Source: an uncultured Sphingomonadaceae bacterium
GTDB lineage: Bacteria > Pseudomonadota > Alphaproteobacteria > Sphingomonadales > Sphingomonadaceae
DNA: 64,000 bases
Assembly: GCA_903871605.1 (NCBI GenBank)
Contig: CAIQHF010000001.1
Coordinates: 1-64,000, forward strand
Direction: 5' to 3'
Shown piece after piece: positions 1 through 64,000 of the stretch; positions within the stretch are counted from its first letter, which is position 1, and each line of letters begins with the position of its first letter. Position numbers and translations under genes: made by a program. The notes under the pieces are model-generated. The model did not search any database. It was not told where the DNA came from and was given only the letters and a program-made list of their open reading frames with translations.

Positions 1-1
1 C

Positions 2-460
2 GCGGCGCCGGCCGCAGCAGCGCCGATCGCCGCCGGAACCAAGGTGGTCGATACCGCGGGCGCCACCGCGGGCACGATCGAGAGCGTCGATGGCGACTAT
101 GTCGTCCTCGCCACCACCAAGAGCAAGGTGCGGCTGCCCAAGACCAGCTTCGCGATGGGGCCGAGCGGCCCGGTGATCGCGATGACCGCAGCGCAGATCG
201 ATGCCGCTGCCGCGCAGGCGGCACCGGCCGCGTCGGCCGCCCCCGTCAAGGCCAATGTGACGGTAGGCGCCGCGGTCACCGATACGCAGGGCGGCGCGGT
301 CGGCAGCGTCAGTGCGGTGAGCGGACAGATTGCGACGGTCGCGCTGACCGGCGGGTCCAAGGTCCGGCTTCCGGTCTCGGCGTTCGCCGGCGGGCCGAAT
401 GGCGGCCTCAAGGTTGCGATGAGCGCGGCGCAGCTGAGCGCGGCGGCCGCCGCCAAATAG
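2..460 (+). CDS. Two-repeat small beta-barrel-like protein, 5' end cut off by window edge
   Basis: The reading frame is open from base 2, so the real start lies outside the window; a GTG at 44 exists but is probably internal. The visible part holds two copies of a roughly 65-residue unit. Each has a Gly-x-x-Val-x-Asp-Thr start, a Gly-Ser/Thr-Val/Ile core, a Ser-Lys-Val-Arg-Leu-Pro strand, a Gly-Pro-x-Gly turn and an end reading Ala-Met-(Thr/Ser)-Ala-Ala-Gln. The copies are joined by an Ala/Pro-rich linker, and another Ala/Pro linker precedes the first, so more repeats may lie upstream. The layout recalls PRC-barrel-like proteins of sphingomonads. I cannot assign a function. Confidence 0.7.
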   Translation, partial: AAPAAAAPIAAGTKVVDTAGATAGTIESVDGDYVVLATTKSKVRLPKTSFAMGPSGPVIAMTAAQIDAAAAQAAPAASAAPVKANVTVGAAVTDTQGGAVGSVSAVSGQIATVALTGGSKVRLPVSAFAGGPNGGLKVAMSAAQLSAAAAAK

Positions 461-534
461 GCGCGACCGCCGGAGACGGCAGGACGGCCGCGACGCTGGT
501 GCGCCGCGGCCGTTCGCTTGCCGGTCGATCGCGA

Positions 535-1359
535 TCAGGCGGCGGCGCGGGTCGCCAGGCGGCGCCGTGCCAGCAGCGCGGTCGCAGCCCCGCCGAACAG
601 CAGCAGCATCGGCGGCGCCGGCACGTCGTGCGGCCCATGCGGGTGATGGCCATGATCGTGGCCGCCGCTGGTCGATGTCGATCCGCTGGTCGAGGTCGAT
701 CCGCTCGTCGAGGTCGATCCGCTGGTCGAGGTCGACCCGCTCGTCGACGTCGAGCCGCTGGTGCTCGAGCTGCCGCTGGTCGAACTCGCCGTGCTCGTCG
801 ATCCACCGCTGGTCGAGCTCGAGGTCGATCCGCCGCTGGTCGACGTCGAGGTCGAGCCGCCACTGGTCGAGGTCGATCCACCGCTGGTCGAGGTGGAGCC
901 GCCCGACGTCGAGGTCGAACCGCCGCTGGTCGAGGTGGACCCGCCGCTGGTCGAGACCGCGCCGCTGGTCGAGCTCGACGTGGTCGAGGAGATGAACCAG
1001 CCGCCGCCGCCGCCGCCGCCGCCCCAGAAGCCGCCGCCGCCAAATCCGCCGCCGCCGAAGAAGCCGCCACCGCCGACCGGCGCGGCGGCCGGGGCGACCG
1101 CGCCGCCACCGAAGGCGGGCGCCTCGCCGAGCGGGCTGGCCGCGGCCATGATCGGAACGCAGGTCGTCGTCGTCGACACCGTGCGGTGCGCGACGCGGGT
1201 CGCGCGGCCGATGACCGGGTGATGCGCCACGGCGGGACGAACCACGGCGCGGGGCGCACGGGGATGCGGATGTTCGGCGTAGTGGATCGCGCCGCCGCCG
1301 ATGACGGCGCCGCCGCATGCACATGCGCTCAACTTGGCGATGGCCATTCTTACCGACAT
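535..1359 (-). CDS. Ser/Thr/Gly-repeat exported protein with PEP-CTERM-like anchor
   Basis: 274 residues. The N-terminus has a short hydrophobic, Cys/Gly/Ala-rich segment that could be a signal peptide. Next come a His/Pro-rich stretch and a poly-Gly/Phe block, then about 110 residues made only of Ser, Thr, Gly and a few Ala. These are arranged as 7-residue (GGSTSTS) and then 6-residue (GSTSTS) repeats. After a His/Gly-rich patch the protein ends with Val-Pro-Ala-Pro-Pro, a hydrophobic helix and Arg-Arg-Arg. That end matches the layout of PEP-CTERM-type exosortase sorting signals, so a surface or extracellular protein is likely. Long frames on the plus strand over the repeat are shadows: they lack a sensible N-terminus and encode only Pro/Val/Glu periodicity. 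Confidence 0.75.
   Translation of the reverse strand: MSVRMAIAKLSACACGGAVIGGGAIHYAEHPHPRAPRAVVRPAVAHHPVIGRATRVAHRTVSTTTTCVPIMAAASPLGEAPAFGGGAVAPAAAPVGGGGFFGGGGFGGGGFWGGGGGGGGWFISSTTSSSTSGAVSTSGGSTSTSGGSTSTSGGSTSTSGGSTSTSGGSTSTSTSGGSTSSSTSGGSTSTASSTSGSSSTSGSTSTSGSTSTSGSTSTSGSTSTSGSTSTSGGHDHGHHPHGPHDVPAPPMLLLFGGAATALLARRRLATRAAA
655..990. repeat. 18/21-bp tandem minisatellite within the Ser/Thr/Gly protein gene
   Basis: Units built around GGTCGAGGTCGATCC recur head to tail. The units nearest base 655 are mostly 18 bp and those toward 990 are 21 bp. On the minus strand they encode the six- and seven-residue Ser/Thr/Gly repeats. Unit length is always a multiple of three, so copy-number change would keep the frame. 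Confidence 0.85.
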
Positions 1360-1752
1360 CGCTCTATCTCTCGCCCCTCTATAGTCGGCGACGTCGCAGC
1401 CCGGCGTTGTCCTACGCCCGCATCCGCATCGTCACGCGCCTGTTTGACCTGCCATGCAACAGAATCAGTTAATCGCTAGTATCCTGCCGTGTCTTCGCCG
1501 GTCGCGAAGATTTTGGAAAGCACGGGTTTTGCCCGCTCGCGCCCGGCTGTCCCGTTTTGCGTCACGTGGCGCGGGGCAAAGCGTGGCGACTTTGCCGCAC
1601 TGTGACTTTCCAGTGGCTTGGCATGCGGCCGATCTCGCCCGGACGCTTGTGCGGCTCGGTACGTCTGGCTATAGGGCCGGCCCGGGGACAGGAGCATCTC
1701 GTGTCCGGGCGCGTATCGCCTGACCGGAGCTCCGATTGGAGCGGAGAGTTGC
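1360..1752. other. 393-bp non-coding gap between the repeat protein gene and dksA
   Basis: Short frames here overlap on both strands and none has a believable start or composition. The gap must hold the promoter of the leftward repeat-protein gene and that of dksA. Its left part, around 1440-1490, is noticeably richer in A+T than the surrounding DNA. Confidence 0.6.
1647..1675 (+). promoter_or_regulatory. Candidate vegetative promoter for dksA
   Basis: TTGTGC (1647-1652) and TATAGG (1670-1675) are separated by 17 bases, which fits a housekeeping promoter. It would give a leader of about 70 bases before the dksA ATG at 1753. This was found by eye only. Confidence 0.35.
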
Positions 1753-2208
1753 ATGGCGACGGCGGTGGATAGCGTGGGTGAACGCAAGCCGGGTCCGGCG
1801 GCGTTGCCCGATGATTATCGGCCGTCTGCCGACGAGCCCTTCATGGGGCCGCGGCAGGCGATCTATTTCCGGCGCAAGCTTCTCGCCTGGAAGGACTCGA
1901 TCCTGATCGAGGCGAAGGAGACGCTCGCTCAGCTGCAGACCGACTCGCTGCGCGAGCCCGACATCACCGACCGTGCATCGAGCGAGACCGACTGGTCGAT
2001 CGAACTGCGCACGCGCGACCGCCAGCGCAAGCTGATCGCCAAGATCGATGCGGCGCTGCGCCGGATCGACGAGGGGGAATATGGCTATTGCGAGGTGACC
2101 GGCGAGCCGATCTCGCTCGCCCGGCTGGAGGCGCGGCCGATCGCGACGATGACCGTCGAGGCGCAGGAAAAGCACGAGCGCAACGAAAAGATTTCGCGCG
2201 ACGATTGA
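1753..2208 (+). CDS. dksA: RNA polymerase-binding transcription factor DksA
   Basis: 151 residues, the usual DksA length. DksA enters the RNA polymerase secondary channel and, with ppGpp, adjusts transcription of stable RNA and biosynthetic genes. A long coiled-coil region is followed by a tip sequence Asp70-Ile-Thr-Asp73-Arg-Ala75, matching the Asp-x-x-Asp-Arg-Ala tip of E. coli DksA. The C-terminal zinc-finger fold keeps only Cys113; the other three cysteine positions hold Thr116 and non-cysteine residues in the TVEAQEK segment. This zinc-free form is known from other alphaproteobacteria. The ATG start is preceded by a GGAGAG ribosome site. It is followed by a PilZ gene after 96 bases. Confidence 0.93.
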   Translation: MATAVDSVGERKPGPAALPDDYRPSADEPFMGPRQAIYFRRKLLAWKDSILIEAKETLAQLQTDSLREPDITDRASSETDWSIELRTRDRQRKLIAKIDAALRRIDEGEYGYCEVTGEPISLARLEARPIATMTVEAQEKHERNEKISRDD

Positions 2209-2304
2209 TCATTTCGCGCCGACCGGCGATTAAGGTTTTGGCGACGAACTCTGCGTTATCGTCGACCCGAATTCTATAGCGCAGCATCATCGCGGGACCG
2301 CCCA

Positions 2305-2700
2305 GTGGAAGACACTCCGATCGGTAGCCACACGCCCGACGCAACCGGCGAGTCGCAGCGCCGGGACCAGCGCGACAGCCTGTTCGTGCTGGCCAAGCTC
2401 CGCCCCGAGGGCGAGCCCGGCGAAGGCGAGACCGTGCGCGTCCGTAACGTCTCGTCGGGTGGGCTGATGGCCGACGCTTCCGATCTCTACCGCCCCGGCA
2501 TGCGTGTCGAACTGGAGCTCGAGGGGATCGGCGCGATGAACGGCGCGGTCGCTTGGTCGGAGGCCGGCCGCATCGGCATCGCGTTCGATCACCCGATCGA
2601 CAAATCGCGCGCGCGCAAGGTCAAGCCGAAGACCGAGAATCCCGATCTGTTTCGGCCGCTCATCGTCAAGGATCGGCGTCCGGGGCTCAAGCCGCGCTGA
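2305..2700 (+). CDS. PilZ domain protein
   Basis: 131 residues, probably a cytoplasmic cyclic di-GMP-binding protein. Both PilZ signatures are present: the Arg motif at residues 19-23 (RRDQR) and Asn48-x-Ser50-x-x-Gly53, with Asn replacing the usual Asp. The rest is a single PilZ barrel with no output domain, so the partner is unknown. The start is GTG. It lies close behind dksA on the same strand and may share its transcript. A GGDEF-EAL enzyme encoded nearby could set the ligand level. Confidence 0.85.
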   Translation: MEDTPIGSHTPDATGESQRRDQRDSLFVLAKLRPEGEPGEGETVRVRNVSSGGLMADASDLYRPGMRVELELEGIGAMNGAVAWSEAGRIGIAFDHPIDKSRARKVKPKTENPDLFRPLIVKDRRPGLKPR

Positions 2701-2851
2701 GCGCGCAGAGGGCGGGCGCCTCGCGCCGGACCGTCGGGGGGGACTGATCGCGTTGGTCGATCGGACCCATGGCGATCGGTCCGGCCGATCGAGGGCCCCG
2801 CAGCATGAGGGCGGCCGCCGCGCCGATCCGGCGCGGGCGACCGCAAACGGA

Positions 2852-3007
2852 TCACAGCTGCGTCAGCGCTTCCTTGATCCGCAGTTTCTGCTTCTTGAGT
2901 GCCGCAAGCAGGCTCTGGTCGGGCGAAGGGCGCCGCGACTCGTCGGCGATTCGGGCATCGAGACCCGCATGGCGGGAAACCAAAGCGTTGGAATGCGGAT
3001 TGTTCAT
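2852..3007 (-). CDS. YdcH/DUF465 small protein
   Basis: 51 residues from an ATG at 3007, chosen because GAGGAGG lies just upstream; the longer frame to 3037 has no such site. The sequence is a basic amphipathic helix pair ending in a KKQKLRIKEALTQL-type segment that is typical of DUF465. These small coiled-coil proteins are common in alphaproteobacteria and their function is not established. A paralogue lies at 3239 on the other strand. Confidence 0.8.
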   Translation of the reverse strand: MNNPHSNALVSRHAGLDARIADESRRPSPDQSLLAALKKQKLRIKEALTQL

Positions 3008-3238
3008 AGGGAACCTCCTCGTTGGCTTGGTCAGCACTGATCAGTAAACCACCGAAAAGCGTTTCTGTCTCGTGAACAAAGGTCGAAAGCGACGGGCGTG
3101 GAGATCGATGCGACCAACCGTGACCGGCGAGCGTGATCAGTTGCGCACGCAATAGCCGCTTGCCTGCCGTCGCCGCGCGGGGCATCGCGGTAACCATATT
3201 GCCGGCGTCGGCGCCGCGCACGAGACGGGGGTCGAGCG

Positions 3239-3436
3239 ATGGACGCCGATGAGATCGGGCACCGGTTGGCGATGCTGCGCACCGAGCATCGCGATCTCGA
3301 CGCGGCGATCGTCGCGCTCGGCATGTCGGCGATGCCCGATCAGCTGCAGATTGCCCGGCTCAAGAAGCGCAAACTGCGGATCAAGGACGAGATGTCGCAG
3401 CTTGGCGACGAACTGATCCCCGACATCATCGCCTGA
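3239..3436 (+). CDS. YdcH/DUF465 small protein, second copy
   Basis: 65 residues with the DUF465 pattern: an N-terminal helix with HRDLD, a short break, then a second helix containing LKKRKLRIKDEM. It is divergent from the other DUF465 gene (231 bases between starts) and convergent with the Hsp20 gene. The two genes share the terminator hairpin at 3454-3485. Function unknown. Confidence 0.82.
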   Translation: MDADEIGHRLAMLRTEHRDLDAAIVALGMSAMPDQLQIARLKKRKLRIKDEMSQLGDELIPDIIA

Positions 3437-3453
3437 AGCGATCGCCAGACGCG

Positions 3454-3485
3454 AAAAGGGCCGGCCCGGCGAACCGGACCGACCC
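3454..3485 (-). terminator. Rho-independent terminator for the Hsp20 gene
   Basis: Read on the minus strand, a 12-base-pair stem (two G-U pairs in RNA) closes a UUCG tetraloop and is followed directly by CUUUUC. It begins 27 bases past the Hsp20 stop codon. On the plus strand the same hairpin lacks a T tract, so it would only weakly stop the convergent DUF465 transcript. Confidence 0.8.
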
Positions 3486-3512
3486 CTAGCATCCTCGCGC
3501 GGGCGCGCGGGG

Positions 3513-3971
3513 TCAGGCGGCGACGAGCGCCGGCGCGTCGCTGTCGATCGTCTCGCCGTCGATCGCGATCCGGCGCGGCTTCTTGTGCTCGGGCACCTCG
3601 CGCTTGAGCTCGATGTTGAGCAGACCGTCGCTATAGCCGGCGGCCGTCACCTTGATCGTGTCGGCGAGCTGGAAACGGCGTTCGAACGCGCGCTTGGCGA
3701 TGCCGCGGTGGAGGAACTGGCGCTCCGCCTCCTCGGCCTTCTCGGTCTTGCCGAGAACGATCAGCACATTGTCCTGCACGGTGAGCTCGAGCTCGTCGCG
3801 GCTGAAGCCGGCGACCGCCATCGAGATGCGATAGGTGTCTTCGGCGAGCTTCTCGATATTATAGGGGGGATAGGCGTCGCTGTCGCCGCGGGTCGCGAAA
3901 TCGACCAGACGGTTGAGATTCTCGAAGCCGATCGACGAACGCAGCAAGGGTGCGAAATCAAGAGTACGCAT
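3513..3971 (-). CDS. Small heat-shock protein, Hsp20/IbpA family
   Basis: 152 residues. ATP-independent holdase chaperone that binds unfolding proteins in the cytoplasm. The N-terminus (FDFAPL-like start, SSIGFENL at about 12-20) is that of alphaproteobacterial IbpA-type proteins. The alpha-crystallin domain spans about residues 36-130, and its conserved Gly-x-Leu motif is at DGLLNI (115-120). The C-terminal tail is short. A sigma-32-like promoter lies about 100 bases upstream and a strong terminator follows. Confidence 0.93.
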   Translation of the reverse strand: MRTLDFAPLLRSSIGFENLNRLVDFATRGDSDAYPPYNIEKLAEDTYRISMAVAGFSRDELELTVQDNVLIVLGKTEKAEEAERQFLHRGIAKRAFERRFQLADTIKVTAAGYSDGLLNIELKREVPEHKKPRRIAIDGETIDSDAPALVAA

Positions 3972-4070
3972 GGGTTCAAACCTCTTTCAAAAGCGATTGA
4001 CCAAGGGGCCTGCGGGATCTCCGCCAGGCTCGTCTCGACGCCCCGGATGGCGACGCCTCGACGGTTGCAA

Positions 4071-4099
4071 AAATGGTTGGCGGCGGATCGAGTTTCAAG
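4071..4099 (-). promoter_or_regulatory. Sigma-32 (heat-shock) type promoter of the Hsp20 gene
   Basis: On the minus strand CTTGAAA (4093-4099) is followed after 14 bases by AACCATTT (4071-4078). This is close to the sigma-32 consensus of CTTGAAA, 13-14 bases, CCCCATNT. It leaves a leader of about 90-95 bases, long enough for an RNA thermosensor, though I could not fold it. Confidence 0.65.
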
Positions 4100-4173
4100 A
4101 GGTGTGCAGCGCTGGGACGATCGCGCGCACGCCGCGGTTTCACGCGCGGTGGCGCGATGGCAGACCGGCTGGC

Positions 4174-4641
4174 ATGACCGCCCGCACCCACCCGCTTCTC
4201 GGCCGCAGGATGATCGACACGCTCTATGTCGAGGCGATGCTGCTTGCCGACGAGGCGCGCAGCTATTTCGACATCGTCGGCCGCGCCGAGCGCGACGCGC
4301 TGACGCCGATCGAGCGGGTCGATTTCTCGTGCGAGTCGCTGCGCGTGACGACGCGGCTGATGCACATCATCGCCTGGCTGCTGACGCGCAAGGCGGTCGA
4401 TGCCGGCGAGATCAGCGAAACCCAGGCGGCCGCGCCCGAGCGTCGGCTTGGCCGGGCGCAGGGTGGCGATCCCGAGGCGCTGAGCCGGCTGCCCGAGGCG
4501 GCGCGGCAGATCGTCGCGGCGACGGGCGATCTCTACGAGCGCGTGATGCGGCTCGACGAGGAGATGCGGCGCCCCGGCAGCGCGGAAAGCCCGGCGCGCT
4601 CGCTGATCTACCGGCTGCAGGGCGCCTTCGAGCCCGCCTGA
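4174..4641 (+). CDS. DUF1465 protein, RcdA-like
   Basis: 155 residues from the ATG at 4174; an ATG at 4210 is a possible alternative. The helical sequence, with a SYFD segment, a DFSCESLRVTTRLMHIIAWLL core and a C-terminal LYERV helix, is that of DUF1465. This family includes Caulobacter RcdA, an adaptor that helps deliver CtrA to ClpXP during the cell cycle. The assignment rests on family resemblance. Whether it acts on CtrA here cannot be seen, since no other cell-cycle genes are in the window. It is divergent from Hsp20. Confidence 0.72.
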   Translation: MTARTHPLLGRRMIDTLYVEAMLLADEARSYFDIVGRAERDALTPIERVDFSCESLRVTTRLMHIIAWLLTRKAVDAGEISETQAAAPERRLGRAQGGDPEALSRLPEAARQIVAATGDLYERVMRLDEEMRRPGSAESPARSLIYRLQGAFEPA

Positions 4642-4653
4642 CCGCGACGCGTC

Positions 4654-4956
4654 CTAGGCTTTGGCCCCGTTCGCGACGCGATCGATCGCGCGCGCCAGCT
4701 CGATGTCGCGGATCGACAGACCGCCGGCATCGTGCGTGGTCAGCAGGATGTCGACGCGGTTCCAGACGTTGGACCATTCGGGGTGGTGATCCGCCTTCTC
4801 GGCGAGCAACGCGACCTGCGTCATGAACCCGAACGCGGCGACGAAGTCGGCGAAGACGAAGCGCCGCGTCAGCCCGTCGCGTTCGGCATCGTGCGTCCAT
4901 CCCGCCAGCGCAGGCAGCAACGCTGCGCGCTCCGATTCGTCCAGCTTGGTCAGCAT
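4654..4956 (-). CDS. phhB: 4a-hydroxytetrahydrobiopterin dehydratase (pterin-4a-carbinolamine dehydratase)
   Basis: 100 residues, the usual length. The enzyme dehydrates the carbinolamine formed by pterin-dependent aromatic amino acid hydroxylases and so regenerates the cofactor. The family signature His57-His58-Pro-Glu-Trp61 and the downstream THDAGGLS segment are intact. It lies 15 bases after a fumarylacetoacetase-family gene on the same strand, which suggests a role in phenylalanine/tyrosine degradation. No hydroxylase gene is in the window. Confidence 0.9.
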
Positions 4957-4971
4957 CGATCGGCTCCCCGG

Positions 4972-5979
4972 TCAGCCCTGCGCGACGGTCTGCTCGATCG
5001 CGCCGAAAATCGCGTGTCCGTGCCGGTCCTTCATCTCGATCCGGACGATGTCGCCCGGCTGGAGGAACGGCGTGACCGGCGCGCCGCCGGCGATCGTCTC
5101 GATCATGCGCAGCTCGGCGATGCAGCTGTAGCCGAGCCCGCCGTCGGCGATCGGCTTGCCCGGGCCGCCGCCGGGATCGCGATTGGAGACGGTGCCCGAT
5201 CCGATGATCGTGCCGGCGCCGAGCGCCCGCGTCTTGGCGGCATGCGCGATCAGCGTGCCGAAGTCGAAGGTCATGTCGACGCCGGCGTCGGCCTTGCCGA
5301 ACGGCGCGCCGTTGAGCGCGACGTGGAGCGGCAGGTGGAGCTTGCCGTTGTGCCATGCATCCCCGAGCGCGTCGGGGGTGACCGCGACCGGGGACAGCGT
5401 CGAGGCGGGCTTGGACTGGAAGAAGCCGAAGCCCTTGGCGAGCTCGCCGGGGATGAGGTTGCGCAGCGAGACGTCGTTGACCAGGCAGACCAGCCGGATC
5501 GCGGCGAGCGCCTGTGCGCGGGTCGCGCCGGCGGGCACGTCGCCGACGATCACCGCGACCTCGCCCTCCATGTCGCAGCCCCAGCCGGGATCGGCGAGCG
5601 GGATCGGATCCCGCGCGCCCAGGAAGCCGTCCGAGCCGCCCTGGTAGATCAGCGGGTCGGTCCAGAAACTCGCGGGCAGTTCGGCGCCGCGCGCGCGGCG
5701 GACGAGCTCGACATGGTTCACATAGGCGGAGCCATCCGCCCACTGATAGGCACGAGGCAGCGGGGCCGCCGCCTCATGCTCGCGAAAGCGCCGCATCGGG
5801 ATCGCCTCGTGCGCGAGATCGGTGGCGAGATTGGCGAGCGCGGGGGCGACATCGTCCCATGCGTCGAGCGCGGCCTGCAGGGTCGGCGCGATGTGGCCCG
5901 CGTCGGCATACCAGGCGAGATCGTCCGAAACGACGACCAGCCGGCCGTCCCGGCCGGACTTGAGCGATGCGAGCTTCAT
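4972..5979 (-). CDS. Fumarylacetoacetate hydrolase family protein
   Basis: 335 residues. The family hydrolyses C-C bonds in acylpyruvate-type compounds with a bound Mg or Ca ion. The acidic metal-binding motif is visible as CDMEGEVAVIVGD, followed by LVNDVSLRNL, the QSKPAST segment and a GSGTVSNRD turn. These match the bacterial two-domain group annotated as fumarylacetoacetase in sphingomonads. Pairing with phhB favours the last step of tyrosine catabolism, giving fumarate and acetoacetate. The exact substrate is inferred. Confidence 0.82.
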   Translation of the reverse strand: MKLASLKSGRDGRLVVVSDDLAWYADAGHIAPTLQAALDAWDDVAPALANLATDLAHEAIPMRRFREHEAAAPLPRAYQWADGSAYVNHVELVRRARGAELPASFWTDPLIYQGGSDGFLGARDPIPLADPGWGCDMEGEVAVIVGDVPAGATRAQALAAIRLVCLVNDVSLRNLIPGELAKGFGFFQSKPASTLSPVAVTPDALGDAWHNGKLHLPLHVALNGAPFGKADAGVDMTFDFGTLIAHAAKTRALGAGTIIGSGTVSNRDPGGGPGKPIADGGLGYSCIAELRMIETIAGGAPVTPFLQPGDIVRIEMKDRHGHAIFGAIEQTVAQG

Positions 5980-6048
5980 GCCCTCTCCTTATACGTTGCC
6001 ATGCTTGTGCCCGTGCGGGCGCCCGGCGGCAACAGCGGATCGGGGCGG

Positions 6049-8388
6049 TCAGCCGCTCGCCAGCCTGCGCGCCTCGCTCCAATGCGTGCCGACGAGCACG
6101 GTCGCGCGCTCGAACGGCACCGGGCGCCCGAACAAATAGCCCTGCATCTGATGGCAGCCGAGCTCGTGCATCCGCCGATAATCCTCCTGCGTCTCGACGC
6201 CCTCGGCGGTGATCGTCATCTGGAAGCAGTTGGCGAGCGTGACGATCGCCTGGATGATCGAGATCGTCTCGGAGCGCGTCGCGGCACCGCGTACGAAGCT
6301 GCCGTCAATCTTGAGCTTGTTGAAGATCGTGCGGTTGAGATAGCCGAGCGAGGAATAGCCGGTGCCGAAATCGTCAAGCGCGATCCGGACGCCCAGCGCG
6401 CGCAGCCGGCGCAGCACGTCGAGCGATCCGTCCGAATCGCGCAGGAACACGCTCTCGGTCACCTCGAGCTCGAGCCGGTTGGCGGGCAGCCTGGCGCGCG
6501 CCAGCGCATCCGAGATGATCGCGGGCAGTCCGGGCGACAGCAGCTGCACCGGCGAGACGTTGACCGCGACGCTGATCGGCGCGGGCCACCGCGCGCAGTC
6601 GCTGATCGCGGTACGCGCGACCCATTCTCCGAGCTCGTGGATCAGGCCGATCTCCTCGGCGAGCGGCACGAAATCGGCGGGGCTGACGAAACCGCGTACC
6701 GGATGCTGCCAGCGGATCAGCGCCTCGAAGCCGGTGACCTCCTGCGTCTGCGAATTGATCAGCGGCTGATAATAGAGGCGGAACTGGTTGAGCGGCAGCG
6801 CCTGGCGCAGATCATGCTCGAGCTTGAGCCGATTCTCGGCCTCGGTCTGCATGCTGCGCTCGAACTGGCGATAGGCGCCGCGCCCCGCCGCCTTGGCCTC
6901 GTAGAGCGCGAGATCGGCCATCTTGATCAGATCGTCGACGGTGTCGCCGTCGACCGGGCCGAACGCGCCGCCGACGCTCAGGCCGACGCGCACCGAAATG
7001 CCGTCGAGCACATAGGGCTCCGAGACCTGGCGGATGAGCAATTCGGCGAGTTCGCTCGTGGCGCGGCGATTCTGCGCATCGTGCAGAACGACGCCGAATT
7101 CGTCGCCGCCGAGCCGCCCGACGATGCCGTGATCGCCGATCTGCGCGACGAGGCGCTCGGCGACGGTCTTGAGCACCGCGTCGCCCTTGGGATGGCCGAA
7201 CGTGTCGTTGACGGGCTTGAACCCGTCGAGATCGAGCAGCAGCATCCCACAGGGCCGCCCCGACGCGCGTGCGCCGAGCAGCGCCTCGCCGAGCAGCTCG
7301 CGCATCCGCATCCGGTTGGGCAGCTCGGTGAGCACGTCGAGGCTGGCGAGCTGGCGCAGCCGGCGTTCCGAGCTGCGCGTCTCGGTGACGTCCGAGCAGC
7401 TGCCGCGGAAGCCGAGGAAGGCGCCGGTCGAATCGACGATCGGCGTGCCCGAGAAGGCGATCGAGCGACGCTGGCGCGCCTCGCCGACCTCGACCTCGAT
7501 GCCGCTGAACGCCGTCCGCGCGAGCATCGCGGCGCCGAGCGCGCCGCTCCCGCCGATCAGCGCGGGGAGGGGTGACCCGATCATCCGCGTCACCGGGTTG
7601 CCGAGCAGCGCGCCGATGCTCGAGGTGGCGTAGCTGAGGATCTGGTTGGCGTCGGTCTGCCACAGGCAGCTGGTGCCGCGCTCCTCATATTCGCGCATCA
7701 GCCGTGCAGCGGCATCGATGTCGACCTGGTCGCGTGCCTCCTTGTCGGCACGCATGGCGAGGATCGTCGCATTGCGGCGGACCACCGCGACGATGAAGCC
7801 GAAATAGAACAGCACGAGCAGCGCGAGCGACAGCGAGAAGCGGTGCCCGCCCAGATAGAGCGCGATGCCGAGCCCGCCGGCGAACACGCCCGCCCAACCC
7901 ATCGCCGCCGCCGGCACCGTCGCGATCGCGAGCGCGCCGCACATCATCGCGCCGATCGCGCTGATCAGCACGGTCTGAATGTCGTCGGGCTGGCCGCGAT
8001 AGACCGCGACCGGGACTGCCGCCCACACCCCGGCGACGAGGATGATCATCGCCACCGCCTCGACCAGGGTGCGGCGCGGTGGATCGCGGCGGACGTGGAG
8101 CAGCGCGTTGATCTCGAGCCGGCGGACCATCAGCCAATTGCTCGCGATGACGAGCATCGACCAGGAGAAGAGCTGCAGCGTGCCGATCCGGCTGAACAGC
8201 ATCGAGGTCAGGACGATGCAGCTGTACACGGCGGTGCCGGCGAGCAGAGGCGCGAATTGCGCCAGCGCGTCGAGGCGGATCGAACGCAGCTGCGCCGCCG
8301 GGTCGAGCACGGCTGCGACCACGGTCGAATCGAGGTCTGCCGCGACCAGATTGCGTTTCTTGGTCCGGGTCGCCGGCGTGTAATGCAT
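6049..8388 (-). CDS. Membrane GGDEF-EAL protein with PAS-like domain
   Basis: 779 residues. The first 200 or so contain several hydrophobic helices. A PAS-like region follows at about 225-335, then a GGDEF domain with an intact RLGGDEF motif (GGDEF at 427-431). Last is an EAL domain whose key elements are all present: EAL at 555-557, then NVSP, ELEVTES, DDFGTGYSS, KIDGSF and AEGVE. Both diguanylate cyclase and phosphodiesterase centres therefore look usable; which dominates cannot be read from sequence. It probably senses a membrane or small-molecule signal and sets cyclic di-GMP levels read by PilZ proteins such as those at 2305 and 45830. Confidence 0.92.
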   Translation of the reverse strand: MHYTPATRTKKRNLVAADLDSTVVAAVLDPAAQLRSIRLDALAQFAPLLAGTAVYSCIVLTSMLFSRIGTLQLFSWSMLVIASNWLMVRRLEINALLHVRRDPPRRTLVEAVAMIILVAGVWAAVPVAVYRGQPDDIQTVLISAIGAMMCGALAIATVPAAAMGWAGVFAGGLGIALYLGGHRFSLSLALLVLFYFGFIVAVVRRNATILAMRADKEARDQVDIDAAARLMREYEERGTSCLWQTDANQILSYATSSIGALLGNPVTRMIGSPLPALIGGSGALGAAMLARTAFSGIEVEVGEARQRRSIAFSGTPIVDSTGAFLGFRGSCSDVTETRSSERRLRQLASLDVLTELPNRMRMRELLGEALLGARASGRPCGMLLLDLDGFKPVNDTFGHPKGDAVLKTVAERLVAQIGDHGIVGRLGGDEFGVVLHDAQNRRATSELAELLIRQVSEPYVLDGISVRVGLSVGGAFGPVDGDTVDDLIKMADLALYEAKAAGRGAYRQFERSMQTEAENRLKLEHDLRQALPLNQFRLYYQPLINSQTQEVTGFEALIRWQHPVRGFVSPADFVPLAEEIGLIHELGEWVARTAISDCARWPAPISVAVNVSPVQLLSPGLPAIISDALARARLPANRLELEVTESVFLRDSDGSLDVLRRLRALGVRIALDDFGTGYSSLGYLNRTIFNKLKIDGSFVRGAATRSETISIIQAIVTLANCFQMTITAEGVETQEDYRRMHELGCHQMQGYLFGRPVPFERATVLVGTHWSEARRLASG

Positions 8389-8529
8389 TCTCGGATCACC
8401 GCGTTCGACTAAGCGCCCCAGCGGTACGCAGTGAAGCTTTCGAACCCGTTAAGCGTGCCCCATTCCCACCGCCGACATTGCCCGCTAAGTTCGCGTCGAC
8501 CGGGGGGGCAATGCCGGTGGGGATGGGGC

Positions 8530-8799
8530 ATGTGGCTGAGGCCGAAGGGCGTCGAACCCAATGTCGAGAGTCGGGCGCGCGATCATGCGCGGTGGCTGAT
8601 TCGCGATCATGGGGACGACGCCGAGGACGTGTTGCTCAAGAAGCTCAGGCGATCCGATCGACGCGCCGCGGACAAATATCGATACCAGCTGACGCTGCGG
8701 ACGATGCGCGCATTGCGCCGCGCCGATCCCGAACGCTATGGCGTCGGCAAGCCGCTCGCCTTCTCCGTCATCCTGCGCAACTGGCTGTGGCGCTTCTAG
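8530..8799 (+). CDS. Small basic hypothetical protein
   Basis: 89 residues if the ATG at 8530 is used; a longer frame back to 8431 has a poor N-terminus. It is rich in Arg, Asp and Leu, mostly helical, with no membrane segment or recognised motif. The sequence DARWLIRDHGDDAEDVL-like start and the RNWLWRF end look like a small sphingomonad-specific family. The stop precedes the CoA-lyase start by 31 bases. Function unknown. Confidence 0.5.
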   Translation: MWLRPKGVEPNVESRARDHARWLIRDHGDDAEDVLLKKLRRSDRRAADKYRYQLTLRTMRALRRADPERYGVGKPLAFSVILRNWLWRF

Positions 8800-8830
8800 C
8801 GGGCCCGGGCCGATCGTGCGCAGCGAGACG

Positions 8831-9682
8831 ATGACCGACCTGCGGCGCAGCGCGCTGTACCTGCCCGCGAGCAATGCGCGCGCGATCGCCAAGGCGCGGA
8901 CGCTCGCCTGCGACGTGGTGATCCTCGATCTCGAGGATGCGGTCGCGCCCGAGGAGAAGGTCGCGGCGCGGGCGGCGGCGGTCGCGGCGGCGCGCGAGGG
9001 CGGCTTCGGCGAGCGGACGCTGGTCGCCCGCGCCAACGGTCTTGATACCGAATGGGGCGAGGCCGATCTCGTCGCGCTGGCAGGCGCCGGCTTCGCCGCG
9101 ATCCTCGTCCCCAAGGTCACCTCGCCGGGCGATGTCGCGCGCTATGCCGCGCGCGTCGGCGATGCTGCGCTGTGGATCATGATCGAGACGTGCGGCAGCC
9201 TGTTCGCGCTCGAGCCGATCGCGGCGATGACGGCATCGACGCCGCTGACGACGATGGTGCTCGGCACCAATGATCTCGCCAAGGAGATGCGCGCGCGGCC
9301 GGGTACCGATCGCGCACCTTTTCTTCCGTTTCTGAGCTTCGCGGTCGCGGCGGCGCGCGCGCACGGGCTTGCCGTGATCGACGGCGTCTATAACGCGATC
9401 GACGATGCCGAGGGCTTCGCCGCCGCCTGCGCGCAAAGCGTGGCCTATGGCTGCGACGGGCGCACGCTGATCCATCCCGGACAGATCGCCGCGTGCAATG
9501 CCGCGTTCAGCCCCGACGCGGACGCGTTGCGACAGGCCGAGGCGATCGTCGCCGCCTTTGCCGCGCCCGAAAATGCGGCGAAGGGCGCGCTGCGCGTCGG
9601 TGGTGCGATGGTCGAGCGGCTCCATCTCGACGAGGCACGGCGCATTATCGCCTTTGCAGAGGCCTGCGCCGCGCGCGCGTGA
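8831..9682 (+). CDS. CoA ester lyase (HpcH/HpaI aldolase, CitE-like)
   Basis: 283 residues from the ATG at 8831. Members cleave or form beta-hydroxyacyl-CoA thioesters such as malyl-CoA, citramalyl-CoA or citryl-CoA, using Mg. Family features are the RSALYLPASN start, VILDLEDAV with metal-binding acids, the RANG segment, VPKV, IETCGSLFAL and LGTNDLAKE, and the C-terminal GRTLIHPGQI. The lyase partner subunits of citrate lyase are absent, so a stand-alone enzyme (malyl- or citramalyl-CoA lyase type) is more likely. The substrate cannot be decided. Confidence 0.88.
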   Translation: MTDLRRSALYLPASNARAIAKARTLACDVVILDLEDAVAPEEKVAARAAAVAAAREGGFGERTLVARANGLDTEWGEADLVALAGAGFAAILVPKVTSPGDVARYAARVGDAALWIMIETCGSLFALEPIAAMTASTPLTTMVLGTNDLAKEMRARPGTDRAPFLPFLSFAVAAARAHGLAVIDGVYNAIDDAEGFAAACAQSVAYGCDGRTLIHPGQIAACNAAFSPDADALRQAEAIVAAFAAPENAAKGALRVGGAMVERLHLDEARRIIAFAEACAARA

Positions 9683-9691
9683 GCGGCGATG

Positions 9692-9714
9692 ACGGGGCCG
9701 CGCACCCGCCCCGT
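9692..9714. terminator. Hairpin between convergent genes
   Basis: ACGGGG (9692-9697) and CCCCGT (9709-9714) form a stem around an 11-base GC-rich loop in the 42-base gap between two convergent stop codons. There is no T tract, so this is only a possible terminator. Confidence 0.3.
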
Positions 9715-9724
9715 TCAGACGATC

Positions 9725-10174
9725 TCAGGCCGTCGTGTCCGCCTTGGCTTTGGGCTTGGCGCGCGGTTTGGCCGCTGCCTTGGGCGCCGCCGCCTTGGCC
9801 GCGGCCGCCTTGGGTTTCACCGCAGCCGACTTGGATGGGGCAGACTTGGACGCGGCAGACTTGGACGCGGCCGACTTTGGCGCGGCCGTCTTGGGCTTGG
9901 CCGCGCGCTTGGGCTTGGTGGCGGCGGCCGGTCGCTTCGCCGGCGCGGGTCGGTTGTAGAAGAGCAATGCGGCGGCGACCGCGGCGGAGCCGATCGCCGC
10001 ACCCGCCGCCAGCCCGAGCGTGCGGCCGCTGATCTTGGCCGACTCGGCGGGATCCGATGTCTCTTTCTTCGTCTCGCTCGCCGACGTGTCGGAGGGCGCG
10101 TCGTGCGCGATCGGCGCGGGTTCGAGCGGATAGGGCGACGTGGCGGCGTCGGGCAAGGGCGGCTTGTGCGACAT
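9725..10174 (-). CDS. Single-pass membrane protein with histone H1-like Ala/Lys/Pro tail
   Basis: 149 residues in three parts: an acidic, Pro/Ser-rich N-terminal 45 residues; one hydrophobic helix (about 51-71, [20 protein letters not shown]); and a long tail of Ala-Lys-Pro repeats with SKSAA units. The tail resembles the C-terminal tails of eukaryotic histone H1 and bacterial H1-like proteins, and would bind nucleic acid or other acidic polymers. The combination with a membrane helix is less common. Low complexity makes homology hard to judge, but the start and the frame are convincing. Confidence 0.65.
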   Translation of the reverse strand: MSHKPPLPDAATSPYPLEPAPIAHDAPSDTSASETKKETSDPAESAKISGRTLGLAAGAAIGSAAVAAALLFYNRPAPAKRPAAATKPKRAAKPKTAAPKSAASKSAASKSAPSKSAAVKPKAAAAKAAAPKAAAKPRAKPKAKADTTA

Positions 10175-10263
10175 GCGAAGGGCTCCGGATCGTTACGGGA
10201 AGAGATCAGCTCGGGGTGCCAACGCATCCCCGCGCCGAATGTTGCGATCCCGTGACGTGATGC

Positions 10264-11352
10264 TCAGCCCGCGGTCGTGGGCGTGGTTGTCGCCGCCGCG
10301 CCATCGTCCGCCGCGGGCGCGGGGGCGGGCGCAGGGGCGGGGGCGCGCGATATAGGGCCGCGGTGGACCGTCACCGCCGATGCGGTCGCCTCGGGCGCCT
10401 CGTCGGGTGCCACCGTGGTCGTGCCGAAGTGGACGTGGACGCCGGCGACAGGGTTCGTCGTCATCGTCGCCGACGTCACCGCCGCCGCGCCGCGATAGAC
10501 CGCGACGCTGGCGCCGCCACCCAGCGAATAGCGGACGAGCGCGGGCGTCGCTGTCGCCGAAGCCGTCGCCGCGGCGCGTGGCCCCGATGCCGCCGCGGCA
10601 CGCGGTGCGCTGGCGATGCCCGGCTCGACGCCGGCATAGGATTGGCGGAAGGCGAGCGCGTTGCCGATCGCGCCCGACACCTTGTAGAAGATCTGCGATC
10701 CGATCGCGGCGACCTTGGTCAGGCTCGACGCCCACCATGGCTGGATCGCCTCGGCATGATAGTTGGTCGCCGAGCCGACGGGATCATAGACATAGCCCGC
10801 GAGCGCCGCCTGCGCGACCTGTTGCGCGGTCTCCCAGGCGGCGGGTTCGCGGCGATAGGCCATCGATCCGTCGCAGGTGAAGGTGAACTGGCAGCCGGTG
10901 CGCCGCTCGGAGCCCTGATAGACGACGCCGCAGACGCTGCTCGGATAGGCCGGGTTGCGCACCCGGTTGAGCACCACCTGCGCGACCGCGCGCTGCCCGT
11001 CGAGCGGCTCGGAGCGCGCCTCGTAATAGACCGCGGCGGTGAGGCATTCGAGCGAGCGGCGCGCATCCGCGTCGTTTTGCGCGGGGCTTTCGAAGGGGGG
11101 CGCGGCGGCGTCGAGCGGCGGGGCGAGCGGTGCGGCGAGCGTCGCCGGGATGAGCAGCGCCGGCCGGCCGGGGGCAAGCACGCTCACCGCCGGCTGCGTT
11201 TCGGCATGCGCGAGCGTCGGGCGCTGGAGCGGCGGCAGCAGCGAGGCGCGTCCGCTCGCGGGCGACGGCGCGGCCGGCCCGGCGACCTGCGATGGCACGC
11301 AGGATGCAACGAGGAGCAGCATCGTCACGCCTAGCAGTGATCGGTGGTACAT
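10264..11352 (-). CDS. Cell wall hydrolase, SleB-like lipoprotein
   Basis: 362 residues from the ATG at 11352. A lipoprotein signal peptide ends at a Leu-Val-Ala-Ser-Cys lipobox (Cys18), so the protein should be membrane-anchored. A Pro/Ala-rich spacer leads to a Hydrolase_2 domain (about 98-230) with the signature AVYYEARSE, whose Glu111 is the expected catalytic acid, then VVLNRVRN and TNYHAE. The family (SleB/CwlJ) degrades peptidoglycan; in Gram-negatives it probably acts in cell-wall remodelling. The C-terminal third is Ala/Pro/Thr-rich and probably disordered. The longer upstream frame to 11823 only mirrors zwf. Confidence 0.85.
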   Translation of the reverse strand: MYHRSLLGVTMLLLVASCVPSQVAGPAAPSPASGRASLLPPLQRPTLAHAETQPAVSVLAPGRPALLIPATLAAPLAPPLDAAAPPFESPAQNDADARRSLECLTAAVYYEARSEPLDGQRAVAQVVLNRVRNPAYPSSVCGVVYQGSERRTGCQFTFTCDGSMAYRREPAAWETAQQVAQAALAGYVYDPVGSATNYHAEAIQPWWASSLTKVAAIGSQIFYKVSGAIGNALAFRQSYAGVEPGIASAPRAAAASGPRAAATASATATPALVRYSLGGGASVAVYRGAAAVTSATMTTNPVAGVHVHFGTTTVAPDEAPEATASAVTVHRGPISRAPAPAPAPAPAADDGAAATTTPTTAG

Positions 11353-11593
11353 GACGGGGCCCGGACGTTCAGCGAAACCGCGCTTGTACCGGGGGACCCT
11401 TGTCGATCCGTTAACCGCCCGCGCGCGCAGGCGCCGCGCCATCGCCGGCCCGGGAAGCCCATTTCCGTCGGTCGTCGAGCCGATCCGCCCCGCGGCGCGG
11501 AGCGCGTGCCGAAATGATCGGGCGTCGAGGGAACGCAGCGTACGACGAGGAGTCCTGCTTCCGACCGCCCGCCACCAGAAGGACCGTATCGCG

Positions 11594-13150
11594 ATGAGCA
11601 GCCCCGTTCCCAAGGCGCCGCCCGTAACCCTCATCATCTTCGGCGCGACCGGCGATCTTACCCGGCGCCTGCTCACCCCCGCGCTGATCAACATGACGCG
11701 GATCGGCCTGGTCGGCGGCGACTTCCATGTGCTCGGCGTCGGGATCGAGCCCGGCGGCGACGAGATGCTGCGAAAGCATCTCGAGGATTTCGTCCCCGAA
11801 AAGGGCGGCGAGGGCGCGGTCAAGAAGGGTGCGGCATGGAAGCAGCTGCGCCGGCGGATCGCCTATATGTCGGGCGATTTCACGCAGGATGCGCTGTATG
11901 AAGAACTGGCCAAGCGGATCGCGGCGGCGCGCAGCGACAATGTCGCCTTCTATCTCGCGACGCAGCCGAGCTTCTTCGGCCCGATCGTCGACAAGCTCGC
12001 CGATCATGGATTGCTCGCCGAGAAGCCGGGTGCGTTCCGCCGCGTCGCGATCGAGAAGCCGTTCGGCACCGATCTCAAATCCGCGCAGGCGCTCAACAAG
12101 CGCATCCTCGCGCGCGCCGACGAGAGCCAATTCTACCGGATCGACCATTTCCTCGGCAAGGAGACGGTGCAGAACATCATGACCGCGCGCTTCGCCAACA
12201 TGATGATCGAGAGCCTGTGGAACAGCAATTATATCGATCATGTCGAGATCACCGCGGCCGAGACGGTGGGGGTGGGCACGCGCGGCAAATTCTACGACAC
12301 CACGGGCGCGCTGCGCGACATGGTGCCCAACCATCTCTTCCAGCTGCTCGCGATGGTCGCGATCGAGCCGCCGAACAGCTTCGACGCCGAGGCAATCCGC
12401 AACGAGAAGGCCAAGGTGCTGAAGGCGCTGCGCCACTGGACGCCCGCCGAGGCGGCCGAGAACGGCGTGCGCGGCGTGTTCACCGCGGGCGCGCTCGGCG
12501 GGCAGAAGGTCGCCGCCTACACCAAGACCCCCGACGTCGCCGCCGACAGCAGCACCGAAACCTTCGTCGCGCTCAAATTCTATGTCGACAGCTGGCGCTG
12601 GGCGGGGGTGCCTTTCTACCTGCGCACCGGCAAGGTGATGGCGGCACGCGATACCGAGATCGTGATCACCTTCCGCGAGGTGCCGTTCGCGCAGTTCACC
12701 AACACCGAGATCGACCGCAAGCTGCCGCCCAACCGCCTGATCATCCAGGTCCAGCCCGACGAGGGGCTCAAGATGGAGATATCGATCAAGCATCCCGGGC
12801 TCGCGGTCGCGACCGCGCCGGTGTCGCTCGATTTCCATTATGCCGACCTGTTCGATATCTCGACGATGACCGGCTATGAATCGCTGCTCTACGATCTGTT
12901 CATCGGCGACCAGACGCTGTTCCAGCGCGCCGACGGGATCGAGGCGGGGTGGGCGGCGGTGCAGCCGTTCCTCGACCTGTGGTCGAAGGGCGGCAAGCCC
13001 GATCCCTACAAGCCGGGGAGCATGGGGCCGCCGTCGGCGGACGCGCTGCTCGCGCGCGACGGGCGGCACTGGCACGCGGTGTCGCTGCCCGACGCCCCGC
13101 GCGGCGTCCCTGCAATCAAGGCGGTCTCGGCGAGGAAGAAGCCGAGATGA
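11594..13150 (+). CDS. zwf: Glucose-6-phosphate 1-dehydrogenase
   Basis: 518 residues. Oxidises glucose-6-phosphate to 6-phosphogluconolactone, feeding the Entner-Doudoroff and pentose phosphate pathways. The dinucleotide-binding motif GATGDLT is near the N-terminus, and the catalytic/substrate motif RIDHFLGKE is intact. The ATG at 11594 places GATGDLT at the usual distance. Its stop overlaps the start of a GH15 gene by four bases (ATGA), so the two are translationally coupled. The usual pgl/edd neighbours are not present. Confidence 0.96.
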   Translation: MSSPVPKAPPVTLIIFGATGDLTRRLLTPALINMTRIGLVGGDFHVLGVGIEPGGDEMLRKHLEDFVPEKGGEGAVKKGAAWKQLRRRIAYMSGDFTQDALYEELAKRIAAARSDNVAFYLATQPSFFGPIVDKLADHGLLAEKPGAFRRVAIEKPFGTDLKSAQALNKRILARADESQFYRIDHFLGKETVQNIMTARFANMMIESLWNSNYIDHVEITAAETVGVGTRGKFYDTTGALRDMVPNHLFQLLAMVAIEPPNSFDAEAIRNEKAKVLKALRHWTPAEAAENGVRGVFTAGALGGQKVAAYTKTPDVAADSSTETFVALKFYVDSWRWAGVPFYLRTGKVMAARDTEIVITFREVPFAQFTNTEIDRKLPPNRLIIQVQPDEGLKMEISIKHPGLAVATAPVSLDFHYADLFDISTMTGYESLLYDLFIGDQTLFQRADGIEAGWAAVQPFLDLWSKGGKPDPYKPGSMGPPSADALLARDGRHWHAVSLPDAPRGVPAIKAVSARKKPR

Positions 13151-14979
13151 GCCAGGCGGGCTCGATCCGGCCGATCGAGGATTATGCGCTGATCGGATCG
13201 ACCTGCAGTGCCGCGCTGGTCCACCGCGACGGGACGATCGCGTGGCTGTGCTTGCCGCGGTTCGATTCCGACGCGATCTTCGCCAGCCTGCTCGGCACCG
13301 AGGAGAATGGCGAGTGGACGTTGTGCGCGAAGGACGGGGGCGTGCGCACGTCGCGACGCTATTGGCCCGACACGATGATCCTCGAGACGCTGATCGAGAG
13401 CGATACGGGCAAGGCGCGCGTGCTCGATTTCATGCCGCGCCCCGCGCATGGCGGCGGCACCGCCGAGGTGGTGCGGATCGTCGAGGGGATCGAGGGCCGC
13501 GTCGCGCTCAAGACCGAGATCCGGCTGCGCTTCAACTATGGGCTGACGGTGCCGTGGGTGCAGCGCAAAGAGGGGATGATCGTCGCGGTCGCGGGGCCCG
13601 ATGCGGTGCGGCTGAGCAGCAGCATCGATCTGACCAGCTTCGATTTCGCGACCGGCGCCGATTTCCATGTCGAGGCCGACCAGCGCGTCGCCTTCACGCT
13701 CGAATGGCATCCCGCCCACGTCGAGGCGCCGCTGCCGCGCGATCCGTTCGCGCTGCTGCGCCGGACGCATCGCGAATGGACCGAGTGGATGGAAAGTTGC
13801 ACGGTCGAGGGCCCGTACGAGGCGATCGCGCGGCGCTCGCTGACCACGCTCAAGGCGATGACCTTTCATCCGAGCGGCGGGATCGTCGCCGCGCCGACGA
13901 CATCGCTTCCAGAGATGCCGGGTGGGGTCCGCAACTGGGATTATCGCTTCTGCTGGCTGCGCGATGCCGTGCTGACCATCTATGCGCTCGCTGGATCCGG
14001 TTTCAGGCAGGAAGCGAGCGACTGGCGCTGGTGGCTGATGCGCGCGGTGGCGGGATCGGCGGACCGGATGCAGATCATGTATGGGCTCACCGGCGAGCAG
14101 CGGCTGGTCGAGACCGAACTCGATCATCTCACCGGCTATGAGGGCAGCCGTCCAGTGCGGATCGGTAATGCCGCGCATGCGCAGATCCAGCTCGACGTCT
14201 ATGGCTCGGTGCTCGGCGCCTTCGACGCCGCGCGGCGCGGCGGCTTGCCCGACATGGAGGTCGTCTGGCCGCTCGAGCGCGCGATCGCCGACAATCTGCT
14301 CGCTGCCTGGCGGGAGAAGGATTCGGGTCTGTGGGAGGTGCGCGGGGCGCCGCAGCATTTCGTCCACTCGAAGGTGATGTGCTGGTTCGCGTTCGACCGG
14401 CTGGTGGCGAGCGCGGAGGATTTCGGGCTCGAGGGCCCGATCGAGACATGGCGTGCCGCGCGCGACGAGATCCATGCGCAGGTCTGCGAGCAGGGCTTCG
14501 ATGCGGCAAGCAACAGCTTCGTCCAATATTATGGCGCCGACCGGGTCGACGCCGCGCTGCTGCGGATCGCGACGCTCGGCTTCCTGCCGGCCGACGATCC
14601 GCGCGTCGTCGGCACGATCGCGCGCGTCGAGCGCGACCTGCTCAGGCACGGAGTCGTCTATCGCTATCTGACCGACGGCGAGAGCGACGGCCTGCCGGGC
14701 TCCGAGGGTGCCTTCCTCGCGTGCAGCTTCTGGCTCTGCGAAGCCTATGCGCTCTCCGGCCGCGACGAGGAGGCGCGACGCTTTTTCGAGCATCTGCTCG
14801 GCTTCGCCAACGACCTCGGGCTGTTCGCGGAGGAATATGATCCCGTCGCCGGCCGTCAGCTCGGCAACTTCCCGCAGGCGTTCAGCCATTTCGCGCTGAT
14901 CAATGCGGTCCACACGCTTGCCGGAGCGCGCGGCGGCGCGACGGGCAATCTGGCGGCCGACCCCGGCTCGGGCGACTGA
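13147..14979 (+). CDS. Glycoside hydrolase family 15 (glucoamylase/trehalase type)
   Basis: 610 residues. It has the N-terminal beta-domain common to bacterial GH15 proteins (IEDYALIGSTCSAALV, GTIAWLCLPRFDS) followed by an alpha/alpha barrel starting near RNWDYRFCWLRDA. The VETELDHLTGYEGS and EEYDPVAGRQLGNFPQAFSH segments carry the acids expected for catalysis. There is no signal peptide, so it is cytoplasmic. In bacteria this group includes trehalases and glucoamylases; either would deliver glucose. The four-base overlap with zwf suggests that the released sugar enters the same pathway. A second GH15 gene lies at the window's right end. Confidence 0.9.
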   Translation: MSQAGSIRPIEDYALIGSTCSAALVHRDGTIAWLCLPRFDSDAIFASLLGTEENGEWTLCAKDGGVRTSRRYWPDTMILETLIESDTGKARVLDFMPRPAHGGGTAEVVRIVEGIEGRVALKTEIRLRFNYGLTVPWVQRKEGMIVAVAGPDAVRLSSSIDLTSFDFATGADFHVEADQRVAFTLEWHPAHVEAPLPRDPFALLRRTHREWTEWMESCTVEGPYEAIARRSLTTLKAMTFHPSGGIVAAPTTSLPEMPGGVRNWDYRFCWLRDAVLTIYALAGSGFRQEASDWRWWLMRAVAGSADRMQIMYGLTGEQRLVETELDHLTGYEGSRPVRIGNAAHAQIQLDVYGSVLGAFDAARRGGLPDMEVVWPLERAIADNLLAAWREKDSGLWEVRGAPQHFVHSKVMCWFAFDRLVASAEDFGLEGPIETWRAARDEIHAQVCEQGFDAASNSFVQYYGADRVDAALLRIATLGFLPADDPRVVGTIARVERDLLRHGVVYRYLTDGESDGLPGSEGAFLACSFWLCEAYALSGRDEEARRFFEHLLGFANDLGLFAEEYDPVAGRQLGNFPQAFSHFALINAVHTLAGARGGATGNLAADPGSGD

Positions 14980-15020
14980 ACAGCCAAGCGAGGCGGCGAT
15001 TACCGCATTCTTCGTTCAGC

Positions 15021-15068
15021 TTGCATTTCCTGCAACCAGACTTCCGGTCTCTGCCCTTGCATTATAAT
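15021..15068 (+). promoter_or_regulatory. Candidate cyo promoter with an upstream palindrome
   Basis: A perfect -10 box TATAAT lies at 15063-15068 with no strong -35. Upstream is the inverted repeat TTGCA-N5-TGCAA (15021-15035), placed where an activator or repressor could act. This is the only such palindrome I saw in the 160-base gap before cyoA. Confidence 0.4.
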
Positions 15069-15139
15069 CGGCGGAGTGACAGCGGCGTCGCGGAAGATGA
15101 GGAAGGCACAGAGTCGATGGGGATGTTGAGCGCCGCGGT

Positions 15140-16111
15140 ATGCGGGTCGAGGCTTCGGTCGTGACCCGGCGGCTTGTTTCCCGCACCGCGCCGTCGGATC
15201 GTTCGTATCGTCGGCGCGTGGCCGCCTGCGTCGCGCCGATGCTGCTGCTCGCGCCGCTCGCCGGCTGCAACGAAGGCGTGCTCGATCCGCGCGGACCGGT
15301 GGGGGCCGCCGAAAAGCTGATCCTGCTCAATTCGCTTGGCGTCATGCTCGCGATCGTCATTCCGACGATCGTTGCGACGCTGGGCGTCGCCTGGTGGTTC
15401 CGCGCGTCCAACACGCGGGCGCATTATCGCCCCGATTGGGAATATTCGGGACGCATCGAGATGATCGTCTGGTCGATTCCGATCATGGTCGTGCTGCTGC
15501 TCGGCGGCATCAGCTGGGTCGGCAGCCACGATCTCGATCCGCCCAAGCCGCTCGAATCGACGATCAAGCCGATCACCGTCGAGGTCGTCTCGCTCGATTG
15601 GAAATGGCTGTTCATCTATCCCGACCAGGGCGTCGCCAGCGTCAACAAACTGGTCGTTCCCGCCGGCACGCCGATCACCTTCAAGCTGACCTCGGCGAGC
15701 GTCTGGAACAGCTTCTTCGTGCCGCAGCTCGGCACCCAGATCTATACGATGGCGGGGATGACGACCCGCCTCAACCTCATGGCCGACAAGCCGGGCATCT
15801 ATGCCGGCCTGTCCGCCCATTTCAGCGGGGATGGTTTTTCCGACATGCGTTTCAACGTCGATGCGCTGACACCCGCGCTGTTCGCCAGCTGGGTGGCGCA
15901 GACCAAGCGCCAGGGCCCGATGCTCGATGCCGCCGGCTACGGTGCGCTCGCGCAGCAGAGCAAGGCGGTGAGGCCGTTCGGCTATCGCGCCGTTGCGCCG
16001 GGCCTGTTCGACATGATCGTCGCGCAGAAGGCGGCACCGTCGGGCGCGCCGACCAGCGGCTACCCGACCGCGCAGGTCTCGCCGCGCAGCCCGAACGCGC
16101 AGGGGAAGTGA
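15140..16111 (+). CDS. cyoA: Cytochrome bo3 ubiquinol oxidase subunit II
   Basis: 323 residues as listed. The start is uncertain because ATG 15140 gives an unusually long signal sequence, and GTG 15218 or GTG 15161 could serve. A lipobox LAPLAGC shows lipid attachment. Two membrane helices follow, then a cupredoxin-like periplasmic domain with DWKWLFIYP and the [12 protein letters not shown] segment. The CuA-binding cysteines of cytochrome c oxidases are absent, as expected for a quinol oxidase. It is the first gene of cyoABCD; one base separates it from cyoB. Confidence 0.95.
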
Positions 16112-16112
16112 C

Positions 16113-18122
16113 ATGCTCGGCAAGCTGACCTTAGCCGCGATCCCGTTCGACGAGCCCATCCCGCTCGCCACCTCGGTGGTGCTGATCGTCGTGATCGGGT
16201 CGTTGCTGACCTGGATCACGGTGAAGGGCTATTGGGCCTATCTCTACCGCGAGTGGTTCACCTCGGTCGATCACAAGCGGATAGGCGTGATGTACTGCCT
16301 GCTCGCGCTGGTGATGCTGCTGCGCGGCTTCGCCGACGCGCTGATGATGCGTTCGCAGCAGGCGATGGCGATCGCCGGCGCGCCCGGCTATCTGCCCCCC
16401 GAACATTATGACCAGATCTTCTCGGCGCACGGGACGATCATGATCTTCTTCACCGCGATGCCGTTCGTCATCGGGTTGATGAACTTCGTCCTCCCGCTCC
16501 AGCTCGGGGTGCGCGACGTCGCCTTCCCGACGCTCAACTCGGTGAGCTTCTGGCTGACCGCTTCGGGCGTGCTGCTGATCAACGTCAGCCTTGTCATCGG
16601 CGAGTTCGCGCGGACCGGCTGGCTCGCCTATCCGCCGCTCAGCGAGCTCAAATATTCGCCCGGGGTCGGCGTCGACTATTATCTCTGGTCCTTGCAGATC
16701 GCGGGGGTGGGAACGCTGCTCTCGGGCATCAACCTCGTCACCACGATCCTCAAGATGCGCGCGCCGGGCATGACGCTCACCCGCATGCCGGTGTTCTGCT
16801 GGACCTCGCTCGCCTCCAACCTGCTGATCGTCGCGGCCTTCCCGATCCTCACCGCGACCTTCGCGATGCTGTCGCTCGACCGTTACCTCGGCTTCCATTT
16901 CTTCACCGACGATGCCGGCGGCAACTCGATGATGTACATGAACCTGATCTGGGCCTGGGGTCATCCCGAGGTGTACATCCTCATCCTCCCCTCGTTCGGT
17001 ATCTTCTCCGAGGTGATCTCGACCTTCTCGGGCAAGCCGCTGTTCGGCTATCGCTCGATGATCGCGGCGACGATGGCGATCTGCGTGCTGTCGTTCCTCG
17101 TCTGGCTGCACCATTTCTTCACCATGGGCGCGGGCGCCGACGTCAACGCCTTCTTCGGCATCACCACGATGATCATCGCGGTGCCGACGGGCGTGAAGGT
17201 CTTCAACTGGCTGTTCACCATGTATGGCGGGCGCGTGCGCTTCACCGTGCCGATCTGGTGGTCGCTGAGCTTCATGGTGACCTTCGTGATCGGCGGCATG
17301 ACCGGCGTTTTGCTCGCGGTGCCGCCCGCCGACTTTGTGCTGCACAACTCGCTGTTCCTGGTCGCGCATTTCCACAACGTGATCATCGGCGGCGTGCTGT
17401 TCGGCGTGTTCGCGGGCTATACCTACTGGTTCCCCAAGGCTTTCGGCTTCACGCTGCACGAGGGATGGGGCAAGGCCGCGGTGTTCTGCTGGACGCTCGG
17501 CTTCTATCTCGCCTTCATGCCGCTCTACGTGCTCGGGCTGATGGGCGCGACGCGCCGGATGCAGCATATCGACGACCCGAGCTGGACGCCGATGCTGTAC
17601 GTCGCAATGGTCGGCGCGCTGGTGATCGCCGCGGGCATCCTCTGCCTCGTCATCCAGCTTGTCGTGTCGATCCGCGACCGCGACAATCGCCGCGATCTGA
17701 CCGGCGATCCATGGGACGGCCGCTCGCTCGAATGGGCGACGCCATCGCCGCCGCCGGTGTTCAACTTCGCGGTGATGCCCAATGTCGAGGGTGAGGAAGC
17801 CTATTGGGGCATCAAGCGCACCGCGATCGAGCAGCAGCGCCTCGCCGACGAACCGCAATATGAGGCGATCGAGATGCCGCACAATTCCCCGACCGGCGTC
17901 ATCACCGCCTTCTTCGCCTCCGTGATGGGTTTCGCGATGATCTGGCATATCTGGTGGATGGTGATCCTGGGTGCGCTCGGCGCGTTCGCCACCTTCGTGT
18001 GGTTCGCGTGGCGCGACGAGGACGAGTATGAAATCCCCGCCGAGGAGGTCGCGCGCATCGACCGCGAACGCCGCCGCGTCCGCACCGAAGTGCTGCTCCC
18101 CAGCCTGAGCCGCCCGGCATGA
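16113..18122 (+). CDS. cyoB: Cytochrome bo3 ubiquinol oxidase subunit I
   Basis: 669 residues, very close to the E. coli protein throughout. This heme-copper subunit reduces oxygen to water and pumps protons. The quinol-site region ([12 protein letters not shown]) and the heme b histidine (HGTIMIFF) are present. So are the copper histidines (WGHPEVYI and WLHHFFT) and the two heme histidines in [24 protein letters not shown] forms the K-channel region. It overlaps cyoC by four bases. Confidence 0.98.
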
Positions 18123-18817
18123 GCGACGCTGTGACGCGCGCGGATCACCATCCGCACCACGATCCGCACAAGCTCGGCCGTGCGCATGGCGGCGGGCATG
18201 GCCATCATGGCCCGGACACCAAGCACACGATCGGCGCCGGCGAGCATGGCCCGGCGAGCAAGCGGATCATCGTCGGCTACGGCTTCTGGATCTTCCTGCT
18301 CTCCGACATCATCATGTTCTCGGCGATCTTCGCCACCTATGCGGTGCTCCACGGCGCCACCGCGGGCGGGCCGACCAGCGCACAGCTGTTCGATCTCAGC
18401 AATGTCGCGATCGAGACCGGCTGCCTGCTGATCTCGAGCTTCATCTGCGGTCTCGCGATGATCGCCGCGCACGAGCGCCACATGTTGTGGACGCAGATCG
18501 GGCTGGTCTTCACCGGACTGTTCGGTCTCGCCTTCCTCGTGCTCGAGCTCCGCGAGTTCGCGGACATGATCGCGCACGGCGCGGGGCCGCAGCGCTCGGC
18601 CTTCCTGTCGTCCTTCTTCACGCTGGTCGGCTGCCACGGGCTGCACGTGACGGTCGGCCTGCTGTGGCTCGGCACGATGATGGCGCAGGTCTGGGCGAAG
18701 GGCTTCACCCAGCCGATCCAGCGCCGGCTGCTCTGCTTCAGCCTGTTCTGGCATGCGCTCGACATCATCTGGGTGGCGCTGTTCACCATCGTCTATCTGC
18801 TGGGAGCCGGCCAATGA
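18119..18817 (+). CDS. cyoC: Cytochrome bo3 ubiquinol oxidase subunit III
   Basis: 232 residues with a His-rich, cytoplasmic N-terminal extension (repeated HH and HG pairs over the first 45 residues) longer than in E. coli. Five membrane helices follow, with the family segments [20 protein letters not shown] and [18 protein letters not shown]. The structural subunit stabilises subunit I. The His-rich extension could bind metal ions, but this is a guess. Confidence 0.96.
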
Positions 18818-19215
18818 GCAGCCATGATCAGGGCGTCTATGAGGAAGATCTGGCGCCCGGCGACGAGCACAGCCAGGTACTGGCGGGGGTCCGCGGCTAT
18901 GCCGTCGGCCTGATCCTCGCGACCGGGCTCACCGCGACCTCCTTCTGGGTCGCGGCGACGCACTCGCTATGGGGCCCGGGCGTGCCGATCGGCCTGTGCG
19001 TGCTGGCGATCGCGCAGATGGGCATCCATCTCGCCTTCTTCCTCCACATCACCACCGGCCCCGACAACACCAACAACGTGCTCGCGCTCGCCTTCGGCGT
19101 GCTGATCGTGTTCCTCGTCGTCGCCGGCTCGCTGTGGATCATGGCGAACATGAACGCCAACATGATGCCGATGCCGATGAACCAGATGACCAACCTGCAG
19201 ATGCAGCACGGCTAG
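18814..19215 (+). CDS. cyoD: Cytochrome bo3 ubiquinol oxidase subunit IV
   Basis: 133 residues from the ATG at 18814, which overlaps the cyoC stop by four bases. Three membrane helices and the QMGIHLAFFLHI segment mark the subunit IV family, which assists assembly of the copper site. The C-terminal tail is rich in Met and Asn. No cyoE (heme O synthase) follows, so heme O must be made by a gene elsewhere. Confidence 0.95.
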   Translation: MSSHDQGVYEEDLAPGDEHSQVLAGVRGYAVGLILATGLTATSFWVAATHSLWGPGVPIGLCVLAIAQMGIHLAFFLHITTGPDNTNNVLALAFGVLIVFLVVAGSLWIMANMNANMMPMPMNQMTNLQMQHG

Positions 19216-19250
19216 CCGCCGGTCGCCGGCGGAGCGCGCGGGGGGCGCGC
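19216..19250 (+). terminator. Hairpins directly after cyoD
   Basis: A perfect 7-bp stem with a 3-base loop (CCGCCGG-TCG-CCGGCGG, 19216-19232) starts at the base after the cyoD stop. A second GC-rich hairpin (GCGCGC arms) then ends in TTCTCC. A T tract is nearly absent; transcription probably stops or slows here. Confidence 0.45.
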
Positions 19251-19436
19251 TTCTCCGGCTGCGTATCGGGAGAGGCGCGCGATCAGGGAACTTGCGCGGG
19301 CGCCATCCTTTCCTTCCCGAGCAAGCGGACGCGGACATCGTCGCCCGCGCGCGTCGCAGCGGGAGATCGGGATGGGCGGGTGCCGAGCAGCGAGGATGAC
19401 GCAGCCCTGCTCGCCGGCGCGCCGGGGGCACGCCTG

Positions 19437-19880
19437 ATGCAGCTTCTATTCCTCGCCTTCGCGGTCATCGCCGGCATGACGAGCACGCTCCAGTCGGGCA
19501 GCAACGCGATGCTGCAGAAGGGGTTGCACGCGCCGCTCTGGGCGGCGGCGATCGTATCGGCGATCACCACGCTGGCGGCGTTGGCGGTCGCGGTCGGGGT
19601 CGGGGAGCGGCTCCCCTCGCTCGACGAGATCGCACGCACGCCGCGCCTCGCCTGGGCGGGCGGCCTGTTCGGCCTGTGCTTCGTGCTGGCGACGATCTAC
19701 GCGTCGCCGAAACTCGGCGCCGGGCTGTTCATCGCGCTGATCGTGACCAGCTCGACGGTGACGTCATTGCTGCTAGATCATTTCGGGCTGATGGGGTTCG
19801 CCGTCCGCGAGGCGCATGTCGGCCGGATCCTCGGTGGTCTTCTGATGATCGCCGGCGTCGCGCTGGTCGCCGCCTTCTAG
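19437..19880 (+). CDS. Half-size DMT transporter, YdcZ/DUF606 family
   Basis: 147 residues with about five hydrophobic helices. The start MQLLFLAFAVIAGMTSTLQSG and the later LGAGLFIALIVTSS and GRILGGLLMIAGV segments are those of the DUF606/YdcZ family of inner-membrane proteins. They are single-repeat members of the drug/metabolite transporter superfamily and probably act as dimers. No partner gene lies next to it, which suggests a homodimer. The substrate is unknown. Confidence 0.85.
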   Translation: MQLLFLAFAVIAGMTSTLQSGSNAMLQKGLHAPLWAAAIVSAITTLAALAVAVGVGERLPSLDEIARTPRLAWAGGLFGLCFVLATIYASPKLGAGLFIALIVTSSTVTSLLLDHFGLMGFAVREAHVGRILGGLLMIAGVALVAAF

Positions 19881-20044
19881 CCACTCGCCGGGCGCTGCCA
19901 TCGTCCCGTCGGGTGCGCGGCGTTTCGGCAATCTCCGGTTCACACGCCCGACCGCAGGAAGGCCGCACGACCTTGCGCCGGGGCGATGCTTTCGTGCCGG
20001 GCGTGATTAGGGTAAGAGCGCACAGATCCAACGAGGACGAGAGC

Positions 20045-20419
20045 ATGGCGGTTCGGGCAGTGGTCCGTCACGACCAGCCGGTGACGGCAGATGCGATCGA
20101 TCGCGCGCCATTCCAGTTGCGCGACGTCGGCGCCGTCGCCTTCACCCCGCTCGAGGAGCAGGTGATCGCGCTCGCCCTCACCGATCGGCTCGGCAGCATC
20201 GAGGCGCCGGGGCGGATCGAGCGGCTGTTCGCGACGCTGTTCGGTCTGCGCGCGCCGAGCCGCGCGCTCGCCGATCCCCGGCTCGAGACGCTGCGCCAGG
20301 CCGTCGTGGTCGCGCGGCATCGCCATCATCTCCCCGACGCGCAGGCGGCGGCCTTGCGCCAGGCGGGCTTTGCGCTTGCGCAGATCCGGATGATCGAGGC
20401 GCGTGCCGCCGCGGGCTGA
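20045..20419 (+). CDS. Conserved hypothetical protein
   Basis: 124 residues from the ATG at 20045, preceded by GAGGACGAGAGC. It has no membrane segment or signal peptide. The central part (VAFTPLEEQVIALALTD) and the end (LRQAGFALAQIRMIEA) look like helices of a small soluble protein. I recognise no family. It is convergent with the ScfR-type regulator gene, six bases away. Confidence 0.6.
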   Translation: MAVRAVVRHDQPVTADAIDRAPFQLRDVGAVAFTPLEEQVIALALTDRLGSIEAPGRIERLFATLFGLRAPSRALADPRLETLRQAVVVARHRHHLPDAQAAALRQAGFALAQIRMIEARAAAG

Positions 20420-20425
20420 GCGCGT

Positions 20426-21826
20426 TCAGTCGAAGCGATAGGGAACGACGTCGCGCCGCTCGGGATCGACGCGGATCGCGCGGCCCGAGGGTGGGAAGGC
20501 GCGCTGCTCGCAGCCCTCGCGCGGGCAGATCCGGCAGGAGACGCCGATCGGCGTCGCCGCATCGGCGCGTTTCAGATCGAGATGGTCGGCATAGACGAAG
20601 TCCGCCGCCTCGCCGACCTCGCAGCCGAGCGCGACAGCATAGCGGCGCGGCGCGCGCGCAAAACTGCCGCTTTCCTTGACCAGTCCCTTGGCGATCGAGA
20701 CGTAGCGCGTGCCCTCGGGCATCTGGCCGAGCTGGATCATCAGCCGGTCGGGGATCGCCACCGCCTCGTGCATGATCCACAAGGGGCACGCGCCGCCGAA
20801 CCGCGCGAACTGCAGACGCGTCGCCGAATGCCGCTTGGTGATGTTGCCCGCCATGTCGACGCGGCAGAAGAAGAAGGCGGTGCCGCGCGCGCCCGGCCGC
20901 TGCAGCGTCGAGAGCCGGTGGCACGCCTGCTCGAAACTCACCGCGAAGCGCCGCCGCAGCCGGTCGACATCGTGGCGGACGCGGCGCGCCTCGGCGCGGA
21001 ACGCCTCATAGGGCATCAGGATCGCGCCCGCGGCATAGTTGGCGAGCCCGACGGTGAGCAGCCGCGCCGCCTCGGGCGAGGGCAGCCCGGCGCGCGCCAG
21101 CACCGCGCCGATCTCGCCGGCAAGCTCGATCCGCGCGAGCTGGTGGGCGAGCTGGAAGGCGCGGCTTTCGGCGGGCTGCGCGGGATCGATCGTCAGCGTC
21201 CGCGCGGCGCCGTCGAAGGCGCGCAAGGCGACCCTCTCGCCGGTTGCCGCGCGCAGCGCGATGCCGTGCCGCGCGTGCAGCCGCTCGGCGAGCGCGGCGT
21301 CGCCGGGTTCGAGCGAGATGCCGATCGCCTCGGCCGCGGTGTCGATCACATCGACATAATTGCCCGCGTCGTGAAACCAGTCGCGCACCTCGTCCCACGG
21401 CAGCCGGGCGCCGCCGCCGGTGTCATAGGCGTCGTCGAGCCGCTGGAGCTGGTCCTCGGCGCGGCGCCAGGCGGCGTGCAACGCGACGAAACGGCGGGCG
21501 AGCCCGGGCTGCTGCTCGATCGCGCGGGCGAGCACGTCGGGGGCGGGGGGCGGCTCGGGCAGCACCGGCTCGGCGGCGGCCTCGGCGAGCCCGGCGAGCA
21601 GCCGAGCATCCTCATCCTCGTCGACGCCGATCCAGTCGGCGGGGAAGGCGGCGGCGAAGCCGAGCGCGACCGCGCTGGTCAGCGGCCGCCCGTCGGTCTC
21701 GATCTGCGAGAGATAGCTGACCGAGATGCCGACGCGCGCCGCCATGTCGCTCTGGCTCAGCTGCAGTCGCCGCCGCAGCGCGCGGACGCGCGCGCCGGCA
21801 TAGAGGCTGCGGGAAGGGCGGCGCAT
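20426..21826 (-). CDS. pccR: Short-chain fatty acyl-CoA regulator, ScfR/PccR type
   Basis: 466 residues. An N-terminal Cro/C1-type helix-turn-helix (about 11-65: [23 protein letters not shown]) is followed by an ImmA/IrrE-like region. There the metalloprotease HExxH is degraded to His-Gln-Leu-Ala-Arg, so it cannot be a protease. The C-terminal DUF2083 domain has a CRICPREGC cysteine cluster. In Rhodobacter sphaeroides the homologue PccR controls propionyl-CoA carboxylase in response to short acyl-CoA. Here the gene is divergent from pccB with only 112 bases between starts, which strongly supports the same role. Confidence 0.88.
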
Positions 21827-21853
21827 CGTCTCCGCATATTCTACAAAGCGACC

Positions 21854-21884
21854 GTTCGCAACTTCACAAAACTACATTTGCCAA
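21854..21884. promoter_or_regulatory. Candidate ScfR operator between pccR and pccB
   Basis: The 112-base divergent gap contains three blocks resembling TTTGCAAA: TTCGCAAC (21855-21862), TTCACAAA (21863-21870) and TTTGCCAA (21877-21884). The first and last start 22 bases apart, about two helical turns. I recall a paired TTTGCAAA motif for R. sphaeroides PccR; the match here is degenerate. Confidence 0.4.
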
Positions 21885-21938
21885 GCGCCATGCGAGTGTG
21901 CAGGGCAGCGGCCGACCGCCGCCCGGGAAAGGAGAGCG

Positions 21939-23471
<1,533 letters not shown>

Positions 23472-23518
23472 GCACATTCGCCCGCGTGGGCGGAGGCCCA
23501 AGGCCCGACCGTCGTCAC

Positions 23519-23545
23519 TGGACCCCCGCCTTCGCGGGGGAACGA
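23519..23545. repeat. Single hairpin arm (B-like palindrome) between pccB and thiolase
   Basis: A 7-bp stem CCCCCGC/GCGGGGG with a CTTC loop (23523-23540) flanked by TGGA and AACGA. Its layout matches the B-family arms in bioB and after pccA. The thiolase ribosome site GAGGAA begins at its right edge. Confidence 0.65.
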
Positions 23546-23556
23546 GGAAATAGACC

Positions 23557-24747
23557 ATGACAAGCACCACCGATCCCGTCGTCATCCTGTCCTTCGCGCG
23601 CACCCCGATGGGCAGCTTCCAGGGCGCGCTCTCCGACGCCTCCGCGATCGATCTCGGCGCCGCCGCGATCAAGGCCGCTGTCGAGCGCGCCGGCGTCTCG
23701 CCCGACAAGGTCGATCGTGCCTATATGGGCTGCGTGCTGCCCGCCGGGCTCGGACAGGCGCCCGCACGCCAGGCGGCGATCAAGGCCGGCCTGCCGCTCT
23801 CGACCGAGGCGGTGACGGTCAACAAGATGTGCGGATCGGGGATGATGACCGCGATGATGGCGACCGACGCGCTCGCCGCGGGATCGGCCGACCTGATCGT
23901 CGCGGGCGGCATGGAGAGCATGACCGGCGCCCCCTTCCTGATGAAGAAGCACCGCGCCGGCGCGCGCATCGGCCACGACACCGTCTATGATTCGATGATG
24001 CTCGACGGGCTCGAGGATGCCTATGAGCCCGGCCGCGCGATGGGCACCTTCGCCGACGACACCGCGCGCGACTATCAGTTCACCCGCGCCGCGCAGGACG
24101 ATTATGCGATCGCCTCGCTGACGCGTGCGCAGGACGCGCAGAAGAGCGGCGCGTTCGATGCCGAGATCACGGCGGTGACGGTCAAGACGCGCAAGGGCGA
24201 GGTGGTCGTCGACAAGGACGAGCAGCCGCTCAAGGGCGATGCCGCCAAGATCCCCAATCTCAAGCCCGCGTTCAGCAAGGACGGCACGGTGACGGCCGCC
24301 AACGCTTCCTCGATCTCGGATGGTGCCGCGGCGCTGATGATGACGCGGCAGTCGGTCGCCGACGGCCTCGGCGTCAAGGCGATCGCCACCGTCGTCGCGC
24401 AGGCCGCCAATGCGCACGAGCCGTCCAAGTTCACCACCGCGCCCGTCGGCGCGATCGAGAAGGTGCTCAAGAAAGCGGGTTGGTCGGTCGGCGACGTCGA
24501 TCTGTTCGAGGTCAACGAAGCCTTTGCGGTGGTCGCGATGATCGCGATGAAGGACCTTGGCATCCCGCACGACAAGGTCAACGTCAACGGCGGCGCGACC
24601 GCGCTCGGCCACCCGATCGGCGCGTCGGGCGCGCGTATCCTCGCGACGCTGATCGCGGCGCTGCAGGCGCGCGGGCTCAAGAAGGGCGTCGCCTCGCTGT
24701 GCATCGGCGGCGGCGAGGCGACGGCGATGGCGGTCGAGCTCGTCTGA
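23557..24747 (+). CDS. Acetyl-CoA C-acetyltransferase (thiolase)
   Basis: 396 residues. Joins or cleaves acetyl-CoA units (acetoacetyl-CoA). All thiolase residues are in place: the acylated Cys92 in NKMCGSGM, the VNEAFAVV segment, the His of GGATALGHPIGASG, and the Gly-rich C-terminal CIGGGEATAM with Gly in place of the frequent second Cys context. Encoded inside the propionate block, it may act in branched-chain amino acid or acetoacetyl-CoA breakdown that yields propionyl-CoA. Its stop overlaps the epimerase start by one base. Confidence 0.93.
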   Translation: MTSTTDPVVILSFARTPMGSFQGALSDASAIDLGAAAIKAAVERAGVSPDKVDRAYMGCVLPAGLGQAPARQAAIKAGLPLSTEAVTVNKMCGSGMMTAMMATDALAAGSADLIVAGGMESMTGAPFLMKKHRAGARIGHDTVYDSMMLDGLEDAYEPGRAMGTFADDTARDYQFTRAAQDDYAIASLTRAQDAQKSGAFDAEITAVTVKTRKGEVVVDKDEQPLKGDAAKIPNLKPAFSKDGTVTAANASSISDGAAALMMTRQSVADGLGVKAIATVVAQAANAHEPSKFTTAPVGAIEKVLKKAGWSVGDVDLFEVNEAFAVVAMIAMKDLGIPHDKVNVNGGATALGHPIGASGARILATLIAALQARGLKKGVASLCIGGGEATAMAVELV

Positions 24748-25172
24748 TGAAGCTCGGGCGGCTCAATCATGTCGGCGTCGCGACGCCGTCGATCGACGCA
24801 TCGGTCGCCTATTATCGCGACGTGATGGGGGCGGAGACGATCGGCGCGCCGTTCGACATGCCATCGCAAGGGGTGCGGGTGTGCTTCGTCGATGCACCCA
24901 ACTTCCAGGTCGAACTAATTGAGCCGCTTGGCGAAAGCTCGCCGATCCATGGATTCCTCGCGAAGAACCCGGCGGGCGGGCAGCACCATATGTGCTATGA
25001 AGTGCCCGACATCCACGAGGCGAAAGCCTGGTTCGAAGGCAAGGGCGCGCGCGTGCTCGGCGAGCCGCGCATCGGCGCGCATGGGACGCCGATCTTCTTC
25101 GTCCACCCCAAGGACATGAACGGCGTGCTCACCGAGATCATGGAGACGCCGAAGCATGCGGCGGGGCATTGA
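24747..25172 (+). CDS. mce: Methylmalonyl-CoA epimerase
   Basis: 141 residues. Converts (S)- to (R)-methylmalonyl-CoA, the form used by the mutase. It is a glyoxalase-fold protein with metal ligands visible at His8 (LNHVGVA), His80/81 (GQHHMCYEV) and Glu130 (GVLTEIME). Length and motif spacing are normal. The position between thiolase and mutase completes the propionyl-CoA to succinyl-CoA route. Confidence 0.95.
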   Translation: MKLGRLNHVGVATPSIDASVAYYRDVMGAETIGAPFDMPSQGVRVCFVDAPNFQVELIEPLGESSPIHGFLAKNPAGGQHHMCYEVPDIHEAKAWFEGKGARVLGEPRIGAHGTPIFFVHPKDMNGVLTEIMETPKHAAGH

Positions 25173-25195
25173 TGCGCTTGCCCCGCACCCCTTTT

Positions 25196-25280
25196 CCGTT
25201 CGTGCCGAGCGAAGTCGGAACACTGCTAACGGGCGATATCCTGTGCTTCATGTCCCTCGACTTCGCTCGGGACGAACGGG
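25196..25280. repeat. A-family palindromic element upstream of methylmalonyl-CoA mutase
   Basis: Two inverted arms at 25196-25223 and 25251-25280 share CCGTTCGT-CCGAGCGAAGTCG-type sequence. The right arm is complete (ending CGGGACGAACGGG), the left more divergent at its end. The right arm runs into GGGGAG, which is the only plausible ribosome site for the mutase GTG at 25293. Confidence 0.85.
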
Positions 25281-25292
25281 GAGTGGCGTGTC

Positions 25293-27434
25293 GTGGCTGA
25301 TCTGAAAGACTGGCAGGTGGCCGCCGCCAAGGAGGTCAAGGGCAAGGACCTGACCTGGCACACCCCCGAAGGTATTGCCGTCAAGCCTTTGTATACGGCC
25401 GAGGATGTCGAGGGCATCGATCCTGGCCTCCCAGGCTCCGCGCCGTTCACGCGCGGCGTGCGCGCCTCGATGTACGCTGGCCGTCCGTGGACGATCCGCC
25501 AATATGCGGGCTTCTCGACCGCCGAGGCCTCCAACGCCTTCTATCATCGCAACCTCGCCGCCGGTCAGAAGGGGCTGTCGGTCGCGTTCGACCTGGCGAC
25601 GCACCGCGGCTATGACAGCGACCACCCGCGCGTGACCGGCGACGTCGGCAAGGCGGGCGTCGCGATCGACAGCGTCGAGGACATGAAGATCCTGTTCGAC
25701 GGCATCCCGCTCGACAAGATGTCGGTGTCGATGACGATGAACGGTGCGGTGATTCCGATCCTCGCCTTCTTCATCGTCGCGGGCGAGGAGCAGGGCGTGC
25801 CGCGCGACCAGCTCGACGGGACCATCCAGAACGACATCCTCAAGGAGTTCATGGTCCGCAACACCTATATCTATCCACCCGAGCCATCTATGCGGATCAT
25901 CTCGGACATCTTCGGCTACACCAGTCGCGAAATGCCCAAGTTCAACTCGATCTCGATCTCGGGCTATCACATGCAGGAAGCCGGCGCGACGCAGCTGCAG
26001 GAGCTCGCCTTCACCATCGCCGACGGGCGCGAATATGTGAAATATGGCGTCGCCTCAGGGCTCGACATCGACAAGTTCGCAGGCCGTCTGAGCTTCTTCT
26101 TCGCGATCGGCATGAACTTCTTCATGGAGATCGCCAAGCTGCGCGCCGCGCGCGTGCTGTGGCACCGCGTGATGACCGATCTCGGCGCCAAGGACGAGCG
26201 CTCGAAGATGCTGCGCACGCATTGCCAGACCTCGGGCGTGTCGCTGACCGAGCAGGATCCGTACAACAACGTTATCCGCACGACGATCGAGGCGATGGCG
26301 GCGATGCTCGGCGGCACGCAGAGCCTGCATACCAACGCGCTCGACGAAGCGATTGCGCTGCCGACCGATTTTTCCGCCCGCATCGCGCGCAACACGCAGA
26401 TCGTCATCCAGGAAGAGACGGGGATGACCAAGGTCGTCGATCCGCTCGGCGGCTCCTATTATATCGAGAGCCTGACGCAGGATCTGGTCGACAAGGCGTG
26501 GGAGATCATCGAGCGCGTCGAGGCCGAGGGCGGCATGGCCAAGGCGGTCGCCGCGGGCTGGCCCAAGGCGATGATCGAGGAGGCGTCGGCGGCGCGTGCC
26601 GCGCGCGTCGATCGCGGCGAGGACGTGATCGTCGGGGTCAACAAATACCGGCTCAAGGAAGAGGCCGAGATCGACATCCTCGACGTCGACAATGTCGCGG
26701 TGCGCGCGGGCCAGATCGCGCGGATCGAGAAGACCAAGGCGGCGCGCGACGAGGCCAAGTGTCAGGCCGCGCTCGATGCGCTGCGCGAGGGCGCGCGGGG
26801 TACGGCGAACCTGCTCGAGCTTGCGGTCGAGTGCGCGCGCTACCGCGCGACGCTCGGCGAGATCAGCCTCGCGATGGAGGATGTGTTCGGTCGCTACGGG
26901 ACCAATCCGACGCCGGTCAAGGGCATCTACGGTGGCGCCTATGGCGCGGACGCCCATTGGCAGCATTTGATCGACGGTGTGAACGCCGTCGCGCAACGCA
27001 AGGGGCGCAAACCCAAGATGTTCGTCGCCAAGATGGGGCAGGACGGCCATGATCGCGGCGCCAATCTGGTCTCGTCCGCATTCGGCGATCTCGGCTTCGA
27101 CATCGTCGCGGGGCCGCTGTTCCAGACGCCCGCCGAGGCGGTGGCGGTCGCGATCGAGGAGGATGTCGACGTGGTCGGCGCCTCCAGCCTCGCGGCGGGG
27201 CACAAGACGCTGATCCCCGAGCTGATCAACCTGCTGCGCGACAAGGGCCGGGGCGACATCAAGATCGTCGCGGGCGGGGTGATCCCGGCGCAGGATTATC
27301 AGACGCTCTACGATGCCGGCGTCTCCGCGATCTTCGGACCCGGAACCAACCTTGCGGACGCGGCCGCGGAGGTGTTGAAGCTGCTGGGACACAATATGCC
27401 GCCATCGGGCGTCGAGACGGAGAAAGCCGCGTGA
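25293..27434 (+). CDS. scpA: Methylmalonyl-CoA mutase
   Basis: 713 residues, a full single-chain mutase. It rearranges (R)-methylmalonyl-CoA to succinyl-CoA with adenosylcobalamin. The N-terminal TIM barrel starts with the conserved [18 protein letters not shown] region. The C-terminal cobalamin domain carries Asp584-x-His586-x-x-Gly in GQDGHDRG, the cobalt-binding motif, then SSLAAGH and GGVIP. The start is a GTG whose ribosome site lies in the preceding palindromic element. Its stop overlaps the bioB start. Confidence 0.96.
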
Positions 27435-28516
27435 ACACCGAAGTCCTCAGCCGTTCCCCGGCGGAAGCCGGGGCCCAGGGCCACCAACGCGACGCCTGCA
27501 GCTCTGGACCCCGGCTTTCGCCGGGGAACAGGTCTGCCTGGACCCGCGACGCGATCGCCGCGCTGTTCGATCTGCCCTTCCTCGATCTCGTTGCGCGCGC
27601 GCACGACGTGCATGTCCGCCATCATCCCGAGAACGAGGTGCAGCTCTCGACGCTGCTGTCGATCAAGACCGGCGGCTGCGCGGAGGATTGCGGCTATTGC
27701 AGCCAGTCCTCGTCGGCCGACAGCGGGCTCAAGGCCGAGAAGCTGATGGATGCGGGCGCGGTGATCGAGGCGGCGCGCGAGGCCAAGGCGGCGGGCTCGG
27801 GCCGCTTCTGCATGGGTGCTGCGTGGCGCTCGCCGAAGGAGCGCGACATGCCCGCGCTGCTTCAGATGGTCGCGGAGGTGAAGGCGCTCGGGCTCGAGAC
27901 CTGCATGACGCTGGGCATGCTCGAGGGCGATCAGGCCGAGCGGCTCGCCGACGCCGGGCTCGACTACTATAACCACAATATCGACACCTCGCCCGAGAAT
28001 TACGCCAACGTCATCACTACGCGCACCTTCCAGGACCGGCTCGACACGCTCGAGCGCGTCCGCGCGGCCGGGATGAACGTGTGCTGCGGCGGCATCCTCG
28101 GGATGGGCGAGAGCCGCGCGGATCGCGTCGGCTTTCTCCATGCGCTGGCGACGCTGCCCGAGCCGCCGCAGAGCGTGCCGCTGAACGCGCTGGTGCCGAT
28201 CGCGGGGACGGTGCTCGGCGACATGCTCAAGGACGTGCCTGCCGCGCGGATCGACGACATCGAGTTCGTCCGCACCGTCGCGGTCGCGCGGATCATCATG
28301 CCCGAGAGCATGGTGCGCCTCTCGGCGGGACGCGAGAGCATGTCCGACAGCACGCAGGCGCTGTGCTTCATGGCGGGCGCCAACTCGATCTTCACGGGCG
28401 ACCGGCTGCTGACCACGGGCAATGCCGGCGGCAATGCCGATGCGGTGCTGTTCGACAAGCTCGGGCTGATATCGATGCAGGGCGACACCGCACGCGAGGC
28501 GATCGCGGCGGAATGA
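27431..28516 (+). CDS. bioB: Biotin synthase with repeat-encoded N-terminal extension
   Basis: 361 residues. Radical-SAM enzyme that inserts sulfur into dethiobiotin. The iron-sulfur motif is Cys83-x3-Cys87-x2-Cys90, followed by the standard BioB segments ([51 protein letters not shown]). Homology to E. coli BioB begins at Trp37. Residues 8-33 are encoded by a palindromic B-family repeat. No in-frame ATG, GTG or TTG lies between the GTG at 27431 and Trp37, so the repeat must be translated. The start overlaps the mutase stop by four bases. Supplying biotin next to PccA is a sensible arrangement. Confidence 0.95.
27453..27529. repeat. B-family palindromic element inside bioB
   Basis: Two 28-base arms in inverted orientation (27453-27480 and 27502-27529) match at 25 of 28 positions. 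Each arm is itself a hairpin (CCCCGGC...GCCGGGG). A 21-base spacer separates them. The 77-base element is read in frame as residues 8-33 of BioB. Confidence 0.92.
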
Positions 28517-28534
28517 TCGAGGCGATCCCCTTTC

Positions 28535-28621
28535 GTCACCCCGGATTTGATCCGGGGTCCCGCTGCTTTCTTGGCGCTCATCAAGGCAGCGGGATGCCGG
28601 ATCAGGTCCGGCATGACGGGG
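28535..28621. repeat. E-family palindromic element between bioB and the LprI-like gene
   Basis: Inverted arms of 32 bases at 28535-28566 and 28586-28617. Each arm contains its own stem: ACCCCGG/CCGGGGT in the left arm and ATGCCGG/CCGGCAT in the right. These are compensatory changes that keep pairing. The arms share the outer CCCGCTGC ends. Confidence 0.9.
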
Positions 28622-28652
28622 ATAGCGCGCGTTCGGCTCGGGTAGCGGCCTA

Positions 28653-29054
28653 ATGATCGTCTTCGTCGGTTTGTTGCTCTCGGCTGCAACGCACGCACCC
28701 CATGACAAGCGCTGCGACGCCGTGACGACGCCGGACCTCGTCGCCTGCGCGCAGGGCGATGAGGCGCGTGCCGACGCCGCGCTCAACGCCGCCTGGAAGA
28801 TCGCGCTCGGGAAAGCCAAGGACTGGGAGGCAGGTATCGATGCCTCCGGCCGCGCGGCCAACGGCAATGCCACCTATTCGCAGGCGCTGCTGACCTCGCA
28901 ACGCGCGTGGCTCGCCTATCGCGACGCGCAGTGCAGGCTCGAGGTCTACGCCAATGCCGGCGGCCACGAACTGCCGATCTATCGGCTCGGCTGCCTGGCC
29001 GAATTGACCAGGGCACGCACCAAGCAATTGCAAGATTTCGCCGGGGGCCATTGA
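28653..29054 (+). CDS. LprI/DUF1311-like exported protein
   Basis: 133 residues with a short N-terminal hydrophobic signal (MIVFVGLLLSAATHA), so probably periplasmic. The CDAVTTPDLVACAQ start, SQRAWLAYRDAQC core and a C-terminal RLGCLAELTRAR segment, with paired cysteines, match DUF1311. This family includes lysozyme-inhibitor-like LprI. Its place inside the propionate block is unexplained. It shares one base with the pccA start, so the two are coupled. Confidence 0.85.
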   Translation: MIVFVGLLLSAATHAPHDKRCDAVTTPDLVACAQGDEARADAALNAAWKIALGKAKDWEAGIDASGRAANGNATYSQALLTSQRAWLAYRDAQCRLEVYANAGGHELPIYRLGCLAELTRARTKQLQDFAGGH

Positions 29055-31048
29055 TGTTCGACAAAATCCTGATCGCCAATCGCGGCGAGATCGCCTGCCG
29101 CGTCATTCGCACTGCGAAGAAGATGGGGATCAAGACGGTCGCGGTCTATTCGGACGCCGACGCGCTTGCGCCGCATGTCCGGATGGCGGACGAGGCGGTG
29201 CGTCTCGGGCCACCGCCCGCCTCCGAAAGCTATCTGCTCGCCGATGCGATCGTCGCGGCGTGCAAGGCGACCGGCGCACAGGCGGTGCACCCGGGCTACG
29301 GCTTCCTCTCCGAGCGTGAGAGCTTCGCCAAGCTGCTCGCCGAGAACGACATCGCCTTCATCGGGCCGCCGGCCAATGCGATCGCGGCGATGGGCGACAA
29401 GATCGAGTCGAAGAAGCTCGCCAAGGCGGCGGGGGTCAATGTCGTCCCCGGCTTCTTGGGCGAGATCGACAGCACCGATCATGCGGTCGAGATCGCAGGC
29501 GGCATCGGCTATCCGGTGATGATGAAGGCGTCGGCGGGTGGCGGCGGCAAGGGGATGCGGCTCGCCTGGTCCGAGCAGGATGTCCGCGACGGCTTCGAGG
29601 CGACCAAGCGCGAGGGTCTCGCCTCGTTCGGCGACGACCGCGTGTTCATCGAGAAGTTCATCGAGAGCCCGCGCCACATCGAGATCCAGCTGCTCGGCGA
29701 TCAGCACGGCAACATCGTCTATCTCGGCGAGCGCGAATGCTCGATCCAGCGCCGCCACCAGAAGGTCGTCGAGGAGGCGCCGTCGCCCTTCGTCACGCCC
29801 GAGATGCGCCGCGCGATGGGCGAGCAGGCGGTCGCGCTGGCGGCCGCAGTCGGCTATTATTCGGCCGGCACCGTCGAGCTGATCGTCTCGGGCGCCGACA
29901 AGACCGGGCAGGGCTTCTACTTCCTTGAGATGAACACGCGGCTGCAGGTCGAGCATCCGGTCACCGAGGAGATCACCGGGCTCGATCTGGTCGAGCAGAT
30001 GATCCGCGTCGCGTACGGGGAGAAGCTCGCGTTCACGCAGGATGACGTGACACTCAACGGTTGGGCGATGGAGAGCCGCGTCTATGCCGAGGATCCGTAT
30101 CGCAATTTCCTGCCCTCGACCGGGCGGCTGACGCGCTACGCCCCGCCGCCCGAGAGCCGGACGTCGGACGCCGTGGTGCGCGTCGATACCGGCGTGTTCG
30201 AGGGCGGCGAGGTCTCGATGTTCTACGATCCGATGATCGCCAAGCTGGTCAGCTGGGCGCCGACGCGAGAGGCCGCGATCGACCTCCAGATCGAGGCGAT
30301 CGACCGCTATCAAATCGCCGGGGTCGGCACCAATCTCGATTTCCTTTCGGCGCTGGCGCAGCATCCGCGCTTCCGCTCGGGCGAGATCACCACCGGGTTC
30401 ATCGCCGAGGAATATCCCGAGGGCTTTCATGGCGCGCCCGAGCAGCCGGCGACGCTGCAGGCGGTGGCCGCCGTCGTCGCGGCGATCGCCAAGCTCGACG
30501 CGACGCGCGCGCTGCGCGTCGACGGACAGCTGGGCACGCCGCTCGAGGCCTCGGATCGCTGGGTGGTGCGGATCGACGGCACCGAGCACGACGTCACGCT
30601 CGAGGCCGATGCCGCGACGATCGACGGCGCGAGCGTCAGCCTGTCGCTCGGCTATCGGCCCGGTGCGGCGATCGTCGAGGCCGAGGTCGAGGGCGAGACC
30701 TATGTCCTGCGGATCGCGCGCAAGCGTGGCTTCATGACCGTGACGACCGGCGGCCGTGCGCGGAAGGTGCAGGTCGCGCCGCCGCGCGTCGCGGCGCTCA
30801 GGCATCACATGATCGAGAAGGTCGCGCCCGACATGTCGCGTTTCCTCGTGTCGCCGATGCCGGGTCTGCTGACGCGGCTGATGGTGCAGTTGGGCGACAA
30901 GGTCGAGGCGGGGCAGCCGCTCGCGACGGTCGAGGCGATGAAGATGGAGAATATGCTGCGCGCCGAGAAATCGGCGACGGTGTCCAAGGTCGCGGCGGGG
31001 GTCGGTGAAAGCCTTGCGATCGATCAGGTGATCCTCGAGTTCGAGTGA
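29054..31048 (+). CDS. pccA: Propionyl-CoA carboxylase alpha (biotin carboxylase/carrier) subunit
   Basis: 664 residues. Domains in order: biotin carboxylase with ATP-grasp (about 1-450: FDKILIANRGEIACRV, KASAGGGGKGMR, ERECSIQRRHQK, EMNTRLQVEHPVTE), a linking BT domain, and a C-terminal biotinyl domain. The EAMKMEN motif there places biotin on Lys630. It carboxylates biotin for transfer by PccB. The start at 29054 is chosen because the conserved N-terminus begins exactly there. Confidence 0.96.
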   Translation: MFDKILIANRGEIACRVIRTAKKMGIKTVAVYSDADALAPHVRMADEAVRLGPPPASESYLLADAIVAACKATGAQAVHPGYGFLSERESFAKLLAENDIAFIGPPANAIAAMGDKIESKKLAKAAGVNVVPGFLGEIDSTDHAVEIAGGIGYPVMMKASAGGGGKGMRLAWSEQDVRDGFEATKREGLASFGDDRVFIEKFIESPRHIEIQLLGDQHGNIVYLGERECSIQRRHQKVVEEAPSPFVTPEMRRAMGEQAVALAAAVGYYSAGTVELIVSGADKTGQGFYFLEMNTRLQVEHPVTEEITGLDLVEQMIRVAYGEKLAFTQDDVTLNGWAMESRVYAEDPYRNFLPSTGRLTRYAPPPESRTSDAVVRVDTGVFEGGEVSMFYDPMIAKLVSWAPTREAAIDLQIEAIDRYQIAGVGTNLDFLSALAQHPRFRSGEITTGFIAEEYPEGFHGAPEQPATLQAVAAVVAAIAKLDATRALRVDGQLGTPLEASDRWVVRIDGTEHDVTLEADAATIDGASVSLSLGYRPGAAIVEAEVEGETYVLRIARKRGFMTVTTGGRARKVQVAPPRVAALRHHMIEKVAPDMSRFLVSPMPGLLTRLMVQLGDKVEAGQPLATVEAMKMENMLRAEKSATVSKVAAGVGESLAIDQVILEFE

Positions 31049-31056
31049 TTCGTGTG

Positions 31057-31152
31057 CCCCGGCGGAGGCCGGGTTCCAGGCCCCACCTTTCTGATCGAGC
31101 GCCGCGCCCGCCATATGCTCCGGGCCTGGGCCCCGGCTTTCGCCGGGGAACC
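31057..31152. repeat. B-family palindromic element after pccA
   Basis: Inverted arms at 31057-31082 and 31122-31152 carry the same CCCCGGCGAAAGCCGGGG-type hairpin and CCAGG end as the element inside bioB. The spacer is longer here (39 bases). The element begins eight bases after the pccA stop. Confidence 0.88.
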
Positions 31153-31217
31153 GCATTGTGGTGCGGAGCCCTCCAAACACCGGTGGCGCCGTCACGAAAC
31201 CAGACTAGGGTAACCGC

Positions 31218-32312
31218 ATGACCCCACCCGCCCGCGTCCACCTGATCGCCGCCGCGCGGCCCAATTTCATGAAGGTCGCGCCCCTCTGGCATGCGTTGTC
31301 GGCGGCGCCCGATTTCGCGCCGGTGCTGATCCATACCGGCCAGCATTACGACGCCAACATGTCCGACGCGATCTTCGCCGACCTGTCGCTGCCGCAGCCC
31401 GACCATCATCTCGGCGTCGGCTCGGGCAGTCATGCCGAGCAGACCGGTCGCGTGATGATCGCCTATGAGTCGGTGGAGATGGCGGCGCGGCCCGACTGGC
31501 TGGTGGTGGTCGGCGACGTCAATTCGACGCTCGCCTGCGCGCTGGTCGGCGCCAAGCTGCGCATCCCGGTGGTGCATCTCGAGGCGGGGCTCCGCTCGGG
31601 CGACCGCGACATGCCCGAGGAGATCAACCGGCTCGCCACCGACGCGATCGCCGACGTGCTGTGGACACCGTCCCCCGACGGCGACGAGAATCTGCTGCGC
31701 GAAGGCTGCGCGCCCGAGCGGATCGGCAATGTCGGCAATATCATGCTCGACAGCTTCGAGCTCGTCCGCGGCAAGATCGAGGCGGCCGCCGAGCCCGCGG
31801 CGCTGGGGCTCACCGCCCCCTATGGCGTGGTGACGCTGCACCGGCCGTCCAACGTCGACGACCCCGATGCGCTCCTCGCGCTCGTCGCGGCGCTGCTGGC
31901 GGTGCAGGCGCGGTTGCCGCTGGTCTTCCCGGTGCATCCACGGACTGCGCAGCGGCTGGCGGCGGCGGGGCTCGACGAGAGACTGGCGGCGGGGGGCGTC
32001 AGGCTGATCGGGCCGTTGCCCTATATCCGTTTCATGAGCCTGGTCGCGGGCGCGAGCGCGGTGATCACCGATTCGGGCGGCATCCAGGAGGAGACGACCT
32101 ATCTGGGAATCCCCTGCCTGACGCTGCGCGACAATACCGAGCGGCCGATCACGATCACGCAGGGCACCAACCGGCTGGTCAATGCCGCGACGCTGGCCGT
32201 CGCGCTCGACGACGCGCTGGCGACGCCGCGATCGGCGCGGCCGCGACCGAAAAATTGGGATGGACAGACCGCGGCGCGCTGCGTCGCGGAGCTGAGGAGA
32301 CGCGCGCGATGA
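31218..32312 (+). CDS. wecB: UDP-N-acetylglucosamine 2-epimerase (non-hydrolysing)
   Basis: 364 residues. Interconverts UDP-GlcNAc and UDP-ManNAc for surface polysaccharide synthesis. The family start (VHLIAAARPNFMKVAPLWHAL), HTGQHYDANMSD, HLEAGLRSGD, MPEEINR and TDSGGIQEET are all clear. Other polysaccharide genes are not adjacent; instead the stop overlaps a CoA hydrolase gene by four bases. Confidence 0.95.
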   Translation: MTPPARVHLIAAARPNFMKVAPLWHALSAAPDFAPVLIHTGQHYDANMSDAIFADLSLPQPDHHLGVGSGSHAEQTGRVMIAYESVEMAARPDWLVVVGDVNSTLACALVGAKLRIPVVHLEAGLRSGDRDMPEEINRLATDAIADVLWTPSPDGDENLLREGCAPERIGNVGNIMLDSFELVRGKIEAAAEPAALGLTAPYGVVTLHRPSNVDDPDALLALVAALLAVQARLPLVFPVHPRTAQRLAAAGLDERLAAGGVRLIGPLPYIRFMSLVAGASAVITDSGGIQEETTYLGIPCLTLRDNTERPITITQGTNRLVNAATLAVALDDALATPRSARPRPKNWDGQTAARCVAELRRRAR

Positions 32313-33346
32313 CCGACGAGATGCTGACCCTGGTCGAGGGCGGAGCGGGCCGGATGCGGCTCAACCGGCCGCGCGCGATCCATGCGCTGACGCGCCCGAT
32401 GTGCACCGCGATGATCACCGCCTTGCAGGCGTGGCGCGGCGATGCGGCGGTCGAGGTGGTGCTGATCGACCATGCCGAGGGACGCGGCTTCTGCGCGGGC
32501 GGGGACGTCATCCAGGCGTCGACCGACGCGGCGGTGGCGCACGCCTTTTTCCACGAGGAATACCGCCTCAACCACCTGCTCTTCACCTATGCCAAGCCGA
32601 CCGTCGCGTTCATGGATGGGGTGACGATGGGCGGCGGCGTCGGAATCTCGCAGCCCTGCAAATATCGGATCGCGACCGAGAACACGATGTTCGCAATGCC
32701 CGAGACGGGGATTGGCCTGTTTCCCGACGTCGGCGGCGGCTGGTATCTGTCGCGGCTCGCCGGCGCGATGGGCGAGTATCTGGCGTTGACCGGCGCACGG
32801 CTCGATGGCGGCGAATGTTTCGCGCTCGGGCTGGCAACGCATTATGTGCCGTCGGCGTCGCTCGCCGCGCTCAAGGCCGCGATCGCCGCCGATCCGCAGG
32901 CGCTCGCGCGGCTGATCGAGGAGGCGGCCGTCGTGGCGCCGCCCGCGGCCATCCTCGAGCGGGCCGCGCAGATCGACGCCTTGTTCGCGCATCGCGACTA
33001 TGAAGATGTGCTGAGCGCGCTCGCAGCCGACGCATCGCCCTGGGCCGAGGCTACGCTCGGCACTTTGCGTCGCAAGTCGCCGCAAGCCTGCAAGGTGAGC
33101 CTGCGGCTCGTCCTCGACGGCCGCGACCGCACCGATTTCGCCGACGAGATGCGCGCCGAATACGGCATCGCGGTCCATGTCTGCCAGCGCCCCGATTTCG
33201 CCGAGGGCGTCCGCGCGCTGCTCGTCGATCGCGACAATCGGCCGAAATGGAATCCGGCGACCGCCGAGGGCGTCACCGAGCATATGATCGACACGATCTT
33301 CAGCCCATTATCCGACGACGAGGCGTGGACGCCGCTCGGTCGGTGA
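32309..33346 (+). CDS. 3-hydroxyisobutyryl-CoA hydrolase (enoyl-CoA hydratase family)
   Basis: 345 residues, the length of the HIBYL-CoA hydrolase branch rather than of a 260-residue hydratase. It removes CoA from 3-hydroxyisobutyryl-CoA in valine breakdown. The crotonase fold motifs GRGFCAGGDV and DGVTMGGGVGIS are present, as is MPETGIGLFPDVGG with the catalytic Glu and Asp of the hydrolase branch. The C-terminal ISP1-like segment (MRAEYGIAVHV) also fits. Valine catabolism yields propionyl-CoA, which links it to the block upstream. Confidence 0.9.
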   Translation: MTDEMLTLVEGGAGRMRLNRPRAIHALTRPMCTAMITALQAWRGDAAVEVVLIDHAEGRGFCAGGDVIQASTDAAVAHAFFHEEYRLNHLLFTYAKPTVAFMDGVTMGGGVGISQPCKYRIATENTMFAMPETGIGLFPDVGGGWYLSRLAGAMGEYLALTGARLDGGECFALGLATHYVPSASLAALKAAIAADPQALARLIEEAAVVAPPAAILERAAQIDALFAHRDYEDVLSALAADASPWAEATLGTLRRKSPQACKVSLRLVLDGRDRTDFADEMRAEYGIAVHVCQRPDFAEGVRALLVDRDNRPKWNPATAEGVTEHMIDTIFSPLSDDEAWTPLGR

Positions 33347-33369
33347 CCGCGCGACGTCCACGAACGCGT

Positions 33370-33576
33370 TTACCAGCAGCGACGGATCCGATGGTGGTGA
33401 CGCCACACCCAGGTGCAGCGCGCATGGCCACCATGCCAGCCGTGGCCATGGCCGCCGCCATGCCAGCCGTTGCCGGGACGACCGTGGCCGGGCCCACCAT
33501 GGCGATCCGCCGAGGCGGGGGCGACGGCGATGCCGGTCACCATCAAAGCGGCGGCAGCGATTGCCAACAGGCGCAT
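33370..33576 (-). CDS. Small His/Gly-rich exported protein
   Basis: 68 residues from the ATG at 33576, which has AAGGAGA eight bases upstream. A clear signal peptide (LLAIAAAALMVTGIAVAPASA) is followed by a mature part of about 44 residues made of Gly-His-Gly-Trp repeats and ending in Arg/His with two Cys. It may bind metal in the periplasm. It is convergent with the CoA hydrolase gene and divergent from rnr. It is short, but signal peptide plus ribosome site make it credible. Confidence 0.7.
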   Translation of the reverse strand: MRLLAIAAAALMVTGIAVAPASADRHGGPGHGRPGNGWHGGGHGHGWHGGHARCTWVWRHHHRIRRCW

Positions 33577-33688
33577 AGTCTTCTCCTTGGATATGGCGGG
33601 ATGTTCCCCGTCCGTAACGAGCGATACGCGGTTAAGGTCCGTCTCGCCACAGGTGACGGCGCGGCTCCGGCGGTCTAGGCTGCGCGCG

Positions 33689-36028
33689 ATGCCCAAATCC
33701 CATGCCGCCCCCGGTCTTCCCAGCCGCGACCAGATCATGCGTTTCATCGAAACCAGCGACCAGCCCGCCGGCAAGCGCGAGATCGCGCGCGCCTTCGGGC
33801 TGCACGCGCAGGACAAGATCAAGCTCAAGGCGCTGCTCAAGGACATGGCCGACGAGGGGCTGATCGACCTCGGCCCGGGCCGCGCCTTCCACAAGCTCGG
33901 CGGCGTGCCCAAGGTGACCGTGCTGCGGATCGTCGACATCGAGGGCGACACTGTCGTCGCGGTGCCCGAAAGCTGGGTCGCCGAGGGTCAGCCCCCGCCG
34001 CGGCTGCGCGTGATCGAGCGCGGGCGGCGCCAGTCCGCGCTCGGCGTCGGCGACCGCATCCTCGCGCGCACCGAGGAGGCCGGGCGCGGCTGGGTCGCGC
34101 ATCCCTTGAAGAAGCTCGCCAAGGGCGAGGAGCAGGTGCTCGGCGTCGTCCACAAGGAGGGCGACCGGCTGTGGCTCAAGCCCGTTGACAAGAAGGAGCG
34201 GCACGATCTCGCCATTTCGGACGCGGGCGACGCCGACGTCGGCGATCTCGTGCTCGCCGAGAAGAGCGGCCGCCCGCCCAGGATCACCGCGCGCGTCGTC
34301 GAGCGGCTCGGCGATCCGTTCGCGCCGCGCAGCTTCAGCCTGATCGCGATCCACAAATATGGCATTCCCGACGTCTTTCCCGAGGCGGCGCTCGAGGAGG
34401 CGGAGCGCAGCGCCAGGCAGTCGCTTGGAGAGGGCCGCGAGGATCTGCGCCACCTGCCGATCGTCGCGATCGATCCTTCCGACGCACGCGACCATGACGA
34501 TGCGATCTGGGCCGCGCCCGACGAGGATGCGAACAACCCGGGCGGCTGGCAGGCGATCGTCGCGATCGCCGACGTCTCCTATTATGTCCGCCCTGGCAGT
34601 GCGCTCGACAGCCAGGCGAGGAAGCGCGGCAACAGCGTCTATTTCCCCGATCGCGTCGTGCCGATGCTGCCCGAGATATTATCGGCGGACGTCTGCTCGC
34701 TGGGCGAGGGCGCCGATCGCGCCGCGCTCGCCTGCCATCTGACGGTGGATGCCGAGGGCGAGGTCAAGGGCTTCCGCTTTTCGCGCGCGCTGGTGCGGAT
34801 CGGGGCGGTGATCGCCTATGAGGACGCGCAGTATGCGATCGATCAGGATTCCTCAGGCCGTTCGTCCCGAGCGCAGTCGAGGGACCAGGAGGCGGACGCG
34901 GCGCCTCTGTCCGGTGCCTCGACTGCGCTCGGCACGAACGGGGAGGGGGTGGATCGCGAAATCCTCCCCGCGCTCCGCAACCTCTGGGCCTGCTGGGCGG
35001 CGCTCGCCAGGGCGCGCGACAAGCGCGAGCCGCTCGCGCTCGATCTGCCCGAGCAGCGCGTGATGCTCGACGAGATGGGCCGGATCGCCTCGGTCGCGGC
35101 GCGCGAGCGGCTCGATGCGCACCGGCTGGTCGAGGACTTCATGATCGCCGCCAATGTCGCTGCGGCGCGCGCGCTCGAGAAGAAGCAGGCGCCGGTGATG
35201 TACCGCATCCACGAGACGCCGAGCCGCGAGAAGATGGTCGCGCTCAAGGAATATCTCGAGACGTTCGACCTGTCGCTGGCGCTCGGACAGGTCGTCCAGC
35301 CCAAGACCTTCAACCGCATCCTGCGCGAGGTCGAGGACCGCCCCGAGCGCGCCGAGATCATGACGCAGGTGCTGCGCACGCAGATGCAGGCGGTCTATTC
35401 GCCCGCCAATGTCGGCCATTTCGGGCTGTCGCTGGGCAGCTACGCGCATTTCACCTCGCCGATCCGCCGCTATGCCGATCTGCTCGTCCACCGCGCGCTG
35501 GTCGGCGCGTACAAGCTCGCGCCCGCGGTCGACGAGACGCGGCTGTCCGGCGAGGACGCCGCACGCATGGCCGATCTCGGCGAGATCATCAGCCGCGCCG
35601 AACGCCGCGCGATGGAGGCCGAGCGCGAGACGATCGACCGCTATGTCGCCGCCTATCTCTCGACGCGTGTCGGCGAGCTGGTCGAGACGCGGATCACCGG
35701 CGTGCAGCGCTTCGGCTTCTTCGCGACGGTCGAGGGGCTGGGCGGCGACGGGCTGGTGCCCGTCTCGACGCTCGGCGCGGAGCGCTTCAGCTTTGACGAG
35801 ACCGGGCATGCGCTGGTCGGCGACGACAGCGGCGAACGCTATACGCTGGGGCAGCATATCACGCTCAGATTGGTCGAGGCCAATGTCGCGAGCGGCGCGT
35901 TACGCTTCGAGCTGCCCGAGGGTGCCAATCACATGCCGATGCAGGGCGGCCGGCGACGTCCGGGTGCCAATCGGCCGATGGGTCGCCGCGGGCGGCCGGG
36001 CAATATCCGGCATCAGGGCCGGCGATGA
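33689..36028 (+). CDS. rnr: Ribonuclease R with repeat-encoded insertion
   Basis: 779 residues. Processive 3'-5' exoribonuclease that degrades structured RNA. Order: N-terminal winged-helix/cold-shock region, RNB domain, C-terminal S1 domain (about 670-745) and a basic Arg/Gly tail. The catalytic acids are visible as Asp262, Asp268, Asp270 and Asp271 in IDPSDARDHDDAI. Residues 390-418, at a variable loop of the RNB domain before ILPALRNLW, are encoded by a palindromic A-family repeat read in frame. The start ATG 33689 is followed by the family's helix-turn-helix region. An AI-2E type permease gene follows. Confidence 0.95.
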   Translation: MPKSHAAPGLPSRDQIMRFIETSDQPAGKREIARAFGLHAQDKIKLKALLKDMADEGLIDLGPGRAFHKLGGVPKVTVLRIVDIEGDTVVAVPESWVAEGQPPPRLRVIERGRRQSALGVGDRILARTEEAGRGWVAHPLKKLAKGEEQVLGVVHKEGDRLWLKPVDKKERHDLAISDAGDADVGDLVLAEKSGRPPRITARVVERLGDPFAPRSFSLIAIHKYGIPDVFPEAALEEAERSARQSLGEGREDLRHLPIVAIDPSDARDHDDAIWAAPDEDANNPGGWQAIVAIADVSYYVRPGSALDSQARKRGNSVYFPDRVVPMLPEILSADVCSLGEGADRAALACHLTVDAEGEVKGFRFSRALVRIGAVIAYEDAQYAIDQDSSGRSSRAQSRDQEADAAPLSGASTALGTNGEGVDREILPALRNLWACWAALARARDKREPLALDLPEQRVMLDEMGRIASVAARERLDAHRLVEDFMIAANVAAARALEKKQAPVMYRIHETPSREKMVALKEYLETFDLSLALGQVVQPKTFNRILREVEDRPERAEIMTQVLRTQMQAVYSPANVGHFGLSLGSYAHFTSPIRRYADLLVHRALVGAYKLAPAVDETRLSGEDAARMADLGEIISRAERRAMEAERETIDRYVAAYLSTRVGELVETRITGVQRFGFFATVEGLGGDGLVPVSTLGAERFSFDETGHALVGDDSGERYTLGQHITLRLVEANVASGALRFELPEGANHMPMQGGRRRPGANRPMGRRGRPGNIRHQGRR
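34858..34941. repeat. A-family palindromic element inside rnr
   Basis: Two 29-base inverted arms (34858-34886, 34913-34941) differ at only two positions, 9 and 26 of the arm. These two bases pair with each other in the hairpin of each arm (C-G in one, G-C in the other). The frame is kept through the element, giving about 28 extra residues. Confidence 0.93.
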
Positions 36029-36041
36029 GGAAGCGGAACGG

Positions 36042-37136
36042 ATGACGGAGACCCAACCGGCGCGGCGGCAATCGGTGGCGCGCTTTGTGCTGGTGATCGC
36101 GATGATCCTGCTCGGCGGCTGGATCATCCACGGCTTCTTCGAGGCGTTGGCATGGGCGGCGGTGATCGCGATCGCGATCGCGCCGCTTTACGCGCGGATC
36201 GAGGCGCGCTGGCCCGGGCTTCAGCGCGGGGCTCTGCTTCCCGCGCTGATGACGATGGTCGTCGGGCTCGTCGTGCTCGTCCCGATTTCGCTCGGCCTGT
36301 TCCGCGCGATCGCCGAGGCGCAGGACGTCGCGCACTGGTTCGCCAGCGCGCGCGAGAACGGGATACCCGTGCCGCAGTGGCTCATGCAACTGCCGTTCGG
36401 GCGCGATGCGGCGGTGGCGTGGTGGCAGCAGCATCTGGCGACGCCGGAGGGCGCGCACGCGCAGTTTGCGCGCTTGGACAATGGCTCGCTGATGTATCAC
36501 GGCCAGAAGATATGGTGGAGCGTGCTGCACCGCTCGGTGACCTTCTTCTTCATGCTGCTCGCGCTGTTCTTCGTGCTTCGCGACAACAAGATGCTGATCG
36601 CGCAGTTCAGGCGCGCGGGCAGCCGGCTGCTCGGCGCGTCGGGCGAGCGGATCGGGCTCCAGATCGTGCAGTCGGTGCGCGGAACGATCGACGGGCTCGT
36701 CCTGGTCGGCCTCGGCGAGGGCGCCGTGATGGCGGTCGCCTATGTCGTGCTGGGGGTCCCGCACCCGATCCTGCTGGGCGTCGCGACCGCGGTCGCGGCG
36801 ATGATCCCGTTCGGCGCGGCGCTGATGTATCTGATCGCGGGCGCCGAACTGCTGATGACCGGCTCGGTCACCGCGGCGATCGTGGTGGTGGTGATCGGTC
36901 TGGCGGTGGTGGCCGTCGCGGATCATTTTCTGCGCCCGGTTCTGATCGGCGGGGCGACGCGCCTGCCCTTCATCTGGGTGCTGATCGGCATATTGGGCGG
37001 GGTCGAGACGCTCGGGCTGCTCGGGCTGTTCGTCGGCCCGGCGACGATGGCGGTGCTGGTGATGCTGTGGCGCGAATATGTCGAGCACGACCCGTCCGGC
37101 GCGCCCGTTCCGGTCGCCGCGCCGCCGCAGCCCTAG
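36042..37136 (+). CDS. AI-2E family transporter (PerM/YhhQ-like permease)
   Basis: 364 residues with about seven or eight membrane helices. The helix-loop order fits the AI-2E/PerM family: a first pair near the N-terminus, a long soluble stretch at about 95-165, a [14 protein letters not shown] helix, then [23 protein letters not shown] and a final helix cluster. Some members export autoinducer-2 or act as Na/H antiporters, so the substrate is open. The stop overlaps the convergent dcd stop. Confidence 0.85.
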
Positions 37137-37687
37137 AGCCGCGGCAGCGTCACCCCGCGCTGGCCCATATATTTGCCCGCGCGGTCGGCATAGCTGACCT
37201 CGCAGGGCTCGTTGCCGAGCAGGAACAGGAACTGGCATGCGCCTTCGTTCGCATAGACCTTGGCGGGCAGCGGCGTCGTGTTGGAGAATTCGAGCGTGAC
37301 ATGCCCCTCCCAGCCGGGTTCGAGCGGCGTCACGTTGACGATGATCCCGCAGCGCGCATAGGTCGACTTGCCGAGGCAGATCACGAGCACGTCGCGCGGC
37401 ACCCGGAAATATTCGACCGTCCGCGCGAGCGCGAAGCTGTTGGGCGGGATGATGCAGCAGTCGGTCTTGCGATCGACGAAGCTGTTCGATGCGAAATTCT
37501 TGGGATCGACCGTCGCGGAATCGACATTGGTGAAGATCTTGAACTCGTCGGCGACGCGCGCGTCATAGCCGTAGGAGGAGAGTCCGTAGCTGATGCAGCC
37601 CTCGGCGCGCTGCGCCTCGACGAACGGCTCGATCATGCCATGTTCGAGCGCCTGCTCGCGGATCCAGCGATCGGATTGGACGGACAT
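37133..37687 (-). CDS. dcd: dCTP deaminase
   Basis: 184 residues from the ATG at 37687 with GCAGGAG upstream. Deaminates dCTP to dUTP, supplying dUMP for thymidylate. The trimer-forming family motifs are clear: [32 protein letters not shown] (N and C parts) with the catalytic Glu, and [21 protein letters not shown]. The C-terminal [10 protein letters not shown] closes the active site. It is convergent with the AI-2E gene. Confidence 0.95.
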
Positions 37688-37836
37688 TGGCGCTCCTGCG
37701 GCGGGACGGTAACCGGCGGCAGCTTTCGCGGCTGGCGGCGGCGGGGGCAAGGGGGTTTGGCGATGCGCCCGACGATCGGGGTAGTGCGGAGACTAGGATT
37801 GAGACGACGGTAACCTTGCCAACTTATCGTGGCGGA

Positions 37837-38172
37837 ATGGAATCGTCGTCGCAAGGCAAGCTTCGGCTTGCTGTAACCATCGCTCTCCAACTCGGCGTCA
37901 CGCTCGGCGGATTGGCCGGAATCGCGTTTGCGCCGCCGGCTCAGGGCAGGATATTGCTGGTTCCGCTCACCGCCTCTGCCGAGGCGCGGTTGCCGGCGTC
38001 GGCGCTCGGTCACGATGCCGTGCTGCTGGGATCGGGGCCGATTCGCGGCTCGCTCGTCGTGATGGCAGGTCGCGACACGCCGACTTGGACGATGCTCCGG
38101 CTCGGCGTCTTGCCGGTGGCGGCGTTCTCGGCCGGATGCGGGCAGTTTCGCGATGGGCTGACGCCCGCATGA
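37837..38172 (+). CDS. Small membrane-anchored hypothetical protein upstream of receptor
   Basis: 111 residues from the ATG at 37837. One hydrophobic N-terminal helix ([21 protein letters not shown]) is followed by a small domain with LLVPLTASA and [12 protein letters not shown]. The layout suggests a membrane-anchored periplasmic or exported protein. Its stop overlaps the receptor start by four bases (ATGA), so the two products probably work together. I recognise no family. Confidence 0.65.
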
Positions 38173-39719
38173 TAACCCAGGATCTCCAATATCTGCAGAA
38201 TCGCGGGATCAAGCTGCTGGTGATCAGCAGCTGGATGGTCACCGCGCTTCTGCTCCTGGCGTCGCTGGCATATCGGATCGGCGGGGCGGTGCCGATGCTC
38301 GCGACCGGCGTCGCGGCCAATCTGCTGCCGACGATGATCATGGTCCGCCGCCGGACCGACACCGCCGCGCTGCTCGTCGTCGGCACGCTGGCGGTGATCG
38401 ATCCCGCGCTGCTGGTCTATGCGATGCGCGCATTCGCCTTGCAGATGGATATGCACATGTTCTTCTTCGTCGCGCTCGCGGCGTTGATGGTGCTGTGCGA
38501 CTGGCGGCCGATCCTGCTCGCGTCGGTGCTCATCGTGGTCCACCACCTGATGCTCGAGGCGATCGCGCCCGACTGGGTGTTCGTCGGATCGGAAAATGTC
38601 GAGCGCGTGCTGATCCATGCGCTGGCGGTGGCGCTGCAGTTCGCCGTGCTGTGCTATATCACGCTCCAGCTGCGCTCGTTGCTGCGGAACCGGGCGGCGG
38701 CGAATCTCGCGGCGGTCGCGGCGCGCGACCTCTCCGAGGCGTCGATGATCCAGGCGCGCGCCAACCAGGCCGAGGCCGAAAGCGCGCTTGCAGCCGCCGC
38801 CGCCGCCGAACGCCAGGCGGCCTATGAGCGTGAGCGTCGCCAGGTCGCGGAACATGAGGCCGAGCGCTTGCGCAAGGCCGAGCTCGTGGCGCTCGCCGCG
38901 CAATTCGAGACGTCGGTTCACGGCGTCGTCGATGCGGTCGGCGCGGCGGCCGAGCAGCTCGCATCGTCGGCCCAATCGCTCAACGATCTCGCGCTGGATA
39001 GCGGCCGTCAGACATTGTCGGTCGCGGCGACGGCGGCGGAGGCCTCGCGCGCGGCGCGCGCGGTTGCCGGCAGTGTCGGCGAATTGTCGCGCTCGATCGC
39101 GCAGATCGCGCTGCGCGTCGAACAGCAGGCCGAGCTCAGCACGCACGCCCGCTCCAATTCGGCGACGGGCGACGTCGCGGTCCATGAACTCGAGGGGCGC
39201 ACATCGGATATCGCGGGCTTCACCACGCAGATCCAGGCGATCGCATCGCGCACCAACCTGCTCGCGCTCAATGCGACGATCGAGGCGGCGCGCGCGGGCG
39301 ACGCCGGGCGCGGGTTCGCGATCGTCGCGACCGAGGTGAAGACGCTTGCCGGCCAGGTCCGCCGTGCGACGACGGACATCAACCTGCTGATCGGCGCGGC
39401 CCACGACAGCACGCGCGTTGTCACGACGTCGCTGCGCGATGTGTCGGGCGCGGTCGACGAACTGGCCGATGCGGCCGCCGCGATCGGGGAGTCGATCGCC
39501 GAACAGCGTACGTCGGCGCAATGGATCGAGCGCCACGCGATCGAGACCGCGTGCGGCGCCGACGAGATGGCCGATCGTATCAGCAGGATCGCGCTGGTCG
39601 CCAACGAGGCCGGCAGCCTGTCCGATCGGGTGCGTGGATCGGCGGGCGACCTGCTCGACAGCGCGATCGCGCTCAAATCCGCGACGCGCGTCTTCGTCGA
39701 GCGCCTGCAAGCCGCCTGA
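38169..39719 (+). CDS. Methyl-accepting chemotaxis protein-like receptor without periplasmic domain
   Basis: 516 residues. About six hydrophobic helices occupy the first 190 residues. A coiled-coil (about 200-275, Ala/Glu/Arg-rich) leads to a methyl-accepting signalling domain. Its hairpin tip (about residues 355-400) reads [25 protein letters not shown], very close to the standard contact site for CheA/CheW. There is no HAMP or large periplasmic domain, so the signal is probably sensed within or near the membrane, perhaps through the small protein encoded just upstream. No che genes are nearby. Confidence 0.88.
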
Positions 39720-39750
39720 TCGGCGTCGCGGGCTCCGCCCAGCGCGCCGT

Positions 39751-42700
39751 CTAGCGCGCCGCCTTCGCCAGCCCCTTGGCAAGCTGCGTGGCGCCGTGCA
39801 GCCGCGCCTGCGGATCGCCCCAGGCGCGGGTGATGACGAGCTTGTCGTCGGGGCGCAGCTTGGCGGTGCCCTTCAGCCGCTCGATATAGCCGAACAGCCC
39901 CGGCACGTTGGGGAAGCCACCTTCGGCGAAGGTCACGAGAGCGCCCTTGGGGCCGACGTCGAGCTTGGCGACGCGCGCCGCGCGGCATTCGAGCTTGATC
40001 CCGATCACGTCGATCAGGTTGCGCGTCTCGAGCGGCAGCTTGCCGAAACGATCGATCAGTTCGGCGGCGAAGGAGTCGATGTCGGCACGGTTCTCGAGCT
40101 CGTTGATGCGGCGGTACAGCCCCATGCGCAGGTCGAGATCGGGGACATAGGCCTCGGGGATGAGGATCGGCGCGTCGACGGTGATCTGCGGCGAGAAATC
40201 GACCCTGGCCTCGGGGATGTCGGTGCCACCCGCCTTGGCCGCGAGGATCGCGTCCTCGAGCATCGACTGGTAGAGTTCGAAGCCGACCTCCTTGATATGC
40301 CCCGACTGCTCGTCGCCGACGAGATTGCCCGCGCCGCGGATGTCGAGGTCGTGCGATGCGATGTGGAAGCCCGCGCCCAGCGTATCGAGATTGACCAGCA
40401 CCTGCAGGCGCTTGTCCGCCGCCTCGGTCATCAGCCGGCCGGCAGGCGTGGTCAGATAGGCATAGGCACGCGCCTTGCCGCGCCCGACGCGGCCGCGCAG
40501 CTGGTAGAGCTGCGCCAGGCCGAAGCGATCGGCGCGGTGGACGATCATCGTGTTGGCGGACGGAATGTCGAGCCCGCTCTCGACGATCGTCGTCGACAGC
40601 AGCACGTCATACTTGCGGTCGTAAAAGGCGGACATCCGCTCCTCGACCTCGGTCGGCGCCATCTGGCCATGTGCGACGACGTAGCTGACCTCGGGCACCT
40701 CGTTGCGGAGGAATGTCTCGATGTCGGGCAGGTCGGCGACGCGCGGCGTCACGAAGAAGCTCTGCCCGCCACGATAATGTTCGCGCAGCAACGCCTCGCG
40801 CAGCACGACGGGATCCCACGGCATCACATAGGTCCGCACCGCGAGGCGATCGACCGGCGGCGTCTGGATCACCGACAGTTCGCGCAGGCCCGACATCGCC
40901 ATCTGCAGCGTGCGCGGGATCGGCGTGGCGGTGAGCGTCAGCACATGGACGTCGGCCTTCATCGCTTTCAGCCGCTCCTTGTGCGTCACGCCGAAGCGCT
41001 GCTCCTCGTCGACGATGACGAGGCCCAGCCGCTTGAATTCGACCTGCTTGGCGAACACCGCATGCGTGCCGACGACGATGTCGATCTGGCCGCTCTCGAG
41101 CCCCTCGCGCACGCTCTTGGCCTCGCTCGCGGTGACGAGCCGCGACAGCCGGCCGATGTTCATCGGGAAGCCGCGGAAGCGCTCGACGAAATTCTGATAA
41201 TGCTGGCGCGCGAGCAACGTCGTCGGGCACACCACCGCGACCTGCATCCCCGCCATCGCCGCGACGAACGCCGCGCGCAGCGCAACCTCGGTCTTGCCGA
41301 AGCCGACGTCGCCGCAGACGAGCCGGTCCATCGGCTTGCCAGCGGCAAGATCGTCGAGCACGTCGGCGATTGCGCGCTCCTGGTCGTCGGTCTCCTGATA
41401 GGGGAAGCGGTTGACGAATTCGGGATAGGCGGTGTCGGGCTCGGCGAGCTCGCCGGTGCGCAGCGCGCGGGCGGCGGCGGTCTTCATCAGGTCGCCCGCG
41501 ATCTCGCGGATGCGCTCCTTCATCCGCGCCTTGCGCGACTGCCAGGCGACGCCGCCGAGCTTGTCGAGCCCGACCTCGCCGTCCGAGCCGTAGCGCGACA
41601 GAACATCGATATTCTCGACCGGCACGAACAGCTTGTCGCCGCCCGCGTAAGAGAGCTGGACGCAGTCGTGCGGCGCCTGGCCGACCGGGATCGAGGTCAG
41701 CCCCTCATAGCGGCCGATGCCGTGGTCGGCATGGACGACGAGATCGCCGGGCGACAGCGTCGCCAGCTCCTGGAGGAAGGCGTCGGTCGATTTCTTGCGG
41801 CGCTGGCGGCGGACGAGGCGGTCGCCGAGCATGTCCTGCTCGGTGAGCAGCGCGACGTCGGGGGTGGTGAAGCCGTGATCGAGCGGCAGCACGCAGAGCG
41901 CGACCGCGCCCTTGGCCTTCGGCTTGGCGGCGCCGAGCGCCTCCTGCCAGCTGTCGACGAACTCGAAATGCTCGAGGCCATGATCGCGCAGCAGCCCGGA
42001 CAGCCGCTCGCGCGATCCCACCGAATAGCTGGCGAGGATGAGCCTGCGCCCGTCGCGCTGGAGCTTGCGCGCATGCGCCGCGACCGCCTCGTAGACATTC
42101 TCCTGCGCGGTGCGCTCGGGGGCGAAGTCGCGTGGGCCCTCGACGTCGAAGTCGAGCACGGTGGCGCTCACCGGCTCGCGATAGGGGGTGGCGAGATGGA
42201 TCGGGCGCTTCTCGATCGCGCGTTCCCATTCCTCGGGCGCGAGATAGAGCGAGGCGATGGACAGCGGCCGATAGCTGCCCGGATCGGACGACTGCGCGCG
42301 CACGCGGTTGGCATGATAGTCGGTGATCGCCTCGAAGCGGTTGTCGGCAGCGCCCGGTGAGCCCGCGTCGCGGACGACGACGTCGTCGTCGCCCAGATGG
42401 TCGAACAGGCTGGCGAGCTTCTCCTCGAACAGCGGCAGCCAATGCTCCATGCCCGCCAGCCGCCGGCCGTCGCTGATCGCCTGGTAGAGCGGATCGCCCG
42501 TCGCGGTCGCGCCGAAGCGCTCGCGATACCCTGAGCGAAAGCGCTTGATGCTTTCCTCGTCGAGCAGCGTCTCGGAGGCGGGGAGCAAAGTGAAGCCGTC
42601 GATGCGATCGACGCTGCGTTGGTTGGCGACGTCGAAGCGGCGGACGCTCTCGATCTCGTCGCCGAAGAAATCGAGCCGGAGCGCCATCTCCTCGCCCGAC

Positions 42701-43221
42701 GGCCACAGGTCGACCAGCCCACCGCGCACCGCATATTCGCCGGGATCGGCGACGGTGTCGGTGCGCGTATAGCCATTCGCCTGCAGAAGCGCGGACAGCT
42801 TGTCGCGATCGATCCGCTCGCCGGGGGCCAGCCTGGCGACGAGCTGGCGGATGCGGAACGGGGTGAGCGTGCGCTGGGTGACGGCGTTGACCGTCGTTAC
42901 CAGCAGCTGTGGGGCTTGCGACGGCTTTTGCAGCGCGTGGAGCGTCGCCAGCCGCTCCGCCTGCGATCGCAGCGAGGGCGAGGCGCGGTCGTAGGGCAGG
43001 CAGTCCCAGGCGGGATAGGCGAGCGTGGTCAGCTCGGGCGCGAAATAGCGCGCGGCGTCGGCGATCGCGCGCATCTGCACTTCGTCCGACGCGACGAACA
43101 CCGTGCGCCCCTTCGCGGCGCGCGCCAGATCGGCGAGCAGCCAAGGCAGGAAGCCGGCGGGCGCGGCGGAGAGGGTGAGCGGCTGGGTGGCGCCGAGGAT
43201 GCGCTGGAGATTGTCGGTCAT
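39751..43221 (-). CDS. mfd: Transcription-repair coupling factor
   Basis: 1156 residues. It removes stalled RNA polymerase at DNA lesions and recruits UvrA. The N-terminal UvrB-like domains are followed by the RNA polymerase-interacting domain (GDLVVHADHGIGRYEGL) and a superfamily 2 motor. The motor has Walker A GDVGFGKT (from about residue 637) and DEEQRFGV. The C-terminal TRCF domain is complete. The start ATG 43221 is chosen because it gives the usual N-terminus. sdhE lies upstream on the same strand across a 193-base repeat-filled gap. Confidence 0.97.
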   Translation of the reverse strand: MTDNLQRILGATQPLTLSAAPAGFLPWLLADLARAAKGRTVFVASDEVQMRAIADAARYFAPELTTLAYPAWDCLPYDRASPSLRSQAERLATLHALQKPSQAPQLLVTTVNAVTQRTLTPFRIRQLVARLAPGERIDRDKLSALLQANGYTRTDTVADPGEYAVRGGLVDLWPSGEEMALRLDFFGDEIESVRRFDVANQRSVDRIDGFTLLPASETLLDEESIKRFRSGYRERFGATATGDPLYQAISDGRRLAGMEHWLPLFEEKLASLFDHLGDDDVVVRDAGSPGAADNRFEAITDYHANRVRAQSSDPGSYRPLSIASLYLAPEEWERAIEKRPIHLATPYREPVSATVLDFDVEGPRDFAPERTAQENVYEAVAAHARKLQRDGRRLILASYSVGSRERLSGLLRDHGLEHFEFVDSWQEALGAAKPKAKGAVALCVLPLDHGFTTPDVALLTEQDMLGDRLVRRQRRKKSTDAFLQELATLSPGDLVVHADHGIGRYEGLTSIPVGQAPHDCVQLSYAGGDKLFVPVENIDVLSRYGSDGEVGLDKLGGVAWQSRKARMKERIREIAGDLMKTAAARALRTGELAEPDTAYPEFVNRFPYQETDDQERAIADVLDDLAAGKPMDRLVCGDVGFGKTEVALRAAFVAAMAGMQVAVVCPTTLLARQHYQNFVERFRGFPMNIGRLSRLVTASEAKSVREGLESGQIDIVVGTHAVFAKQVEFKRLGLVIVDEEQRFGVTHKERLKAMKADVHVLTLTATPIPRTLQMAMSGLRELSVIQTPPVDRLAVRTYVMPWDPVVLREALLREHYRGGQSFFVTPRVADLPDIETFLRNEVPEVSYVVAHGQMAPTEVEERMSAFYDRKYDVLLSTTIVESGLDIPSANTMIVHRADRFGLAQLYQLRGRVGRGKARAYAYLTTPAGRLMTEAADKRLQVLVNLDTLGAGFHIASHDLDIRGAGNLVGDEQSGHIKEVGFELYQSMLEDAILAAKAGGTDIPEARVDFSPQITVDAPILIPEAYVPDLDLRMGLYRRINELENRADIDSFAAELIDRFGKLPLETRNLIDVIGIKLECRAARVAKLDVGPKGALVTFAEGGFPNVPGLFGYIERLKGTAKLRPDDKLVITRAWGDPQARLHGATQLAKGLAKAAR

Positions 43222-43229
43222 CAGAAAAG

Positions 43230-43400
43230 CCCTCTCCCCGTCGGGGAGAGGGTTGGGTGAGGGGCGCGAGCGCGAGCGAGCTTTTGGCCAAATTCGGCCC
43301 CGGCCACCCTCACCCAACCAGCATCGGGTGAACAGCGGCCCGCGCTGTTCAGGTCATGCCGGGGGCATGGCCGGCCCGATGCTCCCTCAAGGGAGAGGGC
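43230..43400. repeat. C-family palindromic element between mfd and sdhE, interrupted by a second palindrome
   Basis: The left arm (43230-43264) contains CCCTCTCCCC/GGGGAGAGGG then TTGGGTGAGGG. The right arm is CACCCTCACCCAACC (43305-43319) continued by CCCTCAAGGGAGAGGGC (43384-43400). The uninterrupted copy at 55754-55789 shows that 43320-43383 is an extra insertion within the arm. Confidence 0.9.
43320..43383. repeat. Nested 64-bp palindrome with two internal hairpins
   Basis: Perfect 9-base inverted ends AGCATCGGG/CCCGATGCT (43320-43328, 43375-43383) enclose two perfect hairpins. These are TGAACAGC-N7-GCTGTTCA (43329-43351) and CATGCC-GGG-GGCATG (43355-43369). The whole could fold as a three-way junction. 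It sits inside the right arm of the C-family element. Confidence 0.88.
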
Positions 43401-43414
43401 TTTGGCGTCGCGCA

Positions 43415-43747
43415 TCACTTCACCACCACGATATAGTCGAGCCGCTGCATCGCCTGCATCTGCGGGCCCTCGTAGCGCGCCGGCACCGCCTGCGTGCCGA
43501 TCGCCCAGGCCATGATGTCGACATCCTCCTCGTCGAGCAGCGCCTCGAACCAGGCGGCTTCGGCCTCGTCCCAGCCCGCGCCATGCGCGTCGAAGAAACC
43601 GCCGATCATATAGTCCGCCTCGCGCGTGCCGCGGTGCCAGGCGCGAAAGCGCATGCGCTTGAGGAGATGCTCGCGATCCAAGGGAAGCTCCAGACGACGA
43701 AATGCCGGCGGGCGCTTCTCGCGCGCGTCGGCTGTGGTAGAGGCCAT
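43415..43747 (-). CDS. sdhE: Succinate dehydrogenase FAD assembly factor SdhE
   Basis: 110 residues from the ATG at 43747. It helps attach FAD covalently to the succinate dehydrogenase flavoprotein. The family motif RMRFRAWHRGTREADYMIGGF (RGxxE included) and the acidic FEALLDEEDVDIMAW helix are present. It has about 20 extra N-terminal residues compared with E. coli SdhE. Only six bases separate its start from that of the divergent recG. Confidence 0.92.
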   Translation of the reverse strand: MASTTADAREKRPPAFRRLELPLDREHLLKRMRFRAWHRGTREADYMIGGFFDAHGAGWDEAEAAWFEALLDEEDVDIMAWAIGTQAVPARYEGPQMQAMQRLDYIVVVK

Positions 43748-43753
43748 GTAGGC

Positions 43754-45814
43754 ATGCGACCCGAAATCCTCAATCCGATCTTCGCCGAAATCGAGGCCCT
43801 GAAAGGCGTCGGCCCGACGCTCGCCAGGCCGCTCGCCAAGCTCGGTATATCGCGGGTCGTCGATCTGCTCTTCCATCTGCCGACCGGGATGGTCGAGCGG
43901 CGCCGCGTCGAGCGGCTCGACATGGCCGATGCCGGGCGCGGCGTGATCGTCATGCTGGTCGCGCAGAGCTACAAGTCGTCGGCCAGCCCGCGCGGGCCGT
44001 TCCGCGTCCAGGCCAGCGACGCCGAGGGCAATCACGTCAGCCTCGTCTATTTCGGCGGCGGGGGCGGCTGGGCGCGCAAGCAATTGCCGCTCGGCGAGCC
44101 CCGGATCGTGACCGGGCGGCTCGATCTCTACGGGCAGGAATTGCAGATCGTCCATCCCGACCAGGTCGCGCCGCTCGAGGAGGCGGGCGAGATCGTCGAG
44201 CGCGAGCCTGTCTATCCGTTATCCGCCGGGATCACCTCGCGGCGGATCGCGCAGATGGTGGTGCAGTCGCTCGATCGCGTTCCCCCGCTGCCCGAATGGA
44301 TCGAGCCCAGCCTGCTCGCCCATCGCGGCTGGCCGAGCTTCGCCGAAGCGCTGATCCGCGCGCACCAAAATCCCTCGGACGAGATCGCGCGCACCCGCCT
44401 CGCCTATGACGAGGTCTATGCCAACCAGCTCGCGCTGATGCTGGTGCGCGGCGCGACGCGGCGGCGGAAGGGCCGGCCGCTGGTCGGCGACGGACGGCTG
44501 CGCGACAAACTCGATCTTCCCTATGCGCCGACCGGGGCGCAGAGCCGTGCGATCGCCGAGATCGAGGGCGATATGGCGCAGATGCAGCCGATGCTCCGGC
44601 TGCTGCAGGGCGACGTCGGCGCAGGCAAGACGCTGGTCGCGACGATGGCGCTGCTCGCCGCGGTCGAGGCGGGGGCGCAGGGGGCATTGCTCGCCCCCAC
44701 CGAGATCCTCGCGCGCCAGCATCTCGCGACCTTGCAGCGCCAATTGGCGCCGCTCGGGCTCAATGTCGCGATCCTGACCGGGCGCGAGAAGGGGCGGGTG
44801 CGCGAGTCGACGCTGATGGGGCTTGCCGACGGATCGATCGACATCCTGATCGGCACGCATGCGATCTTCCAGGAGGCGGTGGCGTACAAGGCGCTCGGGC
44901 TGGTGGTGGTCGACGAGCAGCACCGCTTCGGCGTCGCGCAGCGGCTGATGCTCGCGGCCAAGGGCAGCCATCCGCCGCACATGCTGGTGATGACCGCGAC
45001 GCCGATCCCGCGCACGCTGACGCTCGCCAACTACGGCGAGATGGACGTCAGCCGGCTCGACGAGATGCCCCCCGGCCGCCAGCCGATCGAGACGCGCGTG
45101 ATCGCGCTCGAACGGCTCGACGAGGTGGTGGCGGGGCTCGGCCGGCACGTCGCGGCGGGCGGGCAGGCTTATTGGGTGTGCCCGCTGGTCGAGGAGACCG
45201 ACAATGACGACAGCGCCGCCGAGGCGCGCGCGGCCTCGCTCAAGCTCGCCTTCGGCGACCGGATCGGGCTGGTCCACGGCCGGATGAAGGGGGGCGACAA
45301 GGATGCGGTGATGGCGGCGTTCCTTGTCGGCCAGCTTTCGGTGCTGGTCGCGACGACGGTGATCGAGGTCGGCGTCGATGTCCCCAATGCGACGCTGATC
45401 GTGATCGAGGGCGCCGAGCGCTTCGGGCTGGCGCAGCTTCACCAGCTGCGCGGGCGCGTCGGGCGGGGCAGCCAGCATTCGCGTTGCCTGCTGCTGCGCG
45501 GCAATGCGCTCAGCGAGACGTCGCGGTCGCGCCTCGCGCTGATGCGCGAGAGCAATGACGGCTTCCGCATCGCCGAGGAGGATCTGCGGCTGCGCGGTGG
45601 CGGCGAGCTCCTGGGGACGCGCCAGTCGGGCGAGGCGGGTGCCCGGCTGGCCGATGCGGTGCAGACCGCCGCGCTGATCGAGACCGCGCACGCCGACGCG
45701 CGGCTGCTCACCGATCGCGACGGGGGATTGGAGGGACCGCGCGGGCAGGCGGCGCTGACCTTGCTCTATCTGTTCGAGCGCGAAGCGGCGGTGGCGCTGC
45801 TCAGGGCGGGCTGA
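43754..45814 (+). CDS. recG: ATP-dependent DNA helicase RecG
   Basis: 686 residues. Remodels stalled replication forks and Holliday junctions. The N-terminal wedge/OB domain is followed by the motor, with Walker A GDVGAGKT (from Gly286), the DEQH box in VDEQHRFGV, TATPIPRTL and the C-terminal QLRGRVGRG motif. The start ATG 43754 begins with the helical LNPIFAEIEALKGVGPTLA segment usual for RecG. The promoter must lie within the divergent sdhE gene. Confidence 0.97.
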   Translation: MRPEILNPIFAEIEALKGVGPTLARPLAKLGISRVVDLLFHLPTGMVERRRVERLDMADAGRGVIVMLVAQSYKSSASPRGPFRVQASDAEGNHVSLVYFGGGGGWARKQLPLGEPRIVTGRLDLYGQELQIVHPDQVAPLEEAGEIVEREPVYPLSAGITSRRIAQMVVQSLDRVPPLPEWIEPSLLAHRGWPSFAEALIRAHQNPSDEIARTRLAYDEVYANQLALMLVRGATRRRKGRPLVGDGRLRDKLDLPYAPTGAQSRAIAEIEGDMAQMQPMLRLLQGDVGAGKTLVATMALLAAVEAGAQGALLAPTEILARQHLATLQRQLAPLGLNVAILTGREKGRVRESTLMGLADGSIDILIGTHAIFQEAVAYKALGLVVVDEQHRFGVAQRLMLAAKGSHPPHMLVMTATPIPRTLTLANYGEMDVSRLDEMPPGRQPIETRVIALERLDEVVAGLGRHVAAGGQAYWVCPLVEETDNDDSAAEARAASLKLAFGDRIGLVHGRMKGGDKDAVMAAFLVGQLSVLVATTVIEVGVDVPNATLIVIEGAERFGLAQLHQLRGRVGRGSQHSRCLLLRGNALSETSRSRLALMRESNDGFRIAEEDLRLRGGGELLGTRQSGEAGARLADAVQTAALIETAHADARLLTDRDGGLEGPRGQAALTLLYLFEREAAVALLRAG

Positions 45815-45829
45815 GCGCGCGCCCGGGGG

Positions 45830-46162
45830 TCAGAACTCGCTCCAGCTCGGCTTGTCGTTGGGCGCGCAGGCGAGCATGCGGCGATAGGTCTCGGCGTCGA
45901 TCGGCTCGGCAAATTCGCCACCGACGCGCCCGCCCATCGACCATATGATCTTGGCGGCGCGCGCGCCGACGACGGGAAGCTTGACCGCGACGATGTCGCC
46001 CGCCGCCAGCGCTGCCGCCGATCGCGACATGAAACCGAGCGGCGATATGTCGACCATCAGCACCGAGACACGCATGCCCGCCGGCCCATCGAGCGACGCC
46101 CTGAACGAGACGATGTCGCGTTGCGCACGACGCCCGTCGATACTCGAAACCGCGGTGGCCAT
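45830..46162 (-). CDS. PilZ domain protein, second copy
   Basis: 110 residues from the ATG at 46162, with GGAGGGTGAG upstream. A single PilZ barrel: an Arg motif RRAQR (11-15) and Asp38-x-Ser40-x-x-Gly43 are both present, so cyclic di-GMP binding is likely. It has no other domain. It is convergent with recG (15 bases) and sits 135 bases downstream of the tyrS stop on the opposite side of a small gap. Confidence 0.82.
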   Translation of the reverse strand: MATAVSSIDGRRAQRDIVSFRASLDGPAGMRVSVLMVDISPLGFMSRSAAALAAGDIVAVKLPVVGARAAKIIWSMGGRVGGEFAEPIDAETYRRMLACAPNDKPSWSEF

Positions 46163-46297
46163 AATGTTACTCACCCTCCGAACGCTAAGTCGCGTTGTCG
46201 GCCCGCGCGATGAACGCAAGGTCAAGCACGATGGTTAATTCGTGCGCAGCGACGATCGCACGGCGATCGGGGCTCGGCGGCTCAGCGGGCGAGCGAG

Positions 46298-47527
46298 TCA
46301 GTGGGTCAGGATGCCGTGGCGCTTCTTGCCCAGGCTGATCTTCACCGCAACGTCCTCGAGCACGATCGCGAAACCCGGATCGGTGATCGCGAGATCGTTG
46401 AGACGCACCGCGCCCTCGGCGATCTTGCGCCGCGCCTCGCCATTGGAGGCGGCGAAGCCCATCACGGTCAGCGCCTGGACGAGCCCGATCGAGCCGCCAT
46501 TGATGCGCAGCGTCGGCAGGTCGTCGCCGACGGCCCCCTCCTCGAAGGTGCGGCGCGCGGTCTCGGCGGCCTCGGCGGCGGCGTGCGCGCTGTGGGCGAG
46601 CGTCGTCGCGGCGTCCGCGAGCGCCTTCTTGGCGTCGTTGATCGCGGCACCCTCGAGCGCCTCGAGCCGTGCGATCTCGTCGAGCGGCAGGTCGGTGAAC
46701 AGCCTGAGGAAGCGGCCGACGTCGGCGTCCTGCGTGTTGCGCCAGAATTGCCAATAATCATAGGGCGGCAGCATGTCGGCATTGAGCCAGACCGCGCCCT
46801 TGGCGGTCTTGCCCATCTTGCCGCCGTCCGCCGTCGTGATCAGCGGCGTGGTCAGCCCGAAGACCTGCTCGCCCGCGACGCGGCGGGTAAGCTCGATGCC
46901 GTTGACGATATTGCCCCACTGGTCCGATCCGCCCATCTGCAGCCGGCAGCCGACGCGGCGCGCGAGCTCGAGGAAGTCATAGCCCTGCAGGATCATGTAG
47001 TTGAATTCGAGGAAGGACAGCGACTGCTCGCGATCGAGCCTGAGCTTGACCGAATCGAAGCTCAGCATCCGGTTGATCGAGAAATGCTGGCCGATGTCGC
47101 GCAGGAAGGGGATATATTCGAGCTTGTCGAGCCATTCGGCATTGTCGACCATGATCGCGTCGGTCGGCCCGTCTCCGAAGGTCAGGAACCGCTCGAACAC
47201 GCGCTTGATCGACGCGATGTTGCCGGCGATGACATCCTCGGTCATCAGCTTGCGCGCTTCGTCCTTGAAGCTCGGATCGCCGATCTTGCCGGTGCCGCCG
47301 CCCATCACGACGATCGGCTTGTGGCCTGCCTGCTGGAGCCGGCGCAGCATCATGATCTGGACGAGGCTGCCGACATGCAGCGAGGGCGCGGTCGGATCGA
47401 AGCCGATATAGCCCGGCACGACCTGCCGCATCGCCAGGGCATCGAGCCCCGCCGCATCGGTCAGCTGGTGGATATAGCCGCGCTCTTCGAGTAGGCGCAG
47501 CAGATCGGATTGGTGGCTGTGGGTCAT
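46298..47527 (-). CDS. tyrS: Tyrosyl-tRNA synthetase
   Basis: 409 residues. Charges tRNA-Tyr. It is a class I synthetase: HIGH appears as His51-Val-Gly-Ser54, and KMSKS as Lys237-Met-Gly-Lys-Thr241. The tyrosine-binding [25 protein letters not shown] region is intact, and an S4 RNA-binding domain forms the C-terminus (about 340-405). It is divergent from anmK with 33 bases between starts. Confidence 0.97.
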
Positions 47528-47560
47528 CGCGGGCGGACGCCTAGCACAGGGAGAGCGGGC

Positions 47561-48685
47561 ATGGGTAGCGTGGCGGAACCGCTCGACGTGCTGCCGGTCA
47601 GGCTTGCGATCGGACTGATGTCGGGCACGTCGCTCGACGGGATCGACGCCGCGCTGATCGAGACCGACGGTGAACGTCATGTCCGCACGATCGCGTTCCG
47701 TTCGGAGCCCTATTCGGCGCAGGCGCGGCGCCAGCTGCAGGAGACGACCGCGCTCGCCTGGAGCTATGAACGGCCGCGGCGGAGCCCCGAAATCGTTGCC
47801 GCCAGCGAGATGCTGACCAGGCGGCACCTGCTCGTCGTGCGGCAATTGCTGGCCTCCGCCGGGGTCACGATCGAGGCGATCGACGTGATCGGCTTCCACG
47901 GCCAGACGGTCGCGCACCGCCCCGAGCGCGGCTGGACATGGCAGATCGGCGACGGCGACGCGATGGCGGCGGCGCTCGGCGTGCCGGTCGTCGCCGATCT
48001 GCGCCAGGCCGATGTCGCGGCAGGCGGGCAGGGTGCGCCGCTGCTGCCGGTCTATCACCGCGCCTTGCTCGCCGGGACGACGCTGCCCGCGGCGGTGCTC
48101 AATCTGGGCGGCGTCGCCAACATCACCTATGTCGACGTTGACGGCGAGATGGTCGCGTTCGATACCGGCCCCGCGAGCAGCCTGGTCGACGACTGGATGG
48201 CCGCCGAGACGGGGCAGAGCTACGATGCCGGCGGCGCGCTCGCCGCGACCGGCGCGGTCCACAGCGACGTGCTGACCCAGATGCTCGACAATCCGTGGTT
48301 CGACCAGCGGCCGCCCAAGTCGCTCGATCGCGCCGATTTCACGATGGCGCCGGCGCGCGGCCTGGCGCCCGCCGATGGTGCCGCGACACTGACCGCCTTC
48401 ACCGCCGCGACCGTCGAGCTGGCGCTGCGCCATCTGCCCGCGCGGCCGACGCGACTGATTGTCGCGGGCGGCGGGCGCCACAATGCGACGATGATGGCGA
48501 TGCTGGCCGACGCCTGCGCGATGCCCGTCGTGCCGATCGAGACGCTCGGCGCCAATGGCGATGCGACCGAGGCCGAGGGCTTCGCCTATATGGCGGTACG
48601 CAGCCTCGCGGGGCTGCCGATCAGCTTTCCGGGAACGACGGGGGTGCCCGCGCCGCTCACCGGCGGGCGGCTGTCGAAGCCCTGA
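47561..48685 (+). CDS. anmK: Anhydro-N-acetylmuramic acid kinase
   Basis: 374 residues. Phosphorylates and opens 1,6-anhydro-MurNAc released during cell wall turnover, giving MurNAc-6-phosphate for recycling. The ATP-binding start [15 protein letters not shown] (18-32), [34 protein letters not shown] and the C-terminal GGGRHN and EAFAYM-like segment all fit. It is convergent with the unknown gene at 48689, three bases away. Confidence 0.95.
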
Positions 48686-48688
48686 TCG

Positions 48689-49357
48689 TCAGGCGTCGCG
48701 GCGCGCCATTTCGCGCGTCTCGAGCAGATCCCACAGGCCGCTGTGCTGGACGAGCAGTTGCTGCGCGCCGAAGCCGATCGCGCGTTCGATGCCTGGCGTC
48801 GTCGCGGAATCGGCGGCGACCGCGATCGCATCCTTGAGCCCCGGCAGGTCGAGCGGCGGCGGCTGGATGCCGAATCGCTGCGCGGCGCCGTCGAGTACGG
48901 CGCGGATCGGCCGCCAGTCGAGCACCAGCGCGAGCGCCGCGCCCAGCGCGCAGCCATTGCGTTCGGATTGGGCGAGCGTGGCGAGCGCGTGCGTCTGGCC
49001 GATCACCGCCGCCTCGCTGCGGGCCTGGCCGAGCGTGCTTGGGATCGGCCCGGCGGCGACCACCAGCCTTGCGAGGAAGGCGCGCTCGGATGCGAAGCCG
49101 AGCCCGGCGCGGTGCAGCCAGGCGCGCGGGATGGGATCTGTGACGCGTTGTGCGGCGAGCTCGATCACGCCAGGATAGCGGCCGTGGAGCAGGCAGACGA
49201 AATGCGCGACATCGGCAAGATTGCGCGCGCTATGCTCGCCTTCGAGCAAGGCCTGTGACGCGCTGTAGGGATGCCGGGCGCTGCCATGCTCGGCGACGAG
49301 CGCGGCGAGCATCTCGCCCGCGCCCTGTGGCCGGTCGGTCCTTGCGGTCGACGCCAT
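48689..49357 (-). CDS. Conserved hypothetical protein
   Basis: 222 residues, mostly helical with no signal peptide or membrane segment. Conserved-looking parts are ARNLADVAHFVCLLHGRYPGV-type (two halves), ARAWLH, RAFLARLVVAAGPIPST and ALALVLDWRPIR. I recognise no enzyme motif. It is convergent with anmK and lies 105 bases downstream of the rpoD stop, on the same strand. It is probably a sphingomonad-restricted family. Confidence 0.65.
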   Translation of the reverse strand: MASTARTDRPQGAGEMLAALVAEHGSARHPYSASQALLEGEHSARNLADVAHFVCLLHGRYPGVIELAAQRVTDPIPRAWLHRAGLGFASERAFLARLVVAAGPIPSTLGQARSEAAVIGQTHALATLAQSERNGCALGAALALVLDWRPIRAVLDGAAQRFGIQPPPLDLPGLKDAIAVAADSATTPGIERAIGFGAQQLLVQHSGLWDLLETREMARRDA

Positions 49358-49462
49358 CGACTACCCCTACGTAACGCGCACCGTATTGCGCGCCTCAAGG
49401 GCCATAGCGCGAAGGGGTAAAGGCGGAGTTTACGACGCCCCGCCGCGCCCCAGCCGGCCGGC

Positions 49463-51496
<2,034 letters not shown>

Positions 51497-51508
51497 TCTA
51501 CCAAACCC

Positions 51509-53401
51509 TCAGATGTCCGCGTCGCCAGCCAGCTCCCTCAACTCGGAAAGCCGGCGGTCCGTTTCCTGTCTCTCGCGCTGGAGGTGCTGCTGCTCCTCCC
51601 ACGCCCCGTCATTCGTCGCATCGCCCAAACGAGCCGTCGCTTCGGCGATCCGGGCATCGAGCTCGGACCGCTTGACCATCACGTCGATGACTTCCCCCAG
51701 ATCGCGGCGCGCGCGTTCCAAATCCGCATCGCCGCGCTGGAAAGAAAAGGCAAGCCCGTTCGCACGGCCCCGCTTCTGTAGGAGATCAATCGCACCGACT
51801 CGCAGCAATATGGTGGTCAGCGCCTCGCCTTCAAGAACCGTGCCGCGCCAGGCCGCCTCGACGAGCGCGGATCGGAGCTGGTCGAGTGCTGGATCGGCGA
51901 AGACGAGATGCGACAATGCCTCGACATGCTCGGCGATCGCGGCGGGGACGCGCAGCAGCCCCGCAAGGAGCGCGCGTGCGGTCGCCGGATCGATGCCGGA
52001 GCGGCTCATCGCCCGGGCGGCGTCCGAGACGGGGCGGGGGGCGGGCCAGGCACCTCGCCGGTCACCGGGTCGGTCGCCGGTCCGGTCGCCGGGCTTGGCC
52101 GGCCGGCCGGCGGCGCGCGGCTGCCATTCGCGCCGGGGCGGGGCGAACAGCGCGTCGGCGCGCTGACGGAAGTCGCTGGCATAGGCGTAGCTGACGTCGC
52201 GGTCGGCGATCGCGCGGGCATGTTCGGCGAGCCGCTGCTTGAGCCCGGCGCGCGCCTCGGGCGTATCGAGCGGGAGCGCGGCCTGTTCGTGGCGCCACAG
52301 CCGCTCGACCAGCGGCTCGGGCGCCTCGAGCAGCGCCTCGATCGCCGGGGCGCCACCGGCGCGGACCAGATCGTCGGGGTCCTGCCCCGGCGGCAGCGTC
52401 AGGAAGCGCAGCGTGCGGCCTGGTGCAAGGAAGGGCAGCGCGCGGCCGATCGCGCGCACCGCCGCCTTCTGCCCGGCAGTGTCGCCGTCGAAGCACAGGA
52501 TCGGCGCGGGATCGAGCCGCCACAGCCGCTCGAGCTGGCCTTCGGTGAGCGCGGTGCCGAGCGGCGCGACCGCCTCGTCGATCCCCACGCCGGCGAGCGC
52601 GATCACGTCCATATAGCCCTCGACGACGATCACGCGCCCCGCCTTGCGGCTGGCGGGCGCGGCGCGGTCGAGGTTGAACAGCGTGCGGCCCTTGTCGAAC
52701 AGAACGGTCTCGGGCGAGTTGAGATATTTGGGTTCGCCGTCGCCCAGGATGCGCCCGCCGAACGCGATCGTCCGTCCGCGCGCGTCGCGTATCGGGATCA
52801 TCAGCCGGCCGCGGAACCGGTCATAGGGTTCGCGATTGGCCTCCTCGGGGCGGATCAGCAGCCCGCATTCGACCAGCTTCTCGTCGCCGACCGCCTTGAG
52901 CGCCGAGCGCAACGCGGTGCGGCTGTCGGGGGCGAGCCCGATGCGGAAGCTGCGCGCCTGCGTCGCCGAAATCCCGCGCTTCTGCAGATAGGCCCGCGCG
53001 CCGGCCCCCTCGGCGCGGCCGAGCTGCTCGACATACCAGGCCTCGGTCTGCGCCATGACGTCGTGGAGCGTCGAGGCGCGCTCGGCCTGTTCGCGGGACC
53101 GCGGGTCCTGCGCGGGGACGTCCAATCCGGCGGCCTGCGCCAGCTCCTTGACCGCATCGATGAACGGCAGGCCCTGATGATCGGTCATCCAGCGGATCGC
53201 ATCGCCATGCGCGCCGCAGCCGAAGCAATGGTAGAAGCCCTTGTCGTCGTTGACGGTGAAGCTTGGCGTCTTCTCGTTGTGGAACGGGCAGCACGCCTTC
53301 CACTCGCGCCCGGCGCGCTGGAGCTTGGTGGTCTTGCCGATCACGCCCGACAGCAGCGTGCGCGCGCGGAGCTCGTCGAGCCACTGAGGCGAAAGACTCA
53401 C
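51509..53401 (-). CDS. dnaG: DNA primase
   Basis: 630 residues from the GTG at 53401, which has a strong GGGAGGGGG site just upstream and overlaps the GIY-YIG stop by four bases (GTGA). It makes RNA primers for replication. The N-terminal zinc-binding domain has Cys38-x2-His41-x17-Cys59-x2-Cys62. The TOPRIM core shows VVEGYMDVIAL and FDGDTAGQKAA. The C-terminal third, the DnaB-binding region, contains a Pro/Arg-rich linker with GDRTGDRPGDR repeats at about 450-475. An ORF extending further upstream only mirrors the GIY-YIG gene. Confidence 0.96.
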   Translation of the reverse strand: MSLSPQWLDELRARTLLSGVIGKTTKLQRAGREWKACCPFHNEKTPSFTVNDDKGFYHCFGCGAHGDAIRWMTDHQGLPFIDAVKELAQAAGLDVPAQDPRSREQAERASTLHDVMAQTEAWYVEQLGRAEGAGARAYLQKRGISATQARSFRIGLAPDSRTALRSALKAVGDEKLVECGLLIRPEEANREPYDRFRGRLMIPIRDARGRTIAFGGRILGDGEPKYLNSPETVLFDKGRTLFNLDRAAPASRKAGRVIVVEGYMDVIALAGVGIDEAVAPLGTALTEGQLERLWRLDPAPILCFDGDTAGQKAAVRAIGRALPFLAPGRTLRFLTLPPGQDPDDLVRAGGAPAIEALLEAPEPLVERLWRHEQAALPLDTPEARAGLKQRLAEHARAIADRDVSYAYASDFRQRADALFAPPRREWQPRAAGRPAKPGDRTGDRPGDRRGAWPAPRPVSDAARAMSRSGIDPATARALLAGLLRVPAAIAEHVEALSHLVFADPALDQLRSALVEAAWRGTVLEGEALTTILLRVGAIDLLQKRGRANGLAFSFQRGDADLERARRDLGEVIDVMVKRSELDARIAEATARLGDATNDGAWEEQQHLQRERQETDRRLSELRELAGDADI

Positions 53402-53748
53402 GACTCCCCCTCCCGAGACGCGAGCGAATCCCTCTCTCCGTTCGTCCCGAGCGAAGTCGAGGGACGTTCGGCCGGCGGCTTGGCGAAGAAGGAGAGTCGC
53501 GCGTAGTCGCCAGCGATCCCGGCCTCTTTCTTCGCCCGCGACCAAGGCTTCAACCGACGCTCCATCGCCAGCGCTTCCTCGCGCGTCGGCGCGTCGCCGC
53601 ACCACATGCGCGTGACCGGCCGCCGCGTCGATGTAAACGCGCCGCCCTCGCCACGCTGATGCTGGGCGAGGCGGCGTTCGAGATCATCCGTGTGGCCGGT
53701 ATAATATCGGCCGTCCGCGCATCTCAGGATGTACACCCAGAATGCCAT
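53398..53748 (-). CDS. GIY-YIG family nuclease-like protein
   Basis: 116 residues. A small stand-alone GIY-YIG domain (UvrC/Intron-type nuclease fold): Val5-Tyr6-Ile7 and Tyr16-Thr17-Gly18 stand for GIY and YIG. The DLERRLAQHQRGEGG helix carries the catalytic Arg, and Glu63 in AMERRLKPWSRAKK is the expected metal-binding acid. Residues 95-104 ([10 protein letters not shown]) and the following tail are encoded by an A-family repeat arm. An inverted partner arm lies just upstream of the start, so the gene sits between the two. It splits the usual yqeY-dnaG-rpoD order. Biological function is unknown. Confidence 0.85.
   Translation of the reverse strand: MAFWVYILRCADGRYYTGHTDDLERRLAQHQRGEGGAFTSTRRPVTRMWCGDAPTREEALAMERRLKPWSRAKKEAGIAGDYARLSFFAKPPAERPSTSLGTNGERDSLASREGES
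53438..53465. repeat. A-family repeat arm inside the end of the GIY-YIG gene
   Basis: Single 28-base arm (CCGTTCGTCCCGAGCGAAGT then CGAGGGAC), read in frame as the protein's C-terminal tail. Its inverted partner is at 53765-53793. Confidence 0.9.
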
Positions 53749-53764
53749 CGTTGCTCCCGGAGCC

Positions 53765-53793
53765 GGTCCCTCGACTTCGCTCGGGACGAACGG
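53765..53793. repeat. A-family repeat arm upstream of the GIY-YIG gene
   Basis: Single 29-base arm (GGTCCCTCGACTTCGCTCGG then GACGAACGG), the reverse complement of the arm at 53438-53465. The two arms enclose a 299-base segment holding most of the GIY-YIG coding sequence. Confidence 0.9.
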
Positions 53794-53815
53794 GGTGGGG
53801 TGCGTCCCGGCTTGT

Positions 53816-54271
53816 TCACCCCGCCAGCCGCGCCTTCACCAGCGCGCTCGCCTTGCTCATGTCGAGGCTGGTCGCGTGGCGCGTCTTGAGCTCGGCCATC
53901 ACGCGGCCCATGTCCTTCAAGCCCGTCGCGCCGAGCTCGGCCTTGATCGCGTCGATCGCCATCACGGTTTCCTGGTCGGTGAGGCGCTGGGGCAGGAAGG
54001 CCTCGATCACCGCGACCTCGGCCGCCTCCGCCGCCGCCAGCTCGGGGCGCCCGCCCTTGTCGTACATCTCGATCGATTCGCGGCGCTGCTTGACCATCTT
54101 GTTGAGCACCTCGACCACCAGCAGGTCGTCGTCGGCGGGCGCCTGGCCGGTGCGCGCCTCGATGTCGCGGTTCTTGATCGCGCTGGAGACCAGGCGCAGC
54201 GCGCCGACCGTGGCGCTGTCGCGCGCCTTCATTGCGGCGACGAGCGCCTGCTGGATGTCGTCTCGTATCAT
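53816..54271 (-). CDS. yqeY: GatB/YqeY domain protein
   Basis: 151 residues from the ATG at 54271. A tail-domain homologue of the GatB subunit of the tRNA amidotransferase, with features IRDDIQQALVAAMKARD, TVGALRLVSSAIKNRDIEAR, VEAFLP-like IEAFLPQRLT and the C-terminal LDMSKASALVKARL. Its precise role is unsettled. It is often found next to dnaG-rpoD, as here. It is divergent from carA with 131 bases between starts. Confidence 0.93.
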   Translation of the reverse strand: MIRDDIQQALVAAMKARDSATVGALRLVSSAIKNRDIEARTGQAPADDDLLVVEVLNKMVKQRRESIEMYDKGGRPELAAAEAAEVAVIEAFLPQRLTDQETVMAIDAIKAELGATGLKDMGRVMAELKTRHATSLDMSKASALVKARLAG

Positions 54272-54402
54272 GGGGCCCCGCGGCAAACCGGAAAGGGGAA
54301 GATATAGCGCGGTCGGCCATTTTTTACTAGATTGACCGCAGCCGGAGGCATCCCTACCAACCCCGCCGTTTACCCGCCCGCCACCATCAAGAGGAGCCAG
54401 CA

Positions 54403-55665
54403 TTGGCCGAGACCACGCGCGTGCCCGACGGAGCGACCGGAGTCCTCGTGCTGGCATCGGGTGCCGTGATCTTCGGTCGCGGTTTCGGGGCGACCGGGAG
54501 CGCGGTCGGCGAGGTGTGCTTCAATACCGCGATGACCGGCTATCAGGAGGTGATGACCGATCCCTCCTATGCCGGGCAGATCGTCACCTTCACCTTCCCG
54601 CACATCGGCAATGTCGGCGCCAACGTCGAGGACGTCGAGGCAGTCAACCCGCATGCGCTCGGCCTGATCGTGCGCGAGGACGTGACCGCGCCGTCCAATT
54701 TCCGCTCGGCCGGGCGTTTCGACGACTGGCTGCGCTCGAACGGCCGGATCGGTCTCGCCGGCGTCGACACCCGCGCGCTGACCCGCGCGATCCGCATCGA
54801 GGGCGCGCCCAACGGGGTGATCGCGCACGACCCCGAGGGCAAGTTCGACATCGCCGCGCTGATCGAGCAAGCGCGCGCCTGGCCGGGGCTCGAGGGGATG
54901 GACCTGGCGAAGGACGTCTCGACGCTGCAGACCTACGATTGGGACGAGGGGCTTTGGACGCTGGGCGAAGGCTATGCAGCATCCTCACCCCTCCCCTTCA
55001 GGGGAGGGGCCGGGGGTGGGGCCTCGCTATCGGGCGGGGCGCTTGCGGATAGGCCCCACCCCAACCCCTCCCCTGAAGGGGAGGGGCATGACGCCCGTCC
55101 CCATGTCGTCGCGATCGACTATGGCCTCAAGCGTAACATCCTGCGCAACCTCGTCGCCGCCGGCGCGCGCGTGACCGTCGTGCCCGCGACCGCGACCTTC
55201 GAGGAGGTGATGCGCCACCGGCCCGACGGCGTGTTCCTCTCCAACGGACCCGGCGACCCGGCCGCGACCGGCGTCTATGCGGTTCCGGTGATCCGGGAGC
55301 TGATGGCGGTCGGCAAGCCGATCTTCGGTATCTGCCTCGGCCACCAGCTGCTCGGCCTCGCGATCGGCGCCAAGACGTACAAGATGCACCAGGGCCACCG
55401 CGGCGCCAACCATCCGGTCAAGCGCTCGGACGACGGCCGCGTCGAGATCACCAGCATGAACCACGGCTTCGCGGTCGACGCCGACACGCTCCCCGCCAAC
55501 GCCGAGGCGACGCACGTCTCACTGTTCGACGGCTCGCTTGCCGGATTGCGGCTGACCGACAAGCCGGCCTTCTCGGTGCAATATCACCCCGAAGCCAGCC
55601 CGGGGCCGCAGGACAGCCACTATCTGTTCGAGCAGTTTGTCGGCCAGCTTCGGAGCGCCGCATGA
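54403..55665 (+). CDS. carA: Carbamoyl-phosphate synthase small subunit with repeat-encoded linker
   Basis: 420 residues, about 38 more than E. coli CarA. Releases ammonia from glutamine for carbamoyl phosphate. The start is TTG at 54403 with GAGGAG six bases upstream; no ATG fits. The N-terminal CPSase domain (1-190: GEVCFNTAMTGYQEVMTDPSY, FTFPHIGNVG) is joined to the class I glutaminase domain (VVAIDYGLKRNILRNL, nucleophile Cys311 in GICLGHQLLG, QYHPEASPGP). Residues 195-228 of the linker are encoded by an inverted repeat element. carB follows only after an antisense DUF559 gene. Confidence 0.95.
   Translation: MAETTRVPDGATGVLVLASGAVIFGRGFGATGSAVGEVCFNTAMTGYQEVMTDPSYAGQIVTFTFPHIGNVGANVEDVEAVNPHALGLIVREDVTAPSNFRSAGRFDDWLRSNGRIGLAGVDTRALTRAIRIEGAPNGVIAHDPEGKFDIAALIEQARAWPGLEGMDLAKDVSTLQTYDWDEGLWTLGEGYAASSPLPFRGGAGGGASLSGGALADRPHPNPSPEGEGHDARPHVVAIDYGLKRNILRNLVAAGARVTVVPATATFEEVMRHRPDGVFLSNGPGDPAATGVYAVPVIRELMAVGKPIFGICLGHQLLGLAIGAKTYKMHQGHRGANHPVKRSDDGRVEITSMNHGFAVDADTLPANAEATHVSLFDGSLAGLRLTDKPAFSVQYHPEASPGPQDSHYLFEQFVGQLRSAA
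54986..55086. repeat. D-family palindromic element inside carA
   Basis: Inverted arms at 54986-55024 and 55051-55086 both contain CCCCTCCCCTTCAGGGGAGGGG followed by a GGGGTGGGGCCT-type end. They are separated by 26 bases. The element is read in frame as Gly/Pro/Ser-rich linker residues 195-228 of CarA. Confidence 0.93.
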
Positions 55666-55667
55666 CT

Positions 55668-55789
55668 CCCTCTCCCCATCGGGGAGAGGGTCGGGGTGAG
55701 GGGGAGCGCGCGTGAGCGCGCGTGGATGGCCTGTGGCTGCCTCTGGCGTCGGCCACCCTCACCCAACCCTCTCCCTCAAGGGAAAGGGC
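55668..55789. repeat. C-family palindromic element between carA and the DUF559 gene
   Basis: Left arm 55668-55703 (CCCTCTCCCC/GGGGAGAGGG plus TCGGGGTGAGGG), right arm 55754-55789 (CACCCTCACCCAACCCTCTC then CCTCAAGGGAAAGGGC). It starts three bases after the carA stop and abuts the DUF559 stop. Confidence 0.9.
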
Positions 55790-56137
55790 TCAAGCGCGAG
55801 CGTTCAGGATCGCGCATCGGATATCCTCCAGCACGCCTTCGGTGTTCGCCAGGACGTCACGATTCCAGTATCGCAGCACGGTGTAGCCGGCGGCTTCGAT
55901 CGCGGCCGTCCGTGCCGCTTCCCGCGGATCGTCAGCGTGCTGCCCGCCATCCACCTCGACCACCAACCGCACCGAGGCACTGGCGAAATCGGCGACGCAG
56001 CCAGCGATCGGCACCTGCCGCCTGAACTTCACGCCCTCGACCTGCCGGCTGCGCAGGTGCGACCACAATCTCGCTTCCGCATCGGTCGATCGCTGGCGCA
56101 GACCGCGCGCGATCGCGATGTTCCGTTCCGTCGTCAT
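55790..56137 (-). CDS. DUF559 (Vsr-like) endonuclease-fold protein
   Basis: 115 residues. The sequence is that of DUF559, related to the very-short-patch repair nuclease fold. It shows an LRQRSTDAEARLWSHLR start, KFRRQVPIAGCVADFAS with the core Asp, LVVEVDGGQHA, and TAAIEAAGYTVLRYWNRDVL. The Asp and Glu/Asp residues of the active site are present, so it could cut DNA, but its target is unknown. It lies antisense between carA and carB, with a C-family repeat on one side and a half copy on the other. This suggests later insertion into the carAB operon. Confidence 0.88.
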   Translation of the reverse strand: MTTERNIAIARGLRQRSTDAEARLWSHLRSRQVEGVKFRRQVPIAGCVADFASASVRLVVEVDGGQHADDPREAARTAAIEAAGYTVLRYWNRDVLANTEGVLEDIRCAILNARA

Positions 56138-56158
56138 CGCCGGATGCCCTCAGTCAAC

Positions 56159-56181
56159 CTTCTCCCGACCGGGAGAGGGCT
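56159..56181. repeat. Half copy of a C-family arm before carB
   Basis: CTTCTCCCGACCGGGAGAGGGC-type hairpin (56159-56181) lies upstream of the DUF559 start and 18 bases before the carB ATG. It is the counterpart of the complete C element on the other side of DUF559. Confidence 0.75.
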
Positions 56182-56198
56182 TATAGGTACCGCCTGAA

Positions 56199-59534
<3,336 letters not shown>

Positions 59535-59617
59535 ACTCCCACCATCGTTGACGCGTTGGAACGGCCCATCGGGAGGGGCCGAAGGCGGCGATTTTTATAC
59601 GAAAGGCAGTGGTTAGG

Positions 59618-60094
59618 ATGGCGACGGTCGAAAAGATGCCGATGCTCGAGGAGGGTCACCGGCTGATCACCGACGAGCTGCATCGCCTCAAGCACGAGCG
59701 CCCCGAGATCATCGATGCGATCGAGGAGGCCCGCGCGCATGGCGACCTCTCGGAAAACGCGGAATATCATGCGGCCAAGGAGCGCCAGGGGCAGATCGAG
59801 GCGTCGATCGCCGATCTCGAGGATCGGATGAGCCGCGCGGTGATCATCGATCCCAAGACGCTCAGCGGCGACAAGATCGTGTTCGGCGCGACGGTCCACC
59901 TGATCGACGAGGACGACAAGCCGATCACCTACCAGATCGTCGGCCAGATGGAGGCCGATGCCAAGCAGGGCAAGATCTCGTACAATTCGCCGCTGGGCCG
60001 CGCGCTGATCGGGCGCAAGGTCGGCGAGGATGTCGAGGTCACCGTGCCGTCGGGCGATCGCTTCTACACGGTCGACCGCATCGAATTCATCTGA
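59618..60094 (+). CDS. greA: Transcript cleavage factor GreA
   Basis: 158 residues from the ATG at 59618; GTG at 59609 is a weaker alternative. It rescues arrested RNA polymerase by stimulating transcript cleavage. The N-terminal coiled-coil (about 8-75) contains the acidic tip segment [17 protein letters not shown]-like [20 protein letters not shown] with Asp and Glu at the tip. The C-terminal FKBP-like domain ends [16 protein letters not shown] rhomboid gene follows after 31 bases. Confidence 0.96.
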
Positions 60095-60125
60095 GCGGCG
60101 AGGCGACGCAGGACAGAGCGGCGCG

Positions 60126-60770
60126 ATGCGTCTGCCTCCCGCCCGGGCGACGATCGCGATCGTCTGCATCACCGCGCTGGCCTGGCTCTCGGCCACCAGC
60201 GCGGGGCAAGACGAGCGCGTCGCGCTGCTCGCCGGCTTCATCCCGGCCCGCTGGACGTCGGGGCTCACGATCGCCGGCGCGGTGCCCGCCTGGCTGACCC
60301 CGCTCAGCGCCACGCTCGTCCACGGCGGACTGTGGCATGTCGCGTTCAACCTGCTGATGATCGGCTTTTGCGGGCGGCTGGTCGAGGCGTCGATCGGGCC
60401 GCTCTGCCTGGCGGTGCTCTACGTCGTCGGCGCCTATGCGGCGGCGGCGGCGCAGTGGCTGGTCGATCCGGCGAGCGTCGTCCCGATGATCGGCGCGAGC
60501 GGCGCGGGCTCGGCGGTGATCGCCGCCTATGCGCTTCTCTATAGCCGCCAGACCGTGCGCAACTGGGGGCCGATCCCGGGGAAGCTCATCCATGTCCTGT
60601 GGCTCGCGGCCGCCTGGATCGGGCTGCAGGCGCTGATCACGCTGAGCTCGGCGGGGCTGCCCGGGGTGCCGGCGGGGGACTCGATCGGCACCGCCGCGCA
60701 TGTCGGCGGGTTCCTTGCGGGGCTCGCGCTGGCGAGGCCCCTGCTGCTGTTCCGCTACCGCCGGGCCTGA
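60126..60770 (+). CDS. Rhomboid family intramembrane serine protease
   Basis: 214 residues with six predicted membrane helices. Catalytic Ser125 lies in Gly123-Ala-Ser-Gly126 and the partner is His192 in AAHVGGFLAGL. His66, His71 and Asn75 (HGGLWHVAFN) form the conserved second-helix motif. All elements of an active rhomboid are present; the substrate is unknown. It is probably co-transcribed with greA. Confidence 0.9.
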   Translation: MRLPPARATIAIVCITALAWLSATSAGQDERVALLAGFIPARWTSGLTIAGAVPAWLTPLSATLVHGGLWHVAFNLLMIGFCGRLVEASIGPLCLAVLYVVGAYAAAAAQWLVDPASVVPMIGASGAGSAVIAAYALLYSRQTVRNWGPIPGKLIHVLWLAAAWIGLQALITLSSAGLPGVPAGDSIGTAAHVGGFLAGLALARPLLLFRYRRA

Positions 60771-60773
60771 GTC

Positions 60774-61829
60774 TCAGTCTTCGCCGCGGGGCTTGGGATT
60801 GAGTTGCCCCCGCCGATACTCGCCCTGGCGCGCGAGCATCCAGCCCGGATATTCCGCGGGCAGGGCGCTGACCGCGTCGAGCGTCGCGAGATCGTCTGCG
60901 GTGAGCACCACCTTCGTCGAGGCGATATTGTCGTCGAGCTGCGCCTTGCGCTTCGCGCCGACGATCACGCTCGTCACCGCGGGCTGGTGCAGCAGCCAGG
61001 CGAGCGCGATCTGCGCGACCGACACCCCCTTGGCCTCGGCGATCGGCCGCATCGCGTCGATCACGGCATAGCCACGTTGCTTGTCGACCGGCGGGAAATC
61101 GAAGGTCGCGCGGCGGCCGTCTCCGCTCTTCTCGTCGTCGCGGCTGTATTTGCCCGAGAGAAAGCCGCCCGCGAGCGGGCTCCACACCATCAGCCCGACC
61201 TTTTCGGAGGTCAGCATCGGGACGACGTCGCGCTCGAGATCGCGCCCGGCGATCGTGTAATAGGCCTGCAGGCTCTCGAAGCGTGCCAGCCCGAGCCGCT
61301 CGGACGTGCCGAGCGCCTTGGCGATCTGCCAGGCCGCCCAGTTCGACACGCCGATATAGCGGACATGGCCGTGCTGGACGAGCGTATCGAGCGCGCGCAG
61401 CGTCTCCTCGATCGGTGTCGCGGGATCGACGCCGTGGATCTGATAGAGATCGATATGGTCGAGCTGGAGCCGCTTGAGGCTGGCTTTCACCGCGTCGATG
61501 ATGTGATAGCGCGACGCGCCGCGCGAATTGGGGCCCGTGCCCGTCTCGCCAAGGAATTTGGTCGCCAGCACGAACGTATCGCGCGGGAGCCCGAGATTCT
61601 TGATCGCCTGCCCGGTAATCTCCTCCGAGCGGCCACCGCCATAGACGTCGGCGGTATCGATGAAATTGACCCCGGCGTCGGTCGCCGTGCGGAGCAGGTC
61701 GTCGGCCTCGTCCTGCTGGAGGTTGCCGATGCTGCTCCACATCCCCTCGCTGCCGCCGCCGAAGGTCATCGTGCCCAGGCAGAGTTCGGAGACGAAAAGA
61801 CCGGTATTGCCGAGCCGATTGACGCGCAT
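60774..61829 (-). CDS. Aldo/keto reductase
   Basis: 351 residues, NADPH-dependent TIM-barrel oxidoreductase. The catalytic set is visible: FIDTADVYGGG with Asp and Tyr, LATKFLGETG with Lys, and HIDLYQIHG with His. RYIGVSNW and the C-terminal IVGAKRKAQLDDN cofactor loop also fit. It belongs to the YajO/tas-like branch. The aldehyde or ketone substrate is unknown. Its stop is three bases from that of the convergent rhomboid gene. Confidence 0.9.
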   Translation of the reverse strand: MRVNRLGNTGLFVSELCLGTMTFGGGSEGMWSSIGNLQQDEADDLLRTATDAGVNFIDTADVYGGGRSEEITGQAIKNLGLPRDTFVLATKFLGETGTGPNSRGASRYHIIDAVKASLKRLQLDHIDLYQIHGVDPATPIEETLRALDTLVQHGHVRYIGVSNWAAWQIAKALGTSERLGLARFESLQAYYTIAGRDLERDVVPMLTSEKVGLMVWSPLAGGFLSGKYSRDDEKSGDGRRATFDFPPVDKQRGYAVIDAMRPIAEAKGVSVAQIALAWLLHQPAVTSVIVGAKRKAQLDDNIASTKVVLTADDLATLDAVSALPAEYPGWMLARQGEYRRGQLNPKPRGED

Positions 61830-61946
61830 GGGGATGCTCCGGTGCTAGGATGACGCGCGAGATACCGCGCGGTACATAAATGGCGCACGGGACACGCCAC
61901 ACAAGTTGCCCGGGCGGCGAGACGACGCCCTGATGCGGCGATCCGA

Positions 61947-63353
61947 TCAGGCGTCCGCGGACTCGTCGCTGGTCTCGTCCTCGTCCGCGCCGATCAATAT
62001 GTCGGTGAAGCGCCGGCGCCACCACAGCACGTCCTCGCGCTCGATCGAATCCATCAGGATGCGCCAGCGTCGCTGCCGCTCGGCCTTGGGCATGGCGAGC
62101 GCCAGCGCGATCGCGTCGGACAGTTCCTCGGCGCTATAGGGATTGACCAGCACCGCCTCCTGCAACTGCAATGCGGCGCCGGCGAAGCGCGACAGGATCA
62201 GCACGCCAGGATCGTCGGGATCCTGGGCGGCGACATATTCCTTGGCGACGAGATTCATGCCGTCACGCAGCGGCGTCACGAAGCCGACGCGCGCGGCGCG
62301 GTAGATCCCGGCGAGCACCGGGCGCGGGAAGCCCTGATTGACGTAGCGGATCGGTACCCAGTCGATATCGGCATAGGCACCGTTGATCCGCCCCGACAGG
62401 CTCTCGAGCTGCGCGCGGATATGCTGGTAGCTGCCGACCTCGCCGCGCGACGGGGGGGCGATCTGGAGCAGGAAGACCTCCTTGCGCTGCTCGGGATGGT
62501 CGATCAGGAACCGCTCGTAGCCGAGGAACCGCTCCTCGAGCCCCTTGGAATAATCGAGCCGGTCGACGCCGATGATCAGATCGCGGCCATCCGCGCTGTC
62601 GCGGATGCGGCGATAGGTGAGCCGCGCGGTGGGGCTGGCGGCGGCGGCGACGAACTCCTTGGTATCGATCCCGATCGGGCAGGCGATCGCGATGACGTTG
62701 CGATCGCCGAGGCGGATCGCGCCGTCGTCGCCGAGCACGGCACCCATCTCGTTGACCGCATAATCGCGGAATGCGTCGAGCCAGTCCTCGGTATGGAAGC
62801 CGATCACGTCATAGGCGAACAGGGTGGCGACCAGCTCGGCGGCCTGCGGGAGCGAGGAGAGCAGGTTGCGCGGCGGCCAGGGAATGTGGAGGAAGAACCC
62901 CATCCGGTTCTCGCAGCCGCGCTGGCGCAGCTCCTGGCCGAGCGGGATCATGTGGTAATCCTGCACCCAGATGACGTCGTCGCCCTCGATCAGCGGGCGC
63001 ACCGTATCGGCGAAGCGCTCGTTGACGCGCTGATAGCCGTCGGCGAACCCGCGCTCGAACTCGGCGAGATCGATCCGGTAGTGGAAGAGCGGCCACAGCG
63101 TGCGGTTGGCGTAGCCGTTATAATATTCGTCGATATCCTGCTCTTCGAGGTCGACCGTCGCGGTAGTGACGCCCTCGTTACGCTGGAAGTTGATGTTGCC
63201 GGTGAACTCGTCGGTCCGCTCGCCCGACCAGCCGAACCACAGCCCCTTATATTCGCGCAGCGCCGCCTGGAAGGCGACCGCAAGGCCGCCCTGCGCGCCG
63301 CCCTGCGCGCTCGGCGCGGAGACGCGATTGGAGATGACGATCAGCCGGCTCAC
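61947..63353 (-). CDS. otsA: Alpha,alpha-trehalose-phosphate synthase (UDP-forming)
   Basis: 468 residues. Joins UDP-glucose and glucose-6-phosphate to trehalose-6-phosphate. It is a GT20 enzyme: [12 protein letters not shown] and [11 protein letters not shown] at the start, [41 protein letters not shown] and [15 protein letters not shown] are standard. The C-terminus is acidic. It starts 10 bases after the GH15 gene, with which it forms an operon; a phosphatase (otsB) would be expected further upstream, beyond the window edge. Confidence 0.96.
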
Positions 63354-63363
63354 CGCATCGGCC

Positions 63364-64000
63364 TCACCGGATCGAGGTCCACGGCTTGGAGAGCATCACC
63401 GCGCAATTGATCATGCCGACCAGCGAATAGGTCTGCGGATAATTGCCCCACAGCTCGTTGGTCGCCGGATCGATATCCTCCGACAGCAGACCAGCCGTGG
63501 TCCGGCGTTTCAGCATTTCTTCGAACAATGCGCGCGCATCCTCTGTTCGCCCCGTCTGGTGCAACGCTTCGATCAGCCAGAAGGTGCAGACGTTGAACGC
63601 CGAGCTCGGTTTGCCGAAATCATCCTCGCTGTCGTAGCGCAGCATGTCGGTGCCGCGGCGCAAGCCCGTCTCCAGCGCGTAGAGCGTCGCGCGGTAGCGG
63701 CGATCCTGCGGGCTCAGGAAGCGCAGGTCGAGCAGCTGGATCAGGCTGGCGTCGAGATCGTCGCCCGCAAAGGTGGCGGAAAGACGCTGCGTGTCGGTGC
63801 GCCATGCCTTCTCGACGATCACCGCGTGCATCTGGTCGGCCCGGTCCTGCCAAAAGGCGGCGCGGGCCTCGAGGCCGAGCTTGTGCGCGGCGTTGGCGAG
63901 GCGGTCGCACGCCGCCCAGCACATCGCGGCCGAATAGGTGTGGACCGATTGCCGCGTGCGCAGCTCCCACAGCCCCGCATCGGGCTTGTCGTAGACGTCC
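63364..64000 (-). CDS. GH15 glycosidase, N-terminal part beyond window edge
   Basis: About 211 C-terminal residues are visible; the frame is open to base 64000. The sequence is the barrel end of a GH15 protein: an HTYSAAMCWAACDR helix, DDLDASLIQLLDLRFL, FGKPSSAFNVCTFWLIEAL and LSEDIDPATNELWGNYPQTYS. Adjacent to otsA, it could be a trehalase or another glucose-releasing enzyme. It is distinct from the complete GH15 gene at 13147. Confidence 0.9.
   Translation of the reverse strand, partial: DVYDKPDAGLWELRTRQSVHTYSAAMCWAACDRLANAAHKLGLEARAAFWQDRADQMHAVIVEKAWRTDTQRLSATFAGDDLDASLIQLLDLRFLSPQDRRYRATLYALETGLRRGTDMLRYDSEDDFGKPSSAFNVCTFWLIEALHQTGRTEDARALFEEMLKRRTTAGLLSEDIDPATNELWGNYPQTYSLVGMINCAVMLSKPWTSIR

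Follow-up and report, generated by a model that had tools for sequence, protein, structure and literature searches.

A REPIN-like doublet in frame within the ribonuclease R gene of an uncultured Sphingomonadaceae bacterium, and REP-bracketed GIY-YIG genes as candidate mobilisers

The ribonuclease R gene (rnr) of an uncultured Sphingomonadaceae bacterium contains an in-frame palindromic element, very probably one of many REPIN-like doublets scattered through the genome and read here as a passenger that the gene tolerates. This reading is supported by membership of the element in a repeat family, by relatives in which the site is empty, by its position in a loop, and by the recurrence of inserts at that loop.

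The palindromic element in rnr

The window, meaning the whole stretch of 64,000 nucleotides that was analysed, includes these features of the gene and its element.

33689..36028, plus strand: rnr, ribonuclease R, 779 aa, with the in-frame element inside (ORF, TIGR02063, Pfam)
34858..34886, plus strand: left REP arm, GTCCC..GGGAC version (inverted-repeat and arm scans)
34887..34912, no strand: inter-arm spacer of the rnr doublet
34913..34941, minus strand: right REP arm, GTGCC..GGCAC version, inverted (inverted-repeat and arm scans)

The initial annotation of this DNA reported a palindrome of about 28 residues in frame within rnr, which the present analysis confirms. The arms are 29 nt each, are separated by 26 nt, and are complementary at 27 of 29 positions (93 %), and the ORF (33413..36028) stays open across the element. 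The product is identified as RNase R by TIGR02063 (601 bits, against a cut-off of 597.85) and by the presence of the Pfam domains RNB, CSD2, and S1. Numbered from the ATG at 33689, picked as the start from alignment with relatives, the element corresponds to residues 390-418. The element region folds at -74.8 kcal/mol (z -7.16), with none of 200 shuffles as low; each arm folded alone with DNA parameters was no better than its shuffles (z 0.64 and 0.59). The two arms differ by C/G at arm position 9 and G/C at position 26 and, as had been noted, each pair base-pairs within its own arm.

In an AlphaFold2 model (38 sequences, mean pLDDT 78), helices are placed at 377-393 and 423-445, and pLDDT is below 50 at 393-418; residues 393-418 are predicted to be a disordered loop linking two helices of the RNB domain. 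Among solved structures, the fold is closest to that of 5xgu, RNase R of E. coli. Residues 265-272, which form the catalytic DARDHDDA motif, are elsewhere in the sequence. The tri-helix wedge, residues 477-534 of B. subtilis RNase R (PMC10901742), was ruled out as the site of the insert, the loop aligning to approximately B. subtilis 375-390.

It is proposed that a doublet was copied into rnr and would have been tolerated because its net length kept the frame, the frame used has no stop, and the site, a predicted disordered loop, is away in sequence from both the catalytic motif and the wedge. The doublet would then be read as a linker of about 28 residues, and the peptide presumably stays in the mature RNase R and is neutral.

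The repeat family in the source genome

A search of both strands of the source genome (4.28 Mb, 54 contigs) with the doublet gave at least 71 matches, 40 of 118 candidates having been scored. Arms were surveyed at a cut of 17 bits in 39 stretches and the window, L081 being dropped as a duplicate of a copy in the window. This recovered 91 arms, 84 of them in 42 inverted doublets and seven unpaired, four of the latter belonging to two GIY-YIG units (see below). Each doublet consists of two inverted 28 nt REP hairpins, and the spacer between them is 27-28 nt in most cases. Lengths of 83 nt (n=18) and 84 nt (n=10) together account for 28 of the 42, the others being 70-82 nt. Arms begin with CCGTTCG (consensus CCGTTCGTnCCGAGCGnAGTCGAGGnAC) and are split at position 11 into C type (66) and T type (25); among scattered arms of the source genome, position 17 distinguishes the two types as well (Fisher P 6.5e-5). 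A second doublet of this family is present in the window, with no spanning ORF in the codon-usage scan.

25196..25279, no strand: second same-family doublet (arm scan)

Across 45 distinct arms, 93.3 % of stem cells are paired, against 16-54 % in slid-stem controls, and there are 47 double-change cells against 18.6 in shuffled data, with none of 500 shuffles reaching the observed value. This stem covariation is a property of the family and is silent on the rnr copy after it landed. It had been suggested that the covarying arm differences in rnr mean that the structure was kept after insertion. This does not hold, as a GTCC arm is paired with a GTGC arm in 23 of the 42 doublets. The asymmetry is the family norm, is therefore no evidence for selection after insertion, and was ruled out as a signal of it.

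No target duplication was seen at 41 of the 42 doublets and one of 2 nt was seen at the other; in view of this, the case for insertion is made solely from presence and absence. Flanks of approximately 10 nt are C-rich (pyrimidine) on the left and G-rich (purine) on the right, inside genes and outside alike. As an extension of the stem, these flanks show no clear copy-specific pairing above shuffles. Openness of the arms in all six frames was considered as a special adaptation; 60 of the 91 arms are open, but so are 27 % of shuffled arms, and therefore the point is not pressed.

Comparison with known repeats

REPINs of Pseudomonas, as described by Bertels and Rainey (2011; PMC3116915), are similar in being inverted hairpin doublets with conserved arms and a less conserved spacer of set length, with compensatory changes and dozens of copies. 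Here likewise, 84 of the 91 arms are in paired doublets and the hairpin is marked by compensatory changes. In contrast to REPINs, the arm sequence is another one, several copies are in frame in core genes, and no RAYT gene was found in the source genome, where PF01797 (Y1/RAYT) has no match at E 1. Among the ten genomes of the genus, PF01797 was found in one, G008, in ORFs of 148 aa. In the wider family, 20 RAYT-like loci (of 35 matches) have no CCGTTCG-family arm. Across 199 genomes, PF01797 is present in 31, the element in at least 32 (best four candidates per genome scored), and both in nine (Fisher P 0.058). With none in the source genome and no family arms at the RAYT-like loci fetched, RAYT was rejected as the mobiliser of the doublets.

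CGTC REPs have been described in all orders of the Alphaproteobacteria (Di Nocera et al., 2013; PMC3733652), with an unpaired CGTC tag, A-T in the first two stem positions, and a tail that is mostly CCA. Like the repeats here, they are alphaproteobacterial, are mostly head-to-head doublets, are found in some ORFs, and are described without RAYT association (PMC3733652); in S. alaskensis and E. litoralis, such ORFs include those of tRNA synthetases and of a tRNA pseudouridine synthase. Judged by that published description, the arm here differs in starting with CCGTTCG, in outer stem pairs of G-C/T-A rather than A-T, and in having no CCA tail, and the consensus falls outside the CGTC superfamily. 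It is likewise without the GTAG end of the GTAG REP superfamily.

The rnr loop in relatives

In the ten genus genomes, a CCGTTCG doublet is present in the rnr loop of the source genome, its sister species G009, and G004. G008 has a different insert, giving a 92 aa loop, and the loop is short in the remaining six (the contig of G006 stops within rnr but spans the loop). Had all relatives carried the same residues, this would be an old loop and not an inserted repeat; because the loop is empty in several aligned relatives (G001, G002, G003, G005, G006, and G007), it is an inserted palindromic element, as first proposed. The peptide encoded by the left arm is wholly different between the source genome and G009, which counts against a conserved peptide function.

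A set of 90 RNase R sequences was assembled from the source genome, nine other genus genomes, and 80 named loci. Inserts of at least 15 aa are present at the loop in 17 of the 90, with one at own residue 246 (a further insert of about 50 aa in L125), one N-terminal, and three in the C-terminal tail. The loop is the sole internal site with recurrent inserts of this size. Twelve of the 17 loop inserts are palindromic and belong to at least three distinct families, 11 having long inverted repeats (scores 17-27) and the other, in L130, having arms of the CCGTTCG family at a low score of 10. The inserts of L107, L111, L112, L118, and L158 have no long inverted repeat (scores 6-7); that of L158 resembles a remnant of the L129/L141 insert. 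By sequence, the families are CCGTTCG, CCCCTCCC..GGGAGGGG, CTCCCCGGAACGGGGAGG, and Novosphingobium CCCCCTCCTC, the last of which may, from its sequence, be related to CCCCTCCC..GGGAGGGG.

A tree of 89 of the sequences, with the loop columns removed and the partial G006 omitted, requires at least eight changes of presence, or nine when counted by repeat family (LG+G4, short search; family labels assigned in this analysis). When the inserts of G008, L125, L129, L100, L095, L097, and L130 were searched for in their own genomes, six of the seven recurred. For the L100 insert, six matches were found in its genome, only the insert itself being among the matches listed, and the type recurs in others of the seven. 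The expectation that such an element would be unusual in RNase R was not upheld, since in relatives several repeat families have inserted at this loop on repeated occasions.

It is most improbable that the loop is simply old and variable and the palindrome a product of chance or local expansion rather than a mobile repeat. Loop length does vary without palindromes, being 5-18 aa in 73 of the 90 sequences, and one clade (L107, L111, L112, and L118) shares a longer, non-palindromic loop. However, the rnr insert belongs to a family of 42 doublets in its own genome, and recurrence of the inserts of other species in six of seven cases argues likewise for mobile repeats.

Two observations were made on individual records. 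The RNase R genes of L103/L101 (Sphingomonas sp. UV9/PP-CE-3A-406) and of L097 and L098 are near-identical and differ by the loop insert; L103 retains an apparent single arm, which is likely to be a deletion remnant. L106, from a contig labelled Bacillus sp. 2B10, groups beside Sphingomonas hankookensis in the tree, and the record is probably mislabelled or contaminated.

Copies in other core genes

At least nine of the 42 doublets are in frame in seven core genes: valS (2), coaBC, dnaE, mtaB (2), ligD, birA, and rnr, the two in valS and the two in mtaB being side by side. Intragenic copies were called by codon-usage scan, reading of translations, and Pfam, and the scan may miss some. In the six genes besides rnr, Pfam domains flank the insert on both sides. 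Long ORFs over doublets L047, L053, and L060 have no Pfam domain and were taken as non-coding controls. ORFs cover 88.6 % of the window (rough training set), so that nine or fewer of 42 in genes has P of about 1e-23 under random placement, indicating that gene insertions are mostly purged. The comparison with RPE made in the initial annotation is apt as an analogy. In both, a palindromic repeat is in frame in ORFs likely to encode functional proteins (RPE as cited in PMC3733652), whereas here the codon-usage scan places most of the recovered doublets outside genes; the likeness drawn is one of position.

The frame of reading is shared by eight of the nine intragenic doublets (PFV.S.VE..TS.LGTNG type; binomial P 0.001, equal frames assumed), and the peptide could therefore be favoured beyond mere tolerance. 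Only the rnr copy departs from this, with its right arm in the usual frame of the family and its left arm in another.

In birA (L076:198-1220), a second insert beside the CCGTTCG doublet, PLPSGVRG...PLPTLSLEGEG, looks palindrome-derived. It is absent from the eight genus relatives with birA listed, and its translation recurs elsewhere in the source genome and G009.

The same genes were compared in relatives, with 20 stretches inspected and the remainder judged from the spacing of matches. The doublet of coaBC is present in the source genome and G009. Translations show it in G001 and G008 too, where it is decayed or interrupted (scores 11 and 12), and the six others have none. There are two doublets in mtaB in the source genome and G009 and one in G008, a CGTC-type REP in G003, and an empty site in G004. 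For ligD, the doublet is present in the source genome and G009, with a CGTC-type REP in G008. For dnaE, the doublet is again in the source genome and G009, with another repeat in G008 and an empty site in G001. In valS, there are two doublets in the source genome, one in G008, and none in G001. The C- and G-rich flank tracts of valS and dnaE are absent from the single empty relative compared, and may arrive together with the insert.

Copies in genes seldom persist, yet this and other palindromic repeats have returned repeatedly to a small set of tolerant loops and linkers in core proteins. Selection on the protein may not be the only influence, as the insertion machinery could itself prefer the DNA of the recurrent sites, although this is unlikely. 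The pyrimidine-rich left and purine-rich right flanks of genic and intergenic copies and the paired adjacent doublets in valS and mtaB would fit such a preference; the use of the same loops by repeat families with unlike ends speaks against it. The flanks, moreover, may come with the insert, as their absence from one empty relative in valS and dnaE suggests, and lack clear copy-specific pairing.

It is also very unlikely that the hairpin has been co-opted in the rnr message as a preferred substrate of RNase R, feeding back on the level of the enzyme. The very stable fold of the coding strand and the description of RNase R as degrading structured RNA (PMC12320835) would fit such a role; however, the same doublets are found in six unrelated core genes where this logic fails, and a palindromic loop insert, as assigned in this analysis, is absent from 78 of the 90 RNase R sequences. 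For the rnr copy, the tolerated passenger is preferred.

GIY-YIG genes bracketed by REP arms

53398..53748, minus strand: small GIY-YIG nuclease ORF, 116 aa, PF01541 E 3.3e-16, its end reading through the arm 53438-53465
53438..53465, plus strand: REP arm, one end of the GIY-YIG unit (arm scan)
53766..53793, minus strand: REP arm, other end of the GIY-YIG unit, 28/28 complementary to 53438-53465

Identical inverted CCGTTCG-family arms bracket a 356 bp GIY-YIG unit in the window (53438-53793). This unit is C type, as are the arms of the rnr doublet, which are one base (position 17) off its arms; a T-type unit is present at G000:C54 in the source genome. Both have the bracketing of a REPtron; the scatter of such arms over the host genome is established for the CCGTTCG family. 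REPtrons, consisting of a RAYT gene and REPs (PMC3733652), likewise have a nuclease gene flanked by REP arms and related arms scattered in the genome, the nuclease being a Y1 tyrosine transposase there and a GIY-YIG nuclease here. The window unit looks resident and inherited, since the source genome, G001, and G009 share its flanking genes. It is approximately 19 kb from the rnr element, and in G004 and G003 a related GIY-YIG gene is likewise 16-21 kb away from rnr.

In the ten genus genomes, 47 GIY-YIG matches gave 38 small genes once nine in UvrC-sized frames were set aside, two of these serving as controls. Inverted flanking repeats with a score of at least 16 were found at 29 of the 38 small genes (which include near-copies, five in G001 and three in G008), at neither of the two UvrC genes, and at one of 400 random sites, which were sampled in the window and the named rnr loci, a set of genomes that is not quite the same. 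The fragmented assembly of G006 gave no GIY-YIG match. In a class-wide search of 115 genomes, represented by 29 best-matching loci, one per genome and one from the source's own family, 16 passed after strand-aware placement (15 before), against one of 128 places elsewhere in these loci. Named records that passed are S. parapaucimobilis (16), M. bullatum (18), and M. aquaticum (40); S. paeninsulae (9, in a frame with a stop) and Acidiphilium (9) did not. Two Bacillaceae yazA-type genes (8 and 9) and two Vibrionaceae genes (9 and 9) did not pass either. In L306, from another member of the class, and L316, from Methylobacterium aquaticum, the inverted flanks round the GIY-YIG gene are very long (scores 54 and 40) and are apparently REP arms in a row.

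By patterns chosen after inspection of the units, the 45 passing units were typed as 12 of GAGC..GTCGA (source-family) type, 22 of CGTC type, and 11 others. On a GIY-YIG tree of 66 of 69 rows, including 12 source-type and 21 CGTC units, the two types need two changes, against approximately 10 in shuffled data (0 of 500), although with 73 columns resolution is weak and near-copies inflate the clustering. The sole misplaced unit, L307, has a long arm that looks mixed. The five units of G001 are 94-99 % alike. In the pairs L263/L267, L265/L267, and L266/L267, the likeness is close to arm-to-arm, and in other pairs it extends about 20-150 nt past an arm. The units of G004 and G009 match arm to arm at 75 %.

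Doublet matches on both strands, with at most the best 40 candidates scored, number at least 58 in the source genome, 65 in G009, 55 in G008, and 44 in G001, and each of these four high-copy genomes has a bracketed source-type unit. There are nine matches in G004, seven in G006, two in G003, and none in G002, G005, or G007. The association of copy number with presence of a unit stands at one of 210 permutations (one of 252 if the truncated G004 unit is counted, two of 120 without G008), to be read with the variant arm GAGCTTGTCGA in the G008 units, the decayed arms in G004 and G003, and the shared ancestry of the ten genomes.

Mobilisation of the doublets

On balance, the bracketed GIY-YIG nucleases may well be dedicated mobilisers of CCGTTCG and CGTC REPs in the Alphaproteobacteria, with the doublets, including that in rnr, as their non-autonomous copies. 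The REP-arm-bracketed genes would move the doublets, or would have moved them in the past, which is the less sure step of the proposed mechanism. As the mobiliser of the rnr element, the unit is a candidate put forward from sequence comparisons, on the basis of a strong association and a plausible enzyme.

GIY-YIG proteins are familiar chiefly as nucleases of homing and of repair. It is conceivable, with a lower probability, that the genes are passengers or homing-type parasites of the REP doublets and that something else moves the doublets. The doublet spacer is no obvious remnant of the ends of a GIY-YIG unit, and the one-base difference at position 17 between the rnr arms and the window unit is also compatible with such passengers. 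Against this, arm type tracks the GIY-YIG tree, the G001 units multiply roughly arm to arm, and copy number in the genus goes with the presence of bracketed units, all of which favour the nucleases as mobilisers.

The CGTC REPs seem to be without a dedicated transposase, for which an early disappearance of REPtrons is one suggestion (PMC3733652). In contrast to that survey, REPs of the CCGTTCG family and of CGTC type are here both found to bracket GIY-YIG genes. Among the titles and opening parts of abstracts listed, with subscription journals mostly outside the search, no paper was found that connects REPs with GIY-YIG genes or RNase R with palindromes; two papers mention both GIY-YIG and RAYT, in passages that make no link between the two (PMC9465073, PMC10928387).

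If the proposal is true, GIY-YIG REPtrons would be autonomous elements, and the enzyme for CGTC REPs that eluded the survey of 2013 would be at hand. With a REP-bracketed gene whose arm types match its tree, the question of the mobiliser becomes testable with one purified protein. The loops refilled by different repeats in RNase R, ValS, DnaE, MtaB, CoaBC, and LigD also mark out, as a natural experiment, the places at which core proteins can take up approximately 25-80 additional residues.
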